In this document: piece after piece, positions 1 through 64,000 of the stretch | Position numbering within the stretch: position 1 is the first letter of the stretch | How the letters are laid out: every line of letters starts with the position of its first letter | NCBI RefSeq assembly: GCF_002263515.1 | Contig: NZ_CP022752.1 | Coordinates: 1,798,001-1,862,000 of the forward strand | Reading direction: 5' to 3' | DNA from: Actinopolyspora erythraea | GTDB taxonomy: Bacteria > Actinomycetota > Actinomycetes > Mycobacteriales > Pseudonocardiaceae | Length of the DNA stretch: 64,000 nucleotides | The notes under the pieces: model-generated | The model's database searches: none | The model's input: the letters and a program-made list of their open reading frames with translations, nothing else | What the model was told of the DNA's origin: nothing | Position numbers and translations under genes: made by a program

Positions 1-86
1 AGTGTCGTGATCGAGCGCGATAGGACGATCCGCGCGTATTGCCACCTGCGAGCAAGTGTCCGGCCGGCCCTGTGCGAGGTGCCCTC

Positions 87-899
87 GTGAGCGTTTTGGA
101 CACGATCATCGAAGATGTCCGGCAGGATCTGGCCGCCCGCGAGGCGGAGGTTCCGTTCGAGGAGGTCAAGAAGCTTTCGGCGACCGCGCAACCACCCAAG
201 GACGTCTGGGCGGCACTGCACGAACCGGGCGTGGGGGTGATCGCGGAGGTGAAGCGGCGCAGCCCCTCCAAGGGGGAGCTGGCCGACATCGCCGAACCGG
301 CCGACCTCGCCGCCGACTACCACGAATCGGGTGCCCGGGTCATCAGTGTTCTCACCGAGCAGCGTCGTTTCGGTGGTTCGCTGCGCGACCTGGACGCGGT
401 ACGGGCCAGGGTCAGCGCGCCGATCCTGCGCAAGGACTTCATCGTCAGCCCCTACCAGGTGCACGAGGCCCGCGCGCACGGTGCCGACATGGTGCTGCTC
501 ATCGTCGCGGCTCTGGAGCAGAACGCCCTCGAGGCACTGCTGGACCGGGTGGAGTCGCTCGGGATGATGGCCCTGGTCGAGGTGCACACCGCGGAGGAGG
601 CCGATCGAGCCCTCGCGGCCGGTGGCAGGATCATCGGAATCAACGCGCGGGACCTGCACACCCTGGAGGTGGACCGCGACGTGTTCGGCAGGATCGCCCC
701 GGGGCTTCCCGCCGGAGTGATCAAGATCGCGGAGTCCGGGGTGCGGGGACCGAGCGACCTGATGGCCTACGCCGGGTCCGGAGCCGACGCGGTACTGGTC
801 GGTGAGGGTCTGGTCAGCAGTGACAATCCACGTGCGGCGTTGACGCAGTTGGTCACGGCGGGTTCTCACCCGGCCTGCCCGCGTCCCAGCCGCGGATAG
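87..899 (+). CDS. trpC: Indole-3-glycerol phosphate synthase
   Basis: Converts carboxyphenylamino-deoxyribulose phosphate to indole-3-glycerol phosphate in tryptophan synthesis (cytosol). A 270-residue TIM-barrel protein carrying the family signature [13 protein letters not shown] near residue 50. I chose the GTG at 87 because GAGGT lies 8 nt upstream and the product then begins [12 protein letters not shown], as in other actinobacterial TrpC; an in-frame start at 39 would add 16 residues that do not look conserved. It is followed after 8 nt by trpB, so the trio is surely one transcript. The 86 nt before it hold no recognisable gene. Confidence 0.95.
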
Positions 900-907
900 G
901 AAACCGG

Positions 908-2191
908 ATGACAGCGCGAGACTCCGAGGCCTCCTACGAGTCGGTGACGCCGGGAGGGACGGGCGCCAACGGGCACGACCCCGACTCCGGCGGGCACTTC
1001 GGTTCCTACGGTGGCCGCTTCATGCCCGAAGCCCTGATCGCGGCGCAGGACGAGCTCGCGGCCGAGTACGACAAGGCGCGCGATGACCCGGAGTTCGTCG
1101 CCGAGCTCGAACGGCTGCTGCGTGACTACGCGGGCAGGCCCTCCCCGTTGACCGAGGTCGAACGGTTCGGCGCCCACGCAGGGGGCGCACGGGTGCTGCT
1201 CAAGCGGGAGGACCTCAACCACACCGGCTCCCACAAGATCAACAACGTGCTGGGGCAGGCCCTGCTGGTCAAGCGCATGGGCAAGCGCCGTGTGATCGCC
1301 GAGACCGGGGCGGGGCAGCACGGCGTCGCGACCGCCACCGCCTGTGCGCTGCTCGACCTCGACTGCGTCATCTACATGGGGGCCACCGACACCCGGCGGC
1401 AGGCCCTCAACGTGGCGCGGATGCGGTTGCTCGGAGCCGAGGTCCGCCCGGTCGAGGCCGGTTCGGCCACCCTCAAGGACGCGATCAACGAGGCCCTGCG
1501 GGACTGGGTGACCAACGTCGCCGACACCCACTACCTGCTCGGCACGGCCGCGGGCGCCCACCCGTTCCCGCTGATGGTCCGCAACCTGCACAAGGTCATC
1601 GGTGAGGAGAGCAGGGAACAGGTGCTGCGCCGCACCGGTCGGCTGCCCGACGCCGTGGTCGCCTGCGTGGGGGGCGGGTCCAACGCCATCGGGATCTTCC
1701 ACGGGTTCATCGACGACCCCGACGTGCGCCTGGTCGGAATGGAGGCAGGCGGTCACGGACTCGACAGCGGTGAGCACGGTGCCGCGCTCACCAGCGGGAG
1801 CCCGGGGACGCTGCACGGTGCCAGGTCCTACCTGCTGCAGGACGAGGACGGCCAGATCGCCGAGGCGTACTCGATATCGGCCGGGCTGGACTACCCGGGT
1901 GTGGGCCCGGAGCACGCCTGGCTGGCCGACACCGGGCGCGCGGAGTACCGCGCCGTCACCGACGAGGAGGCGATGCACGCCTTCCGGTTGTTGTCGCGCA
2001 CCGAGGGGATCATCCCGGCCATCGAGTCGGCCCACGCGCTGGCGGGGGCGTTGCGGCTGGGAGCCGAGCTCGGCCCGGAGGCCGTGCTCGTGGTCAGCCT
2101 CTCCGGACGGGGGGACAAGGACATGGACACTGCCGCGCACTACTTCGGCCTCGTGCCCGAGGCCGGGATCACCGGGGAGGACCAGGGGTGA
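908..2191 (+). CDS. trpB: Tryptophan synthase beta chain
   Basis: PLP enzyme that condenses indole with serine to give tryptophan, working as an alpha2-beta2 complex with TrpA. 427 residues. The PLP lysine is K110 in HTGSHKINN, and the phosphate-binding loop GGGSNA is visible. The first 30 or so residues form a polar extension before [10 protein letters not shown], common in actinobacteria. AGGAAA lies just upstream of the ATG. Its stop overlaps the trpA start by 4 nt (GTGA), which implies translational coupling of the two subunits. Confidence 0.97.
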
Positions 2192-3009
2192 GTCTGCACG
2201 AGGTATTCCGCGACTGCGCGGCACAACGACGCGCGGCCCTGATCGGTTATCTGCCGGCGGGGTTCCCCACCATCCCCGACAGCGCCGAGCTGTTCCGCGC
2301 CATGGTGCGCGGCGACGGCGACACCCCCGGTTGTGACGTCGTCGAGATCGGCATTCCCTACTCGGACCCGGTGATGGACGGCCCGACCATCCAGGCTGCC
2401 GGTGGTGAGGCCCTGCGCAACGGTTTCAGGGTCCGGCAGCTGTTCGACCTCGTGTCCGCGGTGGCCGAGACGGGGGCGGCCCCGGTGGTGATGACCTACT
2501 GGAACCCGGTGCACCGCTACGGCCCCGATGCCTTCGCCAGGGACCTCGCCGCCGCCGGTGGTCTCGGGGTGATCACTCCGGACCTGATCCCCGACGAGGC
2601 CGACGAGTGGCTGGCGGCGGCCCGGCGGCACGACCTCGACCGGATCTTTCTGGTAGCACCGTCGTCCACCGACCGCAGGCTCGCCATGACCGCCGAGGCG
2701 GGGTCCGGGTTCCTCTACGCCGCGTCGGTCATGGGGGTGACCGGTGCCCGTGACTCGGTCCCCGGCTCCGCCCGCGATCTCGTGCGGCGCACCCGCGAGC
2801 ACACCGGGTTGCCGATCGGAGTGGGGCTGGGGGTGCGCACCGCCGAACACGCCGCCGAGGTGGGCTCGTTCGCCGACGGTGTGATCGTCGGCTCCGCCTT
2901 CGTGAGCCGTGCCCGGCAGGAGGGGGCCACCGGAGTCGCGGAGTTCGCCGCCGAACTCGGACGTGGCGTCCGCTCGACCCCGGCCCCGGTTCCCGGGGCT
3001 GTCGACTGA
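2188..3009 (+). CDS. trpA: Tryptophan synthase alpha chain
   Basis: Cleaves indole-3-glycerol phosphate to indole, which is channelled to TrpB. 273 residues, a TIM barrel. The catalytic pair is E53 and D64 in [18 protein letters not shown] (equivalent to E49 and D60 of the Salmonella enzyme). GTG start inside the trpB stop. lgt follows 45 nt downstream in the same direction, the usual actinobacterial order. Confidence 0.97.
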
Positions 3010-3054
3010 GGAGCCCGTGCCGGTGCCCGCTCCGCCGCCCGTTACGGTGGTCGC

Positions 3055-4137
3055 GTGACTGTCGCGCTACCCGCCTCGGCGACCACCCACCTGGCCAACA
3101 TCCCCAGCCCGCCGCAGGGCGTGTGGTACCTCGGCCCGATCCCCGTTCGCGCTTACGCGCTGTGCATCATCGCGGGGATCGTCGTCGCGATCTTCTGGTC
3201 GGAACGCCGCTGGGTCGCCCGAGGCGGGCGTAAGGGTGCCGTCACCGACATCGCCGTGTTCGCCGTCCCCTTCGGGCTGGTCGGCGGCAGGCTCTACCAC
3301 GTGATCACCGACTACTGGCGCTACTTCGGGCCGGACAGCCCCAATCCGTGGTGGGACGTCTTCAAGATCTGGCAGGGCGGCCTCGGCATCTGGGGGGCCG
3401 TGGCGCTCGGCGCCGTCGGTGCCTGGATCGGCTGCCGGAGGCGCGGCATCCCGCTGCCCGCATTCGCCGACGCGGTCGCCCCCGGACTGGTGGTCGCGCA
3501 GGCCGTCGGCAGGCTCGGCAACTACTTCAACCAGGAGCTCTACGGTGGGCCGACGGACCTGCCATGGGGGTTGGAGATATACCAGCGGGAACCGAACCCG
3601 GTTACCGGTGTGGCGGTCAGTGACGTCCCCGTCGAGGTGGTCCACCCGACCTTCCTCTACGAGCTGCTGTGGAACCTGCTGGTGGCGTTGGTGCTGGTCT
3701 GGGCCGACCGCAGGTTCCGGCTGGGGCACGGCAGGGTGTTCGCGCTGTACGTGGCCGGATACACCGCCGGGCGGTTCTGGATCGAGATGATGCGCACCGA
3801 CCCCGCCTCCACACCGTTCGACCTGGGCATCCGAGTCAACGTCTACGTCTCGGCGCTGGTCTTCCTGGGCGCGGTCGTCTACCTGCTGGTCGTGCGGCGC
3901 TCCAGGGAGGCCCCCGAGCGGCTGCTGGGCAAGCCGTTACCAGGTGATCCCGACTACGGGGTGCGTCCACCCGACACGCCGGCCGGGGTGGCACCGCCTC
4001 GGGACGACTCCCGGCAGGCGGCGGCCGGTGAGACCTCACGCCCCGAGGAGTCCGGTGAACCGGAGGGGGAACATCGCCAGGAGCGGGATTCCCGGCATGC
4101 CGACTCCACCGACGACAGGCACGACAGGCACGACTAG
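3055..4137 (+). CDS. lgt: Prolipoprotein diacylglyceryl transferase
   Basis: Integral membrane enzyme that transfers diacylglycerol from phosphatidylglycerol to the lipobox cysteine of prolipoproteins. 360 residues, about seven membrane segments in the first 285. The family signature GRLGNYFNQE sits at residues 152-161. GTG start, 45 nt after trpA. Odd point: the last ~70 residues are a hydrophilic, proline- and charge-rich tail ending in an Asp/Arg/His run, longer than in E. coli Lgt; such cytoplasmic tails occur in actinobacterial Lgt. A substrate of Lgt, the solute-binding lipoprotein at 6234-7190, lies nearby. Confidence 0.95.
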   Translation: MTVALPASATTHLANIPSPPQGVWYLGPIPVRAYALCIIAGIVVAIFWSERRWVARGGRKGAVTDIAVFAVPFGLVGGRLYHVITDYWRYFGPDSPNPWWDVFKIWQGGLGIWGAVALGAVGAWIGCRRRGIPLPAFADAVAPGLVVAQAVGRLGNYFNQELYGGPTDLPWGLEIYQREPNPVTGVAVSDVPVEVVHPTFLYELLWNLLVALVLVWADRRFRLGHGRVFALYVAGYTAGRFWIEMMRTDPASTPFDLGIRVNVYVSALVFLGAVVYLLVVRRSREAPERLLGKPLPGDPDYGVRPPDTPAGVAPPRDDSRQAAAGETSRPEESGEPEGEHRQERDSRHADSTDDRHDRHD

Positions 4138-4222
4138 CGGTTCCGCCGGGTGGGACGATTCCGGGCCGGATGGGAGATCCGCACCCGTGCTCGCGCGGGG
4201 CCTCCCTCTCCGCGCCGGCCGG

Positions 4223-5014
4223 TCACTCCCGTTCGCTCGCCGCCGCCCTCGTCGGAGCCACCGCGGGGGAGCCGTCCGGCAGCGGCAGAATCGAGACCCT
4301 AGCCGCGTAGCGCCGCCCCAGCAGCTCGGCCGTCAGCACCTCGTGCGGTGATCCCTCGGCACTCACCCGGCCGGCATCGAGCAGCAGCAGGTGCTCGGCG
4401 TACTGGCCCGCCATGGTCAGGTCGTGCAGCGTGGTCACCACGGTGGTGCCGCGCTCGCGTCGCAGCTCGTCGACCAGATCCAGCAGTGCCTGCGCGTGCC
4501 CCACGTCCAGTCCCGTGGTGGGCTCGTCGAGCAGCAGCACCCCCGTGCGCTGTGCCAGCGCACGGGCCAGCACGGCACGCTGCCGCTCTCCGCCGGAGAG
4601 TTCGGACAGTTCCCGGCGGGCGAACCCGAGCAGGTCGAGCCGTTCCAGCACCTCGGTGACGATGTCTAGATCCCTGACGCCCTCCCGGCCCAGCGGGCCG
4701 AGGTGGGGGGTGCGGCCCAGCAGCACGTAGTCGGTCACGGTCATGCCGACCGGCAGCTGTGGAAGCTGCGGCGCGTACCCGAGCAGCTTCGCCCGGTCCC
4801 GCTGCCGCAGCCCGCTGACGCTCCGGCCGTCCACCCGAACTCGGCCGGTGTGCCGCACCAGGCCGAGCATCGCCTTGAGCAGCGTGGACTTGCCGGAGCC
4901 GTTCGGCCCGATCACGCCCAGCCACCCGCCGTCGCCGATCCCCGCCGATATCTCCGAGAGCACGGTGGTGCCGCGGTAGCCCGCGCTCAGCCCTTCGAGT
5001 TCCACGGCGCTCAT
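4223..5014 (-). CDS. ABC transporter ATPase, FecE/BtuD type
   Basis: Cytoplasmic ATPase of a siderophore/haem/cobalamin importer. 263 residues with Walker A GPNGSGKST, signature LSGGERQRAVLARAL, Walker B VLLLDEPTTGLD and the following switch histidine. I chose the ATG at 5014 (MSAVELEGL) because AGGAAAG is 8 nt upstream; an in-frame start at 5116 adds 34 unlike residues. Last gene of a three-gene minus-strand operon (binding protein, permease, ATPase). Given the binding protein and the candidate riboswitch upstream, cobalamin is the best guess for the substrate, but iron chelates are not excluded. Confidence 0.9.
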   Translation of the reverse strand: MSAVELEGLSAGYRGTTVLSEISAGIGDGGWLGVIGPNGSGKSTLLKAMLGLVRHTGRVRVDGRSVSGLRQRDRAKLLGYAPQLPQLPVGMTVTDYVLLGRTPHLGPLGREGVRDLDIVTEVLERLDLLGFARRELSELSGGERQRAVLARALAQRTGVLLLDEPTTGLDVGHAQALLDLVDELRRERGTTVVTTLHDLTMAGQYAEHLLLLDAGRVSAEGSPHEVLTAELLGRRYAARVSILPLPDGSPAVAPTRAAASERE

Positions 5015-5132
5015 GTGAGTCGCTTTCCTGATAGACGTGCGGTTGACGTTTCGTCCCGGCCATCGCGCACCGGAGGAGTCCGGAGACCGTCGAGCGGACT
5101 TCGGCGCCGGGACCACCGGGCTCCCGGGACGT

Positions 5133-6224
5133 TCAACGCCGCCGGCTGGTGTGCAGCAGCAGCGCGAAGAAGGGGGCGCCGGTGAACGCCGTGATCACCC
5201 CGATCGGGAGCTCGGCGGGAGCCATCACGGTCCGGGCCAGCATGTCCGCACCGACCAGGAACGCACCACCGAACAGCAGGGAGACCGGCACGATCACCCG
5301 GTAACTACCCCCGAGGGCCAGCCGCACCAGGTGCGGGACCACCAGCCCCACGAAACCGATCAGTCCGGCCACCGACACGGCCGAGGCGGTGGCCAGCGAA
5401 GCCGCCACCAGCACCAGGGCGCGTACCCGTCCCGGCCGGACCCCGAGTGCCGCGGCCTCCTCGTCGCCGGTGCCGAGCAGGTCCAGCAACCGCCCGCACG
5501 CGCACAGCACCACGACGGCCAGGCACAGCGCGGGCAGCACGGTCAGGACCTCGTCCCAACCGGTGGTGTTCAGCCTGCCCAGGATCCACATGTAGACCCG
5601 CTGCAGCGATTCCACCCGCAGCTGCTGCACGAAGGTCTGCGCCGCGGTGAGGAAGGCCCCGACGGCCACCCCCGCCAGCACCAGCGTGGCGGTGTCCGGA
5701 CCGGCCGACCGTCCGATCAGCCAGGTCAGCCCGACCCCGCCCAGAGCTCCCAGGAACGCCGCGACCTGCGCGATCCCGGTACTGCCGAGGTTCACCTGCG
5801 GGACCGCCGTCACCACGACGGTCACGCTCAGCCCCGCCCCGGCGGCGGCACCCAGCAGGTAGGGGTCGGCCAGCGGATTGCGGAACACCCCCTGGAACGC
5901 GGCACCGGAGATCGCCAGGGCGCCTCCGACGAGGACGGCCAGCACCACGCGCGGGACCCGCAGCTGCCACAGTATCGCGGCCTCGCGTTCGGATAGGGGA
6001 GACACGCCGCCCGTCAGCTGGGCGCCGAGCTCCGCCAGCACCCGCTGCCATCCCAGCTCGGCGGCCCCCGTCAGCACCGACACCAGCAGCAGTACCGCCA
6101 GAACGGCGGTGCCGAGCAGCAGGTGAACCGGTCGCAGCGTGCTGCCGCGCGGCCGTCGGACGGGGGAGGGCGTGGTGTCGGGCCCCTCGACCGTGTCGAC
6201 CGAGGGGGATCGCGAGTCGCGCAT
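5133..6224 (-). CDS. ABC transporter permease, FecCD/BtuC family
   Basis: Membrane channel subunit of the importer. 363 residues with roughly nine or ten hydrophobic segments and family landmarks such as GAAFQGVFRNPLADPYLLG (residues ~110-128) and GLIGFVGLVVPHLVR (~270). The N-terminal 30 residues are polar and variable. It starts 9 nt after the binding-protein stop, so the genes are co-transcribed. It would act as a homodimer with two copies of the ATPase encoded downstream. Confidence 0.92.
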   Translation of the reverse strand: MRDSRSPSVDTVEGPDTTPSPVRRPRGSTLRPVHLLLGTAVLAVLLLVSVLTGAAELGWQRVLAELGAQLTGGVSPLSEREAAILWQLRVPRVVLAVLVGGALAISGAAFQGVFRNPLADPYLLGAAAGAGLSVTVVVTAVPQVNLGSTGIAQVAAFLGALGGVGLTWLIGRSAGPDTATLVLAGVAVGAFLTAAQTFVQQLRVESLQRVYMWILGRLNTTGWDEVLTVLPALCLAVVVLCACGRLLDLLGTGDEEAAALGVRPGRVRALVLVAASLATASAVSVAGLIGFVGLVVPHLVRLALGGSYRVIVPVSLLFGGAFLVGADMLARTVMAPAELPIGVITAFTGAPFFALLLHTSRRR

Positions 6225-6233
6225 CGGGCGGCG

Positions 6234-7190
6234 TCAGCTCCGCCTGGTGTCGTCGATCGCTTCGCTGATCGAGCGGGCCAGTTCGACCACCCGAGGACCC
6301 CAACGGCTGGCCACGTCCTCGTTCAACTCGTAGACGTGTCCCTGCCGCACGGCGGTCAGGGTCTGCCATCCGGGCCGGTTGCCCACCGCCTGCTCGCTGA
6401 CCCCCGCCGTCTTGGTGTCGGCGAGGAAGATCATGTCGGGATCGGCCCGCAGGATCCGCTCCTCGGACAGCTGGGGGAACTTCCCGCCCGCGGAGTCGGC
6501 GATGTTGTCGAGCCCGAACTTCTCGTAGACGCTGCCCACGAAACTCTTCGAGGTAGCCGTGAAGTGGTCGGGGCTGACCTCGTGGTAGTAGGTCAACGAC
6601 CGCTCGGGCTCGGGGGCCTGCCGGACCAGCTCGTCGATCTCGGAACGGATCCGGCGCACCGTGTCGGAGGCCTCGTCACCGTGACCGGTGGCCCGGCCGA
6701 GCGCCTTCATCTGCTCGTAAGCCGCCGGCAGGTCCGTCGCGGAGGGCGTGAGCAGTACCGGGATGTCGAGCTCGCGCAGCCCCTTGGCCAGCTCACCGGC
6801 GTTGCCCGCCTGCGCGATCACGAGGTCGGGCCGGTAGTCCGAAACCGTGCTCGCCCCGACGTTGAGCGCGGAGATGTCCTCGCGCGGCGCGCGTTCGGGA
6901 TAAGTGGAGTATTCGTCCACGGCCACGACCTGTTCGCCCGCCCCGATCTCGTAGAGCACCTCGGTGGCTGTGGGACTCAGCGAGACGATGCGCTTCGGCT
7001 GCTCGGGCAGCGTCACCGGGTCCTGCCCGGGAAGCTCCACGCGCACCGGAAACGCCGAAGCCGGATCGTCGCCCCGCCCGGTCTCCTTGTCGGGGGAAGA
7101 GCGCTGGGCGCACGAGGTGGCCCCCGCGAGCAGCGCGACGAGTGCCAGCAGCAGGGTCACGCCGCGGCGGAATCCGATTGTCCGACTCAT
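6234..7190 (-). CDS. Solute-binding lipoprotein, BtuF/FecB type
   Basis: Extracytoplasmic receptor of the importer. 318 residues. The N-terminus has Arg/Lys residues, a hydrophobic stretch and a lipobox-like LAGATSC (Cys ~28), so it is probably lipid-anchored through Lgt. The mature part opens with RIVSLSPTATEVLYEIGAG and VAVDEYSTYP, typical of the cobalamin/haem-binding helical-backbone class. Start at the ATG at 7190, with GAGG 5 nt upstream; an earlier start at 7313 would run through the candidate riboswitch. The specific ligand cannot be read from sequence. Confidence 0.88.
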   Translation of the reverse strand: MSRTIGFRRGVTLLLALVALLAGATSCAQRSSPDKETGRGDDPASAFPVRVELPGQDPVTLPEQPKRIVSLSPTATEVLYEIGAGEQVVAVDEYSTYPERAPREDISALNVGASTVSDYRPDLVIAQAGNAGELAKGLRELDIPVLLTPSATDLPAAYEQMKALGRATGHGDEASDTVRRIRSEIDELVRQAPEPERSLTYYHEVSPDHFTATSKSFVGSVYEKFGLDNIADSAGGKFPQLSEERILRADPDMIFLADTKTAGVSEQAVGNRPGWQTLTAVRQGHVYELNEDVASRWGPRVVELARSISEAIDDTRRS

Positions 7191-7272
7191 GGTGTCCTCG
7201 GTCTCGGTCGGTGCCCCGCGGCGCCCGCCGATCGGCCGACGCCGCGTTCCGGCACCGGGAACGGCGGTCGTC

Positions 7273-7379
7273 GATGTCGTGTCCGAGGAGACCCGTTCCC
7301 GGCCCGGCTCCATCCGGCCGGGACGTCACGGCCGCGGGAGACGCACCGGGCTCGTCCCGGATTTCCTACGCACGACATC
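7273..7379 (-). ncRNA. Candidate cobalamin riboswitch upstream of the btuFCD-like operon
   Basis: Read on the minus strand, the leader of the binding-protein gene has: a 9-bp closing stem (GATGTCGTG at 7379-7371 with CACGACATC at 7281-7273); a GGAA junction followed by a 5-bp hairpin CCGGG/CCCGG (7360-7346); and TCCCGCGGCCGTGAC (7339-7325), which resembles the cobalamin core CCCGCCACTGTGA. A further 6-bp hairpin and GGGAACGGGTCTCC follow. The order and spacing resemble the cobalamin class, but the element is short and the B12 box is divergent. It ends about 80 nt before the start codon, so control would be of translation or by a terminator. Confidence 0.5.
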
Positions 7380-7483
7380 ACGAAAGCCGCGCCCTGTGCT
7401 CGGGCGTGGCTTCCTGATCAGCAAAGATACCATCCCGTCCCGCTCGGGGAGCCTCGTCCGGTGCGGCCAGCCGCCGCGGTGGG

Positions 7484-9778
7484 TCACCGGTCGAGGCTCC
7501 GCAACGGTGCGGGGAGGTCACCGTGGTGCAGGATGCTCAACCTGGTCGTGGTCCTGGTCAGCGCCACGTAGATGTCGTTGATCCCCCTGGGGGACTGCTC
7601 GAGGATGCCGGCGGGATCGACCAGGACCACGCTGTCGAACTCCAGCCCCTTGGCCTGGTCGACGGTGAGCACCATGACCGGGGACTCCAGTCCTTCCGGC
7701 TGCGGTCCCACGGTGGTCCGGGAGACCAGTTCACCGACCCGCCTGCCGAGCTCCTCCTGCCGGTCGGGTGGGCAGAGCACCGCCACGTGCCCCCCGTCGA
7801 CGGCTTCCAGCTCCTCGGCGGCAAGCCTGGCGGTACGATCCGCTATCTCCGCTTCGGAGACCCGCAGCGACGAGGGCTCGACGCCAGTGCCGCGAACCGA
7901 GTTGGGTACGGACAGGTCCACGTCCATCTCGTCGAGCAGCGGGGTGGCGATCGCCATGATCTCGGCCGGGGTCCGGTAGTTGACGGTGAGCTCCTCCAGA
8001 CGCCAGCGGCGAGCCACGTACGGTTCGAGCACGTCGTGCCAGGAGGAGGCGCCCGCCGCCGAGCCGGTCTGCGCGATGTCGCCCACCACGGTCATGGACC
8101 GGCTCGGACACCGCCGCATGATCACCCGCCACGCCATCGCCGACAACTCCTGTGCCTCGTCGACGATCACGTGGCCGAAGGTCCAGGTGCGGTCCCCGGC
8201 GGCTCGTTCCGCGGCCGTGAGGTCGCTGTCGGTGCGATGCCGTTCCGCGAGCAGATCGGCGTCGAGCACGTCGGAGACCCGCAACTGCTCGGGGTCGATG
8301 ATCTCCTCGTCCTGCTCCATGATGTGCAGCACGCCCTCGGCGTAGGCGAGTTCCTCCCGCTCCTGCCGCAGCCGCGCCTGCTGCTGCTCCGAGTCGTCCT
8401 CGCCCAGCAGCTCGGCCAGTTCGTCGAGCAGCGGAGCGTCCGCGGGGGTCCACTCGGCTCCCGGCTCGCGCGACAGCGCCTCGCGCTCGGACTCGTCGAA
8501 GTACCTGCGCGCCGCCCGCTTGAGACGGTCCGGTGAGCTGAGCAGCTCGTCCAGTAACCGGGTCGGTTCGATCTCCGGCCACAGCTGTTCGAGAGCCTCG
8601 CACACCTGGTCGTCGGCCCGCAGCTCGGCGGCGATGTCGTCGATGTCGCGCTGGTCCAGCAGGTTCCGGCCGTACCGGTCGGCGACCTGCAGTGCCAGCG
8701 CGGAGAACATCTCGCGGCGGAAGATCTTCCTGGCCTCGTTGTGGGGCTTGCGCGAGCGCCGTGCCTTGGTGCGCGCCTGGCTGCAGGTGCTCTTGTCGAT
8801 GTGGAGCGGCTCGCGGTCGAAGGTCACCTCGATGTACTTCCGCGGCACCTGCTGGCGGTCCCGCACCGCGTTGTTGAGCACCGAGACCATGTCCGTGCGG
8901 CCCTTGAGCTCGGCGGCGGTGGCCGACTCCGTGGCCGTGGCGGCCACCCCGGGGTACAGCTCGCCGACGGTGGACAACAGCACTCCGGTCTCCCCGAGGG
9001 AGGGGAGCACCTGGCCGATGTAGCGCAGGAACGTCTTGTTGGGGCCGACCACCAGCACCCCGCGCCTGGTCAACTGCTCCCGGTAGGTGTAGAGCAGGTA
9101 GGCGGCCCGGTGCAGTGCCACGGCGGTCTTGCCGGTGCCGGGACCGCCCTGCACCACCAGGACCCCGTTCATGCCGCTGCGGATGATGCGGTCCTGCTCG
9201 GCCTGGATGGTCGCGACGATGTCGCCCATCTGGCCGGTGCGGCGTTCGTCGAGCGCGGCCAGCAGGGTCGCCTCGCCGGCCAGTCCCAGGTGGCTGCCCT
9301 GCTCGGCGGAGTCCAGATCGAGGACCTCGTCTTCCAGATCCGTGACGGTGCGCCTGGTGGTGCGGATGTGCCTGCGCCGCACCACACCGTCCCGGGAGGC
9401 CGCCGTGGCCAGGTAGAACGGTCGCGCGGCCGGGGCGCGCCAGTCGATCAGCAACGGCGCGTACTCGTTCTCCTCGTCGAACAGGCCGAGTCTGCCGATG
9501 TGGAACCGCTCGTCGCTGTCCAGGTCGAGCCTGCCGAAGCACAACCCGTTCTCCACCGCGCTGAGCTGCGAGAGCTTGTCGATGTGCATCTTGGTGGAGA
9601 TGTCGCGCTCGGTACGCGCCTGCGGAGTCCCTCCGGTCTCGCGCAGCGTCTCGGCCAGACGTTTGCTGTTGTACCGCCGCAGTTCGTCGAGCTTGTCGTA
9701 GAGCATCGAGACGTACCGCTGCTCGGCGGCGACGCTGTCGGCGTGGTCAAGTTCCCGATCGGCTCGGGTTTCGGACAC
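7484..9778 (-). CDS. helD: UvrD/PcrA-like superfamily 1 helicase, HelD family
   Basis: HelD proteins bind stalled RNA polymerase and use ATP to strip it from nucleic acid; actinobacterial members are tied to rifampicin tolerance. 764 residues: an N-terminal coiled coil (~1-75), Walker A GGPGTGKTA near residue 210, Walker B DEAQE near 540, and C-terminal helicase motifs VMVLTVDQAKGLEFDSV and YVALTRTTTRL. I chose the GTG at 9778 (MSETRADRELDHAD), with GAGGT 6 nt upstream; the open frame extends further to 10105 but without family resemblance. Single gene, divergent from the FadR-type regulator. Confidence 0.88.
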   Translation of the reverse strand: MSETRADRELDHADSVAAEQRYVSMLYDKLDELRRYNSKRLAETLRETGGTPQARTERDISTKMHIDKLSQLSAVENGLCFGRLDLDSDERFHIGRLGLFDEENEYAPLLIDWRAPAARPFYLATAASRDGVVRRRHIRTTRRTVTDLEDEVLDLDSAEQGSHLGLAGEATLLAALDERRTGQMGDIVATIQAEQDRIIRSGMNGVLVVQGGPGTGKTAVALHRAAYLLYTYREQLTRRGVLVVGPNKTFLRYIGQVLPSLGETGVLLSTVGELYPGVAATATESATAAELKGRTDMVSVLNNAVRDRQQVPRKYIEVTFDREPLHIDKSTCSQARTKARRSRKPHNEARKIFRREMFSALALQVADRYGRNLLDQRDIDDIAAELRADDQVCEALEQLWPEIEPTRLLDELLSSPDRLKRAARRYFDESEREALSREPGAEWTPADAPLLDELAELLGEDDSEQQQARLRQEREELAYAEGVLHIMEQDEEIIDPEQLRVSDVLDADLLAERHRTDSDLTAAERAAGDRTWTFGHVIVDEAQELSAMAWRVIMRRCPSRSMTVVGDIAQTGSAAGASSWHDVLEPYVARRWRLEELTVNYRTPAEIMAIATPLLDEMDVDLSVPNSVRGTGVEPSSLRVSEAEIADRTARLAAEELEAVDGGHVAVLCPPDRQEELGRRVGELVSRTTVGPQPEGLESPVMVLTVDQAKGLEFDSVVLVDPAGILEQSPRGINDIYVALTRTTTRLSILHHGDLPAPLRSLDR

Positions 9779-10103
9779 GACTCCACCTCGTGCGGTCATG
9801 CGCGTTGGAACAGGACGGGCGTGGGCTTTCCGGGGCACGGCGGTACGCTCCGCGACACCGCGGCCCGCCAACAGGCCCGACGAACCAGTGTACTCCGACG
9901 GAGACGGAACCATCGGGTGCAGTTGATCGTGGACCGTGCTGTTGTCCGTGCCGCGCCGTTCGATCCGATCCCACGTCGGGAGGGGCGGAAGACTATTCTC
10001 GTCGGCTGGAACGTGGACGTGCCACATCCGTACCCGGCACCGTCGTTCCGGTGCGAAACGCGGGGCGAGGCGGTGGCCGGGAGATGTGTTGAACGGAGCC
10101 GGC
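9779..10103. other. Divergent intergenic region between helD and the FadR-type regulator
   Basis: 325 nt that must carry the promoters of both genes. I looked for the inverted-repeat rifampicin-associated element known upstream of some helD/rif genes and did not find it. I see no convincing -35/-10 pair or large palindrome. Confidence 0.5.
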
Positions 10104-10808
10104 ATGAGCGGAGGACTGCACGGGGAGATCGTCGAGACACTGGGACGGGAGATCAGTGCGGGCGTTCATCCCCCGGGCAGCGTGTTGCGTGGTGAGGACC
10201 TCGAACAGCGTTTCGGAATATCGCGCACCGTGGTGCGCGAAGTGGTGCGCACGTTGGCCTCCATCCGGCTCGTGGTGGGGCGGCAGCGCGTCGGGATCGT
10301 GGTCCGGCCCCGCGAGGAGTGGAACACCTTCGATCCCACGCTGATCCGCTGGTTGCTGGAGGCCGACCGGGCCAACCAGGTCAAGACGCTCGTCGAACTG
10401 CGTACGGCGGTTGAACCGGTGGCGGCCGGTGCCGCCGCCCAGCGCGCTGCCGCCGAGGACGTGGCGGAACTGCTCCGCATCGGTGAGCGGATGAGCGAGC
10501 TGGCCGAGGCGGGCGACCTCGAAGGGTTCCTGGAGGCCGACGTGGCGTTCCACTCACTGGTGCTGCGGGCTTCGGGCAACGAGATGTTCGCGCAGCTGCA
10601 CGAGGTCGTGCGGGAGGTACTGCGTTGGCGCACCGAGCAGGGGCTGATGCCCGCCCACCCCGAACCGCTGGCGGTCGGTCTGCACAGTGAGATCGCGCGG
10701 TGCATCGAGCGGGGACATCACGAACGGGCCGAGACGGCGATGCGCGAGCTGGTGGCCGAGGCGTTGCACGGCACCCTGCGGCTGTTGGAGTCCGGCGGAG
10801 CGGAGTGA
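10104..10808 (+). CDS. GntR-family transcriptional regulator, FadR subfamily (FCD domain)
   Basis: DNA-binding regulator that responds to a small carboxylate or similar ligand. 234 residues: an N-terminal winged helix (LRGEDLEQRFGISRTVVREVVRTLAS, ~28-53, is the recognition region) and a C-terminal all-helical FCD domain (~85-225) with the Asp/His residues that usually bind a metal. ATG at 10104, with GGAG 5 nt upstream. No catabolic gene lies next to it, so its target is not evident; it may regulate itself or distant genes. Confidence 0.88.
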   Translation: MSGGLHGEIVETLGREISAGVHPPGSVLRGEDLEQRFGISRTVVREVVRTLASIRLVVGRQRVGIVVRPREEWNTFDPTLIRWLLEADRANQVKTLVELRTAVEPVAAGAAAQRAAAEDVAELLRIGERMSELAEAGDLEGFLEADVAFHSLVLRASGNEMFAQLHEVVREVLRWRTEQGLMPAHPEPLAVGLHSEIARCIERGHHERAETAMRELVAEALHGTLRLLESGGAE

Positions 10809-10846
10809 GCCCGTTCACCGCCGAGGGGCCGCTGCCCGGCCGACCG

Positions 10847-10868
10847 GAGGCGCGCTCGGCAGCGCCTC
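10847..10868. terminator. Hairpin between convergent genes
   Basis: 7-bp stem GAGGCGC/GCGCCTC with an 8-nt loop in the 107-nt gap between the FadR-type gene and the LuxR-type gene, which converge. No T-run follows, so this is only a candidate bidirectional terminator. Confidence 0.4.
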
Positions 10869-10915
10869 GACGGGGCCGCTGTGCTCCCCCGTCGTCACGG
10901 TACTTTCCGACGGTT

Positions 10916-13318
10916 CTACTGGCCGCCCTGCTCGGAGCGCATCTCGGCGACCCATCCCGCGATCTGGGCTCGTGACGTGAAGTCCAGCTTGGTCAGGATG
11001 TGCTGTACGTGCCCCTCTACGGTGCGCAGTGCGATGACCAGCTGCTCGGCGATCTCCTTGTTGGTTCGCCCCTGTGCCACCAGCTGCGCGATCTCCCGTT
11101 CCCGGCTGGTGAGCGGCATCGGGTGCACGTTCTCCCGCGAGGTCTCCCGGGAGCGCTGCTTGACCTCCAGCGCGAAGTCGATCGCGGTGTCGTGCTCCCA
11201 GTGGTAGCCCCGGTCGAAGGCGTCGCCGTAGGCCTCGTCGCCGAGTGCCTCGCGGGTGGCGACCAGATGGCTGCGGTGCTGCTCGGCGAACGTGGCGTAG
11301 AGGTTCGGTGTGGAGCGTGCGGACTCCCAGGCTCCTCCGGCGGCGCCGAACAGCCGGGCCGCGCGCCTGTCGTTGCCCCGTAGATGCGCGACCCAGGCCA
11401 GCGTGTCCAGACTGAACGCGATCGCCAGCCGGTTGTCCAGCCTCCGTTGCAGTCTGAGCGCTTCCTTCAGCGCGGGCTCGGCCCTGTCGAGCCTGTCCTC
11501 GGCCGTCTTGAGGTAGCCGATCGCCCAGAGCGTCCAGGAGCGCCAGTAGACCTCGCCGCGTCCGGTGGTGATCGCCAGCGCGTCTTCCAGCAGCTCCAGG
11601 CCGTCCCGCGTCCTGCCGTCCAACGCGTGCGCGAGTCCCAGCCCGATCAGCGCGAACAGCTCCCCCTGCTTCTCGGCGCCGCGCCGGAACGTTTCCAGCG
11701 CGTCGTCCAGCAGCCGTATCGCGGTGGCCGCATCCTGCTCGAACAGGGCCACCATCCCGTAGGTGCGCGTCAGGTGGGCGCGTTCCAGCGGTGCGTCGCG
11801 TCCCTGGAGCGTGGCGGTCGCGGTGTCCAGCGAACCGCGTGCCCCGGCCACGTCGCCGTGCAGCAGGGTGAACCAGGCGCTGGCGGCCAACGCCGCGGCT
11901 CGTTCCCGCGGTGCCCGGCGTGTCCCGGTCAGCGCCAGGGTGCGGTCCAGCCAGTAGCGGGCCTCGGTGTGCGCCCCCCGGAGCTGCCAGTAGCGTCCCA
12001 GCGCGGTGGCCAGGCGCAGCGCGACAGCGGGGCCGCCCGCCACCGGTCCCGCTTCCTCCGCGTGCGGTTCGCCGCTGGTCTCTCCGCCGTCGCCGTGTTC
12101 GGTCACGGAGTGCAGCGCCGCCCGGAGGTTCGCCTGTTCGGCACGCAGCCGCCGGACCCACTCGACCTGCTCTGCGCCCAGCCACTCAGCGGCGAAGCGC
12201 TGTGCGATACCGGTGTACCAGTGGCGGTGCCTCGCCTCGGCCTCCGGGCGTTCGCCCGCCGCCCAGAGCTTCTCCAGGCCGTACTCGCGCAGTGTGTGCG
12301 GCAGCAGGTAGCGGCTGGGGCCGTCGCTGCGTTCGAGCAGCAGGACCGACTTGTCCACCAGCGCGTGCACCAGTGAGGCCGCGTGGGACCGTTCGGTGGT
12401 GCCGTCGATCACGTACTCGGCGGCCTCCAGGTCGAAGCTGCCGGAGAACACCGACAGGTGCGCCCATGCCCTGCGCTCCGGCTCCGTGCACAGGTCGTAG
12501 CTCCAGTCGATCAGGGCCCGCAGGGTCTGCTGCCGCGGTGGTGCTCCGCTGCGGCCACCGCTGAGCAGCTCGTAGCGCTCGTCGAGCCGCTCCTCCAGCT
12601 GCCGGGGGGACAGGGAGCGCAGCCGCACCACGGCCAGTTCCATCGCCAGTGGGTTTCCGTCCAACCGGTGGCACAGCCGCATCAGCACCGGCGCGTTGTC
12701 CGGCGTCACCTCGAACTCGGGAACCACGGCACGGGCGCGGTCGACGAACAGCCGCACCGCCGCGTACTGCTCGTAGGCCTCGGCCGCGGGCAGCTGTTCC
12801 GGGTCGGGAGCTTGCAGCGGCGGCACGACGAGGGTGCTCTCGCCCGCCGCGCCGAGCGACTGCCTGCTCGTGGTCAGCACGCGAAGTCCCGGGCAGGCAC
12901 GGGTCAGCGTGTCCACCAGATCGACGCAGGCCCGCACCAGGTGCTCGCAGTTGTCCAGCACCAGCAGCGCTTCGCGCTCCCGGAAGTGCTCGACGAGGTT
13001 GTCGAGTTCGCCGCCGCCCGAGGTCTCCGGGACGTTCAGCTGCTCGACGACGGTGGCGGGCACGAGATCCGGGTCGCGCAGCTCCCCCAGCTCCACCTGC
13101 CAGGTCTTGTCCCGGAAGGAACGGCTCATGTTGGCGGCGACCCGCAGCGCGAGGCGGCTCTTGCCGATGCCGCCGGGGCCGGTCAGGGTCACCACCCTCG
13201 ACTCCGCGAGCAGTCGTTTGGTCAGCGTGATCTCGCGACGCCTGCCGACGAAGCTCGTTACCTCTGCCGGGAGGTTGCCGCCGGCAGCGCGTGAGCGGGC
13301 CCGTGCGGTGGAGTCCAC
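10916..13318 (-). CDS. Large ATPase-type LuxR family transcriptional regulator
   Basis: Multi-domain regulator of 800 residues. An NB-ARC/AAA-like ATPase is N-terminal (Walker A LTGPGGIGKSRL near residue 45; Walker-B-like LLVLDNCEHL near 115), followed by a long helical TPR-like region (~330-720) and a C-terminal LuxR helix-turn-helix (PLTSREREIAQLVAQGRTNKEIAE, ~735-795). This is the COG3903-type architecture common in actinomycetes, often linked to antibiotic or development control. I chose the GTG at 13318 (MDSTARARS); GGAGG lies ~14 nt upstream, a long spacing, so the start is uncertain. The VanZ-like gene ends 20 nt upstream on the same strand and may share its transcript. Confidence 0.85.
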   Translation of the reverse strand: MDSTARARSRAAGGNLPAEVTSFVGRRREITLTKRLLAESRVVTLTGPGGIGKSRLALRVAANMSRSFRDKTWQVELGELRDPDLVPATVVEQLNVPETSGGGELDNLVEHFREREALLVLDNCEHLVRACVDLVDTLTRACPGLRVLTTSRQSLGAAGESTLVVPPLQAPDPEQLPAAEAYEQYAAVRLFVDRARAVVPEFEVTPDNAPVLMRLCHRLDGNPLAMELAVVRLRSLSPRQLEERLDERYELLSGGRSGAPPRQQTLRALIDWSYDLCTEPERRAWAHLSVFSGSFDLEAAEYVIDGTTERSHAASLVHALVDKSVLLLERSDGPSRYLLPHTLREYGLEKLWAAGERPEAEARHRHWYTGIAQRFAAEWLGAEQVEWVRRLRAEQANLRAALHSVTEHGDGGETSGEPHAEEAGPVAGGPAVALRLATALGRYWQLRGAHTEARYWLDRTLALTGTRRAPRERAAALAASAWFTLLHGDVAGARGSLDTATATLQGRDAPLERAHLTRTYGMVALFEQDAATAIRLLDDALETFRRGAEKQGELFALIGLGLAHALDGRTRDGLELLEDALAITTGRGEVYWRSWTLWAIGYLKTAEDRLDRAEPALKEALRLQRRLDNRLAIAFSLDTLAWVAHLRGNDRRAARLFGAAGGAWESARSTPNLYATFAEQHRSHLVATREALGDEAYGDAFDRGYHWEHDTAIDFALEVKQRSRETSRENVHPMPLTSREREIAQLVAQGRTNKEIAEQLVIALRTVEGHVQHILTKLDFTSRAQIAGWVAEMRSEQGGQ

Positions 13319-13338
13319 ACCTTCGAGGATACCTCCGC

Positions 13339-13782
13339 TCAATCTCCCGAACCCGTCTCGCGCTCCGGTGCCGGAGACTGTGCGCTGGAACGATGTTTCC
13401 TCACTCGAAGGTGTGAGTTTCGGTGGTCCTTCCGGGGCGCCCTCCGTCGGAGACGCACCACCAGGACGTAGCCGATCGCCGTTCCGCACAGGTCCGCGAG
13501 CATGTCCAGCGGATCCGCGTCGCGCCGCAGCGGCAGCACCTGCTGCAGCGTCTCGGAGAGCGGGGCGTAGCACACCAGGCACGGCAGCAGCACCGCGTCG
13601 GTGATCCGGGCGAGCCCGCCGGTCAGCGCGAGCACCGCGAACAGCGCCAGGTGCACCAGCTTGTCCGTGCCGGGCGGGGAGTCGGGAACGCCTTCCGCGG
13701 GAGTGAAAAGAATCACCTGGCTCGCCACGCAGCTCAGCACGAACAACGCGCGGTGTGCACGGGGACTGAAAGGATCCAGCAT
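13339..13782 (-). CDS. VanZ-like family membrane protein
   Basis: 147-residue membrane protein with about four hydrophobic segments in the first 110 residues and a basic C-terminal tail. The pattern DKLVHLALFAVLALTGG (~40-56) and APLSETLQQVLPLRRDADPLDMLADLCGTAIGY (read at ~74-105) is typical of VanZ-like proteins, whose founding member gives low-level teicoplanin resistance. Cellular role here unknown. It directly precedes the LuxR-type regulator, and its start faces the pyk promoter region. Confidence 0.8.
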   Translation of the reverse strand: MLDPFSPRAHRALFVLSCVASQVILFTPAEGVPDSPPGTDKLVHLALFAVLALTGGLARITDAVLLPCLVCYAPLSETLQQVLPLRRDADPLDMLADLCGTAIGYVLVVRLRRRAPRKDHRNSHLRVRKHRSSAQSPAPERETGSGD

Positions 13783-13843
13783 GCGGCCTCTCGGATCTCG
13801 GTTGACGTCGGCGGTGGCATACTTCGCGCGCGAGCCGACGCAT

Positions 13844-13849
13844 TAGGCT
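13844..13849 (+). promoter_or_regulatory. Candidate -10 box of pyk (leaderless transcript)
   Basis: TAGGCT lies 8 nt before the pyk GTG at 13858, which would place the transcription start at or next to the start codon. No ribosome binding site is visible before the GTG. No clear -35 is seen 17 nt upstream, so this is tentative. Confidence 0.4.
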
Positions 13850-13857
13850 GTGGCATC

Positions 13858-15279
13858 GTGAGTCGACGAGCCAAAATCGTTTGTACTATGGGGCCAGCCA
13901 CCGCCACGCCGGAGAAGGTGGCCGAGCTCGTCAGCGCCGGGATGAACGTCGCCAGGCTGAACTTCAGCCACGGAAGCCACGACGACCACCGTCGGGTTTA
14001 CGACATGGTGCGCGCGGAGGCTGCCGAGTCCGGACGTGCGGTGGGGATTCTCGCCGATCTGCAGGGGCCGAAGATCCGGTTGGGCACCTTCGCGGAGGAA
14101 GAGGTCGAGTGGCGCACCGGTGAGGTCGTCCGGATCACCGTGGAGGACGTGACCGGAACCCACGACCGGGTGTCGACCACCTACGAGGGCCTGGTCGGCG
14201 ACGCCAAGGTGGGCGACCAGATCCTGGTCGACGACGGGAAGGTCGGTCTTACGGTCACGGCGGTCGAGGAGACCGACGTGGTCTGCGAGGTCGTCGAGGG
14301 CGGCCCGGTTTCCAACCACAAGGGGCTGTCGCTTCCCGGGATGGACGTCTCCGTCCCCGCCATGTCGGACAAGGACGTGCAGGACCTGGAGTTCGCGCTG
14401 GAGATGGGCGTGGACTTCATCGCGCTGTCGTTCGTGCGCACTCCCGCCGACATCGACAGCGTGCACCAGGTCATGGACCGGGTCGGACGCCGTGCTCCGG
14501 TGATCGCCAAGCTGGAGAAGCCCGAGGCGGTGGACAACCTGGAGGCCATCGTGCTCGCCTTCGACGGCGTCATGGTCGCCAGGGGGGACCTCGGGGTCGA
14601 GCTGCCGCTGGAGCACGTTCCGTTGGTGCAGAAGCGGGCGATAGGCATCGCCAGGGAGAACGCCAAGCCGGTGATCGTCGCCACCCAGATGCTCGACTCC
14701 ATGATCGGCAATCCCCGGCCGACCAGGGCCGAGACCTCGGACGTGGCCAACGCGGTGCTCGACGGAACCGACGCCGTGATGCTGTCCGGTGAGACCAGCG
14801 TCGGTGACTACCCGGTGGAAACGGTCGAGACCATGGCGCGCATCGTGGAGGCCGTGGAGGCGGGTTCCTCGGAGCCGCCGGAGCTGAGTCACGTGCCGCG
14901 GACCAAGCGTGGTGTGATCTCCTACGCCGCCAGGGACATCGGCGAGCGCCTCAGCGCGAAGGCGCTGGTGGCCTTCACCCAGTCCGGTGACACCGTCCGG
15001 CGGTTGGCGAGGCTGCACACCAGGCTGCCGCTGTTCGCCTTCACCCCGGAGGAGTCCGTTCGTAGTCAGCTCGCTCTCACTTGGGGGACGGAAACCTTCC
15101 TGGTGCCTAGTGTGGAGACCACTGACCAGATGGTGCGCCAGGTGGATCAGGCTATGATGTCGCTCGGCCGCTCGGGCAGCGGCGACATGGTCGTCATCGT
15201 CGCGGGCTCCCCGCCCGGGACCGTCGGATCGACCAACCTGATCCGGGTGCACCGTCTCGGCGAAGAGGATCACGTCTGA
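13858..15279 (+). CDS. pyk: Pyruvate kinase
   Basis: Last step of glycolysis, phosphoenolpyruvate + ADP to pyruvate + ATP. 473 residues, a normal length for the actinobacterial enzyme. Landmarks are KIVCTMGPAT and NFSHG at the start, the substrate/metal signature VIAKLEKPEAVDN, MVARGDLGVELP near residue 238, PVIVATQMLDSM and MLSGETSVGDYP. The C-terminal allosteric domain is complete. GTG start, probably leaderless. In mycobacteria pyk and tesB follow lgt within a few genes; here ~9.7 kb separates them. Confidence 0.96.
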   Translation: MSRRAKIVCTMGPATATPEKVAELVSAGMNVARLNFSHGSHDDHRRVYDMVRAEAAESGRAVGILADLQGPKIRLGTFAEEEVEWRTGEVVRITVEDVTGTHDRVSTTYEGLVGDAKVGDQILVDDGKVGLTVTAVEETDVVCEVVEGGPVSNHKGLSLPGMDVSVPAMSDKDVQDLEFALEMGVDFIALSFVRTPADIDSVHQVMDRVGRRAPVIAKLEKPEAVDNLEAIVLAFDGVMVARGDLGVELPLEHVPLVQKRAIGIARENAKPVIVATQMLDSMIGNPRPTRAETSDVANAVLDGTDAVMLSGETSVGDYPVETVETMARIVEAVEAGSSEPPELSHVPRTKRGVISYAARDIGERLSAKALVAFTQSGDTVRRLARLHTRLPLFAFTPEESVRSQLALTWGTETFLVPSVETTDQMVRQVDQAMMSLGRSGSGDMVVIVAGSPPGTVGSTNLIRVHRLGEEDHV

Positions 15280-15389
15280 CTTCTCCCGGACGCGGCGGAA
15301 CCGGAGATTCGGGTGCGAGTTCCGTACTCCGGCATTCCGCTGCCCGGGTGGGTCGACGTGCGGCCCCCCACCGACACGAGGAGTCCGAA

Positions 15390-16334
15390 GTGACCCAAGC
15401 GGCACGTGCCGCTGCCGCCGATCCGGCGGGTACCGGCAGTCAGTCGTCCGTCCCGGTCGATGCCAGTGGTATGCCGCACGGACAGCCGGTGCTGGATCGG
15501 CTGGTGGCGTTGCTGGACCTCGAACCGATCGAGGAGAACATATTTCGTGGCGTCAGTCCGGCGGAATCCCCCGTTCGAGTGTTCGGAGGCCAGGTAGCCG
15601 GACAGGCTCTGGTCGCGGCAGGAAGAACGGTGCCGTCGGAACGTCGGGTGCACTCGCTGCACGCCTATTTCCTCCGCCCCGGTGATCCCAGCGTCCCGAT
15701 CGTCTACCAGGTGGACCGAACCCGGGACGGTCGTTCGTTCACCACTCGCCGCGTCGTCGCGGTGCAGCACGGCAAGACGATCTTTTCGCTCTCCGCCTCG
15801 TTCCAGGTGCAGGAGCGAGGGATGGACCATGCCGAACCGATGCCCGAGGTGCCGGCTCCGGAGGAGCTGCCCACCTACGGGGAGCGCCTCGGCGACCTCG
15901 CGGGCGAAGTGGGCGGGATGGCGAATCTCCCCCGCCCCATCGACATGCGGCACGTCACCGAGCCGCCGTGGTTGAGCCGGGAGGACGGTCCCCGCGACGC
16001 GCGCAGCAGGGTGTGGATGCGGGCGGACGGGAACCTGCCCGACGACGACCTGCTGCACGTTTGCCTGCTCGCCTACGCCTCCGACCTGACCTTGCTCGAC
16101 TCGGTGCTCGCCAGGCACGGCGTCTACTGGGGGGTGGACCAGGTCCACGGGGCCAGTCTCGACCACGCCATGTGGTTCCACCGACGCTTCCGCGCCGACG
16201 AGTGGTTCCTCTACGACTGCAGCTCGCCCAGCGCCTCCGGTGCGCGGGGGCTGGCCACCGGTAACTTCTTCTCCCACGACGGTTCCCTGATAGCCACCGT
16301 GGTGCAGGAGGGGCTGCTCCGGGTCGAGGACTAG
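15390..16334 (+). CDS. tesB: Acyl-CoA thioesterase II
   Basis: Hydrolyses medium- and long-chain acyl-CoAs to free acid and CoA. 314 residues, a double hot-dog fold. Family landmarks are FGGQVAGQAL (~68), VHSLHAYFLRPGD, VVAVQHGKTIFSLSASFQ and the C-terminal SLDHAMWFHRRFRADEWFLY, which carries the catalytic Asp of the Asp/Thr-Ser/Gln triad. I chose the GTG at 15390 (MTQAARAAAADP), with GAGGAG 6 nt upstream; an in-frame start 42 nt earlier lacks such a site. Same direction as pyk, 110 nt downstream. Confidence 0.93.
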   Translation: MTQAARAAAADPAGTGSQSSVPVDASGMPHGQPVLDRLVALLDLEPIEENIFRGVSPAESPVRVFGGQVAGQALVAAGRTVPSERRVHSLHAYFLRPGDPSVPIVYQVDRTRDGRSFTTRRVVAVQHGKTIFSLSASFQVQERGMDHAEPMPEVPAPEELPTYGERLGDLAGEVGGMANLPRPIDMRHVTEPPWLSREDGPRDARSRVWMRADGNLPDDDLLHVCLLAYASDLTLLDSVLARHGVYWGVDQVHGASLDHAMWFHRRFRADEWFLYDCSSPSASGARGLATGNFFSHDGSLIATVVQEGLLRVED

Positions 16335-16439
16335 ACCTCCCCGACCGGGCCCCTGGCCCCGTTTGCCGCCACCCCTCGGGGAGCGGGCTCCCCGCCGGAG
16401 CCGCCGGGGCACACCGGCACGGCGGGGCGAGTCGTCCCG

Positions 16440-16940
16440 TCAACCGCGCCGCCGTGTCGGTCGCGGCGGTCGTGGCGGCGTCAACGCGCGGGTGTGCACC
16501 TGTTCCAGCACGACCGAGGTGGTGAAGTGCCGCACCTCGGTGCGCGCCGAGAGCTTGTCCACCAGGAAACTCTGCAGGTGCGCGCTGTCGGCGACCGCCA
16601 GGTGCAGCAGGAAGTCGGCCTGCCCGCTCACGTGCAGCAGTGAGCGCGTCTCGGGCTGGGCCATCACGAATTCCCGGAAGGAGTCGACCACCGCCCTGGT
16701 GTGCGGTCGCACGTTGATCGACACCACCGCTTCCAGCGTGAGCCCGGTGGCCGCCGGGTCGACGTCGATGTGCGAACCGGTGATGACTCCCTGCTCCCTG
16801 AGCCTGCGAACGCGTTGCAGGCAGCTCGACGCGGCGAGGCCGATCCGTTCGGCCAGCGTCCGGTTGGGCAGCGTCGCGTCGTTCTGCAACTCCTCCAGGA
16901 TTCGCCAATCCACCGAATCCAGTTCTGTCGAACTCGCCAT
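16440..16940 (-). CDS. Lrp/AsnC family transcriptional regulator
   Basis: 166 residues: an N-terminal helix-turn-helix (SVDWRILEELQNDATLPNRTLAERIGLA, ~9-36) and a C-terminal RAM ligand-binding domain (~70-150), then a proline/arginine-rich tail. Such regulators sense amino acids. It is divergent from a LysE-type exporter with an 83-nt gap, the classic arrangement in which an Lrp-type sensor (like LrpC or LysG-type pairs) switches on an amino acid exporter. ATG at 16940. Confidence 0.9.
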   Translation of the reverse strand: MASSTELDSVDWRILEELQNDATLPNRTLAERIGLAASSCLQRVRRLREQGVITGSHIDVDPAATGLTLEAVVSINVRPHTRAVVDSFREFVMAQPETRSLLHVSGQADFLLHLAVADSAHLQSFLVDKLSARTEVRHFTTSVVLEQVHTRALTPPRPPRPTRRRG

Positions 16941-17023
16941 GACCGAACATCCTATGTCGTAACTGGATCAAACACGAACGATTAACCCACTATAGCGATG
17001 ACTGTCGAAGAATTGTCGGTTCG

Positions 17024-17650
17024 ATGTTCGAGGAGTTCGCAGTGCACATCGCTTGGGGGTCGTTCCTGCTCGCGTTGCTGGTGATCGTTCTGGTGCCGGG
17101 GCCGGACTTCGTGATGGTGACGCGCAGCGCCGCCAACGGGGCTCGCTGGGGATGGCTGGCGGCGGCCGGGGTGACCTGCGGGTTGCTCATCCACGCCACG
17201 GCGGCCACCGCCGGGCTCTCGGCGCTGGTGATCGCCTTTCCCGCGGCGTTGCTCGTGGTCAAGATGCTCGGGGTCGGTTATCTCCTGCTGATGGGGGTCC
17301 AGATCCTGCGTCGCGCGGGAGCGCCCCAGGAACCGCAGCGGGAGATGGAACCCGCTTCGGGGCGGGCGGTGTTCCTGCGGGCCCTGCTGGTCGATGTGCT
17401 CAATCCGAAGGTGCTGCTCACCTTCCTCACTCTGCTGCCGCAGGCGATGGACCCGGCCGGTGACCCGATGAAGCAGGCCCTGCTGCTCAGCGCCGCGGCC
17501 GTCGCCTCGTTCGGCGCCTGGTGGCTCGTCGTCGTCCCCTCCGTGGGGTGGCTGTCGGCCTTTCTCGCCGCGCCACGGCGCAAGCGGGCCTTCGAACGGT
17601 GCTGTGGTGGTGCGCTGCTGCTGATGGCCGGGTCGATCGCGTTCGCCTGA
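17024..17650 (+). CDS. LysE/RhtB family amino acid exporter
   Basis: 208-residue inner membrane protein with about six hydrophobic segments. The N-terminal LVLVPGPDFVMVTRSAANGAR-type motif (residues ~20-40) and the conserved LNPKVLLTFLTLLPQ (~125-139) mark the family, which exports basic or neutral amino acids and related metabolites. Divergent from the Lrp-type regulator, which is its likely activator. Specific substrate not predictable. Confidence 0.9.
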   Translation: MFEEFAVHIAWGSFLLALLVIVLVPGPDFVMVTRSAANGARWGWLAAAGVTCGLLIHATAATAGLSALVIAFPAALLVVKMLGVGYLLLMGVQILRRAGAPQEPQREMEPASGRAVFLRALLVDVLNPKVLLTFLTLLPQAMDPAGDPMKQALLLSAAAVASFGAWWLVVVPSVGWLSAFLAAPRRKRAFERCCGGALLLMAGSIAFA

Positions 17651-17827
17651 GACAGCCCGGGGCGGGCAGCTCCTGGTGGGAGCGCCACCGCCGGTGCGGG
17701 ACCGCGACACGCCCCCGGTGAGCGGGAGAGCTCGTTGACCTCGGCCACGACACGTGCTTGGTTGGCCAAGCCCCTGATCGTCCCGCTCGACGGTTACGAG
17801 CGCGGCCCGAGCTGCTGAGGAGTGACG

Positions 17828-19402
17828 GTGCGGCGTGCCCTGGTGTTGCTGGTCGGTTTCACGGTTCTTCTCGCGGTTCCGGGCGCGGCGGCTCCCGCCG
17901 CTTCCACGCACTCGTCGTTGCGTGCCGATCTGGACCGGATCCTGTCCGATCCCCGGTTGGAAGGAGCCTCGGTCGGGGCCGTCGTCCGTGATCCGGCCAC
18001 CGAGCGGATCCTCTACCGCCGCTCGCCCCACCGCCGGTTGATCCCGGCCTCCAACGCCAAACTGTTCACCTCGGTGGCGGCGCTGGAGGCGCTCGGGCCC
18101 GACTTCCGGTTCCGAACCGGGGTGCTGGCCACCGGCAGGCAGCGGGGAGGGGTGCTGCTCGGCGACCTCTACCTGCGCGGTACCGGTGATCCCACGATGC
18201 TGGCCTCGGGCTACCGGAGGCTGGCCGACCGGATCGCCGACGCCGGGATCCGGGTCGTCCGGGGGAACGTACTGGCAGACGACTCCCACTTCGACGACCG
18301 CGGGCTGGCGAACGGCTGGATGGCGGTCGACGAGCCGTACTACTACGCCGCGCCGGTCTCGGCGCTGACCGTGGCGCCGAACACCGACTACGATTCCGGA
18401 TCGGTGGCGGTCCGCGTGCGACCGACCCGCCGGGGGCAGCCGGTGCGGGTGAGTCCCCAGCCCGAGACCGACGCGGTAGAGATCGTGAACCGTGCGCGTA
18501 CGCTCGCCCCTGATGCCACGGCCCGGCTCTCCGTCCGTCGTGCGCACGGTACGGGTCGGGTGATCGTCAGCGGGGGAGTGCCCGTGGGGTCCGGTACCCG
18601 GCGGGCACTCAGCAGCGTTCCCGATCCCACCGCCTACGCGCTCGACGTGTTCCGTCGTGCCCTGGCCGAGCGGGGGATCACCTTCGAAGGCGTGGGGGAG
18701 GCCGTGACTCCGGAACGTGCCCGGCTGCTGGCCGAGCACCGTTCGATGCCGTTGCGACGCCTGCTGGTGCCGTTCCTCAAGCTCAGCAACAACGGTCACG
18801 CCGAGGCGCTGGTCAAGGCCATGGGCAGGGTCGTGCGGGGGGAGGGGAGCTGGCAGGCCGGGCTGGGGGTGCTGCGGACCCGGATGGCCGCACTGGGGAT
18901 CGAGCCGGCGAACTACCGTCTGGTGGACGGTTCGGGGCTGTCCACGCTTGACTCGATGGCACCCGCGCAGCTGGCCGAACTGCTCGACGTGGTCCGCGAG
19001 CGTCCCTGGTTCGAGGACTGGAAGCGGGCGCTGCCGCTGGCCGGTGCTCCCGACCGGATGACCGGCGGCACCCTACGGGGCCGGATGCGCGACACCTCCG
19101 CCGAGGGGAACGTCTCGGCCAAGACCGGCTCGATGACCGGGGTCAGTGCGCTGTCCGGCTACGTTCGTACCAGTACCGGCCGGCAGCTGGTGTTCTCCGT
19201 GGTGTTCAACGGTTTCCTCTCGGCACCGCCCCGCGACGTCCAGGACGCCGTGGCGGTCCGGCTCGCTCGGCACGGTGCCGGCGCGGACGGCGCTGCCCCG
19301 AACTCCGACGGGCGGGACAGTTCCCCGACGGAGGTCGCCGACAACCCCTCGACGCCGCCCGACGAGGCGATGTTCGAGTGCTCCTGGAGCAAGAGCTGCT
19401 GA
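17828..19402 (+). CDS. dacB: D-alanyl-D-alanine carboxypeptidase/endopeptidase, PBP4 type (peptidase S13)
   Basis: Cell-wall enzyme that trims peptidoglycan stem peptides outside the membrane. 524 residues with an N-terminal signal peptide (MRRALVLLVGFTVLLAVPGA). The penicillin-binding motifs are all present: S75-N-A-K78, S320-N-N322 and K432-T-G. The region between SxxK and SxN holds the long insertion typical of class C PBP4. I chose the GTG at 17828 because GAGGAG then has a 5-nt spacing; the GTG at 17822 would abut it. Polar C-terminal tail of ~55 residues after the catalytic domain. Confidence 0.9.
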   Translation: MRRALVLLVGFTVLLAVPGAAAPAASTHSSLRADLDRILSDPRLEGASVGAVVRDPATERILYRRSPHRRLIPASNAKLFTSVAALEALGPDFRFRTGVLATGRQRGGVLLGDLYLRGTGDPTMLASGYRRLADRIADAGIRVVRGNVLADDSHFDDRGLANGWMAVDEPYYYAAPVSALTVAPNTDYDSGSVAVRVRPTRRGQPVRVSPQPETDAVEIVNRARTLAPDATARLSVRRAHGTGRVIVSGGVPVGSGTRRALSSVPDPTAYALDVFRRALAERGITFEGVGEAVTPERARLLAEHRSMPLRRLLVPFLKLSNNGHAEALVKAMGRVVRGEGSWQAGLGVLRTRMAALGIEPANYRLVDGSGLSTLDSMAPAQLAELLDVVRERPWFEDWKRALPLAGAPDRMTGGTLRGRMRDTSAEGNVSAKTGSMTGVSALSGYVRTSTGRQLVFSVVFNGFLSAPPRDVQDAVAVRLARHGAGADGAAPNSDGRDSSPTEVADNPSTPPDEAMFECSWSKSC

Positions 19403-19611
19403 AGGTACTATGCGGGTGGTTGTCGCGTTCCGGCGCCGCGGAACCCGAGGTGCGTTGTCCGGATTCCGCTTCGTGTGCGAGCTTGCCAACGTCCAGTCCC
19501 GTTCCGGCAGCGGCCGGGGTGATCCCGTTGGATTCCGGGGGGCGATTCCGGATTCATACCGTTGGTCTCACACGGTAGCGTGATCCTCGTTACCCGGCCC
19601 TAGGAGTGTGT

Positions 19612-20292
19612 GTGTCTGTCGTCAGTGAGATGCTGGCCACGATCGCGGGATTGCCTCGCCCGTTGTTGGTCGTGGTGGTCGGCGCGCTGGTGCTGGGGGA
19701 GTGCACGCTGGGGATCGGGTTCGTCGTTCCCGGTGAGAGCGGGTTGCTGATCGCTTCGGCTGCCGTGACCGACTTCGGGTTCTTCCTGACCCTGTCGGGG
19801 TCCGTGGCGCTGTTCGCCGCGCTCGGTGACAACATCGGCTTCCTGCTGGGACGCCGCTACGGCTGGCGACTGCGGGAGAGCGCCACCGTCCGCAAGCTGG
19901 GGCAGCGTCACTGGGACCGTGCTGGGACGCTGTTGCGCCGCTACGGGGTAGGCGCGGTGTTCGTGGCCCGGTTCCTGCCGGTGGTGCGCACGCTCACTCC
20001 GGCCGCGGCGGGGTCGTCCGGGTTGGGGTACGGACGGTTCCTGGCGGCATCGTTGTCGGGAGCGACGATGTGGTCCGCGCTGCACGTGGCCACCGGGTGG
20101 TTGGCGGGAGCATCGGCCAGGTACGTCGAACACATCCTCGGCGGAGCGGGTTGGGTGGTGCTGGGAGCCCTGGTCGCCGTCGGGGTGATCACCTGGCTGT
20201 GGCGGCGGCGCAGGGGGCGCACCGCCGAACCCGGTGAAGCTGAGGTCGCCGACGACATGCCCGGCCTCAACGAAGTCGACCGAGCGGCCTGA
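19612..20292 (+). CDS. DedA family membrane protein
   Basis: 226 residues with several hydrophobic segments and the family motifs VVPGESGLLIA, GDNIGFLLGRRYGWR and VARFLPVVRTLTPAAAG (~125-141, including the conserved F-x-R-x(2-3)-R region). DedA proteins take part in membrane lipid homeostasis; several are undecaprenyl-phosphate or phospholipid transporters. I chose the GTG at 19612, with TAGGAG 5 nt upstream. Preceded by a 209-nt gap and followed by a strong hairpin. Confidence 0.88.
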   Translation: MSVVSEMLATIAGLPRPLLVVVVGALVLGECTLGIGFVVPGESGLLIASAAVTDFGFFLTLSGSVALFAALGDNIGFLLGRRYGWRLRESATVRKLGQRHWDRAGTLLRRYGVGAVFVARFLPVVRTLTPAAAGSSGLGYGRFLAASLSGATMWSALHVATGWLAGASARYVEHILGGAGWVVLGALVAVGVITWLWRRRRGRTAEPGEAEVADDMPGLNEVDRAA

Positions 20293-20402
20293 GCCGGGCC
20301 GCGGGGTTCGCAGGTCGGTGACCACCCGACTCGGCGTCCCCCCCGGGGGAAGCGCTTCCCGGAACGTGGTCGCCCGACACCCGCCGGAGCCTTACCGGAG
20401 AG

Positions 20403-20440
20403 GCTTCGCCCCGGCGGGGGCATCCCCACCGGGGCGAAGC
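20403..20440. terminator. Bidirectional hairpin terminator between dedA and bioB
   Basis: Perfect 12-bp stem (20403-20414 with 20429-20440), with an inner GGGG/CCCC pairing around a short loop. It sits in the gap between the convergent dedA and bioB genes. No T-run, as usual for actinobacterial hairpins. Confidence 0.75.
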
Positions 20441-20452
20441 GGTGTGCTTCGG

Positions 20453-21514
20453 TCAGACGTTGGCGGCGACGTCGGTGCCGACACCGCGCCTGCGGATGTT
20501 GACCAGGTCGTGACGTTCCTCCGGCAGGGTGCGCTCCTCGGAGCCCTCCACCACGAAACCCGCGTCGGCGATCAGCTGGCGGTCCTGCTCGCCGGTTTTG
20601 CCCTCGCTGGTCAGGTAGTCCCCGAGAAAGATCGAGTTCGCCACGTGCAACGCCAGGGCCTCCACGTTGCGCAGGTGGACCTCCCTGCCGCCCGCGATCC
20701 GTACCTCCACGTCGGGGAAGAACAACCGGTAGAGCGCGAGGATCCGCAGGCACCGCTGCGGGGTGAGCCGCCACTCACCGGCCATCGGAGTGCCCTCCAT
20801 CGGGATCAGGAAGTTGATCGGGACGGAGTCCGGGTCGAGCTCCAGCAGCTCGAAGGCAAGGCTCACCACGTCCTCGTCCGACTCGCCCATGCCGAAGATC
20901 GCGCCGGAACAGGGGGATAGCCCGGCCGTGGTGGCGCTGCGCACCGTTTCGGCCCGGTCGGCGAAGGTGTGGGTGGAGCAGATCTCGGCGTAACGCCGTT
21001 CGTTGGTGTTCAGGTTGTGGCTGTAGGCGTCGGCCCCGGCCTCACGCAACTGCTCGGCCTGCCCGTCCGACAACAACCCGAGGCAGGCGCACACCTCCAC
21101 GTCGGGCTGCTTCCGCCGGATCGCCTCGATCGTCTCGGAGATGCGGTCGATGTCTCGCTGCCCGGGGCCGCGCCCACTGGCGACCAGGCAGATCCGCTTC
21201 GCCCCGGCGGTGGCGGCCTCGTCGGCCGCACCGGCCGCCTCCTCGGCCTTAACCCAGGAGTACTTGAGAATCTCCGAGTCCGCTCCGAGCCGTTGTGCGC
21301 AGTAGGTGCAGTCCTCCGGGCACAGCCCGCTCTTCATGTTGACGATGGTGTTGAGCTTGACCCGGTTGCCGAAGAAGTGCCGACGTACCCGGCCCGCCGC
21401 AGCGACCACGTCCAGGACGTCGAACTCCTCGGACAGCACTCGCGTGGCCTCGGTACGGCTCGGTGCCTCGCGACGCAGCGCTTTCGCGACCAGGTCTTCC
21501 AGTGTGCTCGTCAT
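20453..21514 (-). CDS. bioB: Biotin synthase
   Basis: Radical SAM enzyme inserting sulfur into dethiobiotin. 353 residues. The [4Fe-4S] cysteines are C65, C69 and C72 in CPEDCTYC; the rest matches BioB throughout ([42 protein letters not shown] region that ligates the second cluster). I chose the ATG at 21514 ([13 protein letters not shown]); a weak GAGG lies just upstream. It is on the same strand as glyA and gcvT but is separated from glyA by a strong hairpin and 206 nt, so it likely has its own promoter. No bioA, bioD or bioF is in the window. Confidence 0.95.
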
Positions 21515-21610
21515 GCCCTCGACACTCGTCGAGCCCCCGAGCCGCGACAAGATCGCGGAACCTACAACATTCCCACCCGTGAGTTGTTCGGAGCCGTTCG
21601 GGCCCCGTGG

Positions 21611-21655
21611 CGGCAGTGCCGCGCCCCGGGGGATTTCCGGGGCGCGGCACTGCCG
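21611..21655 (-). terminator. Very strong hairpin behind glyA
   Basis: Perfect 19-bp stem (21611-21629 pairing with 21637-21655) with a 7-nt loop, 65 nt downstream of the glyA stop and upstream of bioB. Most likely the end of the gcvT-glyA transcript. There is no T-run. Confidence 0.8.
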
Positions 21656-21720
21656 TGGACCGTGGTCGCGGGCGTGATCCGTCCCGCCCGGAGGGCGGGC
21701 TCACGGAGCGGCCCGACGCT

Positions 21721-23001
<1,281 letters not shown>

Positions 23002-23052
23002 GATCGTTTACCTCCGTGTTCTGATTCTCGGTGGAGCGGGGCGGGCGCTGTC

Positions 23053-24156
23053 TCAGCGGTTCCGGCTGTAGAAGGGCGGTTCCACGACCTCCACGGCGAC
23101 TGCCTTGCCGCGAATGTCCACTTGTAACTCGGTCCCCGTCTTCGCGCTGGCCTGGTCCACGTAGGCCAGCGCGATCGGGTGACCGAGCGTGGGCGACGGC
23201 GCACCGCTGGTCACGACGCCGACATCGACGCCGTCACCGTTCAGCACCCGGTAACCGTGGCGTGGGGCGCGGCGGCCCGTTCCGCGCAGCCCCACCAGTG
23301 TGCGCTCCGGCGTCCGCTCCGCTGCGTCTGCGAGCGCGGCGCGTCCCACGAAATCTCCCGCCTTGTCCAGTCGGACCACCCGGCCCAGATTGGCCTCGAA
23401 CGGGGTCACCTCGGTGGAGAGCTCGTGACCGTGCAACGGCATACCGGCCTCCAACCGTAGTGTGTCCCGGCATGCCAGGCCGGCGGGCCGCAGCCCGTAC
23501 GAGGCGCCCCCCTCGCTGAGCGCCTGCCAAACCGTAGCGGCGTCGTTGACGGATGTGAACAGCTCGAAACCGTCTTCGCCGGTATAGCCGGTGCGGGCGA
23601 GTAGAACATCACAGTTGGCTACCCGCCCGGGGTATCCCGCGAAGTAGCGGACCTGCGTCAGGTCGATGTCGGTCAGCGGAGCCAGGACGTCCTTGGCGAC
23701 CGGCCCCTGGATCGCGACCAGCGCGTACTCCTCGGACTGGTCGGTGTGCTCGACGTCGAAACCGCTCACCCGCTCGGCCAGCTCCGACGAGACGACGGCG
23801 GCGTTGGCGGCGTTGGCGACCACGAGGAACTCCTGCTCCCCGGTGCGGTAGACGATCAGGTCGTCCAGCACGCCGCCCGCCTCGTCGCAGATCATCGTGT
23901 ACCGCGCGCGTCCCACTCTGATCGCGGAGGCGTTGGCCACCAGGGCGTGGTCCATCGCTTCGGCCGCCTGGGGGCCGCTGACGCGAAGCTCACCCATGTG
24001 AGTGAGGTCGAACAGGCCCGCCGTGTTGCGCACCGCGTTGTGCTCGTTGGTGTCACCGGAGTAGCGCAGTGGCATCTCCCAGCCCGCGAACTCGGTGAAA
24101 GTGGCGCCCAGCTGCTGGTGGATCTCGTGCAGCGGGGTCTTGCGGGGCGGTGTCAT
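23053..24156 (-). CDS. gcvT: Glycine cleavage system aminomethyltransferase (T protein)
   Basis: Transfers the methylene group from the H-protein-bound aminomethyl arm to tetrahydrofolate and releases ammonia. 367 residues, normal length. Landmarks are GATFTEFAGWEMPLRYSG, GLFDLTHMGELRVSG (with the catalytic Asp region) and the folate-binding YTGEDGFELF. ATG at 24156 with AGGAG 9 nt upstream. It is the first gene behind the tandem glycine riboswitch. gcvP and gcvH are not in the window. Confidence 0.96.
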   Translation of the reverse strand: MTPPRKTPLHEIHQQLGATFTEFAGWEMPLRYSGDTNEHNAVRNTAGLFDLTHMGELRVSGPQAAEAMDHALVANASAIRVGRARYTMICDEAGGVLDDLIVYRTGEQEFLVVANAANAAVVSSELAERVSGFDVEHTDQSEEYALVAIQGPVAKDVLAPLTDIDLTQVRYFAGYPGRVANCDVLLARTGYTGEDGFELFTSVNDAATVWQALSEGGASYGLRPAGLACRDTLRLEAGMPLHGHELSTEVTPFEANLGRVVRLDKAGDFVGRAALADAAERTPERTLVGLRGTGRRAPRHGYRVLNGDGVDVGVVTSGAPSPTLGHPIALAYVDQASAKTGTELQVDIRGKAVAVEVVEPPFYSRNR

Positions 24157-24189
24157 GATGTGGAACTCCTAGTGGTCGGCGCCGTTACG

Positions 24190-24420
24190 GCGTCTCCCCG
24201 GAGTCATTGGCCTGAGAGTTTCACCGCGCGCTGCGGCTTGCACCGTGGGCGAGGGGAACCTACCCCCTGCTTTCCTCCTGAATCGCCTGGTGCCATGCGG
24301 TGATCGGGCCTGAGAGTTTGTGGGGAGTGTTGCTCCTTCGGCGCTCCGCGCGCACGTTGGGGCCATTGCCGTGGCCGGGCAGCGTTGCCGCGAGCCGAGT
24401 GCGGAGTCTCTCCCGCATGA
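24190..24420 (-). ncRNA. Tandem glycine riboswitch of gcvT-glyA
   Basis: Two adjacent aptamers, read on the minus strand. Aptamer 1 (about 24416-24306) has GGGAGAG, CGCCGAAGGAGCAA and CTCTCAGGC in order. Aptamer 2 (about 24290-24192) has GGAAAGCAGGGGG, CACGGTGCAAGCC, AAACTCTCAGGCC and GACTCCGGGGAGACG, the form usual for the second actinobacterial aptamer. Established role: glycine binding turns on gcv genes. The expression platform between 24190 and the ATG at 24156 includes a small GCCGTAACGGC hairpin. Confidence 0.93.
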
Positions 24421-24440
24421 CGTCATAGGCGCAGTGTTCG

Positions 24441-24446
24441 ATTGTA
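24441..24446 (-). promoter_or_regulatory. Candidate -10 box of the gcvT transcript
   Basis: TACAAT on the minus strand, about 25 nt before the first riboswitch base. The region upstream holds a CTACGTAG palindrome (near 24457-24464). No good -35 hexamer is seen. The rest of the gap up to 24630 shows nothing else I recognise. Confidence 0.4.
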
Positions 24447-24630
24447 GAGTGAACGCTACGTAGCCCCGGCGGTCGAGTCAACAACACGTGAAGGTGATCC
24501 TGTCCGTAATCCGCCCGCGCGCGTCACGCGCGCGGAGAGCGAAGCGCGGCGTTCCCGCGACCGCGGTTTCGTGGGGAATCCTCGCCGGTGCCGCCGTGGC
24601 CCGGCCGTCGCGGGCGGCGCCCGATACCGG

Positions 24631-25314
24631 TCACTCAGCGCTGCTGGTCTCGGTGTAGCGTCTGCGCAGTCCCTCGATGAAGGCCTGCAGGGCCAGCTCG
24701 AAGCTGGCGTGGTCGATCTCCGCCGCGTGACTTCGAAGCAGGTGTGCCCTGTTCAGGTTCGGGAATCTCTCGTCGTAGATCTCCGCGTCGTCGACGAATC
24801 CGCTCGCGAAGGATCCCATCGCGCTGCCGACCACGAGGTACTTCACGGAGGCCCCGATCATGGTCGCGTAGCGCTGCGACCAGCCCGCCTCGACCAGCCC
24901 GCCGTGGACGGCGTCGGCCCGCCGCAGCGCGGCCTCCCTGCGGGCGGGGCCGGAGGCGATGAACGGAACCAGGTTGGGGTGTTCGGCCAGTGCGCGGTGG
25001 TAGGAGCGCGCCCAGACGGTCACCCCCGTGACCCAGTCGGTCCCGAAACCGGAGACGTCGACCTGGTCCATCATCGAGTTGGCGAGGTCGTGCAGCAGCT
25101 CGTCCTTGTTGGGGACGTAGTTGTACAGCGAGGCCGCCCGCACACCAAGCCGCTCCGCCAGGCGTCGCATGGAAAGGGCTTCCAGCCCGGCGGTATCGAT
25201 GATCTCCAGGGCGCACTCCCGGATGCGCTCCATCGACAGCAGGGGCTGGCTCGGTCGGGGCAAGAACTGACCTCCGCGGGCTGGTCGACGGGACGAATCC
25301 GGTTCGGCGGTCAC
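24631..25314 (-). CDS. TetR family transcriptional regulator
   Basis: 227 residues: an N-terminal helix-turn-helix after a polar lead (ALEIIDTAGLEALSMRRLAERLGVRAASLYNYVPNKDELL, read at ~34-73) and a helical ligand-binding domain with the TetR_C pattern. I chose the GTG at 25314; a TTG at 25326 is also in frame. It is divergent from the acyl-CoA ligase gene, and a perfect palindrome lies in the 125-nt gap. Likely a repressor of the adjacent fatty-acid-type cluster, with an acyl-CoA or related ligand (inference). Confidence 0.88.
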   Translation of the reverse strand: MTAEPDSSRRPARGGQFLPRPSQPLLSMERIRECALEIIDTAGLEALSMRRLAERLGVRAASLYNYVPNKDELLHDLANSMMDQVDVSGFGTDWVTGVTVWARSYHRALAEHPNLVPFIASGPARREAALRRADAVHGGLVEAGWSQRYATMIGASVKYLVVGSAMGSFASGFVDDAEIYDERFPNLNRAHLLRSHAAEIDHASFELALQAFIEGLRRRYTETSSAE

Positions 25315-25355
25315 GAGTCTTGTCAAACGTCGCCGCCGACTTTAGGGTCTCACAA

Positions 25356-25372
25356 AACTAACGTCGTTAGTT
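25356..25372. promoter_or_regulatory. TetR operator palindrome
   Basis: AACTAACG-T-CGTTAGTT: perfect 8-bp arms around a single central base, between the divergent tetR and acyl-CoA ligase genes. Size and symmetry are those of a TetR-family operator. It lies 42 nt upstream of the tetR start and 68 nt upstream of the ligase start, so one dimer could block both. Confidence 0.8.
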
Positions 25373-25439
25373 AAGCTGTCGGCCGCAGCGGTGCGCGCCG
25401 CACGCGGTAGCGGCTCCTGACGTACGAAGGAGGTCGCTG

Positions 25440-27074
25440 ATGACCACGAATCATCCGGGCACGGGGCCAGGGGAGACGATCGGGGACGCGAGTTCGTCCG
25501 CTTCGCTCTCGCTGGCCTCGGTGCTCGCGGAACCGGCCCGCCGCACCCCGGAGGCCCCCGCCGTCCTGGAGGGGCGGGAACGCGTCAGCTACGGCGAGCT
25601 GTGGGAACAGGTGCGCGGGCACGCCGCCGCGCTGCGGGAACTCGGCGTCGCCACCGGCGACAGGGTCGCCCTGGTGGCCCCGAACGTCGCGGACTTCGTC
25701 CGTGCCTACTACGCGGTGCAGACGCTGGGGGCGGTCGTGGTGCCGGTTCCGGTGCTGCTCGTGCCGGAGGAGGCCGCTCACCTGGTCTCCGACTCGGGAG
25801 CGAAGGTGATCCTGGGACACACCAGTCAGCTGGAGCTGGCCAGGGGGTGTGCCGAGCGGACCGGTGCGAGCCTGGTGACCCTGGGACAGCGGGGTCCCGA
25901 GCGGTCCGACGACGATCCCCCCTCGCTGACCGAGCTGGCGGACGACGTCGAGCCGGTGTCCCACTTCGTGACCCGGGGGCCGCAGGACCCCGCGGTGATC
26001 TTCTACACCAGCGGAACCACGGGCAAGCCCAAGGGCGCGATCCTCACCCACCTCAACATGGTCATGAACGCCACGGTCAACGCGTTCGACGCCAACGACA
26101 CCAGTTCGAGCGACTGGGTGCTGGGGTGCCTGCCGCTGTTCCACGTGTTCGGCCAGACGGTGTCGATGAACACCACGTTCCGGGCCGGTGCCACCCTTGT
26201 GCTGCAACCCCGTTTCGATCCGCTCCAGGCGCTGGAACTGATCCGCGAGCACGAGATCACCCACTTCAACGGGGTGCCCACGATGTACACCCGGATGCTC
26301 GAGGTTGCTCCGCCGGAGCTGCGGCTGCCCAGTCTGCGGCTGTGCATCTCGGGGGGAGCGGCGTTGCCGGTCTCGGTGCTGGAGCGCTTCAACGAGCGGT
26401 TCGAGACCCAGGTCCTGGAGGGCTACGGTCTCTCCGAGACCTCGCCGACGGCCACGGTCAACCAGCCCTCCATCGGCACGCGCGCGGGCACCGTCGGTCA
26501 TCCGCTGTGGGGAATCGACGTCGAGATCGCCGATCCGGACTCCGAGCGGATCGAGTTGTTGCCGCGCGGCAGCCGCGGTGAGGTGGTCGTGCGGGGCCAC
26601 AACGTGTTCGCCGGTTACCTGGGGAACCCCGAGGCCACCCGTGCCGCGCTCGTCGACGGTTGGTTCCGCACCGGGGACATCGGAGTCCGGGACGAGGACG
26701 GTTTCCTGTCCATCGTCGACCGCAAGAAGGAGCTGATCATTCGCAACGGGTACAACGTCTACCCGCGCGAGGTCGAGGAGCTCCTGCTGGAACACCCCGA
26801 GCTGGCGCAGGTGGCGGTCGTGGGACTGCCCGACTCCACCCGTGGCGAGGAGATATGCGCGGTGGCGGTGCATGCCACACTGTCGGCAGGGGATACCGAC
26901 CAGTCGGTTAGCGACCGGGTGGTGGAGTGGGCCGCGAACCGGTTGGCTGCCCACAAGTATCCGAGGCGAGTGGTCTTCACCGACGAACTCCCCCTCGGGC
27001 CCAGCCACAAGGTGCTCAAGCGGGAGTTGCGCGAGCGGATCATTCGCGACGAACAACAGGCGAGTCAGAACTGA
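25440..27074 (+). CDS. Long-chain acyl-CoA ligase (AMP-forming, ANL superfamily)
   Basis: Activates a carboxylic acid to its CoA thioester through an acyl-adenylate. 544 residues. The ANL motifs are clear: YTSGTTGKPKGA near residue 185, GYGLSETSP, GWFRTGDIG, VDRKKELIIRNGYNVYPREVE and a C-terminal GPSHKVLKREL. The last normally reads GxTGKILKREL; here Gly before the catalytic Lys is His. ATG at 25440 with GGAGG 6 nt upstream. First gene of a ligase-reductase-dehydrogenase cluster that looks catabolic; chain length cannot be told. Confidence 0.92.
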   Translation: MTTNHPGTGPGETIGDASSSASLSLASVLAEPARRTPEAPAVLEGRERVSYGELWEQVRGHAAALRELGVATGDRVALVAPNVADFVRAYYAVQTLGAVVVPVPVLLVPEEAAHLVSDSGAKVILGHTSQLELARGCAERTGASLVTLGQRGPERSDDDPPSLTELADDVEPVSHFVTRGPQDPAVIFYTSGTTGKPKGAILTHLNMVMNATVNAFDANDTSSSDWVLGCLPLFHVFGQTVSMNTTFRAGATLVLQPRFDPLQALELIREHEITHFNGVPTMYTRMLEVAPPELRLPSLRLCISGGAALPVSVLERFNERFETQVLEGYGLSETSPTATVNQPSIGTRAGTVGHPLWGIDVEIADPDSERIELLPRGSRGEVVVRGHNVFAGYLGNPEATRAALVDGWFRTGDIGVRDEDGFLSIVDRKKELIIRNGYNVYPREVEELLLEHPELAQVAVVGLPDSTRGEEICAVAVHATLSAGDTDQSVSDRVVEWAANRLAAHKYPRRVVFTDELPLGPSHKVLKRELRERIIRDEQQASQN

Positions 27075-27085
27075 AGGAGCAGAAC

Positions 27086-27853
27086 GTGGCGCAAGAACTG
27101 CAGGACCGGGTGGCCGTTGTGACCGGCGCGGGAAGGGGAATCGGCGCCGCCATCGCCGAGGGGCTGGCCTCCTCCGGGGCCGCGGTGGCCGTGGTGGACC
27201 TCGACGAGTCCACCTGCGCCGAGACCGTGCGTCGCATCACCGACGCGGGGGGATCGGCTCTGGCCGTGGCCGCCGACGTCACCGAATCGGACTCCGTGGA
27301 CCGTGCTTTCACCCGGGTCTCAGAGGAGCTGGGAACGGTCGGTGTCCTGGTCAACAACGCCGGGGTCACCAAGGACAACATGCTGTTCAAGATGTCCGAG
27401 CAGGACTGGGACACCGTCATGGGGGTTCACCTGCGCGGTGCCTTCCTGTGCAGCAAGGCCGCTCAGCGGCAGATGGTCCCCCAGCGGTGGGGAAAGATCG
27501 TCAACCTTTCCAGCGTCTCCGCGCTCGGCAACCGCGGCCAGGCGAACTACTCCACCGCGAAAGCCGGTGTCCAGGGCTTCACCAAGACCCTGGCGATCGA
27601 ACTGGGACCGTTCGGCATCAACGTCAACGCGATCGCTCCCGGATTCATCGTCTCCGATATGACCGCCACCACGGCCGAGCGGCTCGGGATGACCTTCGAG
27701 GAGCTGCAGCAGGGGGCCGCCGCCGAGACACCGGTGCGCCGCGTCGGTCAACCGAGCGACATCGCCAACGCCGTCAGCTTCCTGACCAGTGAGCGGTCCT
27801 CGTTCGTGACCGGTCAGACGCTGTACGTCGACGGTGGTCGCAAACTCGGCTGA
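27086..27853 (+). CDS. Short-chain dehydrogenase/reductase, 3-oxoacyl reductase (FabG-like)
   Basis: 255 residues, a Rossmann fold with cofactor motif TGAGRGIG (13-20), NNAG, and the catalytic Y155 and K159 in NYSTAKAG. Closest family is 3-oxoacyl-(ACP/CoA) reductase. GTG at 27086, with AAGGAG 6 nt upstream, 11 nt after the ligase stop; clearly co-transcribed. In this context it may act on a 3-hydroxyacyl- or 3-oxoacyl-CoA made in the same pathway rather than in fatty acid synthesis. Confidence 0.9.
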   Translation: MAQELQDRVAVVTGAGRGIGAAIAEGLASSGAAVAVVDLDESTCAETVRRITDAGGSALAVAADVTESDSVDRAFTRVSEELGTVGVLVNNAGVTKDNMLFKMSEQDWDTVMGVHLRGAFLCSKAAQRQMVPQRWGKIVNLSSVSALGNRGQANYSTAKAGVQGFTKTLAIELGPFGINVNAIAPGFIVSDMTATTAERLGMTFEELQQGAAAETPVRRVGQPSDIANAVSFLTSERSSFVTGQTLYVDGGRKLG

Positions 27854-27959
27854 CCACCGGTTTCCCGCGTGGGCGCAGCGGCCCGGCCGGTGCGCCCACC
27901 TCTCTCACCCCGGCGATTTCCCGCGAAATCGTCGTTCCCGCCACCGAGGAAGGCTTGTC

Positions 27960-29138
27960 ATGGTTGATTTCGCACTGTCGGACACCGAACGCGACATCCG
28001 CGACTGGGTCCGCAACTTCGTTCAGCGCGAGCTGATGCCCCTGGAGCAGCAGGTACTCGACCGGGAGCGTCGCGGTGAGCGCGGTCTGACCAAGGAGGAG
28101 ACCGAGGCGCTGCGCGACAAGGCACGTCAGGCGGGCTTCTGGGGAGTGCAGACGCCGGAGGAGTACGGCGGCATGGGACTCTCCGCCGTGCTGACGGCCC
28201 TCGTGGAGGTGGAACTCGGCCGCACCTTCGTCCCCTTCACCTTCGGAGGTGCCGCCGACAACATCCTCTACTACGGCAACGAGGAGCAGAAGCAGCGTTA
28301 CCTGATCCCGACCATCGAGGGAACCCGCAAGTCCTGCTTCGCGATCACCGAACCCGACGCGGGATCCGACGCCAAGAACATCCGCACCACCGCCCGCAAA
28401 GAGGGCTCCGAATGGGTGATCGACGGTGAGAAGACCTTCATCACCGGTGGCATCGACGCCGACTTCACCATGGTCTTCGCGGTGACCGACAAGGAGAAGG
28501 GCGCCGACGGGGGAGTCACCTGCTTCCTGGTCGACCGGGACATGGGCTGGACCTCGGAACCCATCGACATCATGGGTGAGTGGGACCGGCAACCCGCCGC
28601 GTTGACCTTCGACGGCGTCCGGGTGCCCGAGGAGAACGTGCTCGGCGAGGTCGGCAACGGCTTCGGGCTCGCCATGCAGTGGATCGGCCGGGGCAGGTAC
28701 CTGCTGCCCGCCCGCGCGCTCGGTGGTTGTGAGCGCATGGTGGAAATGGCCACGGAGTACTCGCAGTCCCGGAAGACCTTCGGTGCCCCGATCGCGGACC
28801 GGCAGGCCATCCAGTGGATGATCGCGGACTCCGCCGTCGAGATCGAGGCGCTGCGCTGGCTGGTGCTGCAGGCGGCCTGGCAGGTCGACCAGGGCATGGA
28901 CTCCCGCCACGCGCAGTCCATCGCCAAGCTGCACGGTGGTGTCCGGGCCAACGAGATCGTGGACCGGGTGATGCAGATCCACGGCGGGATGGGCTACACC
29001 AGGGAACTGCCCATCGAACGCTGGTACCGCGATCTGCGGCTGCTGCGCATCTTCGAGGGGACCGACGAGATCCAGCGCCGTACCGTGGCACGCAATCTGC
29101 TCAAGGGACACGCCTCGGTGCGCGGGGTGCTGGGCTGA
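27960..29138 (+). CDS. Acyl-CoA dehydrogenase
   Basis: FAD enzyme that makes the alpha-beta double bond of an acyl-CoA and passes electrons to ETF. 392 residues. Landmarks are CFAITEPDAGSDAKNIRT (flavin/substrate region, ~120-137), QIHGGMGYTRELPIERWYRDLRL and the C-terminal FEGTDEIQRRTVARNLL with the catalytic Glu of the EGT motif. ATG at 27960 with GAGGAAGG upstream. The 106-nt gap after the reductase could hold a weak extra promoter. Completes the ligase/dehydrogenase/reductase cluster. Confidence 0.93.
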   Translation: MVDFALSDTERDIRDWVRNFVQRELMPLEQQVLDRERRGERGLTKEETEALRDKARQAGFWGVQTPEEYGGMGLSAVLTALVEVELGRTFVPFTFGGAADNILYYGNEEQKQRYLIPTIEGTRKSCFAITEPDAGSDAKNIRTTARKEGSEWVIDGEKTFITGGIDADFTMVFAVTDKEKGADGGVTCFLVDRDMGWTSEPIDIMGEWDRQPAALTFDGVRVPEENVLGEVGNGFGLAMQWIGRGRYLLPARALGGCERMVEMATEYSQSRKTFGAPIADRQAIQWMIADSAVEIEALRWLVLQAAWQVDQGMDSRHAQSIAKLHGGVRANEIVDRVMQIHGGMGYTRELPIERWYRDLRLLRIFEGTDEIQRRTVARNLLKGHASVRGVLG

Positions 29139-29310
29139 CCGGGCGATCGTGGAGCGCGGTGGGGAGGCAGCGCAGGACCACCCCCGTGCCGTCCCCCGCG
29201 AGCTCCGGCGGGAAGCTTGGTTCCCCGGTGGTTGTGACGGTCGTCTCACCCGGTGATGTCGATGGGTACTCTGGATGTCGGATGGCCCCGACCAGATGCC
29301 AGGAGCGATC

Positions 29311-29472
29311 ATGTCGATCTTCAAGAAGGTAGCCAAGGTAGCCGACCTCGCCAAGAGTCCGCAGGGCAAACGCGCCATCGAGCAGGCCCGGCGCTACGCC
29401 CAGGACCCCAAGAACAAGGAGAAGATCGACCGGGTCGTGAGCAAGGTCAAGGGCAGGGGCAAAAGCCACTGA
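29311..29472 (+). CDS. Small basic protein of unknown function
   Basis: 53 residues, MSIFKKVAKVADLAKSP...KVKGRGKSH, almost entirely helical and Lys/Arg-rich (roughly one residue in three is basic), with no membrane segment or cysteine. ATG at 29311 preceded by AGGAG with a 6-nt gap. Codon use (third-position C/G) is like its neighbours, so it is probably a real gene. A strong hairpin follows. It resembles the short basic actinobacterial proteins annotated as hypothetical or MT0933-like antitoxin, but I cannot assign a family. Confidence 0.65.
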   Translation: MSIFKKVAKVADLAKSPQGKRAIEQARRYAQDPKNKEKIDRVVSKVKGRGKSH

Positions 29473-29549
29473 CGTGCTGACGGTTCGGTCGGCCACCTCG
29501 TTCCGTCGGGTGGAGTCCGCGCGACGAGCCCGACGGTGACGACCGTCTC

Positions 29550-29577
29550 GGAACGCCCGGCCGCGACCGGGCGTTCC
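29550..29577 (+). terminator. Hairpin terminator behind the small basic protein
   Basis: Perfect 11-bp stem (29550-29560 with 29567-29577) and 6-nt loop, followed by a short pyrimidine stretch (TTC). Lies 77 nt after the small gene and before the next transcription unit. Confidence 0.75.
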
Positions 29578-29732
29578 TTCTCGTGCGGAACCCCCGCGTG
29601 CCGTGAACCGGACTTCCGCCCGCGCCGGGCCGGTTTCCGGCGTTCCCACGGTCATCGCGGTCGGGGGCTGTCGAGTGGAGCCGGAAGCCAGTAGAGTGCC
29701 GCACGCATGATCATCGATTGGTCACGGAGCGT

Positions 29733-30938
29733 GTGTTGGGCAGTGTCTACGTGGTCGGAACCTTCGACACCAAGGGCGACGAGCTCGGCTACGTGGCCGA
29801 ACTGCTTCGCGCGGACGGCTCCTCGGTGGTGACCGTGGACCTCGGCACCGCTCGCTCCGATACCACCACCGCCGCTTCGGTCTCCGCCGCATCCGTGGCC
29901 GAGCACCACCCGCACGGCGGCGAGGCCGTGTTCACCGGCGAACGTGGTTCGGCGGTCGCCGCCATGTCGGAGGCCTTTCAGCGGTTCCTGGGCACCCGCG
30001 ACGACATCGCCGGGATCGTAGGGATAGGGGGATCGGGAGCCACCGCCCTGGTCACGCCGGCGATGCGTTCCCTGCCCGTCGGAGTTCCCAAGTTCGTGGT
30101 CTCCACGGTCGCCTCCGGGGACGTCTCCGGTTACGTCGACGCCAGTGACATCGCCATGCTGCCCGCCGTGACCGACGTGGCCGGACTCAACCGGATCTCG
30201 CGACGGGTGCTGGCCAACGCCGCACACGCCCTGCACGGAGCCGTGAGCGCGCCCAGCCCGGTCGTGACCGACAAACCCGCCGTCGGTCTGTCCATGTTCG
30301 GCGTGACCACGCCGTGCGTCAGCGCCGTGGCGGAGGAACTCGCCGGAATGTACGACCCCCTGGTGTTCCACGCGACCGGCACCGGTGGTCGTGCCATGGA
30401 GAAGCTGGTCGACGACGGGTTGCTGCACGGTCTGCTGGACGTCACCACCACTGAGGTCTGCGATCTCCTCTCCGGCGGTGTGATGAGCGCGGGAAACGAG
30501 CGCCTCGACGCCCCTGCCAGGGCGGGGCTGCCGTACGTGGGTTCCTGCGGTGCGCTCGACATGGTCAACTTCGGCGCCAGGGACACCGTGCCGGAGCGGT
30601 ACCGGAACCGGCTGCTCTACGAGCACAACTCCCAGGTCACCCTGATGCGTACCACTCCGGAGGAATGCGAGGCCATCGGCCTGTTCCTGGCGGACAAGCT
30701 CAACGCCCTCCCCGGCCCCGTGCGGTTCCTGCTTCCCGAGGGAGGGGTGTCCGCGCTGGACGCCGTGGGCGAGCCCTTCCACGACCCGGAGGCGGACGGA
30801 GTGTTGTTCGACACACTCGAACGCAACGTGGTGCGGCACGAACGACGACGCCTGGTCCGAGTGCCGCACCACATCAACGACTCGCTGTTCGTACGGGCCC
30901 TGCTGGACGCGTTCTACGAGGTGATGAGTGATGAGTGA
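29733..30938 (+). CDS. UPF0261 / Tm-1-like ATP-binding domain protein
   Basis: 401 residues. The N-terminus [21 protein letters not shown] and the block [24 protein letters not shown] are the hallmarks of the Tm-1-like ATP-binding family, whose plant member is the N-terminal half of the tomato Tm-1 protein that inhibits tobamovirus replication. The bacterial function is not established. It overlaps the next gene by 8 nt, which encodes the partner TIM-barrel half. Start unsure: GTG at 29733 or TTG at 29736 (GGAG upstream), or TTG at 29718. Confidence 0.85.
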
Positions 30939-31803
30939 GCACGATCCGCACACGGGCTCGTCCGCCGGGCGGGCACCGAGCCGCGGCGATGTACTGCGGT
31001 CGCTGCGCGACAAGGTCGAGCGGGGTGTGCCGATCGTAGGCGGGGGTGCCGGTACGGGGCTGTCCGCCAAGTCGGAGGAGGCCGGTGGTATCGACCTCCT
31101 CGTGCTGTACAACTCGGGGCGTTACCGCATGGCCGGCCGGGGATCGTTGGCGGGGCTGCTCGCCTACGGAAACGCCAACGAGATCGTGCTGGAGATGGCA
31201 CGCGAGGTGCTGCCCGTGGTCCGGCACACCCCGGTGCTGGCAGGAGTGAACGGGACCGATCCGTTCATGATTCCGGAGAAATTCCTTGAACGACTGCGTG
31301 ATCTGGGATTCGTGGGAGTGCAGAACTTTCCCACAGTCGGCCTGATAGACGGGACTTTCCGGGCCAACCTCGAAGAGACCGGAATGAGTTACGATCTCGA
31401 GATTGAAATGATTCGTACCGCTCGGAAAATGGATCTGCTCACTACTCCCTACGTTTTCTCCGCGGACGAGGCCCGGGCCATGGCACGAGCCGGTGCCGAC
31501 GTGATCGTTTGTCACATGGGACTCACCACGGGTGGGAGTATCGGTGCCGAAACCGCCCGGGATCTCGATGACTGCGTGCGTTCGGTCGAGGAGTGGTCGA
31601 AAGCGGCGGCCGAAGTCCGCGACGACGTCCTGGTGCTCTGCCACGGCGGTCCGATAAGTGAACCGGAGGACATGGCCTACGTGCTTTCACGGACCACCCG
31701 TTGCCATGGTTTCTACGGGGCGAGCAGCATGGAGCGGCTGCCCACCGAACAGGCTGTCGCCGCTCGTACCACGGCTTTTCTGGAGCAGCGATTTTCGGGA
31801 TGA
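30931..31803 (+). CDS. Phosphoenolpyruvate hydrolase-like TIM-barrel protein
   Basis: 290 residues. Pattern [34 protein letters not shown], continuing with [19 protein letters not shown] and [13 protein letters not shown], is that of the PEP_hydrolase family (a TIM barrel), which forms the C-terminal half of plant Tm-1. ATG at 30931 lies inside the end of the upstream gene, with GAGGTG 7 nt before it, so the two products are made together and probably form a complex. Actual chemistry is unknown; the family name comes from similarity and not from a proven reaction. Confidence 0.85.
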
Positions 31804-32079
31804 CACGCGCTCCTGGACTAGTTCCGCCGCCCGGGTTCGGGAATAGTGCGAAATCACCGGCAAACGGGGGAGCCTTGTCGAAACACGTCCGCGCGGCGCT
31901 CTTCGGTTCACGGGATGATCCCCGCGCGCTCGCCCTGGAGGGCGAAGATGTCCGGCCGACCGGGGCGGGGCGCACCCACGCTACGAGACGGTGCTCCGGA
32001 TTCGGTGAAATTTCCGGCGGTCCGGCCCTGCCGGCCGTCACTGTTTCGTCCCGCCCGTCGAGAGGAGCGTGAGGAATTC

Positions 32080-32517
32080 GTGGCCGAATCGTACTCCAGT
32101 GCTCTGGTGGATGCTCCGGTGGAACGTGTCTGGCGCGTTTTCGGGGATTTCGCGGCACTGGCCGACTGGCATCCCGCCATAACGGCGGGTGAGATCGAGC
32201 AGAACTCGTCTCCCTTCGTGGTGGGGGCCGTGCGCAAACTGTGGCTCGCGGACGGTTCGACCGTTCGGGAACGGCTGGTCTCGTTCGATTCCGTTCGGTG
32301 TTCGTACGGGTACGAGATGTTGGAGGGACCGTTTCCGGTGCGGAACTATCGGGCCACCGTACGAGTGACACCGGTTACCGCCACCGGTGCGACATTCGCG
32401 GAATGGTCGGCGCACTACGACGCTGACGCGGATCAGGTGGTCGAACTGGACCGGGTGTTCCGCGAGGACGTGTTCGCCGCCGGGCTGGCGGCACTGGCGC
32501 GAATCTGCGCCGGGTGA
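32080..32517 (+). CDS. SRPBCC family protein (polyketide cyclase/dehydratase-like)
   Basis: 145 residues, the helix-grip START-like fold: ALVDAPVERVWRVFGDFAALADWHP at the N-terminus and GATFAEWSAHYDADADQVVELDRVFREDVFAAGLAALA at the end (residues ~105-143). Such proteins bind or act on small hydrophobic ligands in a deep pocket. GTG at 32080 with GAGGAA close upstream. It is 276 nt after the Tm-1-like pair, same strand; whether it belongs to that unit is open. Confidence 0.8.
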   Translation: MAESYSSALVDAPVERVWRVFGDFAALADWHPAITAGEIEQNSSPFVVGAVRKLWLADGSTVRERLVSFDSVRCSYGYEMLEGPFPVRNYRATVRVTPVTATGATFAEWSAHYDADADQVVELDRVFREDVFAAGLAALARICAG

Positions 32518-32723
32518 ACCCGTATCCGCCCCGCGTCGCGGTCCTGCTCGCCGGTCTCCCCGATTCCCCTCACCCGGATCCTCCGGGACGTCACTCGGTC
32601 CGGGTGGGTGGTGGGATCGGTTTCGCCGTGGCGGACGCCGGCCTTCGCCATTCTCGTTGCGCAGTGGAAATGGGGCCGGGATATGTTGCGGACGGGCTGA
32701 CGCACGTCGAATGTGCCAACGGT

Positions 32724-32729
32724 TAGAGT
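32724..32729 (+). promoter_or_regulatory. Candidate -10 box of the epimerase gene (leaderless)
   Basis: TAGAGT ends 7 nt before the GTG at 32737 and no ribosome binding site is visible, which fits a leaderless transcript. It would start the surface-glycan unit epimerase / GT-C / GT2. Confidence 0.45.
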
Positions 32730-32736
32730 CGTACGC

Positions 32737-33726
32737 GTGCCAAGCAGCTTCGTGCAGTCCGCAACAGATTCAGCAGGTTCCGAAGTCGGCGCCGAGCGCG
32801 TCGTCGTCACCGGAGGATCGGGGTTCGTGGGAAGAGCCGTGGTCCGGGCGTTCGCGCAGCGTGGCAACCCGGTGACGATCATCGACCGAGTGGCTCCCGA
32901 GGTGCCCGAGCAGTACCGTCACCTGGTCACGCACGTGGCCGGTGATCTGACCGATCCGGAGGTGCGGGAGGCGGGTGTCCCGGAGAACACCGCCGGGATC
33001 ATTCACCTTGCCGCCATCACCTCGGTGTTGCGTTCCATGGACAAGCCGGTGGAGACCTTCGCCAACAACGTGGAGGTCACCCAGGGGCTGCTCGAGTTGG
33101 CTCGGCAGCGTGGTGTCGGGCGCTTCGTGCTGGCCTCCACCAACGCGGTGGTCGGCGACATCGGATACGGGACGATCTCGGAGCGGCTGCCGCTGCACCC
33201 CTTGACGCCGTACGGCTCGACCAAGGCCGCCTGCGAGATGCTGCTGTCGGGTTACAGCGGTGCCTACGGGATCGCGACCACGGCGTTGCGCTTCACCAAC
33301 ATCTACGGTCCCGGCATGGGGCACAAGGACAGCTTCGTCCCCCGGTTGATGCGCGCCGCGCTGGCCGGTGAAGGGGTTGAGGTCTACGGCGACGGTTCGC
33401 AGAGCCGTGACTTCGTGCACATCGACGACGTGGTGCAGGCCGTCATGGCCTCCTGGGACAAGCAGTACAGCGGAACCGCGGTGATCGGTTCCGGCAGTTC
33501 CATCTCGGTGATGGAACTCATCGAGTCGGTCCGTACCGCCACGGGCAGGGAACTGCCGGTGACGCACGTGTCAGCCAAGAACGGTGAGATGCCCGCTGTG
33601 ATCGTCGAGATCGAGAAGGCCAGGCGCGAGCTGGGCTACACGCCCAATGTGCGGTTGACCGAGGGGCTGCGCACGGTGTGGGACGACTTCCGCGCCGCCG
33701 ACAGTGGGATGTCCGTGGCCCCATGA
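32737..33726 (+). CDS. NAD-dependent sugar-nucleotide epimerase/dehydratase
   Basis: 329 residues, extended SDR. The cofactor loop VTGGSGFVG is at ~24-32 after a 20-residue polar lead; the catalytic Tyr and Lys are in PYGSTKAACE; RFTNIYGPGMGH and GDGSQSRDFVHIDDVV are typical of UDP-glucose 4-epimerase-like enzymes. It would supply a UDP-hexose or uronic acid variant for the glycosyltransferases that follow. Its stop overlaps the next start (ATGA). Confidence 0.87.
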   Translation: MPSSFVQSATDSAGSEVGAERVVVTGGSGFVGRAVVRAFAQRGNPVTIIDRVAPEVPEQYRHLVTHVAGDLTDPEVREAGVPENTAGIIHLAAITSVLRSMDKPVETFANNVEVTQGLLELARQRGVGRFVLASTNAVVGDIGYGTISERLPLHPLTPYGSTKAACEMLLSGYSGAYGIATTALRFTNIYGPGMGHKDSFVPRLMRAALAGEGVEVYGDGSQSRDFVHIDDVVQAVMASWDKQYSGTAVIGSGSSISVMELIESVRTATGRELPVTHVSAKNGEMPAVIVEIEKARRELGYTPNVRLTEGLRTVWDDFRAADSGMSVAP

Positions 33727-35156
33727 CCGCTCGACTGTCGCGCGCGGTCCGGCAGCACTGGCTGCTGGCGCTGTTCCTGCTGGCCGGTGTTCTGCTGCGG
33801 CTCGTGGTGGAGATCGCCTACCAGCCGGCGCTGCTGTATATCGACTCCTTCCGCTACCTGCGGGACCTCGGGGTGTTCTTCCCCGGCAACATCAATCCGA
33901 TCGGCTACGAAGTGCTGCTGCTCGGACCGGTCCTGCTGGTCGGTGACCTGGGGCTCGTCGCGATAGTGCAGCACCTGCTGGGACTGGGGCTGGCCCTGGC
34001 CAGTTACTCCCTGCTGCTGCGCTACGGATGCCGGCGGTGGTTGGCCGCGCTCGCGGTGGCACCGGTGCTGTTGGACGCCTACCAGCTCCAGATCGAGCAC
34101 CTGATCATGTCAGACCTGCTGTTCCAGGTACTGCTGCTGCTCGCGATCATCCTGCTGACCTGGTGGGGAACCCCCGGACCCGGCGTGGCCCTGCTGGGGG
34201 GACTGGTGCTGGGCACTTCGGTGCTGGTCCGGTTGGTCGGACTCACCCTGGTGGTGCCCGCCGCCGTCTTCGTGCTGCTGGCGGCCGGGCTGCGCCCCAG
34301 GGACGGCTGGAAGCGGCGACTGAAATCGGCGACGGCACTGGTGGCCGGGTTCGTGTTCATGCTTTCCAGCTATGCCGGATATCACATGTACTGGACCGGC
34401 AAGCCCGCGCTCGGTGGGGCGACCGGCAGCGTGGTCTTCGGACGTACCGCGATGGTCGCCGACTGCGAACGACTCGAACTGACACCCGCCCAGCGGGTCG
34501 TCTGCCCTCCGGAACCAGTGGCCGAGCGAAAGCGCAAGGGCATCGACCACTACATCCACTGGTTTCGGCCCGAGATCGACACCGACGCCCTCCCGGAGGG
34601 GGTCAGCTATTCCGAGGCGCAGCACTCCCTGGCCTTCAACGTGCTGCGCAACCAGCCCCTGGAGGTGTTCGGCGGTGTGGTCCGGGACTTCATGAAGGGG
34701 TTCGCCCCGATGCGCACCCGTTCACCGGGTGACGTCCCGCTGGCGCGGTGGCAGTTCCAGACCGAGTACCCGCTCTACACCCCGGAGTGGGTCACGCTGG
34801 ACTGGCTGGAGTACTACGACGAGGGGCACTACTCCACCAACGAGCGTGCGGCGGGCTTCCTCCGCGCGTACCAACTGGGGGGAGGCTACACTCCGGGCAC
34901 CGTTCTGGGGCTGGCCCTGGTCCTCACCGTCGCGGCGATGCTGGGGGTGGGACGGGCTCGCCGGAGTGGACTCCGGGCCGTCTGCCTGCTTTCCGGCGGG
35001 GTGGGGACCGCGGTGCTGTTCACGGCGGCCGCGATGGAGTTCTCCTGGCGCTACCAATTACCCGCCCTGCTCCTGCTGCCGCTGGCGGGAGCGATGGGGA
35101 TCACGGCCATCACCGGCCGCCGACCTGATACGAAGGGTTCCACGACGAACCGGTAG
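33723..35156 (+). CDS. GT-C fold membrane glycosyltransferase (PMT/ArnT-like)
   Basis: 477 residues with about ten hydrophobic segments: ~11-32, five or six between 60 and 240, then a large extracytoplasmic domain (~250-400) and further segments to the C-terminus. An acidic residue in the first outside loop (YIDSFRYLRD, D41) matches the catalytic Asp of GT-C enzymes that use polyprenyl-phosphate sugars. It overlaps the epimerase stop by 4 nt and is followed 29 nt later by a GT2 gene. Likely the enzyme that transfers a lipid-carried sugar outside the membrane (inference). Confidence 0.8.
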   Translation: MTARLSRAVRQHWLLALFLLAGVLLRLVVEIAYQPALLYIDSFRYLRDLGVFFPGNINPIGYEVLLLGPVLLVGDLGLVAIVQHLLGLGLALASYSLLLRYGCRRWLAALAVAPVLLDAYQLQIEHLIMSDLLFQVLLLLAIILLTWWGTPGPGVALLGGLVLGTSVLVRLVGLTLVVPAAVFVLLAAGLRPRDGWKRRLKSATALVAGFVFMLSSYAGYHMYWTGKPALGGATGSVVFGRTAMVADCERLELTPAQRVVCPPEPVAERKRKGIDHYIHWFRPEIDTDALPEGVSYSEAQHSLAFNVLRNQPLEVFGGVVRDFMKGFAPMRTRSPGDVPLARWQFQTEYPLYTPEWVTLDWLEYYDEGHYSTNERAAGFLRAYQLGGGYTPGTVLGLALVLTVAAMLGVGRARRSGLRAVCLLSGGVGTAVLFTAAAMEFSWRYQLPALLLLPLAGAMGITAITGRRPDTKGSTTNR

Positions 35157-35185
35157 CCGAGATCACGGCACGAATGGAGCATGAG

Positions 35186-36031
35186 ATGCCGACGACCTTT
35201 CCCGACGAGGTCGATGAAGCCGCACTGGCCGACTACGCCGCGCGTTACGGTGATCACCGGTTCGCCCCGGTGGTGGTGTTGATCGCCGCCTACAACGAGG
35301 GGGACGCGATCCCCGCGGTGCTCGAGGGGATCCCGAACACGAGCTGTGACCTGAACGTGGACACGCTGGTGGTCGTCGACGGTGCCTCCGACGACACCGC
35401 CGACGTCGCCGTGCGGTACGGCGCCTACACCTGTGTGGCCCCGACCAACCGCGGTCAGGGGGCGGCGCTGCGGCTCGGTTACCGGTTGGCGGCCGAGCGC
35501 GGTGCGCGATACGTGGTCACCACCGACGCGGACGGGCAGTACGAGATCGACGAGCTTCCCCGGTTATTGCGTCCGATTCTCGACGACGAGGCCGACTTCG
35601 TCACCGGGTCGCGCAGGTTGGGGAGCAGCGAGAACCCCCAGCTGCTGCGCCGGGTCGGTACCTATGTGTTCGCCTGGCTGGTCAGCGTGATGACCGGTCA
35701 GCGCATCACCGACACCTCGTTCGGCTTCCGTGCCATGCGGGTCGAGGTCGCGAACTCGGTTCGGCTGGAGCAGCAGCAGTACCAGTCCTCCGAGCTGCTG
35801 GTCGGTGTGCTGGCGCGTGGCTACCGCGTTCGCGAGCGGGCCATGACGATGCGTCAACGTGTGGCGGGTGTCAGCAAGAAGGGCAACAACGTGCTCTACG
35901 GCTACCGCTACAGCAGGGTGGTGCTCGGGACCTGGCTGCGCGAACGGCGTGCCCAGCGGCTGGCTGGGGCGAACGGGGCCTCCACGGCGGACGAGCAGGT
36001 CAGCGAACCTGCTCGTGCCGCCGGGGAGTAG
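35186..36031 (+). CDS. GT2 glycosyltransferase, polyprenyl-phosphate hexose synthase type (GtrB/DPM1-like)
   Basis: 281 residues. The GT-A fold motifs VLIAAYNEGDAIPAVLEGI, VVVDGASDDTADV and the metal-binding TTDADGQYEIDEL are clear; GSRRLGSSENP and TSFGFRAM follow. It lacks the two C-terminal membrane helices of GtrB and resembles dolichol-phosphate-mannose-synthase catalytic domains. I chose the ATG at 35186 (GGAG 6 nt upstream) rather than the one at 35174. Its last 32 nt overlap the convergent gtrA gene. Likely loads a sugar onto undecaprenyl phosphate. Confidence 0.87.
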   Translation: MPTTFPDEVDEAALADYAARYGDHRFAPVVVLIAAYNEGDAIPAVLEGIPNTSCDLNVDTLVVVDGASDDTADVAVRYGAYTCVAPTNRGQGAALRLGYRLAAERGARYVVTTDADGQYEIDELPRLLRPILDDEADFVTGSRRLGSSENPQLLRRVGTYVFAWLVSVMTGQRITDTSFGFRAMRVEVANSVRLEQQQYQSSELLVGVLARGYRVRERAMTMRQRVAGVSKKGNNVLYGYRYSRVVLGTWLRERRAQRLAGANGASTADEQVSEPARAAGE

Positions 36032-36476
36032 AGAAGACCAAGCGGTCCATCAGGAAGAACTTGAGCACGAACATCAGCAGGTAGGTGCCGAGATAGGAAC
36101 CCCAGACCAGAAGCACCCTCCGGAATTCGGAAGCGGCGAAGAGGTTGTGGGCGAGTTCCTCGGTGTAATTGGTGGCGACCGCCGCGAGCAGGAAGGTCGT
36201 CACCGACACCACCGCGAAGCGTGCCAGTTCGCCGCGCAGCTGGTGCCGTCCAGTGCTTCCCCAGTTCCTGCGGTTGAGGAAGAAGTTGGGGACGGCCCCG
36301 GCCAGCCACCCCAGCACGGTGGCCAGGGTCGAGGCCGAGCTGATCCAGTAGGACACCACGAACACGAGCTGACTGCTCACGGTCGCCAGCGCCGAGACCG
36401 CGGCGAAACCACGCAGCAGTCTCCAGTACCGGCTGGTGCCACGGTGCTCGGAAGGCGGCTCCGGGGTGGCGGACAC
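36000..36476 (-). CDS. GtrA family membrane protein
   Basis: 158 residues with four predicted membrane helices and the family core LGWLAGAVPNFFLNRRNWGST. GtrA proteins flip undecaprenyl-phosphate-linked sugars across the membrane. It converges on and overlaps the GT2 gene by 32 nt. Position beside a GtrB-like transferase and a GT-C enzyme makes a three-part sugar relay: load, flip, transfer. Confidence 0.88.
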   Translation of the reverse strand: MSATPEPPSEHRGTSRYWRLLRGFAAVSALATVSSQLVFVVSYWISSASTLATVLGWLAGAVPNFFLNRRNWGSTGRHQLRGELARFAVVSVTTFLLAAVATNYTEELAHNLFAASEFRRVLLVWGSYLGTYLLMFVLKFFLMDRLVFSTPRRHEQVR

Positions 36477-36798
36477 GGTTCGCTTCCCTCCGCTGGAAGA
36501 GTGGTTGCAGAAACGAGCTCCACGAACTGTACGGAAACCGCTCCGTCATCCGCCCGCCGGATGAGAACATGCCGTTCGTGGAGGTGAGGTTGGCTGTTGC
36601 GGCGCAGCAGTTAGCCTTTCACATTGAACACGATAGTGTGGGGAGGGCTTGAGTCGCGCATGTCGTGTTCGATGAATTACATTCTGTGGATACCCACAAG
36701 GTACGGGTGTCGCGGAACGAACCTGACAGGTGGCAGCCGGGGTGTCGTCACGAACGAACACCGCTGGGTGCCGACATTTGTGTAGAGGAGAAGAAGGC
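36477..36798. promoter_or_regulatory. Divergent control region of gtrA and sqdB
   Basis: 322 nt, less GC-rich than its surroundings. Candidate sqdB promoter: TTAGCC (36611-36616), 17-nt spacer, TAGTGT (36634-36639). Within the spacer begins ACATTGAACACGATAGTGT (36621-36639), which recurs almost unchanged upstream of the M23 peptidase gene. The predicted transcript would have a ~150-nt leader. AGAGGAG (36784-36790) is the sqdB ribosome binding site. Confidence 0.55.
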
Positions 36799-37968
36799 GT
36801 GCGAATCCTCGTCCTGGGTGGGGACGGCTATCTCGGTTGGCCGACCGCTCTGCATCTGTCCGACTGCGGTCACGACGTGGCCGTGGCAGACAACTTCGCC
36901 CGTAGGGCCTACGACCACGAGATGGGCGTGCGCAGCCTGGTTCCGATGGAACCGCTGCAGGTTCGAGTCGATGCCTGGCGGGAGGTTTCCGGCCAGGAGA
37001 TCAAGACGTACTACGGTGACCTCGTCGACGCCGAGTTCACCGTCGAGATGATCCGGGACTTCCGTCCGGACACCATCGTGCACTTCGCCGAACAGCGGGC
37101 CGCCCCCTACTCGATGATCGACCGCAAGCACGCGGTCTACACGCAGCAGAACAACGTGGTCGGCAACCTCAACGTGCTGTTCGCGATCCAGGAGATCGAC
37201 CCGGAGATTCACCTGGTCAAGCTCGGGACCATGGGTGAGTACGGCACTCCCAACATCGATATCGAAGAGGGGTGGCTGGAGGTCACCCACAAGGGTCGTA
37301 CCGACCGCATGCTCTACCCGAAGAAGCCCGGCTCCTTCTACCACCTCAGCAAGGTGCACGACAGCCACAACATCGAGTTCGCCTGTCGTATCTGGGGCCT
37401 GCGCGCCACCGACCTCAACCAGGGTGTCGTGTACGGTCAGGAGACGCCGCAGACCGTGCGCGACCCGAGGCTGGCCACTCGGTTCGACTACGACGCCATC
37501 TTCGGCACGGTGCTCAACCGCTTCGTGATCCAGGCCGTGCTCGGCCACCCCCTCACGGTCTACGGCACCGGCAGCCAGACGCGTGGTGTCATCGACATCA
37601 GAGACACCGTGGAGTGCATCCGTCTGGCCTCGGAGAACCCCGCCGACAAGGGCGAGTTCCGTGTTTTCAACCAGATGACGGAGAGCTTCTCGGTCGAGGA
37701 GATCGCCAAGACGGTCGCCAACAACTACCACGGCACCGTCGAGGTGGAGTACCTCGACAACCCGCGTGTGGAGCAGGACCACCACTACTACAACGTGGTA
37801 CACACGGGTCTCGTGGAGCTGGGACTGGATCCGCACCTGCTGTCCAACACCCTGATCAACTCGTTGTTCGGTGTCGCCGAGCAGTTCAAGGACCGGGTCG
37901 ACCTGTCCGCCATGCGTCCCACCGTCGAGTGGCGTACGGCCTCCAGCCCGCTCCGCTCGCAGAACTGA
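36799..37968 (+). CDS. sqdB: UDP-sulfoquinovose synthase
   Basis: Makes UDP-sulfoquinovose from UDP-glucose and sulfite, the precursor of sulfolipids and other sulfoquinovose glycans. 389 residues, nearly colinear with plant SQD1. The cofactor loop GGDGYLG is at 7-13, and the catalytic T144 (KLGTMGEYGTPNIDIEEG), Y181 and K185 (FYHLSKVHDSHN) fall within one residue of the Arabidopsis numbering. HFAEQRAAPYSMIDR, LNQGVVYG and GQTRG-like GSQTRGVIDIRDTV complete the match. GTG at 36799 with AGAGGAG 8 nt upstream. No SqdX/SqdD sulfolipid transferase is next to it; the neighbours are a GtrA/GT2/GT-C set. Confidence 0.93.
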   Translation: MRILVLGGDGYLGWPTALHLSDCGHDVAVADNFARRAYDHEMGVRSLVPMEPLQVRVDAWREVSGQEIKTYYGDLVDAEFTVEMIRDFRPDTIVHFAEQRAAPYSMIDRKHAVYTQQNNVVGNLNVLFAIQEIDPEIHLVKLGTMGEYGTPNIDIEEGWLEVTHKGRTDRMLYPKKPGSFYHLSKVHDSHNIEFACRIWGLRATDLNQGVVYGQETPQTVRDPRLATRFDYDAIFGTVLNRFVIQAVLGHPLTVYGTGSQTRGVIDIRDTVECIRLASENPADKGEFRVFNQMTESFSVEEIAKTVANNYHGTVEVEYLDNPRVEQDHHYYNVVHTGLVELGLDPHLLSNTLINSLFGVAEQFKDRVDLSAMRPTVEWRTASSPLRSQN

Positions 37969-38344
37969 TTCGCAGGACTGAACAGCGCCCGGGTGCCCCG
38001 GCAGCGGGTTCGGCCGTCCGCCACTGATCCGTTCCCCGGTTCGGCCGAGCGGTCGGGCCCGCCTGTTCGGAGTCCGTTCCACGGATGTCCGAGCGGGGCT
38101 CACCCGGTTGCCGGGCCGGGCGGCTTCCCGGTTGCCTCCGGTAGCCGGCCTCGGACGGTGTCGCGAGAGGTGGGCTGTGCGGACGGCTCGTTTCCGGAGC
38201 CGTCCGGCGGTGTCCCCTGGGGGTCGCCGGTTCGACCCGCGGGCCGCCGCGTCGGACCGGGGTGGTGTTCTCCCGCTCCGCCCCGGCAGCGGCGGCCGCG
38301 CTCCGTTCCCGGGGTTCTCCGTCACCGCCCGGGGTGGTGAGCTC
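37969..38344. other. Intergenic region between sqdB and a membrane protein gene
   Basis: 376 GC-rich nt between convergent genes. It holds one clear hairpin (38180-38206, 10-bp stem, 7-nt loop). Open frames here show no family resemblance and look like chance. Confidence 0.5.
38180..38206 (+). terminator. Candidate terminator of sqdB
   Basis: CGGACGGCTC/GAGCCGTCCG, a perfect 10-bp stem with loop GTTTCCG, about 210 nt after the sqdB stop. Confidence 0.5.
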
Positions 38345-38818
38345 CTACCGGCGGGATCGGGTGGCGCTGGCCGCCACTCCGGCCGTCAGCGTCCCGATGG
38401 CCAGACCGATCAGCGCGTTCAGCGCGCAGCTGGCGAGCTGTGTTTCCAGCGAGGCCGCCGTGGTGAAGGGGCGTACCGCCACGGCGACGGTGACCAGCGT
38501 GACTATCCAGCCGAAGAAGGTGATCGGTCGCGGTGTGCTCACCAGCAGCAGGTGTAGCAGAGCTGTGGCCAGCAGCGCCGCGAGCGCGGCGAGCAGGCAC
38601 AACCGGACCGTGCTGACGTCGCCGAGCGTCCCGTAACGGGAGGGGCCCAGCACGGGGATCCGCAGCACGCCCCGCAGAATCACCACTCCCACGAGCGCGA
38701 TGAGCGCCGAGACCAGCGCGGTGGCGGCTCCACCGGTCCACAGTTGCCGTGTGTTGAGCCCGTCGCGACCGTTCTCGTCGCGACCGCCGAGCTGTCGGGT
38801 GTGGTCGTCCTCTGGCAC
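38345..38818 (-). CDS. Small four-helix membrane protein, DUF6069-like
   Basis: 157 residues: a polar N-terminus of ~35 residues, then four hydrophobic segments (about 37-60, 78-98, 104-122, 132-150). Two helices flank a VRPFTTAASLETQLAS motif, which I associate with the actinobacterial DUF6069 family. GTG at 38818 with GGGAGG 5 nt upstream; the longer open frame upstream is arginine-rich and unlikely to be translated. Function unknown. Confidence 0.7.
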   Translation of the reverse strand: MPEDDHTRQLGGRDENGRDGLNTRQLWTGGAATALVSALIALVGVVILRGVLRIPVLGPSRYGTLGDVSTVRLCLLAALAALLATALLHLLLVSTPRPITFFGWIVTLVTVAVAVRPFTTAASLETQLASCALNALIGLAIGTLTAGVAASATRSRR

Positions 38819-39341
38819 GGCAACCTCCCACGGGAGCGGCTGTCCCCCGACCAGGTTTGAGGACCGGCGACGAGTACGCAACGCCCGGATCGCCACATCA
38901 CTCCGAAGAGTGCCCCTCGGGCGGTCGGAGCGGCCGGGACGGAGCAGCGGGATTCGACGCGCAGCGTGTCCGAACGGGTTTTCTCCGTCGTTACGGATAA
39001 CTACTCGCGAATGGGCTCGTGTCGGAGTGTCGGACATCACTCCGAAAGGCCCGCGTCGTGCGGATGATCTTTTTCGGTCGAATTCGATCAATGAGAAACC
39101 GGGCTACATCAGCGGTTTCCGCGATCTTTTCCAGATCGTTTTTTCTTTCGTGTTCGATCTTCCTCCTGCGATGGAAACTGATCTCCGAGTGCCCGTCTGC
39201 CTCGTTTTGACCAGCCGAATCGACGAAGATGATGTTCGGGTGGTTCCGGTGTTTCCTCGCGGTTGACTCCGGTGGTCGCTCGGATGGGGCGAACTGGGGA
39301 AGCCAAGTAGTCGTTTGGTTGAACCGTTATCGGACGGTGAT

Positions 39342-39367
39342 CGAACACTGAACACGTATAGTGTTCG
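39342..39367 (+). promoter_or_regulatory. Inverted repeat and -10 box upstream of the M23 gene
   Basis: CGAACACT - 10 nt - AGTGTTCG, a perfect 8-bp inverted repeat that includes TATAGT (39357-39362). The core ACACTGAACACGTATAGTGT (39345-39364) matches the element at 36621-36639 before sqdB. Likely promoter plus operator; transcript start near 39370 would give a ~175-nt leader. Confidence 0.6.
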
Positions 39368-39453
39368 CAATCGTCGATTGCGTGCTTCTTGGCTGCTTCT
39401 AAAGGGTGAACGCTTGATGCCTCGGATACATAAAGCTACGTTGCACCAGGTAC

Positions 39454-39470
39454 GTCACGGTTCGGTCACG
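39454..39470 (+). promoter_or_regulatory. MtrA-like direct-repeat box
   Basis: GTCACG-GTTCG-GTCACG, an exact hexamer repeat with 11 nt from G to G. This is the architecture of binding sites for MtrA, the actinobacterial response regulator that controls wall peptidase genes. It lies 77 nt before the M23 start, in the presumed leader or near a second promoter. Confidence 0.5.
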
Positions 39471-39546
39471 ACGAACTCGACCCCCGACGAGTAAGCCCGA
39501 TCCCCGACGGGCAGTGGCCGGACCTCCCCGAGACGGAAAGGCGAGC

Positions 39547-40497
39547 ATGGCTGAGAAGAACGACGAGAGTGGCCGTCGCGAGAACTCCACCCTCAAGTCC
39601 TATCTGCCTGAATCACTGCGCAATTCCTTTTCCCACGGCTCGCGGACCCCGGTCCGCAACAAGGTGCTGGCTGGCGTGGTCGCCGCCGGCGCGTTCGTCG
39701 CCGTGGGATCCCCCTTCGTCGCCGCGACGAATGGGGACGGTTCGCAATCGCAGAGTCGTGATGTGGCCCCCGTGGCCGAACAGAGCCCCCTGAGCGCCGC
39801 TGTGAACGGAACTCCCGAGTCCCCCGGCTCGGTCCAGCTGCGCGGCGGTAACTCGCAGGACGACGGCTCGGAGCGCGAGAACCTGGACAAGAGCGAGGAG
39901 GTCCAGAAGCAGCGCGAGAAGGCCGAGGCGGAGAAGGCCAAGGCCGACCGCGAGGCCGAGCAGCGCGAGGCCGTGCGGGAGCAGGCGGCTAAGAAGAAGG
40001 AGTTCGCTCGCGAGGCCGCCGAGCGGAACGAGTCCGCGAAGTCCGGAAACAGCGACAAGCAGCCGCGGGCCAAGGCAGCCGCCCCGAAGAAGGCGGAGGA
40101 GTCCGCCACCCCGAAGAAGCTGGTGCAGAGCGGCTTCCTGACCTCGGGTTACCACAGCCGGGGTGGCGCCCACGCCGGCATCGACATCGGTGCCGACACC
40201 GGGACCCCGATCTACGCGCCGCAGGCCGGTACCGTCATCAGCTCCGGTCCCGCCAGCGGTTTCGGGCTCTGGGTTCGTGTCCAGCACGACGACGGCAAGG
40301 TGACCGTCTACGGGCACATCCACAGCTCGCAGGTCAGCGTCGGCCAGCGCGTCGAGGCGGGCCAGCAGATCGCCACGGTGGGCAGCCGCGGCCAGTCCAC
40401 CGGTCCGCACCTGCACTTCGAGACGCGACTGGGCCCCGGCGCCCAGGAGATCAACCCGATTCCGTGGTTGAAGCAGCAGGGTTACGCCCTCGGCTGA
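39547..40497 (+). CDS. Secreted M23 family peptidase (LytM-type)
   Basis: 316 residues. A polar N-terminus, then a single hydrophobic segment (KVLAGVVAAGAFVAVGSPFVAA, around 39-60) that serves as signal or anchor, a Lys/Glu/Ala-rich coiled coil (~110-180), and a C-terminal LytM domain. Zinc ligands are H209 and D213 (HAGIDIGAD) and H290 in the H288-L-H290 motif, with H288 catalytic, so it should be an active peptidoglycan endopeptidase. ATG at 39547 with GGAAAGG upstream. Strong terminator follows. Confidence 0.9.
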   Translation: MAEKNDESGRRENSTLKSYLPESLRNSFSHGSRTPVRNKVLAGVVAAGAFVAVGSPFVAATNGDGSQSQSRDVAPVAEQSPLSAAVNGTPESPGSVQLRGGNSQDDGSERENLDKSEEVQKQREKAEAEKAKADREAEQREAVREQAAKKKEFAREAAERNESAKSGNSDKQPRAKAAAPKKAEESATPKKLVQSGFLTSGYHSRGGAHAGIDIGADTGTPIYAPQAGTVISSGPASGFGLWVRVQHDDGKVTVYGHIHSSQVSVGQRVEAGQQIATVGSRGQSTGPHLHFETRLGPGAQEINPIPWLKQQGYALG

Positions 40498-40507
40498 CCC
40501 CCAGGTC

Positions 40508-40552
40508 GTCGCCGGGGATCCGCGTTACCCCCGACACCGGATCCCCGGCGAC
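40508..40552 (+). terminator. Terminator of the M23 gene
   Basis: Perfect 15-bp stem (40508-40522 with 40538-40552), 15-nt loop, followed by TTTCC. Begins 11 nt after the stop codon. Confidence 0.8.
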
Positions 40553-40568
40553 TTTCCAACCGCGGCTC

Positions 40569-40600
40569 ACCGCCCCGGACACTTCGGTGTCCGGGGCGGT
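40569..40600 (-). terminator. Terminator of the sigF unit
   Basis: Perfect 14-bp stem (40569-40582 with 40587-40600) closed by a TTCG tetraloop, 9 nt beyond the sigF stop. It stands back to back with the M23 terminator between convergent genes. Confidence 0.8.
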
Positions 40601-40608
40601 GCTGTCGT

Positions 40609-41421
40609 TCAGGTGTCCGTCACCGGCTCCGGCGGGACCTCCACCTCGAGCCGTTCCCGCAGCCAGCTCAGAGTGCGGGCGAGCAGCCGGGAGACGTGCA
40701 TCTGCGAGATGCCTATCTGCTCGGCTATCTGGGTCTGCGTCATGGACTTGAAGAAACGCAGGACCAGGATCCGTCGTTCCCGCTCACCGAGCTCCCGCAG
40801 CAGCGGACGAATCACCTCGCGGTTCTCCACCTCGTCGAGCTCGGTGTCCGAGGAGCCGATGGCGTCCCCGAGCGGTATCTCGTCGGTGTCGCTGAGCAGC
40901 TCGTCCAGGGAGCTGCTCCGGTAGGCGTTTCCGGCCTCCAAGCCCTGGTGTACCTCGTCGCGGCTGATGCCGAGATGGCCGGCGATCTCACTGGGGGTGG
41001 GGGCTCTGCCCAGGTCCTGGGACAGCGTCGATATCGCAGAGGAGATGGACAGGTGCCGTTCCTGCAGCCGTCGGGGTACCCGTACCGTCCAGCCGGTGTC
41101 GCGGAAGTGGCGCCGCACCTCACCCATGATGGTCGGAACCGCGTAGGACAGGAAGTCGACACCCCGGTTCGGGTCGAACCTGTCCACCGCGTTGATCAGT
41201 CCGAGCGTGGCCACCTGCACGAGGTCCTCCTGGGACTCGCCCCGGTTGCTGAATCTCCGCGCTATGTGCTGCGCGATGGGCAGGTGCGCCGTGACCAGCT
41301 TGTCCCGCAGCTCCGTACGCCGCCGGTCGTCACCGCTCAGCTCCGCGAACTCGACGAATAGCGGGGCCAGCTCCTCGTAGTTCTGACCTCGGTAGACGTG
41401 TTCGGAGTCCGCCTGCGTCAC
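40609..41421 (-). CDS. sigF: RNA polymerase sigma factor, SigB/SigF/SigG subfamily
   Basis: Alternative sigma factor for stress or development genes. 270 residues with region 2 (EDLVQVATLGLINAVDRFDPNRGVDFLSYAVPTIMGEVRRHFRD, read at ~63-106), region 3 (APTPSEIAGHLGIS) and region 4 helix-turn-helix (MTQTQIAEQIGISQMHVSRLLART, ~225-248). GTG start overlaps the anti-sigma stop by 4 nt, so the two are made in step. Confidence 0.93.
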   Translation of the reverse strand: MTQADSEHVYRGQNYEELAPLFVEFAELSGDDRRRTELRDKLVTAHLPIAQHIARRFSNRGESQEDLVQVATLGLINAVDRFDPNRGVDFLSYAVPTIMGEVRRHFRDTGWTVRVPRRLQERHLSISSAISTLSQDLGRAPTPSEIAGHLGISRDEVHQGLEAGNAYRSSSLDELLSDTDEIPLGDAIGSSDTELDEVENREVIRPLLRELGERERRILVLRFFKSMTQTQIAEQIGISQMHVSRLLARTLSWLRERLEVEVPPEPVTDT

Positions 41422-41900
41422 CCGTGGACCATCCGTCCCTTACTCAGCTGGATCCGCACGACATGACCGTCGCCGCGGTTCTCGGGTTCCCGAACCGAGG
41501 ATGCCACGCTGTCGGTCAGCGCGCCGAGTACGCGCCAGCTGAACGTGTTCTTGCGCGGTCCGGACGGATCGTTACTGGTCACTTCCGCGGTGAACTCCAG
41601 CCTGTCGTCCTCGGTGCGGAATCTGCCCACCAGCGGACTCCGCTCGGCCGCGATCCGGACCAGCGAGGAACAGGCCTCGTCCACGGCCAGCCGTAGGTCG
41701 GCGATCGTGTCGACGTCGAAATCGGCGCGCATGGCGAGATCGCCCACCACGGCGCGCATGACGGGTAGCTGCGTCGCCTCCGCGGCGACCCTGACCTCCA
41801 CCACGCGGGAGTCCTCGGCCGTCTCGGAGGGCTCGTCGCTCGGCGCGCTGTGCTCCAGTGATGCCCGGTTCCGGTTCCGGTCCGGATGGGATGTTGACAC
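41418..41900 (-). CDS. rsbW: Anti-sigma factor, RsbW-type histidine-kinase-like ATPase
   Basis: 160 residues: a ~35-residue polar lead and a HATPase_c_2 domain (~40-155). The N-box region reads LRLAVDEACSSLVR, the form seen in actinobacterial UsfX/RsbW where the usual Asn is replaced. It should bind and hold SigF inactive. GTG at 41900 with GAGGAG 5 nt upstream. No RsbV-type antagonist or RsbU phosphatase gene is in the window. Confidence 0.88.
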   Translation of the reverse strand: MSTSHPDRNRNRASLEHSAPSDEPSETAEDSRVVEVRVAAEATQLPVMRAVVGDLAMRADFDVDTIADLRLAVDEACSSLVRIAAERSPLVGRFRTEDDRLEFTAEVTSNDPSGPRKNTFSWRVLGALTDSVASSVREPENRGDGHVVRIQLSKGRMVHG

Positions 41901-42146
41901 ACGGACTCCTCGTTCCAACCTCATGCGAGACCACCGCACATCGAATCAGAAGGGCGGAACCGTCCGTCGCTTCGGGGGGTGGGACGTCCCTGCGGGACGG
42001 CGGCTGGCCGCGAACGTCGGGTACGCGGCGATGTCGAACGGGCCTGAACGCTCATAGCCGCCTGATACCCGGTGACGGAACAGGACAAACGGGGGTCACC
42101 CGTGCCGGGGATCAGGCGGCCGGTGCGGAAGATGTTCTGTTCTCGC

Positions 42147-42170
42147 GGGGCGGCGGGCGTCCGCCGCCCC
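42147..42170 (-). terminator. Second hairpin behind the VKOR gene
   Basis: 10-bp perfect stem GGGGCGGCGG/CCGCCGCCCC with a GCGT loop. Backs up the palindrome at 42193-42218. Confidence 0.55.
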
Positions 42171-42192
42171 GGTGGTCAGGCGGGGGCCCGCT

Positions 42193-42218
42193 CGCGCTCC
42201 CCGGATCCGGGGAGCGCG
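42193..42218 (-). terminator. Terminator of the dsbA-VKOR unit
   Basis: 26-nt perfect palindrome with a GATC centre, starting 2 nt beyond the VKOR stop codon. Confidence 0.7.
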
Positions 42219-42220
42219 GG

Positions 42221-42868
42221 TCACAGCAGCCCGCTCCAGTAGGTCCAGAACGCCTGCAGGATCATGCCGACGATGACCAGGTACCACAGCACCAGCACCA
42301 CGCTGTGTACCATGCTCACGCCTGTGACCAGCGGTTTCGCGGGGCCGGTAGGGATGTGCCCGCTTCCCAGGTTGTGCAGCGTGGTGTACCAGAATATGGC
42401 GATGGTCACCACCCAGACCACCATGCAGTACGGGCACAGCGCGTGGATCTCGTACAGGCTCTGCCAGATCAGCCAGTGCACGAACACCACGCCGAAGATC
42501 GTTCCCAGCTGCATCCCGATCCGGTACCAGCGCGGTGGCCGGAAACCGGACAGCATGGCGACCCCGCTCGTGGTCACGATCGCGAACGCCGCTATGCCGA
42601 TCAGCGGGTTGGGAAAGCCGAACGCCTTCGCCTGGTCGCTTTCCATGACCGAGCCGCAGGACACCACCGGGTTGATGCTGCAGGTGGTCACGTAGTCCGG
42701 GTTGATGAGGGTGAGGTACTCCTCGATGCTGAGCGCGAAGGCGGCCAGGAACCCGATGCCGCCCCCGATCAGGTAGAGCCACCCCAACGCCCTCCCGAAG
42801 GGGGCCTGTTCCGAGTGCGCGGGTGCGGAACTGTCGTCTCGCGTGTTCGTCTCGGCGGTCGCGGTCAC
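42221..42868 (-). CDS. Vitamin K epoxide reductase family protein (DsbB-like)
   Basis: 215-residue membrane protein with four or five helices. The loop cysteines C63 and C71 (TCSINPVVSC) and the redox-active C145-P-Y-C148 are present. Bacterial VKOR reoxidises DsbA-type proteins with menaquinone, replacing DsbB. Its GTG start overlaps the stop of the upstream thioredoxin-fold gene by 4 nt, so the two form a functional pair. Long C-terminal helix after ~180. Confidence 0.92.
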   Translation of the reverse strand: MTATAETNTRDDSSAPAHSEQAPFGRALGWLYLIGGGIGFLAAFALSIEEYLTLINPDYVTTCSINPVVSCGSVMESDQAKAFGFPNPLIGIAAFAIVTTSGVAMLSGFRPPRWYRIGMQLGTIFGVVFVHWLIWQSLYEIHALCPYCMVVWVVTIAIFWYTTLHNLGSGHIPTGPAKPLVTGVSMVHSVVLVLWYLVIVGMILQAFWTYWSGLL

Positions 42869-43608
42869 TTGGCCAGCGCTCCGTCCAGCTTGTCACGCAG
42901 CTGCTGCAACGGCGAGGTGCCGCCCTGGGAGAACTGGACCTGTTCACCGTCGATGAAGAACGTGGGCGTGCTGGTGACTCCGGCCTGCTGGCCGTCGGCC
43001 AGGCCCTTGTCGATGCGCTGCTGCACCTGGTCGGAGTTCATGTCCTCGCGGAACTTCTCGGTGTCCAGGCCGATCTGTTCGGCGTACTCGACGAACTGCT
43101 GCTGGGCGCGCTGCTCGTCGCTGCTGACGTTGTTGCCGCCGTTCGCGGAAGCGGCCCAGGAGGAGTAGTTGTCGAACAGCTTGTGGTACATCGGCTCGAA
43201 CTTGTCCTGCATCGCGGCCGCTTCGGCCGCCTTCGCGGCCGGCACGGCCAGCGGGTGCATGTCCAGCGGGTTGTTCCGGACCACGAAGTTGATCTTTCCT
43301 TCGTACTCCTCCTCCAACTTGCTGGTGGCACTCTGGTAGAAGCTGTGGCAGGCGGGGCACTGGTAGTCCACGAACTCGACCAGCGTGGGGGCGTCCTGGC
43401 CTGCCTCGAGAACATGATGGCTGCCCTCGGGGTTGAGCACGGAGGCGGCGACCTTGTCACCCGAGGAGGCGCCGTTGTCGGTGTTGTTGCCTCCGAAGTA
43501 CACCACTCCACCGATGACTGCCACCGCGACCACCAGCACGATCGCGGTCAGAATGATGTTGGTCGAAGCCCCGCTGCGCTTCGCCACCGGATTGGTTGTC
43601 TTGGGCAT
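42865..43608 (-). CDS. Membrane-anchored DsbA-like thiol oxidoreductase
   Basis: 247 residues: short cytoplasmic N-terminus, one membrane anchor (~17-38), then a DsbA-type thioredoxin domain facing outside with C84-P-A-C87 (VDYQCPACHSF) and the cis-Pro loop TSTPTFFIDG. It should insert disulfides into exported proteins, with VKOR as its oxidant. ATG at 43608 (MPKTTNPVAKRS); the ribosome site is weak. Confidence 0.9.
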   Translation of the reverse strand: MPKTTNPVAKRSGASTNIILTAIVLVVAVAVIGGVVYFGGNNTDNGASSGDKVAASVLNPEGSHHVLEAGQDAPTLVEFVDYQCPACHSFYQSATSKLEEEYEGKINFVVRNNPLDMHPLAVPAAKAAEAAAMQDKFEPMYHKLFDNYSSWAASANGGNNVSSDEQRAQQQFVEYAEQIGLDTEKFREDMNSDQVQQRIDKGLADGQQAGVTSTPTFFIDGEQVQFSQGGTSPLQQLRDKLDGALAK

Positions 43609-43951
43609 CGGCCTGCTGCACCTTCGACGGTCGGTTTCCACGCGAGTACCACTCGCGCGCGGACGTTGGTTCAGTTTCCCCTACTCACACGATCGTGGAA
43701 GCCACCGGGGTGCGTGATATCACTCCCGTGGTCGCGGAAACCGTGCGCTGGCGGGTATTCGCCACCATGATGCCTGCGCTGTCCCCCTTGTGGTGGATGC
43801 ATACGGGTGAGTTGGCCTACGCTCCGTGGTCCAGCCTCGGGCGACCGCGTTGACGCCAGACGCCAGACGCCAGACGCCAGACGCCGGCTCCCGGCGGAGG
43901 CGGCCAGGTGGCGGGCGCCGCGCGGACAGAAGGAGAGAGCGCTCCCGCGCC
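43609..43951. other. Intergenic region upstream of the dsbA-VKOR unit
   Basis: 343 nt. It must hold the dsbA promoter, which I cannot place, and includes the 7-nt tandem repeat at 43852-43886 close to the end of the GntR gene. Confidence 0.5.
43852..43886. repeat. Seven-base tandem repeat
   Basis: GACGCCA repeated four times in a row and a fifth copy changed at the last base (GACGCCG). It is intergenic, 66 nt beyond the GntR stop. Copy number could vary between strains by slippage. Confidence 0.9.
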
Positions 43952-44650
43952 TCAGTCCTCGGAAACGTCCTCCGCTGGCCAGGTGTTCCGGGCGTCGAGG
44001 TAGTCGATCAGCAGTTTCCCGAGCGTTCGCAGGTGCTCCCGCATCGTCTCCTCGGCGCTGCCGGGGTCGCCGCTCTCCAGGGCCCGCAACACCGCGCCGT
44101 GTTCGCGAACGCACGAGCGTGGCCATCCCGCGGCGGCCAGGGCCTGTTCCCGGGGGGCGTAGCGACTCGCCAGCTCGAAGAACCACGCGAGTTTGTGCGC
44201 TCCGGAGGCCTCGCCGAGCTCCCGGTGGAACCGGGTGAGCGACTCGGCGGCCGTCGCGGTGTCCCCCGACTCGTCGGCGCGGGACAGCTCGTGCTGCAAC
44301 GTTCGCAGGCGTTCCAGTCGCTCCTCGGTGATCCGCCCGGTACAGCGGCCCGCGAGTTTGCCGGCCAGCACGGCCCGCAGCTCGAAGATGTCGTCCAGGT
44401 CCTGCCGGCTCGGCGGTGCCACCGCGAACCCCTGGCGCGGTTCCAGCTCCACGAACCCTTCCGCGGACAGGGCGATCAGCGCCTCCCGGACCGGGGTCAC
44501 GCTGATCCCCAGCTCCTCGGCGAGCTGGTCCAGCCGCAGGTACTCCCCTTCCTGCACCTGGCCGGTGATGATCTGCTCGCGGATGTGCACCGCGACTTCC
44601 TCGGGCAGCTGGGGTCTGCGTCCGCGGGATGGTGATCCGGATGCGGCCAT
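43952..44650 (-). CDS. GntR family transcriptional regulator
   Basis: 232 residues: winged helix (LDQLAEELGISVTPVREALIALSAEGFVELEPRQGFAV, read at ~40-77) and a FadR/VanR-type FCD helical domain (~80-215). ATG at 44650 (MAASGSPSRG) with GGGAG 4 nt upstream. Divergent from a PucR-type regulator; a 16-nt palindrome lies in the gap. Target not evident. Confidence 0.88.
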   Translation of the reverse strand: MAASGSPSRGRRPQLPEEVAVHIREQIITGQVQEGEYLRLDQLAEELGISVTPVREALIALSAEGFVELEPRQGFAVAPPSRQDLDDIFELRAVLAGKLAGRCTGRITEERLERLRTLQHELSRADESGDTATAAESLTRFHRELGEASGAHKLAWFFELASRYAPREQALAAAGWPRSCVREHGAVLRALESGDPGSAEETMREHLRTLGKLLIDYLDARNTWPAEDVSED

Positions 44651-44775
44651 CGAACTCCCGATCGTCGCGCGGGTGTGGCACCGATCGCGGTCGCCCGTGC
44701 CACCGGGACTCGTCCCGAACAGGGGACGGGACCGAATTGTCGGTGAATACCGCCTCGCGCGCATCGTGTGCGGTG

Positions 44776-44791
44776 CGGGACCGTGGTCCCG
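44776..44791. promoter_or_regulatory. Palindrome between the GntR and PucR genes
   Basis: CGGGACC-GT-GGTCCCG, 7-bp arms with a 2-nt centre, in the 281-nt divergent gap. Its form (GGnnnnnCC core) would suit a GntR dimer. Candidate autoregulatory operator. Confidence 0.4.
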
Positions 44792-44931
44792 TCCCGTCCG
44801 CGCCCGGCGGAGCCGAGAGCGGTCTTCGAGCTTCCAGTGCTGCTGCGCTGCGAATTCCCGGACGGTGCTTTTTCGTTCGTCCGTCGGGGCGCGCTCGTCG
44901 CGGTGACTACGGCGTATCGTCTGGAGGCGTG

Positions 44932-46176
44932 GTGGCTGATCCCTTCACAGGTGACGTCCACGGGGAACTGACCCACAACCTCCCCGACGGTCGCGCCGAA
45001 CAGATTACGCGTTCGCTGGCGGAGAAGTGCCTCGACGACGTGCCCGGGCTCGCCCAGCGGCTCATGGACGCGATCTTCACCGACAACCCGGAGTGGACCG
45101 ACTACCGCCCCGTCCCACGTGAGGACCTGTGGGAGGGGTGTGCCAACTACCTCGCCCGTGCGCTGCACGTGCTCAGCGGGCGTGTCCCCCGTGGGGAGGA
45201 CGACTCGGTCGCGGCCGCGATCGGCAGGCGGCGCGCCGAACAGGGAGTTCCACTCGAGGTGATGCTGCGGACCTTCCGCCTCGGCGGGCGCATCCTGTGG
45301 GAGGCGTTGGTCGAACGGGCCCATGCCGACAAGGTCGATCCGGACGCCGTGCTCGGTGCCGCCACCACGATGTGGACGGTGATCGACGCGCTGTCCTCCG
45401 CGTTGTCCACCTCCTACCGCAATACCGAGCTGGAGCAGCTGCGCAGCGACGACCAGCGCAGGCACGCGCTGGTGGAGGACCTGCTCGGTGGCCGGGCCAG
45501 GGACACCGCCTTCGCGCAGCGGACCGCGAAGGAACTCGACCTGCCCACTTCGGGGCCCTACGTCGTGGTCGTGGCCGAGATGGTCCCGGACGGCAGCTTC
45601 GCGCTGCGAGGGCAGCAGGCCGCTCTCGCGGCGTTGCACATCCGCTCCGTCTGGCAGGTCAGGGCGGACAGCCTGGTGGGGCTGATCGCGCTGGAGCAGC
45701 ACGACGAGTCGAGCGCGCTGGCGGCGCTGCGGCAGTTGGTCAGAGGGAGGGCCGCCGCCTCCCCGGTGGTCAACGGGCTCGCGGAAGCGGGGATGGCGCA
45801 CGAGCTCGCCCTCACGGCGCTGGGAACCTCGGCCCCCGGGGCGGTGGAGCTGGTCTCGCTGCAGCAGCGCTACCCCGAGGCGCTGCTGGTCCAGTCGCCC
45901 GACCTCGCGAGGCGGCTGCTGGACGACCAGTTCGGCGAGATCCTCGCGCTGCAACCCAAGGAGCGGGACATGCTGCTGGAGACCCTCGCCGCTTGGCTGG
46001 AGGAGAACTGCTCCACGGCCAACGCCGCCGTGCGGCTGCACTGCCACCGCAACACGGTGCTCAACCGGCTGCACCGGATCACGACGTTGATCGGCAGGCC
46101 GCTGCACGGGCGTGACTCCTACGTCGCGCTCTCGTTGGCGCTGTCCGCTCTGCGGATGCGCACCAACGGGCTTTGA
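44932..46176 (+). CDS. PucR family transcriptional regulator (CdaR-like)
   Basis: 414 residues: an N-terminal helical domain (~20-150; RsbRD-type pattern EQITRSLAEKCLDDVPGLAQRLMD), a GGDEF-like middle domain and the C-terminal PucR helix-turn-helix (LLETLAAWLEENCSTANAAVRLHCHRNTVLNRLHRI, read at ~345-380). Such proteins activate catabolic or central metabolic genes. I chose the GTG at 44932, with GGAGG 4 nt upstream. It lies just upstream of the pdh operon in the same direction but is separated by a terminator, so it may regulate that operon in trans. Confidence 0.85.
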   Translation: MADPFTGDVHGELTHNLPDGRAEQITRSLAEKCLDDVPGLAQRLMDAIFTDNPEWTDYRPVPREDLWEGCANYLARALHVLSGRVPRGEDDSVAAAIGRRRAEQGVPLEVMLRTFRLGGRILWEALVERAHADKVDPDAVLGAATTMWTVIDALSSALSTSYRNTELEQLRSDDQRRHALVEDLLGGRARDTAFAQRTAKELDLPTSGPYVVVVAEMVPDGSFALRGQQAALAALHIRSVWQVRADSLVGLIALEQHDESSALAALRQLVRGRAAASPVVNGLAEAGMAHELALTALGTSAPGAVELVSLQQRYPEALLVQSPDLARRLLDDQFGEILALQPKERDMLLETLAAWLEENCSTANAAVRLHCHRNTVLNRLHRITTLIGRPLHGRDSYVALSLALSALRMRTNGL

Positions 46177-46205
46177 GGAACAGCCGCGCCGCGCTGCGTC
46201 AACCG

Positions 46206-46232
46206 TCGCGGCGGGGAAATTGCCGCGATTTT
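46206..46232 (+). terminator. Intrinsic terminator of the PucR gene
   Basis: TCGCGGC/GCCGCGA stem with a 9-nt loop followed by TTTT, one of the few hairpins here with a T-run. 29 nt after the stop. Confidence 0.7.
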
Positions 46233-46295
46233 GACGCCGCGATCGCTCGTGCTCGTTTTCTGTTGACCGCGTTGCCTGCTTGAAGGCCAGATTTA

Positions 46296-46327
46296 TACGT
46301 TACGTGTTTAATTGAACGCGTTATGTA
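46296..46327. promoter_or_regulatory. Imperfect palindrome upstream of the lpd-pdh operon
   Basis: 32-nt AT-rich palindrome centred on AATT, 12 of 16 arm positions paired. TTGAAC at its centre (46312-46317) with TAGTGG (46334-46339) 16 nt on could be the operon promoter, so the palindrome would overlap the -35. The rest of the 302-nt gap shows nothing else. Confidence 0.45.
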
Positions 46328-46478
46328 GCTGAATAGTGGGACTGATGTGCGAGGTGCACAGTGACCGAGGGTCAACTCTGGGCGTGGCGGCATGGCGCCA
46401 CCGTGGTCCCGGTCACGACACTCGAAACGCGACAGTTCGAGGCTTCTCGGCGGGTGCGAAGCAAAGGAGCACAGCGAA

Positions 46479-47939
46479 GTGCAGGAATTCGACCTCCTTG
46501 TGGTGGGCGGCGGCCCTGGTGGCTACGTCGCGGCGATCCGTGCGGCCCAGCGGGGCCTGTCGGTCGGTCTGGTGGAGAAGGAGAAAGCGGGCGGCGTGTG
46601 CCTGAACTGGGGGTGCATCCCGACCAAGGCGATGCTGCGCTCCGCCGAGGTCTACGAGACGGTGCTGCACTCCGCTGACTTCGGGGTGCGGGCGGAGAAC
46701 GTGGCGCTGGACTTCGGGGCGGTGACCCGCCGCAAGGACGGTGTCGTCAAGAACCTCACCGACGGCGTGGCCGGACTGCTCAAGGCCAACGGGGTCACCG
46801 TCATCGACGGTCACGCCAGGTTCACCGGCCCCAACACCGTGGACGTTCACCCCAACGGGGAGTCCCCGCTCGGTGAGGGAGGCCCGCGCTACGCGGCCGA
46901 GCCGGCGGGCGGGCAGCCCGTCGAACGGGTCACCGGGCGCGACGTGATCATCGCGGCCGGGTCGGTGCCCGCCCGGCTTCCCATTCCGGGAGCCGACCTC
47001 CCCGGCGTGATCACCTCTGACGGTGCTTTCGGTCTCCAGGAGGTCCCTAAGCGAATCGCCGTGATCGGCGGCAGCGCCGTCGGGGCGGAGTGGGCCAGCA
47101 TGTTCGCCACCTTCGGCAGCGAGGTCACCGTGGTGGAGATGGCCTCCAGTCTGGTTCCGATCGAGGACGCCGAGGTCGGCAAGGCTCTCGGCCGCTCCAT
47201 GAGCAAGAGCGGGGTGCGGGTGCTCACCGACTCCACGGTCTCGGCCATCGAGCAGGCCGAGGGGGCGCTGCGGGTCCACGTGGACGGCTCCAAGGCACAG
47301 CAGCTCGACGTCGACGTGGTCCTGATGGGGGTGGGCCGCAAGCCCAACACCGCGTCCCTGGGGCTCGACGCGACCGGCGTCGCCACCGACGAGCGCGGTT
47401 TCGTGCGGGTCGACGAGAAGCTGCGGACCAACGTCGACCATGTCTACGCCATCGGAGACGTCACGGGTAAGGCACTGCTCGCGCACGTGGCCTCCCACCA
47501 GGGCGTGGTCGCCGTCGAGACCATCACCGGTCACGAGGCCCACATCGACTACGGCGTCGTTCCCGCGGCCACGTTCACCCATCCGGAGATCGCCAGCGTC
47601 GGTCTCACCGAAGCGGCCGCCAAGGAGCACGGCCACGATGTCGTCACCAGCCGTTTCCCCTTCGCCGCCCTGGGAAGGTCCAAGACCACCGGGGACGAGG
47701 AGGGCTTCATGAAGATCGTGGCGGGCAGCAAGCACGGCGAGATCCTCGGCGTGCACGTCATAGGCCCGTCCGCCAGCGATCTGATCACCGAGGGAACCCT
47801 GGCCATCAGTCTCGAGGCCACCCTCGACGAACTCGCCGACACGATCCACGCCCACCCCACGCTGGGGGAGATCGGTATGGAGTCCGCCATGTCGGCGTTG
47901 GGGCTACCGCTGCACACCGCGCCGCCGCGACGTCGCTGA
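46479..47939 (+). CDS. lpdA: Dihydrolipoamide dehydrogenase (E3)
   Basis: FAD enzyme reoxidising the lipoyl arm of E2 with NAD+. 486 residues. FAD loop VVGGGPGGYVAAI; redox disulfide C41 and C46 (GGVCLNWGCIPTK); NAD loop VIGGSAVGAEWASMF; active-site His in HAHPTLGE near the C-terminus. GTG at 46479 with AAAGGAG upstream. A ~12-residue insertion rich in Gly/Pro/Glu near residue 130-145 is unusual but lies in a surface loop. First gene of the pyruvate dehydrogenase set. Confidence 0.93.
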   Translation: MQEFDLLVVGGGPGGYVAAIRAAQRGLSVGLVEKEKAGGVCLNWGCIPTKAMLRSAEVYETVLHSADFGVRAENVALDFGAVTRRKDGVVKNLTDGVAGLLKANGVTVIDGHARFTGPNTVDVHPNGESPLGEGGPRYAAEPAGGQPVERVTGRDVIIAAGSVPARLPIPGADLPGVITSDGAFGLQEVPKRIAVIGGSAVGAEWASMFATFGSEVTVVEMASSLVPIEDAEVGKALGRSMSKSGVRVLTDSTVSAIEQAEGALRVHVDGSKAQQLDVDVVLMGVGRKPNTASLGLDATGVATDERGFVRVDEKLRTNVDHVYAIGDVTGKALLAHVASHQGVVAVETITGHEAHIDYGVVPAATFTHPEIASVGLTEAAAKEHGHDVVTSRFPFAALGRSKTTGDEEGFMKIVAGSKHGEILGVHVIGPSASDLITEGTLAISLEATLDELADTIHAHPTLGEIGMESAMSALGLPLHTAPPRRR

Positions 47940-48080
47940 GCGCGGCGGAGCTCCCGAACTCGGTCCCGCCTCCCCGGGTGGGGCCGCACCAAGGCATCGG
48001 CGTCCGACCGTTCTCGCACGCGCCGCGTCGTCCCGGTCGCAGCGACGCCGCAACCACCCACTCGAAAAAGGGGATCTCTC

Positions 48081-49199
48081 ATGGCGGAGACCGCTACCCG
48101 TAGCAAGCCGGCAAGCTCCGGATCGAAGAGCCGCCGCGGCACCCGTTCGGGCGGCAATCGGGTGCAGCAGCGTCAGGGGAAAACCGCGCTGGGGTCCGAG
48201 TCCCAGGACACCCTGCGTGACTACTTCCGGCAGATGAGCCTCATCCGGCGGTTCGAGGAACGCGCCGCACAGGGCTACACCCAGGCCAAGGTCGGTGGTT
48301 ACTGCCACCTCAACCTGGGCGAGGAAGCCACGGTGGTCGGGCTCATGAGCGCGTTGCGCCGCTCCGACTACCTCTTCACCAACTACCGGGAGCACGGTTA
48401 CGCGATCGCCAAGGGGATCGAGCCCGGCAGGGTGATGGCCGAGCTGTACGGCCGCACCACCGGAACCTCCAAGGGGCTGGGCGGTTCCATGCACATGTTC
48501 GACACCGAGGTGGGGCTGCTCGGTGGTTACGGCATCGTCGGCGGACAGATTCCGCTGGCCACCGGCGCCGCGCTCGCCATCGACTACCGGGGTGGCGACG
48601 AGGTCGTGATGTGCCAGATGGGTGACGGCACGACCAACATCGGTGCCTTCCACGAGTCGATGAACATCGCGGCGCTGTGGAACCTGCCCGTGGTGTTCGT
48701 GGTGATCAACAACCACCTGGGCATGGGAACCACGGTCGACATGGCCTCCGCGGAGTCCGAGCTGTACAAGCGTGCGGTCGCCTACCGCATGCACGGTGAG
48801 CGGGTCGACGGCAATGACGTGGTGGCCGTCCAGGAGGCGGCCGGTCGGCTGGTCGAACACGCCAGGAAGACCGGTGAGCCGGCCATGCTGGAGGCGGTCA
48901 GCCACCGGATGAAGGGCCACTCGGTGGTCGATCCGGCGAAGTACCGCAGTGCCGAGGACGCCGAGGCCGCGCGGGAGGCCGACCCGGTCGCGGCGTTCCG
49001 CTCCCAGCTGATCTCGGCGGGTGTGCTCGACGAGGACGGCGCCGCCGAGATCGAGCGCGAGGTACAGGCCGATGTGGACGCCGCCGTGGCCTTCGCCGAC
49101 GACAGTCCGCACCCGGACCCGGCCACCCTGTTCGACTACACCTACGCCACCCCGGTCGCCAACGACTCCCGAAGGCTGCCGGCCGATCCCGTCTTCTGA
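48081..49199 (+). CDS. pdhA: Pyruvate dehydrogenase E1 component, alpha subunit
   Basis: TPP-dependent decarboxylase subunit. 372 residues; a ~40-residue basic, disordered N-terminus precedes LRDYFRQMSLIRRFEERAAQGY. The TPP motif runs from GDGTTNIGAFHESMN to VVINN (~180-212); GGSMHMFD and the phosphorylation-loop-like region are present. The alpha2-beta2 E1 form is less usual than the single-chain AceE of actinobacteria. ATG at 48081 with AAGGGG upstream; 141 nt after lpdA. Confidence 0.9.
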   Translation: MAETATRSKPASSGSKSRRGTRSGGNRVQQRQGKTALGSESQDTLRDYFRQMSLIRRFEERAAQGYTQAKVGGYCHLNLGEEATVVGLMSALRRSDYLFTNYREHGYAIAKGIEPGRVMAELYGRTTGTSKGLGGSMHMFDTEVGLLGGYGIVGGQIPLATGAALAIDYRGGDEVVMCQMGDGTTNIGAFHESMNIAALWNLPVVFVVINNHLGMGTTVDMASAESELYKRAVAYRMHGERVDGNDVVAVQEAAGRLVEHARKTGEPAMLEAVSHRMKGHSVVDPAKYRSAEDAEAAREADPVAAFRSQLISAGVLDEDGAAEIEREVQADVDAAVAFADDSPHPDPATLFDYTYATPVANDSRRLPADPVF

Positions 49200-49330
49200 C
49201 GGGGACATTCCCGAACTCGCGCGACGGTCCCCGGGCCTCGCGAGAGCGAACCACCGAATCACACCCCGCCACGAGGCGCCGGGGCCGCGCGAGCGGCCCC
49301 ACGGCGCGACCATCTCCAGGAGATAGACCG

Positions 49331-50323
49331 TTGGCCGTCATCACCTATCGGCAAGCGCTGCACGACACGCTGCGCGAGGAAATGCTCTCCGACGAGAACG
49401 TCTTCCTCATCGGAGAAGAGATCGGAGTCTTCGAGGGCTCCTACAAGATCACCGCCGGCCTGCTCGAGGAGTTCGGCGAGAAGCGGGTGCGCGACACCCC
49501 GATCGCCGAGGAGGGCTTCGTCGGCGCCGCGGTGGGAGCCGCGATGCTGGGGCTGCGTCCGGTCGTCGAGCTGATGACGATCAACTTCTCGCTGCTGGCG
49601 CTGGACCAGATCGTCAACCACGCCGCGAAGATCTACGGCATGTTCGGCGGCCAGTCCAGCGCCCCGATGGTGCTGCGTACCCCCGGTGGGGGAGGGCAGC
49701 AGCTGGGGGCGACCCACTCGCAGAACATCGAGCTGTACTACGCGTTCGTTCCCGGGCTGAAGGTCGTCGCGCCGAGCACCCCCGCCGACGCCCGCGCGCT
49801 GCTGAAGGCCTCGCTCGCCGACAACGATCCGGTGCTGTTCCTGGAGAACCTCGCGCTCTACAACACCAAGGGCGAGGTTCCCGAGGACGCTCCGCCCGCC
49901 GAGATCGGCAAGGCCGGTATCACCCGGACCGGCAGTGACATCACCATCATCGGGTACTCGCGCATGGCCACCGTGGCCACCCAGGTCGCCGAGCAGCTGA
50001 GCGAGGAGGGCATCTCCGCCGAGGTGATCGACCTGCGCAGTCTCCGTCCGCTGGACCGGGAGACCCTGGTGGAATCCGTTCGCAAGACCGGATGCGCCGT
50101 GATCACCGAGGACGACTGGCTGACCTACGGCGTCGGTGCGGAGATCGCGGCCTCCATCTCCGACGGCGCCTTCGACTACCTCGACGCCCCGGTTCGTCGC
50201 GTCGCCGCCGCCGAGGTTCCGCTGCCGTACGCCAAGCCCCTGGAACGCGCGGCGCTGCCCTCCGCCGAGTCGCTCAAAACCGCGGTGCGCCAGACGCTCG
50301 AGGCGGTCGGGCACCGTCGCTGA
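49331..50323 (+). CDS. pdhB: Pyruvate dehydrogenase E1 component, beta subunit
   Basis: 330 residues: VITYRQALHDTLREEM, GVFEGSYKITAGL, the TPP-side DTPIAEEGFVGAAVGAAMLG and the C-terminal transketolase domain (ITIIGYSRMATVATQVAEQL). The match is to pyruvate rather than branched-chain E1-beta (inference from overall pattern). TTG start at 49331 with AGGAG 8 nt upstream. 131 nt after pdhA. Completes the E1 heterotetramer. Confidence 0.9.
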   Translation: MAVITYRQALHDTLREEMLSDENVFLIGEEIGVFEGSYKITAGLLEEFGEKRVRDTPIAEEGFVGAAVGAAMLGLRPVVELMTINFSLLALDQIVNHAAKIYGMFGGQSSAPMVLRTPGGGGQQLGATHSQNIELYYAFVPGLKVVAPSTPADARALLKASLADNDPVLFLENLALYNTKGEVPEDAPPAEIGKAGITRTGSDITIIGYSRMATVATQVAEQLSEEGISAEVIDLRSLRPLDRETLVESVRKTGCAVITEDDWLTYGVGAEIAASISDGAFDYLDAPVRRVAAAEVPLPYAKPLERAALPSAESLKTAVRQTLEAVGHRR

Positions 50324-50446
50324 CACATCCCGCAGCAAGGCGCAGGCTCACCTCGGACTCACCCCGACAGCCGAGGGACAGCACCGGCGGGAGCTCGTTC
50401 GAGGCGGGACCGAGGTGAGCCGGACCACCAGGATCCGAGGAAGACC

Positions 50447-51739
50447 ATGACCGAGATTCACATGCCGCGCCTTTCCGACACGATGGAGGAAGGCGTTATC
50501 TCCACCTGGCACAAGCAGGTGGGTGACCAGATCAACCGCGGCGACGTCGTGGCCGAGATCGAGACCGACAAGGCCGTCATGGAGATGGAGGCCTACGACG
50601 ACGGGGTGCTGGAGAAGATCCTCGTCGGCGAGGGGGAGACCGTGCCCATCGGCGTCCCCATCGGACTGATGGGGGACGGTTCGGGGGCCGCCGCGGCGGC
50701 CGGGCCCTCCGACAGCGGTGCCCAGGAGTCGTCGGCCGGTTCCGAGGATGCCGAGGCGAGCACCGACTCCGCGGCGGCTGAGACCGCACCCCGCACCGCG
50801 GCTCTCTCCTCGGGCGAGTCCGGGGCGGAGCCGCACGGCCGTCCCAAGGCCTCCCCGCTCGCCCGCGCCGTCGCCAGGGAGAAGGGGGTCGACCTCTCCA
50901 CTGTGACCGGCACCGGGCCCGGCGGGCGCATCATCCGGGTCGACATCGAGGCCGCGGCCGAGGCCGCTACCGATGGTGCGGAACAGCGGCGGTCGCAGGT
51001 GCCCGAGTCGCGCCCCGCCGAGCGTTCGGAAGCCGAGCAGCGGGATCCGGACCTCGAGGAGATCCCGCTGAGCAACATCCGCAAGGTCACGGCCCGGCGG
51101 CTGACCGAGAGCAAGCAGCAGGCGCCGCACTTCTACCTGACCAGCGCCGTCGACGTCACCGACCTGGTCTCGTTCCGCGCCGACCTCAACGAGCGGCTGC
51201 AGGCCTCGGGCGGACCGAAGGTCAGCGTGAACGACCTGGTGGTCAAGGCCTGCGCCACCGCCTTGCGCGCCAACCCCTCGGTCAACGTCTCGTTCCGGGA
51301 CGAGAAGCTGTTCCAGCACAAGCGGGTCCACCTCGGTGTCGCCGTGGCGCTGGACTCGGGACTGGTAGTGCCGGTCATCCCCGACGCCGACCGCAAGAGC
51401 GTCTCGGAGATCGCCGCCGAGGGCAAGGAGAAGGCCGAGCGAGCCAGGGACGGCAAGCTCAAGCCGGACGAGATGTCGGGGAGCACCTTCAGCGTGTCCA
51501 ACCTGGGCATGTTCGGTATCGAGGAGTTCTCCGCGGTCATCAACCCGCCGGAGGCCGCCATCCTCGCCGTCGGTGCGACCCGTGAGGAGGTGCAGGTCCA
51601 CGACGGCGAGTTCGTGGTGCGCAAGATGATGCGCATGACCCTGTCCGCCGACCACCGCGCGGTGGACGGCGCCGTGGGCGCCGTGTTCATGCAGCAGCTC
51701 ACCTCGCTGCTGCAGGACCCCATCCGGATCATCGCCTGA
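50447..51739 (+). CDS. pdhC: Dihydrolipoamide acetyltransferase (E2) of pyruvate dehydrogenase
   Basis: 430 residues, one lipoyl domain with K42 in IETDKAVMEM, an Ala/Ser/Glu-rich linker (~80-130), a peripheral-subunit binding domain (ASPLARAVAREKGVDLSTVTGTGPGGRI, read at ~140-167), second linker, and the catalytic core ending in SADHRAVDGAVGA with H403. ATG at 50447 after GAGGAAG. Last gene before a strong terminator. It assembles the complex core and transfers acetyl to CoA. Confidence 0.93.
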   Translation: MTEIHMPRLSDTMEEGVISTWHKQVGDQINRGDVVAEIETDKAVMEMEAYDDGVLEKILVGEGETVPIGVPIGLMGDGSGAAAAAGPSDSGAQESSAGSEDAEASTDSAAAETAPRTAALSSGESGAEPHGRPKASPLARAVAREKGVDLSTVTGTGPGGRIIRVDIEAAAEAATDGAEQRRSQVPESRPAERSEAEQRDPDLEEIPLSNIRKVTARRLTESKQQAPHFYLTSAVDVTDLVSFRADLNERLQASGGPKVSVNDLVVKACATALRANPSVNVSFRDEKLFQHKRVHLGVAVALDSGLVVPVIPDADRKSVSEIAAEGKEKAERARDGKLKPDEMSGSTFSVSNLGMFGIEEFSAVINPPEAAILAVGATREEVQVHDGEFVVRKMMRMTLSADHRAVDGAVGAVFMQQLTSLLQDPIRIIA

Positions 51740-52058
51740 TCACGCCGGTTCTCCGCCGGGCTCGTCGCGAACCGGCGGAGAACCGGCTCGACCGCCGTGC
51801 CGCCCCGCCGCGGCGGAGAGCGACCCGGGCCGCCTGCTGTCGGGCACGCCGTGACCGGTGGCCGCGGCGTGCCGTTCGGTGCGGGACCGGCGGGGAGGAG
51901 TTCCTGAAGCGGGCCGCTGGTACCGCACGGCAGTTGCCGCGCGCCACCGCCGGGGCGGGCCGGAGGTCCGGCAGGGCAACCGCCGCCATCCTCCGAACGG
52001 ACGAGTTCCCATAGGATCGCGGGGGACGACTGCCGCCCACCTTCGAGGCCCGTACCTG
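51740..52058. other. Intergenic region after the pdh operon
   Basis: 319 GC-rich nt containing the operon terminator at 51744-51787. The remainder shows no feature I recognise apart from the ribosome site of the next gene. Confidence 0.5.
51744..51787 (+). terminator. Terminator of the lpd-pdh operon
   Basis: Perfect 16-bp stem (51744-51759 with 51772-51787) with a 12-nt loop, 4 nt after the pdhC stop. Confidence 0.8.
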
Positions 52059-52862
52059 ATGAACGAGATGTCCGCCGGGGTCCGTGATCTCGGGAGCGGA
52101 TTCACCAGCATCGTCCGCTCGCCGCGGATGCTGCTGTTGGGCGGTGTACCCGCGCTGCTCAGCAGTCTGCTGCTGCTCACCGCCATCGTCGTGCTCGCCC
52201 TCCACAGCGGGGACGTCGCGAACTGGCTGACCCCGTTCGCCGACGGCTGGTCGGAGTGGTGGCGTCGTTCGCTGCGGATCCTGCTGGCCATCGCGCTGGT
52301 CGCCGGGGCGGTGCTGCTCGGCTCGGTGTCGTTCATAGCCCTGACGCTGCTGATCGGGGGCCCCTTCTACGACCATCTCGCCGAACGCACCGAGCGGGAA
52401 CGCGGCCTCGGTGACGACGGTGACGGGGCGGGTGGGGTGCGCCTGCTGTGGCGGGGGCTGGCCGATGCCCTGCGGTTGGTCTGCGTCGGTGTGGTCGGTG
52501 CGGTGGTCCTGTTCGCGCTCGGGTTCGTGCCGGTGCTGGGCCAGACCGTCGTGCCGGTGCTGGGACTGATCTTCGGCGGGTGGCTGGTCGCCCTGGAACT
52601 GACCGGACCGGTGTTCCAGCGACGGGGGATGATGGTGGGCAGGCGTCACCGGATACTGTGGCGCCACCGGCGCACGGTGCTCGGGTTCGCGGTACCGGCG
52701 TATCTGCTGTGCCTGATACCGGTGGCCCAGCTCGTGGTCGTTCCCGCCGCTGTCGTCGGCGGAACTCTGCTGGGGCACCGAGTGCTGGGATCGCGGTGGC
52801 CGGAGGGTCGAACCGCGACGGAGCCCCGGACGAGCGGTGGAACTCCGGCTGAGTCCGGCTGA
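52059..52862 (+). CDS. EI24 domain membrane protein (CysZ-like)
   Basis: 267 residues with four or more hydrophobic segments (about 27-50, 70-105, 145-185, 210-240). MNEMSAGVRDLGSGFTSIVRSP at the N-terminus and GGPFYDHLAERTE near 107 are typical of actinobacterial EI24/CysZ family proteins. E. coli CysZ takes up sulfate, but the actinobacterial relatives are not proven transporters. ATG at 52059; the one at 52068 is also possible. Confidence 0.82.
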   Translation: MNEMSAGVRDLGSGFTSIVRSPRMLLLGGVPALLSSLLLLTAIVVLALHSGDVANWLTPFADGWSEWWRRSLRILLAIALVAGAVLLGSVSFIALTLLIGGPFYDHLAERTERERGLGDDGDGAGGVRLLWRGLADALRLVCVGVVGAVVLFALGFVPVLGQTVVPVLGLIFGGWLVALELTGPVFQRRGMMVGRRHRILWRHRRTVLGFAVPAYLLCLIPVAQLVVVPAAVVGGTLLGHRVLGSRWPEGRTATEPRTSGGTPAESG

Positions 52863-53018
52863 GCGCCGTTTTCCCGCCGTCGTCGGTGTTCGTGAGGTTT
52901 TCGGTACGAGCCGGTCACCGCGTCGCAGGTGTGGCCCCGCCCTCCGTCGGCGATTCGCGGGGACTCCCGCGAACGGGGACGGCGAGCGGTAGTGCTCCGG
53001 AACGCAGGAGGGTCCGCT

Positions 53019-53723
53019 GTGGAAGAAGTCGTTCGGTCGGTTCCCGACTTCGTCGGGGCGCTGCCCGCCTCGGTGGTCGCGCTGGTCGCGCTGGCCCTGA
53101 TCGTCTATCGGGCGAGCTGGGGGGTGCTGCGCAACGTGGTCACCATCGCGCACGAGGGCGGGCACGCGCTTGTCGCGCTGCTCAGCGGACGCAGGCTCAA
53201 CGGGATCAGGCTGCACTCGGACACCTCGGGGCTGACCGTTTCCACCGGTCCCTCGCGCGGTCCCGGCATGGTCCTCACCTTGTTCGCCGGTTACCCGGCG
53301 GTCTCGTTGCTCGGTCTGGTGGCGGCGTGGCTGGTTTCCGTCGATCGGGTGACGCTGCTGCTGCGCGCCTCGGTGGTGGCGCTGGCGTTGCTGCTCGTGG
53401 CGCTGCGCAATCTCTACGGACTGCTGTCCGTACTGCTGACCGGAGCGGCGCTGTTCGCCGTCTCCTGGTGGGCCGATCCCGAGATCCGGTTGCTGTGCGC
53501 GCGGTTGCTCGGGTGGTTCCTGCTGCTGGGGGGTGTTCGCCCGTTGTTCGAGCTGTCCGGCAAGCGTCGTCGGGGAAGGGCCGGCGACTCCGATGCCGAC
53601 CAGCTCGCGCGGCTGACCGGAGCTCCCGCGCCGCTCTGGATGTCGCTGTGGTTGCTGATCGCGCTCGGTGCGCTGGTTCTGGGGGCGAACTGGCTGTTGG
53701 CAAGCCCGTTCCGGTTCTGGTGA
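53019..53723 (+). CDS. M50B-family membrane metallopeptidase-like protein
   Basis: 234 residues with about six hydrophobic segments. H45-E-G-G-H49 in VTIAHEGGHALVALLSGR is the zinc motif HExxH of the M50B family, placed in the first helices as usual. GTG at 53019 with CAGGAGGG 6 nt upstream. Possible intramembrane protease; substrate unknown. 156 nt after the EI24 gene. Confidence 0.82.
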   Translation: MEEVVRSVPDFVGALPASVVALVALALIVYRASWGVLRNVVTIAHEGGHALVALLSGRRLNGIRLHSDTSGLTVSTGPSRGPGMVLTLFAGYPAVSLLGLVAAWLVSVDRVTLLLRASVVALALLLVALRNLYGLLSVLLTGAALFAVSWWADPEIRLLCARLLGWFLLLGGVRPLFELSGKRRRGRAGDSDADQLARLTGAPAPLWMSLWLLIALGALVLGANWLLASPFRFW

Positions 53724-53930
53724 TCTTCCTGCTTCCGGTTGTCAACCGGGGGCCGGTTGGACGAGCATCGTCACTGTGACGATGTTCCGCTCCCGCGGAG
53801 CCGATCGTTCGCGGTCCGGACGAACGCGGGCGGTCGTCGCCGGTGTTTCCGCGTTTCCGGTGCGAGGTTCGCGATGTCCGGGTCACCCAGTAATCTCGTG
53901 TGTACGCGAACGAATCGGCAAGGGGGCGTG

Positions 53931-54737
53931 GTGACGGAGCAGACGGAGTGGCTTCCGCGCGATGTGGACGAGGAGATTCCCAGCGCGGCACGGATATACG
54001 ACTACCTGCTCGGGGGTGCGCACAACTTCGCGGCGGACAGGAGGCTGGGCGAGAAGTTCATCGCGGCGCTGCCGAGCGCGCGGCACGTCGCCCGGCTCAA
54101 CCGCGCTTTCCTGCGGCGCGCGGTGCTGACCCTGAGCGAGGCGGGTATCCGGCAGTTCATCGACATCGGTTCGGGGATCCCCACGGTCGGCAACGTGCAC
54201 GAGATCGCGCGAGAGGCGGATCCGGACTCCAAAGTGGTCTACGTGGACAACGAGCCCGTCGCCGTGGCCCACAGCGAGCTGTTGCTGCGGGACGATCCGA
54301 ACGCGGCCATGCTGCAGGCCGACCTACTCGACCCGGAGGGCGTGTTCGGCCATCCGCGTACCGCGAAACTGCTGGACCTCTCCCGACCCGTCGGGCTGTT
54401 GATGGTGGGGGTGCTGCACTTCGCCGCTCCCGAGCACAACCCGGCGGAGGTCATGCGCCGTTACCGGGAGGCGTTACCAGCGGGAAGCTATCTGGCCGTC
54501 TCGCACTTCACCGCCGACATAAGACCGCAGGACATGCGAGAGGTCTCCGAGGTGATGCGGCAGAGCGCCGATCCGATTTATCCCCGCTCCCGTTCCGAGA
54601 TCGCGGAACTGTTCGAGGGTTTCGAGCTGCTCGACCCGGGCGTGGTCGGTACGGCGCTGTGGCGGCCGGAGGACGAGTCGTACGCCGACGAACCCGGCGC
54701 CTCGCAGATCTACGCGGGTGTCGGTTACAAGAAGTGA
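53931..54737 (+). CDS. SAM-dependent methyltransferase, DUF574 (Methyltransf_19) family
   Basis: 268 residues. N-terminus PSAARIYDYLLGGAHNFAADR is the family tag; the SAM site is RQFIDIGSGIPTVGNVHE (~66-83) followed by VVYVDNEPVAVAH. These proteins occur as large paralogous sets in actinomycetes, and their substrates are unknown. GTG at 53931 with AAGGGGG upstream (a GTG at 53928 is also possible). It is 135 nt upstream of the GGDEF-EAL gene. Confidence 0.87.
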   Translation: MTEQTEWLPRDVDEEIPSAARIYDYLLGGAHNFAADRRLGEKFIAALPSARHVARLNRAFLRRAVLTLSEAGIRQFIDIGSGIPTVGNVHEIAREADPDSKVVYVDNEPVAVAHSELLLRDDPNAAMLQADLLDPEGVFGHPRTAKLLDLSRPVGLLMVGVLHFAAPEHNPAEVMRRYREALPAGSYLAVSHFTADIRPQDMREVSEVMRQSADPIYPRSRSEIAELFEGFELLDPGVVGTALWRPEDESYADEPGASQIYAGVGYKK

Positions 54738-54872
54738 TGATCGTGGAGTGTCTCCGTGTGATTCTGGCGTTGGGGAGTGGATCATGTGGGTCAGGCGGAC
54801 TGCCGAAATACGTACCGTTGCGGTAGCCTGCCCCCTTCCGGAAGTAAATACCCTGAACGTGGGATTGATGAG

Positions 54873-57062
54873 ATGAGCCGCGCGAGTTCCGACAGGGGTG
54901 TCTCGGCAGGGGAGGAGTCCGGTCAACAGGAGTGGGCGCCGATGTGGGAGAGCGGGCGATGGTGTGCGGAGCTGGCCACGCGGTGGGCGCGGTGGCTGAG
55001 CCGCACCTCCTACATACCGATGGCTCGCGAGGCGCTGGAGTCCGAACTCCACGAGCTGATCGAGCTGATCCTCGACGGTCTCAGGGAACCGGAACGGGCC
55101 AAGAGCGCCGGGCACTCGGTGGGTACCCGACTGGTCCGGTTGCACGCCACCGGAGAGGAGAGCCTCACCCGCAGTCTGGAACTTCTGTGCGGCACCCTCC
55201 TGCCGGACCCCTCGAACGAGTCCGCGCGCCGAGTGCTGACGATGCTGGCCTCCGTGGCCTCCGGTTACGCCGACGCCGACCGTGGCAGCGCCCTCGAACA
55301 GCAGGAAACCCTCAAACGGGCGCTGTTGTGGTCCAAACTGGACGCCGAACGCAGGTTACGCGCCAGCGAGGACCGCTTCCGCGAGGTTTTCAACACGACA
55401 CCGATCGGTATGGGGATCTGCGAGCTCGACGGCAAGTTCGTGGAGGTCAATTCCGCGTTGGAACGAACGCTCGGTTACAGCGAGTGGGAGCTGCGTTCCA
55501 CCACCGTGACCGAGCTGTTCGACCCGGGCGAGGCGGAGATCGTCACCACCGACTACGCCGAGCTGCTGCGGGGAGAGCGCAGCGGACTGCGTGAGCGCCG
55601 CAACCTGGTGCGGGCCGACGGCAGCAGGGCGTGGACCTACATCGCCGCCTCGGTGCTGCGCGACCCCGAGGGCGAACCCCACCAGATCGTGCTGATGGTC
55701 GAGGACCTGCGGGAGCTCAACGATCTGCAGGAGCAGCTCTACTACCAGACGCTGCACGACTCGATCACCGGCCTGCCCAACCGGCAGCACTTCCGCTCCC
55801 GGCTGGAACGTGCGCTCGGCGCCTTCGACCCGAACGAGAGGCTCACCCTCTACCAGTTGCGGTTGGACGGGTTCGGGCTCATCAACGAAGGGCTCGGCTA
55901 CGAGATCGGTGACAGCATCGTGCAGTCGGTCGGCAACCGGCTGCTCGGGCTCGTGGCGGGCGAGGACGGGTTGGTCGCCCGCATCGGCGGTACCGAGTTC
56001 GCCGTGCTGCTCCGGCAGTGCCCCGACACCCCGGGAATCGCCGAGTTCGCCGAGATGATCAACGCCGAGCTCGACGAGCCGATCTACATCAACGGGAACG
56101 GCCTCGCCCCCACGGCCAGCATCGGCGTCGTACAGCGTTCGGTGGGTGACAGCAGTCCCACCGACATGCTGTGGGCGGCCGAAGTTGCGCTGCGCAGCGC
56201 CGAGCAGGCGGGTAAACGGCAGTGGGCCGTGTTCGATCCGCACCGTGCTCCCATCGAACTCGACGAGGCCAGGCTCGCCGCCGTGATGCCGGGTGCCCTG
56301 GAACTCGGGGAGTTCGAGATCCATTACCGGCCGCTGGTGTCGTTGACCGACGGGGAGGTCGTGGCCGTCGAGGCACGGCTGGCGTGGCAACCGGAGGAGC
56401 ACGCCAGGCTGGAGCACGACGACTGCCTCCGCCTGGCGGAGCGTTCCGGGATCACGCTGGCGCTGCGCGACTGGGTGCTGCGCACCGCCTGGCGACAACT
56501 GTCCGAGTGGCACGCCGAAGGACTGCGGTACCGGCTCGTGGTGGGGCTCAGTCCCAACCAGTCCCGTGACCCCGACCTGGTCGCGGGGGTTCGGCGTGTC
56601 GTCGAGGAGGCGGATTCGCCGGATCCGGGCTGGTTGCTGCTGTGCATGTCGATGACGGCGCTGATGAGCACCGGTGGCGAGGCCTCGGACAACGTGGCGA
56701 CGCTGGCCGGGATGGGGATACGCACCGCGGCGCACGAGTTCCGCGCCGCACCCGCCGAGCTGCGCTTCCTGCGGAGGTTTCCCACCCACGCCGTGTTGCT
56801 GGCACCCGATCTGGTCCAGCTCGCGGCGGAGGACGAGACCTTCGAATCCCCCGAACTCCGGGCGCTCGGTGGCATGATTCCCCTGGTGCGTTCCTGCGGC
56901 ATCCCGCTGGCTGTGCCGGATCTGCGCACCGAGCGGCAGGCTCGGGTCTGGCGGGAGCAGGGCTGTGAGATCGGCTCCGGTCCCTTCTGCTCGGAGGCGC
57001 TGTCCGTCGCCGACATGACCGAGTTCCTGCGAGAAGCAGCCTCCGCGTCGGAGGCCTCGTAG
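54873..57062 (+). CDS. PAS-GGDEF-EAL protein with degenerate catalytic motifs
   Basis: 729 residues: a helical N-terminal region (~20-150), a PAS domain (~165-285; EDRFREVFNTTPIGMGICELDG), a GGDEF-type domain (~290-450) whose signature is G372-G-T-E-F, and an EAL-type domain (~470-725). The EAL motif reads E500-A-R-L, and the later catalytic motifs are also lost: DDFG is replaced by HEFR, the ELTES-like Glu and the KID Lys are missing, and AEGVE reads AVPDL. It therefore looks unable to make or break cyclic di-GMP, but could bind it or act as a scaffold. ATG at 54873; weak ribosome site. Confidence 0.88.
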   Translation: MSRASSDRGVSAGEESGQQEWAPMWESGRWCAELATRWARWLSRTSYIPMAREALESELHELIELILDGLREPERAKSAGHSVGTRLVRLHATGEESLTRSLELLCGTLLPDPSNESARRVLTMLASVASGYADADRGSALEQQETLKRALLWSKLDAERRLRASEDRFREVFNTTPIGMGICELDGKFVEVNSALERTLGYSEWELRSTTVTELFDPGEAEIVTTDYAELLRGERSGLRERRNLVRADGSRAWTYIAASVLRDPEGEPHQIVLMVEDLRELNDLQEQLYYQTLHDSITGLPNRQHFRSRLERALGAFDPNERLTLYQLRLDGFGLINEGLGYEIGDSIVQSVGNRLLGLVAGEDGLVARIGGTEFAVLLRQCPDTPGIAEFAEMINAELDEPIYINGNGLAPTASIGVVQRSVGDSSPTDMLWAAEVALRSAEQAGKRQWAVFDPHRAPIELDEARLAAVMPGALELGEFEIHYRPLVSLTDGEVVAVEARLAWQPEEHARLEHDDCLRLAERSGITLALRDWVLRTAWRQLSEWHAEGLRYRLVVGLSPNQSRDPDLVAGVRRVVEEADSPDPGWLLLCMSMTALMSTGGEASDNVATLAGMGIRTAAHEFRAAPAELRFLRRFPTHAVLLAPDLVQLAAEDETFESPELRALGGMIPLVRSCGIPLAVPDLRTERQARVWREQGCEIGSGPFCSEALSVADMTEFLREAASASEAS

Positions 57063-57077
57063 CGGAGGGAACAGACC

Positions 57078-59578
<2,501 letters not shown>

Positions 59579-59624
59579 TCAGCGGTGGCGCGCGGCTCGG
59601 GGCACGTCATCGTGCGTTCGTCGG

Positions 59625-60677
59625 TCACCGGCTTTCGGCGGTGCTCGTCCGACGCTGTACCCACCGGACCCGCACCCGCACCGGATGGTCGAACGCGCGG
59701 GCCAGTTCTCCCGCCAGGGGGCGTGCCGAGGGAGGCTCGGTGGGGCCGATCACGTCCACGTTCACCTGATCACCCTTCACCGTGACGCCGGTCTGCCGCA
59801 GTTCGGTTCCCCGCAGCCACTGCTCGACCCGCGTCGTGGCCGCACTGGTGTCGCGGTTGATGCGTACCTCGTTCAGCGAGTGCCGCGCGAGGGGGACGGA
59901 GACCGCCAGCACGGCCAGGGCCGCGACGCCGAGTCCGACCCGGACCCGGTTGCTCTCGCGTATCAACCGCCACTTGGGGGCGAAACCGGTGAACAGGAAC
60001 ACCAGCGCCCCCACGAACACGATCACCGCCAGGTTGGTCAGGTAGAGCAGCAGCGCGCCGCGGGCCAGGTCGTTCCTGCCCAGCCCGAACGTGATGCCGA
60101 CCGTTGCCAGCGGTGGAACCAGCGCCACGGCCACGGCCACACCGGACAGTGCCTCGCCGACCTCCCTGCGCACCGTGGCGTAGGCGCCCGCGGCACCGGC
60201 CGCCAGCGCCACTCCGAGATCCATGATCGTCGGACTGGTACGTGACAGGATCTCCTCGGAGATCGGCATGTCGGCCGGTGCCAGCGACTTCGTCACCGCC
60301 CAGGCCAGCAGTGCGGAGAGCACGCTCGTGACCATCACCACGGTGAAGAACTTGCCCTCGCGTGCGGGCCACCCGGACACCATCGCCGCTCCCACCGCCA
60401 GCAGCGGGTTCATCAGCGGTGCCACGAGCATCGCCCCGATCACGATGGACGTGGAGCCGGACAGCAGCCCGAAGACGGCGATCAGTACCGACAGGACCTG
60501 CATCACCGCGAAGCGGTGGAGGTAGGAGGTGAACTCGGCTCCCTCCGGGAAGAGCTTCTCCACGACCTCCTGCCTGCGTCGCGGAGTTATGCTCACCACT
60601 CGGCCGAGGAGTCCGCGGTGCGCCTCCGCGTCCTCCGCCCGCTTCCCGTCGCCCGTTCCGGATCGCCGCCAGTGCAC
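59625..60677 (-). CDS. DUF389 membrane protein
   Basis: 350 residues: a cytoplasmic N-terminus, six or so hydrophobic segments between ~55 and 245 with the family block GSTSIVIGAMLVAPLMNPLLAVG, then a C-terminal soluble domain. The family is widespread and has no proven function. GTG at 60677 with GGGAGAGG 4 nt upstream. Single gene between the broken monooxygenase and meaB. Confidence 0.85.
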   Translation of the reverse strand: MHWRRSGTGDGKRAEDAEAHRGLLGRVVSITPRRRQEVVEKLFPEGAEFTSYLHRFAVMQVLSVLIAVFGLLSGSTSIVIGAMLVAPLMNPLLAVGAAMVSGWPAREGKFFTVVMVTSVLSALLAWAVTKSLAPADMPISEEILSRTSPTIMDLGVALAAGAAGAYATVRREVGEALSGVAVAVALVPPLATVGITFGLGRNDLARGALLLYLTNLAVIVFVGALVFLFTGFAPKWRLIRESNRVRVGLGVAALAVLAVSVPLARHSLNEVRINRDTSAATTRVEQWLRGTELRQTGVTVKGDQVNVDVIGPTEPPSARPLAGELARAFDHPVRVRVRWVQRRTSTAESR

Positions 60678-60900
60678 GTCGCCTCTCCCGCCGGTGGAGT
60701 CCCCCGCCCCTGGAAGGACCGCTACGGCGGAACAGTAACCGGCGGAAGTGATCACGAGCCGGATTTCGGCGCTCAGCGTGGCAGAGTGCCGGTGCTCACC
60801 GTCGGCTCCCCGGCGCACGACCCGGTCGGCGGTGGATGGTGGGGTCCTGTTCCGGTGCGCCCTCGAGCCCCGGCGGGAAGTCCGGTCGCCGGAGTGCCGC

Positions 60901-61887
60901 TCACCGCTCCCGGAAGGCGCGTAGGATCCGCTCGGCCGCCATCCCGGCGGTCACCTCGCCGTCGCGTACCCGCTGTTCGATCTCCGCACGGGTCCGCCGC
61001 ACCTCGGGGTCGGCGAGGAGTTCGCCCATCAGCTGGTCCCGCACCAGCTCCCAGGTCCACTCCAGGCGCTGTTCGCTGCGTTTCTCCGCCAGCTCACCGC
61101 TCTCGGACAGCGCGGCACGGTGCGCCAGCACCTGCTGCCAGAGTTCGTCCAGTCCCGTGCCGTTGAGTCCGCTGCAGGTGGTGATCCGCGGTTTCCAGGA
61201 GGCGCTCGGCGGGCTCAGGAGTCGCAGCGCCCCCCGCAGCTCCCGGGCGGACTGGCGGGCCTCGTCCTCGTGCGGGCCGTCGGCCTTGTTCACGGCCACG
61301 ATGTCGGCCAGCTCCAGCACGCCCCGCTTGATGCCCTGCAACTGGTCACCGGTGCGGGCGATGGTCAGCAGCAGGAAGCAGTCCACCATGCCGGCGACGG
61401 TCACCTCGGACTGCCCCACCCCGACGGTCTCCACCAGGACCACGTCGAATCCGGCCGCCTCCATGAGCACGATGGTCTCCCTGGTGGCCCTCGCCACCCC
61501 GCCAAGCGTCCCCGCGCTGGGGGAGGGCCGCACGAAAGCGGCCGGGTCGGAGGCCAGCGCCCCCATCCGGGTCTTGTCACCCAGGATGCTCCCCCCGCTG
61601 CGGTTCGAGGAGGGGTCCACGGCCAGCACCCCCACCCGGTTCCCCTCACCGGTGAGCTTGGTTCCCAGCGACTCGATGAAGGTCGACTTCCCCACGCCGG
61701 GAACGCCGGTGACACCGATACGGTGCGCTCCTCCGGAGCGGGGCAGCAGTTCGGCCAGCAGGTGCTGGGCCTTCTCTCGGTGGTCGGTCCGGGTCGACTC
61801 CACCAGGGTGATCGCCCGCGCCAGCGCGGTGCGGGATCCGCCCAGCACGCCTTCGGCGAGCTCGTCCACATCGATGGTGCGCGGCAT
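60901..61887 (-). CDS. meaB: Methylmalonyl-CoA mutase-associated GTPase (ArgK/MeaB)
   Basis: G3E-type GTPase that loads and protects adenosylcobalamin on methylmalonyl-CoA mutase. 328 residues. Walker [10 protein letters not shown] at 61-69, the conserved [29 protein letters not shown] and the guanine motif NKAD. ATG at 61887 ([10 protein letters not shown]); the ribosome site is weak. It follows mutB by 58 nt on the same strand, the usual mutA-mutB-meaB order. Confidence 0.93.
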
Positions 61888-61945
61888 GGCTGCACAACTC
61901 GTTTCTCGGGTGCTGTGCCCGTCGTGGTTCAGGTCCCGGCGCGGT

Positions 61946-64000
61946 TCAGGACTCCTCGTGACCCAGTTCGGCACGCAGCTGTCGCAGCAGTCGTTCCGCC
62001 GCTTCGGCGATGACGGTGCCGGGACCGAACACGGCGGCCGCTCCCGCCTCGTGCAGTGCCTCGTGGTCGGCGGGCGGGATGACGCCGCCCACCACGATCA
62101 TGATGTCCTCGCGCCCCAGCGCGTCCAGCTCCGCGCGCAGCGCGGGAACCAGCGTCAGGTGCCCCGCCGCCAGCGAGGAGACGCCGACGATGTGCACGTC
62201 GGACTCCGCGGCCTGCTGGGCCACCTCGGCCGGGGTCTGGAACAGCGGGCCGACGTCGACGTCGAAACCGAGGTCGGCGAACGCGGTGGAGATCACCTTC
62301 TGACCCCGGTCGTGACCGTCCTGGCCCATCTTGGCGACCAGGATCCTGGGCCTGCGCCCCTCCGACTCGGCGAACTCCGCCACTACCGAGCTCACCCGCT
62401 CGACCGAGTTGTCGTGACCGGCCTCCTCGCTGTACACCCCGGAGATGGTACGGACCTGGCCGGAGTGGCGGCCGAACGCGGCCTCGAGGGCGTCCGAGAT
62501 CTCCCCCACCGTGGCGTGGGCACGCGCGGCGTCCACGGCCAGTGTGAGCAGGTTGTGGTCGAGGTCGTTCGGGCGGTCGCCGTCCACGGTGGCCTGGGCC
62601 ACGGCGGTGAGCCTGCGAAGCGCGTCGGAGCAGACCCGCTCGTCACGCTCCTCCCGCAGCCTGCGCAGTTTGTCGAGCTGTTCGGCGCGGACCGCGCTGT
62701 TGTCCACTTTGCGCACCTCGGGGCCGCCCTCCTGCCCGGTCTCCTCCGGCTGGAACAGGTTGACCCCGATCAGCGGTTGGCGGCCGGAGTCGATGCGGGC
62801 CTGGGTGCGGGCCGCTGCCTCCTCGATGCGCATCTTCGGGATGCCCGCCTCGATCGCGGCGGCCATCCCACCCGCCCGCTCGATCTCGTCGAGATGCGTC
62901 CCGGCCCGTTCCGCGAGGTCGCGCGTGAGGCTTTCGACGTAGTGGCTGCCGCCCCAGGGGTCTATGGTCCGGGTGGTGCCCGATTCCTGCTGCAGCACCA
63001 GCTGGGTGTTGCGTGCGATGCGGGCCGAGAAGTCGGTGGGCAGCGCCAGCGCTTCGTCCAGTGCGTTGGTGTGCAGCGACTGGGTGTGCCCCTGGGTGGC
63101 GGCCATGGCCTCCACGCAGGTGCGTGCGACGTTGTTGAACGCGTCCTGCGCGGTCAGCGACCACCCCGAGGTCTGCGAGTGGGTGCGCAGCGACAGCGAC
63201 TTGGAGTTGGCGGGGTGGAACCCGGAGACCAACCGCGCCCACAGCAGCCTGGCGGCGCGCAGCTTCGCCACCTCCATGCCGAAGTGCATCCCGATCCCCC
63301 AGAAGAACGACAACCGGGGGGCGAAGGAGTCGATGTCCAGCCCCGCGTCCAACCCGGCCCGGATGTAGTCGAGCCCGTCGGCCAGCGTGTAGGCCAGCTC
63401 CAGATCGGCCGTGGCCCCGGCCTCCTGGATGTGGTAGCCGGAGATGGAGATGGAGTTGAACTTCGGCATCCGCGCCGAGGTGTAGGCGAAGATGTCGGAG
63501 ATGATCCGCATCGAGGGGTGCGGTGGGTAGATGTAGGTGTTGCGGACCATGAACTCCTTGAGGATGTCGTTCTGGATGGTCCCCGCCAGTTTCTCCGGCG
63601 GCACACCCTGCTCCTCGGCCGCGACGATGAACAGCGCAAGGACCGGCAGCACCGCCCCGTTCATGGTCATGGACACGCTCATGTCGTCCAGCGGGATACC
63701 GTCGAACAGCTGCCGCATGTCCAGGATCGAGTCGATGGCCACGCCCGCCATCCCCACGTCGCCGGACACCCGGGGGTGGTCCGAGTCGTAACCGCGGTGC
63801 GTGGCGAGGTCGAAGGCCACCGACAGGCCCTTCTGCCCCGCCGCGAGGTTGCGCCGGTAGAACGCGTTGGACTCGGCGGCCGTGGAGAAGCCCGCGTACT
63901 GCCGGACGGTCCACGGCTTGTTGACGTACATCGTGGAGTACGGTCCCCGCAGGTACGGCGCGATGCCCGGGTATCCGTGAGGGAAGCGCAGTCCCGAGGT
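61946..64000 (-). CDS. mutB: Methylmalonyl-CoA mutase large subunit (5' end beyond window)
   Basis: Adenosylcobalamin enzyme converting methylmalonyl-CoA to succinyl-CoA. 684 codons are visible and the frame stays open to the window edge ([17 protein letters not shown] reads right up to it), so roughly 50 N-terminal residues are missing; an ATG at 63931 is internal. The TIM barrel carries [18 protein letters not shown] and [11 protein letters not shown]. The C-terminal cobalamin domain has the DxHxxG motif in [13 protein letters not shown]. The small subunit mutA should lie outside, upstream. Confidence 0.95.

What the first reader, a model, noticed from the sequence alone, without database searches (positions are those of the whole stretch)
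32737..37968. Sulfoquinovose synthase embedded in a GtrA/GtrB/GT-C style surface-glycan locus
The gene at 36799 is an almost textbook UDP-sulfoquinovose synthase, with the catalytic Thr, Tyr and Lys in the same places as plant SQD1. In phototrophs its partner is a sulfolipid transferase. Here the neighbours are instead a sugar-nucleotide epimerase, a GT-C membrane transferase, a GT2 of the polyprenyl-phosphate-hexose type and a GtrA flippase. Together they could load a sugar on undecaprenyl phosphate, flip it and attach it to an outside polymer. The inference is a sulfoquinovose-bearing envelope glycan in an actinomycete, parallel to archaeal Agl3-dependent S-layer glycans. I do not know of a described bacterial pathway of this form.
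Basis: partly seen in the sequence, partly recalled or inferred. Interest (0 to 1): 0.75.

Follow-up and report, generated by a model that had tools for sequence, protein, structure and literature searches.

The report
Sulfosugar cassette for actinomycete envelope glycans
An actinomycete and many of its relatives carry a conserved five-gene set that appears to make the plant-lipid sugar sulfoquinovose and, instead of putting it on a membrane lipid, to load it on a carrier and attach it to something outside the cell.

Summary
The five genes are there (window 32737-37968; Actinopolyspora). The last encodes a UDP-sulfoquinovose synthase (SqdB). Among 100 related genomes, GT2 matches (E<=1e-25) occur in 33 of 34 SqdB genomes and 0 of 66 others; epimerase (E<=1e-60) in 31 of 34 and 0 of 66. 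The one SqdB genome without GT2 has an SqdX-like GT4 beside sqdB. Among 108 SqdB loci, 47 have epimerase and GT2, 13 an SqdX-like neighbour, none both. In 26 of 38 loci the GT-C and GT2 are one protein. In two genomes sqdB appears replaced in place by a divergent, alphaproteobacterial-type synthase, the transferases staying. The GT-C fold is supported. Against: in a class-wide sample the GT-C family is not specific to SqdB (9 of 21 with, 57 of 373 without). Best reading: UDP-sulfoquinovose, perhaps after C4 inversion, is loaded on polyprenyl phosphate and put on an extracytoplasmic acceptor, as in mycobacterial galactosamine decoration. Chemistry and acceptor are not shown. New variant of a known kind.

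The parts
32737..33726 (+). extended-SDR nucleotide-sugar epimerase (EPI); closest solved relative MoeE5, a UDP-glucuronate 4-epimerase; stop overlaps the next start
33723..35156 (+). GT-C membrane glycosyltransferase; orthologues fused to the GT2 in 26 of 38 loci with a GT-C
35174..36031 (+). GT2 of the polyprenyl-phosphate sugar synthase type
36000..36476 (-). GtrA/DPMS-TM family membrane protein (flippase or membrane partner of the GT2)
36799..37968 (+). SqdB, UDP-sulfoquinovose synthase of the SQD1 lineage
36477..36798 (.). 322-bp space between divergent gtrA and sqdB, presumably with the promoters of both; no sigma-70-type match found

Best explanation
This is a sulfoquinovose envelope-decoration cassette. 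SqdB makes UDP-sulfoquinovose from UDP-glucose and sulfite (inferred from homology and residues). The GT2 transfers the sulfo-sugar, directly or after C4 inversion by EPI, to polyprenyl phosphate on the cytoplasmic side (inferred). GtrA anchors the GT2 and/or helps present the lipid-linked sugar outside (inferred). The GT-C, in many relatives the same polypeptide as the GT2, transfers it to an extracytoplasmic acceptor: wall polymer, lipoglycan or protein (inferred; acceptor unknown). Shown here: type of the parts, GT-C-like fold, co-distribution with sqdB in the order-level sample, the fusion, no overlap with an SqdX-like neighbour in the loci examined, and a change of sqdB lineage at a conserved locus.
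Against: No chemistry: sulfoquinovose was not shown in any of these envelopes. The GT2's donor is not identified. In a class-wide sample of 394 genomes 9 of 21 SqdB genomes have a GT-C match (E<=1e-30) and so do 57 of 373 without SqdB, so the GT-C family is wider than this system; 4 of the 21 have an SqdX-like gene beside sqdB and 5 have neither kind within 1.5 kb. 48 of 108 loci show neither context, some cut by contig ends. Nonomuraea and Actinomadura loci (L093, L097, L098, L110) lack this GT-C nearby. EPI was not found at the threshold in G070 and G083, which have GT2 and GT-C. In G011 and G027 sqdB and the rest are unlinked. Related genomes are not independent, so the Fisher values overstate; the genome searches score a capped number of candidates per genome.
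Confidence: 0.74

Rival explanations
1. Sulfolipid by another route: UDP-sulfoquinovose goes to diacylglycerol through an unrecognised transferase, and the GT2/GtrA/GT-C set serves something else.
For: SqdB is best known from sulfolipid synthesis; many GT4 proteins exist in these genomes (75 of 100 with E<=1e-20 to P0006); SqdX-like neighbours occur in other phyla; B. coahuilensis has sqd1/sqdX and is said to have sulfolipids, data not shown in that paper (PMC4744853, passages).
Against: Co-distribution of GT2 and EPI with SqdB, no overlap of EPI+GT2 with an SqdX-like neighbour in 108 loci, best own-genome hit only 29%, no SqdD-like hit (no positive control).
Confidence: 0.12
2. The cassette adds a second sugar (made by EPI, e.g. 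a galacto sugar) next to sulfoquinovose in one polymer; the GT2 does not use sulfoquinovose itself.
For: EPI has a GalE-like Asn188 (equivalence by motif); nothing shows GT2 specificity.
Against: Then some other transferase must use UDP-sulfoquinovose, and I saw none conserved in the loci clustered; a synthase of another lineage at the same locus suggests that its product is what the set needs.
Confidence: 0.1
3. Protein O-glycosylation: the GT-C is a PMT-like enzyme that puts the sulfo-sugar on secreted proteins (a sub-case of the best explanation, nearest to the reader's S-layer parallel).
Against: Fold similarity does not give the acceptor; arabinosyltransferases and PimE also match.
Confidence: 0.2

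Closest known systems
Arabinogalactan galactosamine decoration of mycobacteria and corynebacteria (Rv3634c epimerase, PpgS/Rv3631 GT2, Rv3632, Rv3779; PMC9671496 section 7; PMC5389812 passages)
   Same: Same functional parts: UDP-sugar 4-epimerase, polyprenyl-P-sugar GT2, a small membrane helper, an outside transferase (that Rv3779 is a GT-C and Rv3632 GtrA-like is recalled).
   Different: A UDP-sulfoquinovose synthase is added and co-distributed; GT-C and GT2 are one protein in 26 of 38 loci; the GT2 is far below the PpgS cut-off (88 of 370 bits); also in Kribbella, Nonomuraea and Actinomadura, which are not arabinogalactan organisms (recalled).
SqdB/SqdX sulfolipid pathway (cyanobacteria, plants, some Bacillota)
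   Same: Same predicted nucleotide sugar and homologous first enzyme.
   Different: No SqdX-like neighbour of 200 bits or more in 47 of 47 EPI+GT2 loci; weak GT4 hits of 57-71 bits in L092, L094, L127. Polyprenyl carrier is inferred.
Agl3-dependent N-glycan of Sulfolobus acidocaldarius (PMC4388408, passages and section 5)
   Same: UDP-sulfoquinovose used outside lipids, for a surface glycan.
   Different: Archaeal N-glycan; its transferases were not compared here. That paper's tree already lists Saccharopolyspora erythraea SACE_5690 as a UDP-sulfoquinovose synthase; the parts I read describe no actinobacterial pathway.
GtrA/GtrB/Gtr(type) serotype glucosylation
   Same: GT2 + GtrA + membrane transferase logic.
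   Different: Different donor; recalled, not compared here.

Membership tests
UDP-sulfoquinovose synthase (SQD1/SqdB) | full-length homology to SQD1 | tested here: met
   1qrr E 3.6e-159, residues 2-382 of 389
UDP-sulfoquinovose synthase (SQD1/SqdB) | catalytic Thr, Tyr-x3-Lys | tested here: met
   T144, Y181, K185 invariant in 12 of 12, aligned with SQD1; residues named in PMC4388408
UDP-sulfoquinovose synthase (SQD1/SqdB) | residues important in Agl3 (His95, Arg101, Met145, Glu147, Tyr148) | tested here: inconclusive
   P0005 has H95, R100, M145, E147, Y148 in like motifs, but no Agl3 sequence was held to align; E147 is not kept in the alpha-type homologues
UDP-sulfoquinovose synthase (SQD1/SqdB) | NCBIfam NF041015 curated cut-off 575 (a naming threshold, not a property of the enzyme) | tested here: not met
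   464 bits; SqdBs with an SqdX-like neighbour also fail it, 484 and 491
UDP-sulfoquinovose synthase (SQD1/SqdB) | activity with UDP-Glc and sulfite | not testable with these tools
   needs enzyme
SqdB/SqdX sulfolipid pathway | SqdX-type GT4 beside or with sqdB | tested here: inconclusive
   none beside it; best own-genome hit 29%, 94 bits; other GT4s cannot be excluded
SqdB/SqdX sulfolipid pathway | SqdX identity of P0006/P0007 used as queries | tested here: inconclusive
   GT4 beside SqdB in Alicyclobacillus and Halobacillus (Pfam for P0006 only); no SqdX model among their NCBIfam hits, best GlcN_PG_synth below cut-off; the name rests on context and a recalled motif
GT-C glycosyltransferase | GT-C fold | tested here: met
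GT-C glycosyltransferase | acidic residue in first extracytoplasmic loop | tested here: met
   D42 in 15 of 15; that it lies in that loop is inferred from its place after the first helices of the model
PpgS galactosamine system | PpgS equivalog score | tested here: not met
   88.0 of 370
PpgS galactosamine system | epimerase + GT2 + small membrane helper + GT-C | tested here: met
   works like it, not filed as a member
UDP-glucuronate 4-epimerase (MoeE5, BcUGAepi) | Thr-Ser-Ser carboxylate cradle and Arg185 | tested here: not met
   EPI has T135-N136-A137 (45, 45, 46 of 47) and His196/Lys197 (40, 47 of 47); His196 aligns with the Arg of MoeE5; residues from passages of PMC7984243 and PMC12338863, mapped by motif

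The most novel reading that the evidence does not exclude
EPI is a UDP-sulfoquinovose 4-epimerase: the cell makes UDP-6-deoxy-6-sulfo-galactose, a nucleotide sugar that I do not recall from anywhere, and the GT2/GT-C pair puts this galacto-sulfonate on the envelope. Grounds: SqdB takes UDP-glucose, so an epimerase is not needed before it; in the galactosamine template the epimerase feeds the same GT2; EPI's nearest solved relative acts on a C6-anionic sugar, yet the carboxylate cradle is changed and an invariant Lys stands next to the residue aligned with the Arg of MoeE5. In some relatives a methyltransferase is added.
Probability: 0.3. Interest if true: 0.85.

Novelty: new variant of a known kind. 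Interest (0 to 1): 0.72.

Why it matters
Sulfoquinovose is treated as a lipid head group of photosynthetic membranes, with archaeal N-glycans as an exception. A polyprenyl-dependent route in Actinomycetota would be a second bacterial use: a permanent strong-acid, phosphate-free charge on Gram-positive envelopes. It could be a further source of the sulfonate that sulfoglycolytic bacteria eat, and could be a phage receptor, as arabinogalactan decoration is needed by a corynephage (PMC9671496 section 7).

Tried and rejected
Plain SqdX sulfolipid pathway: searched for SqdX-like and SqdD-like (no positive control) genes; not found near sqdB, not fully excluded elsewhere. The stronger GT4 hits (mostly 31-38% identity) occur in genomes with and without SqdB and were set aside as other GT4s; that they are MgtA-like is recalled, not tested. 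A plasmid search with P0006 gave two GT4 hits of 33-34% and no control SqdX.

A GT-C profile as a class-wide marker was too wide: 57 of 373 SqdB-less genomes match, so class-level statements rest on gene neighbours.

PpgS membership rejected; UDP-glucuronate epimerase membership rejected. Promoter and terminator scan gave nothing. An alignment with wrong strands (A1) was discarded and redone. Foldseek alone gave no hit at E<=0.001; VIA-align re-aligns only Foldseek's candidates. The search of P0002 against solved sequences gave nothing.

Literature: all 10 searches used (two were on other points), CC-licensed PMC only. In the rows listed (at most 20 per search; up to 628 papers matched) I saw no bacterial polyprenyl-dependent sulfoquinovose pathway and no sulfoquinovose in an actinobacterial wall; one search found 0 papers. 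Passages of PMC9594981 and PMC6030368 held only reference-list hits.
Full report
The window is part of a 5.24-Mb single-contig genome (G000:C1:1798001-1862000). Its sqdB product is 97% identical to that of Actinopolyspora mzabensis, so the genus is taken to be Actinopolyspora.

Observation. SqdB matches Arabidopsis SQD1 over residues 2-382 and keeps the catalytic Thr/Tyr/Lys. It misses NCBIfam's naming cut-off, but so do Alicyclobacillus and Halobacillus enzymes that sit beside an SqdX-like GT4.

Co-distribution. In the same 100 related genomes (10 of the window's own genus, own included) I searched SqdB (E<=1e-60, 34 positive), GT-C (E<=1e-5, 37), GT2 (E<=1e-25, 33) and EPI (E<=1e-60, 31). 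GT2 is in 33 of 34 SqdB genomes and 0 of 66 others; EPI in 31 of 34 (missing in G070, G080, G083) and 0 of 66; GT-C in 33 of 34 and 4 of 66, those four 34-36% identical. By genus GT2 is in 23 of 24 SqdB genera and 0 of 48 others. The SqdB genome without GT2, G080, has an SqdX-like GT4 next to sqdB. The genomes are related and each search scores a capped number of candidates per genome, so the Fisher values overstate.

Neighbourhood. I fetched 27 of the 34 SqdB regions (left out: own, four congeners, G020, G056); 21 of 27 hold all five genes on the stretch. The set persists where the flanks mapped are absent (L044-L053) and with changed order or orientation (L049, L053, L058; L273-L276). In G011 and G027 sqdB is unlinked but the rest of the set is present. 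In 80 named loci (the best 80 of 586 confirmed) cassette genes accompany sqdB in Amycolatopsis, Saccharomonospora, Kribbella, Nonomuraea, Actinomadura and several MAGs. In Nonomuraea and Actinomadura this GT-C is not nearby; by eye, a methyltransferase and a GtrA-like frame stand between sqdB and the GT2. Over 108 loci (window, 27, 80; not all independent), 47 have EPI (140 bits or more) and GT2, 13 an SqdX-like GT4 (200 bits or more), 48 neither, some of these cut by contig ends; none has both. The SqdX-like cases are Alicyclobacillus (2), Halobacillus (2), Salinicoccus (3), two Chloroflexota MAGs, three other MAGs and G080.

Fusion. In 26 of 38 loci with a GT-C, the GT-C and GT2 are one uninterrupted frame (724-936 aa); Pfam finds PMT_2 and Glycos_transf_2 in the one from Amycolatopsis circi. 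The 7 Actinopolyspora loci are split; their six nearest relatives on the EPI+GT2 tree are fused, so the split looks secondary.

Lineage change in place. Six genomes share GCS-EPI-[GT-C::GT2]-GtrA-sqdB-sepH-serC, five of them also the TetR before it (no TetR match in L046; gene names from sequence resemblance, recalled). On the EPI+GT2 tree these six and L096 form a clade (100/100), L057 and L058 inside it. Yet the SqdB of L057 and L058 is 43% identical to that of a sister, L051; with three other rows it lies across a fully supported branch from the other 104 rows, plant SQD1 included (drawn from a midpoint root). The L057 protein is 64% identical to the SqdB of Loktanella, which sits beside a GT8 and an oxidoreductase, like the R. 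sphaeroides sqdBDC genes (recalled). In L058 sqdB is also inverted. The set thus seems to have kept its transferases and changed its synthase. Both lineages also occur beside SqdX-like genes (SQD1 type: L206; alpha type: L207, L209, L215). I take this as the strongest argument that UDP-sulfoquinovose is the shared currency.

Class-wide sample. Of 394 genomes, 21 have SqdB (E<=1e-60). Within about 1.5 kb of sqdB, 12 of the 21 show a cassette gene (own genome included; G042 only GtrA), 4 an SqdX-like gene, 5 neither. The GT-C profile (E<=1e-30) matches 66 of 394, 9 of them with SqdB: 9 of 21 against 57 of 373. GT-C alone is no marker.

Mechanism. Galactosamine decoration of arabinogalactan uses an epimerase, PpgS with a membrane helper, and an outside transferase (PMC9671496 section 7, read in full). 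Replacing its sugar by a sulfo-sugar supplied by SqdB gives this system. The acceptor is open: Kribbella, Nonomuraea and Actinomadura are not arabinogalactan organisms (recalled).

Literature. PMC4388408 (passages and section 5) already lists an S. erythraea UDP-sulfoquinovose synthase in a tree. G021, contig length 8,212,805, has the length I recall for S. erythraea and carries the cassette (L042). The listings of my searches showed no description of the pathway; coverage is open PMC only.

Verdict. Observation confirmed, interpretation supported as gene logic, chemistry open. New variant of a known kind.

Noticed in passing
L041, L049, L053, L055, L093, L095, L097, L098, L099, L110, L274-L276: A class I SAM methyltransferase recurs beside or near sqdB in loci of several families (Pfam checked for L110 only); it could methylate the sulfo-sugar.
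   Followed up: partly
L193 9001-13998 (Rhodococcus qingshengii plasmid): Alpha-type SqdB next to a protein with a sub-threshold BcsB match and a GT2 of processive-synthase type, with a SulP transporter and an alkylsulfatase: perhaps another non-SqdX use of UDP-sulfoquinovose.
   Followed up: partly
L192 7663-10149 (Pseudonocardia autotrophica plasmid): SqdB at 71% beside a different GT2, MurJ and a cysteine synthase; no cassette gene matched on the stretch.
   Followed up: no
L272 2708-9041; L274 4724-8691: Several GT-C paralogues close together in SqdB-bearing genomes G109 and G387.
   Followed up: no
NF041015: The curated cut-off (575 bits) excludes the SqdBs scanned here from Alicyclobacillus, Halobacillus, Amycolatopsis, this genus, G080 and the alpha type (347-491 bits).
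   Followed up: partly
window 29718-31803: UPF0261 and PEP_hydrolase-like genes upstream of the cassette, kept there in Actinopolyspora and near relatives.
   Followed up: no
window 38345-39091: Minus-strand frame with a weak DUF6069 match downstream of sqdB; a DUF6069 protein also lies near sqdB on the Rhodococcus plasmid.
   Followed up: no
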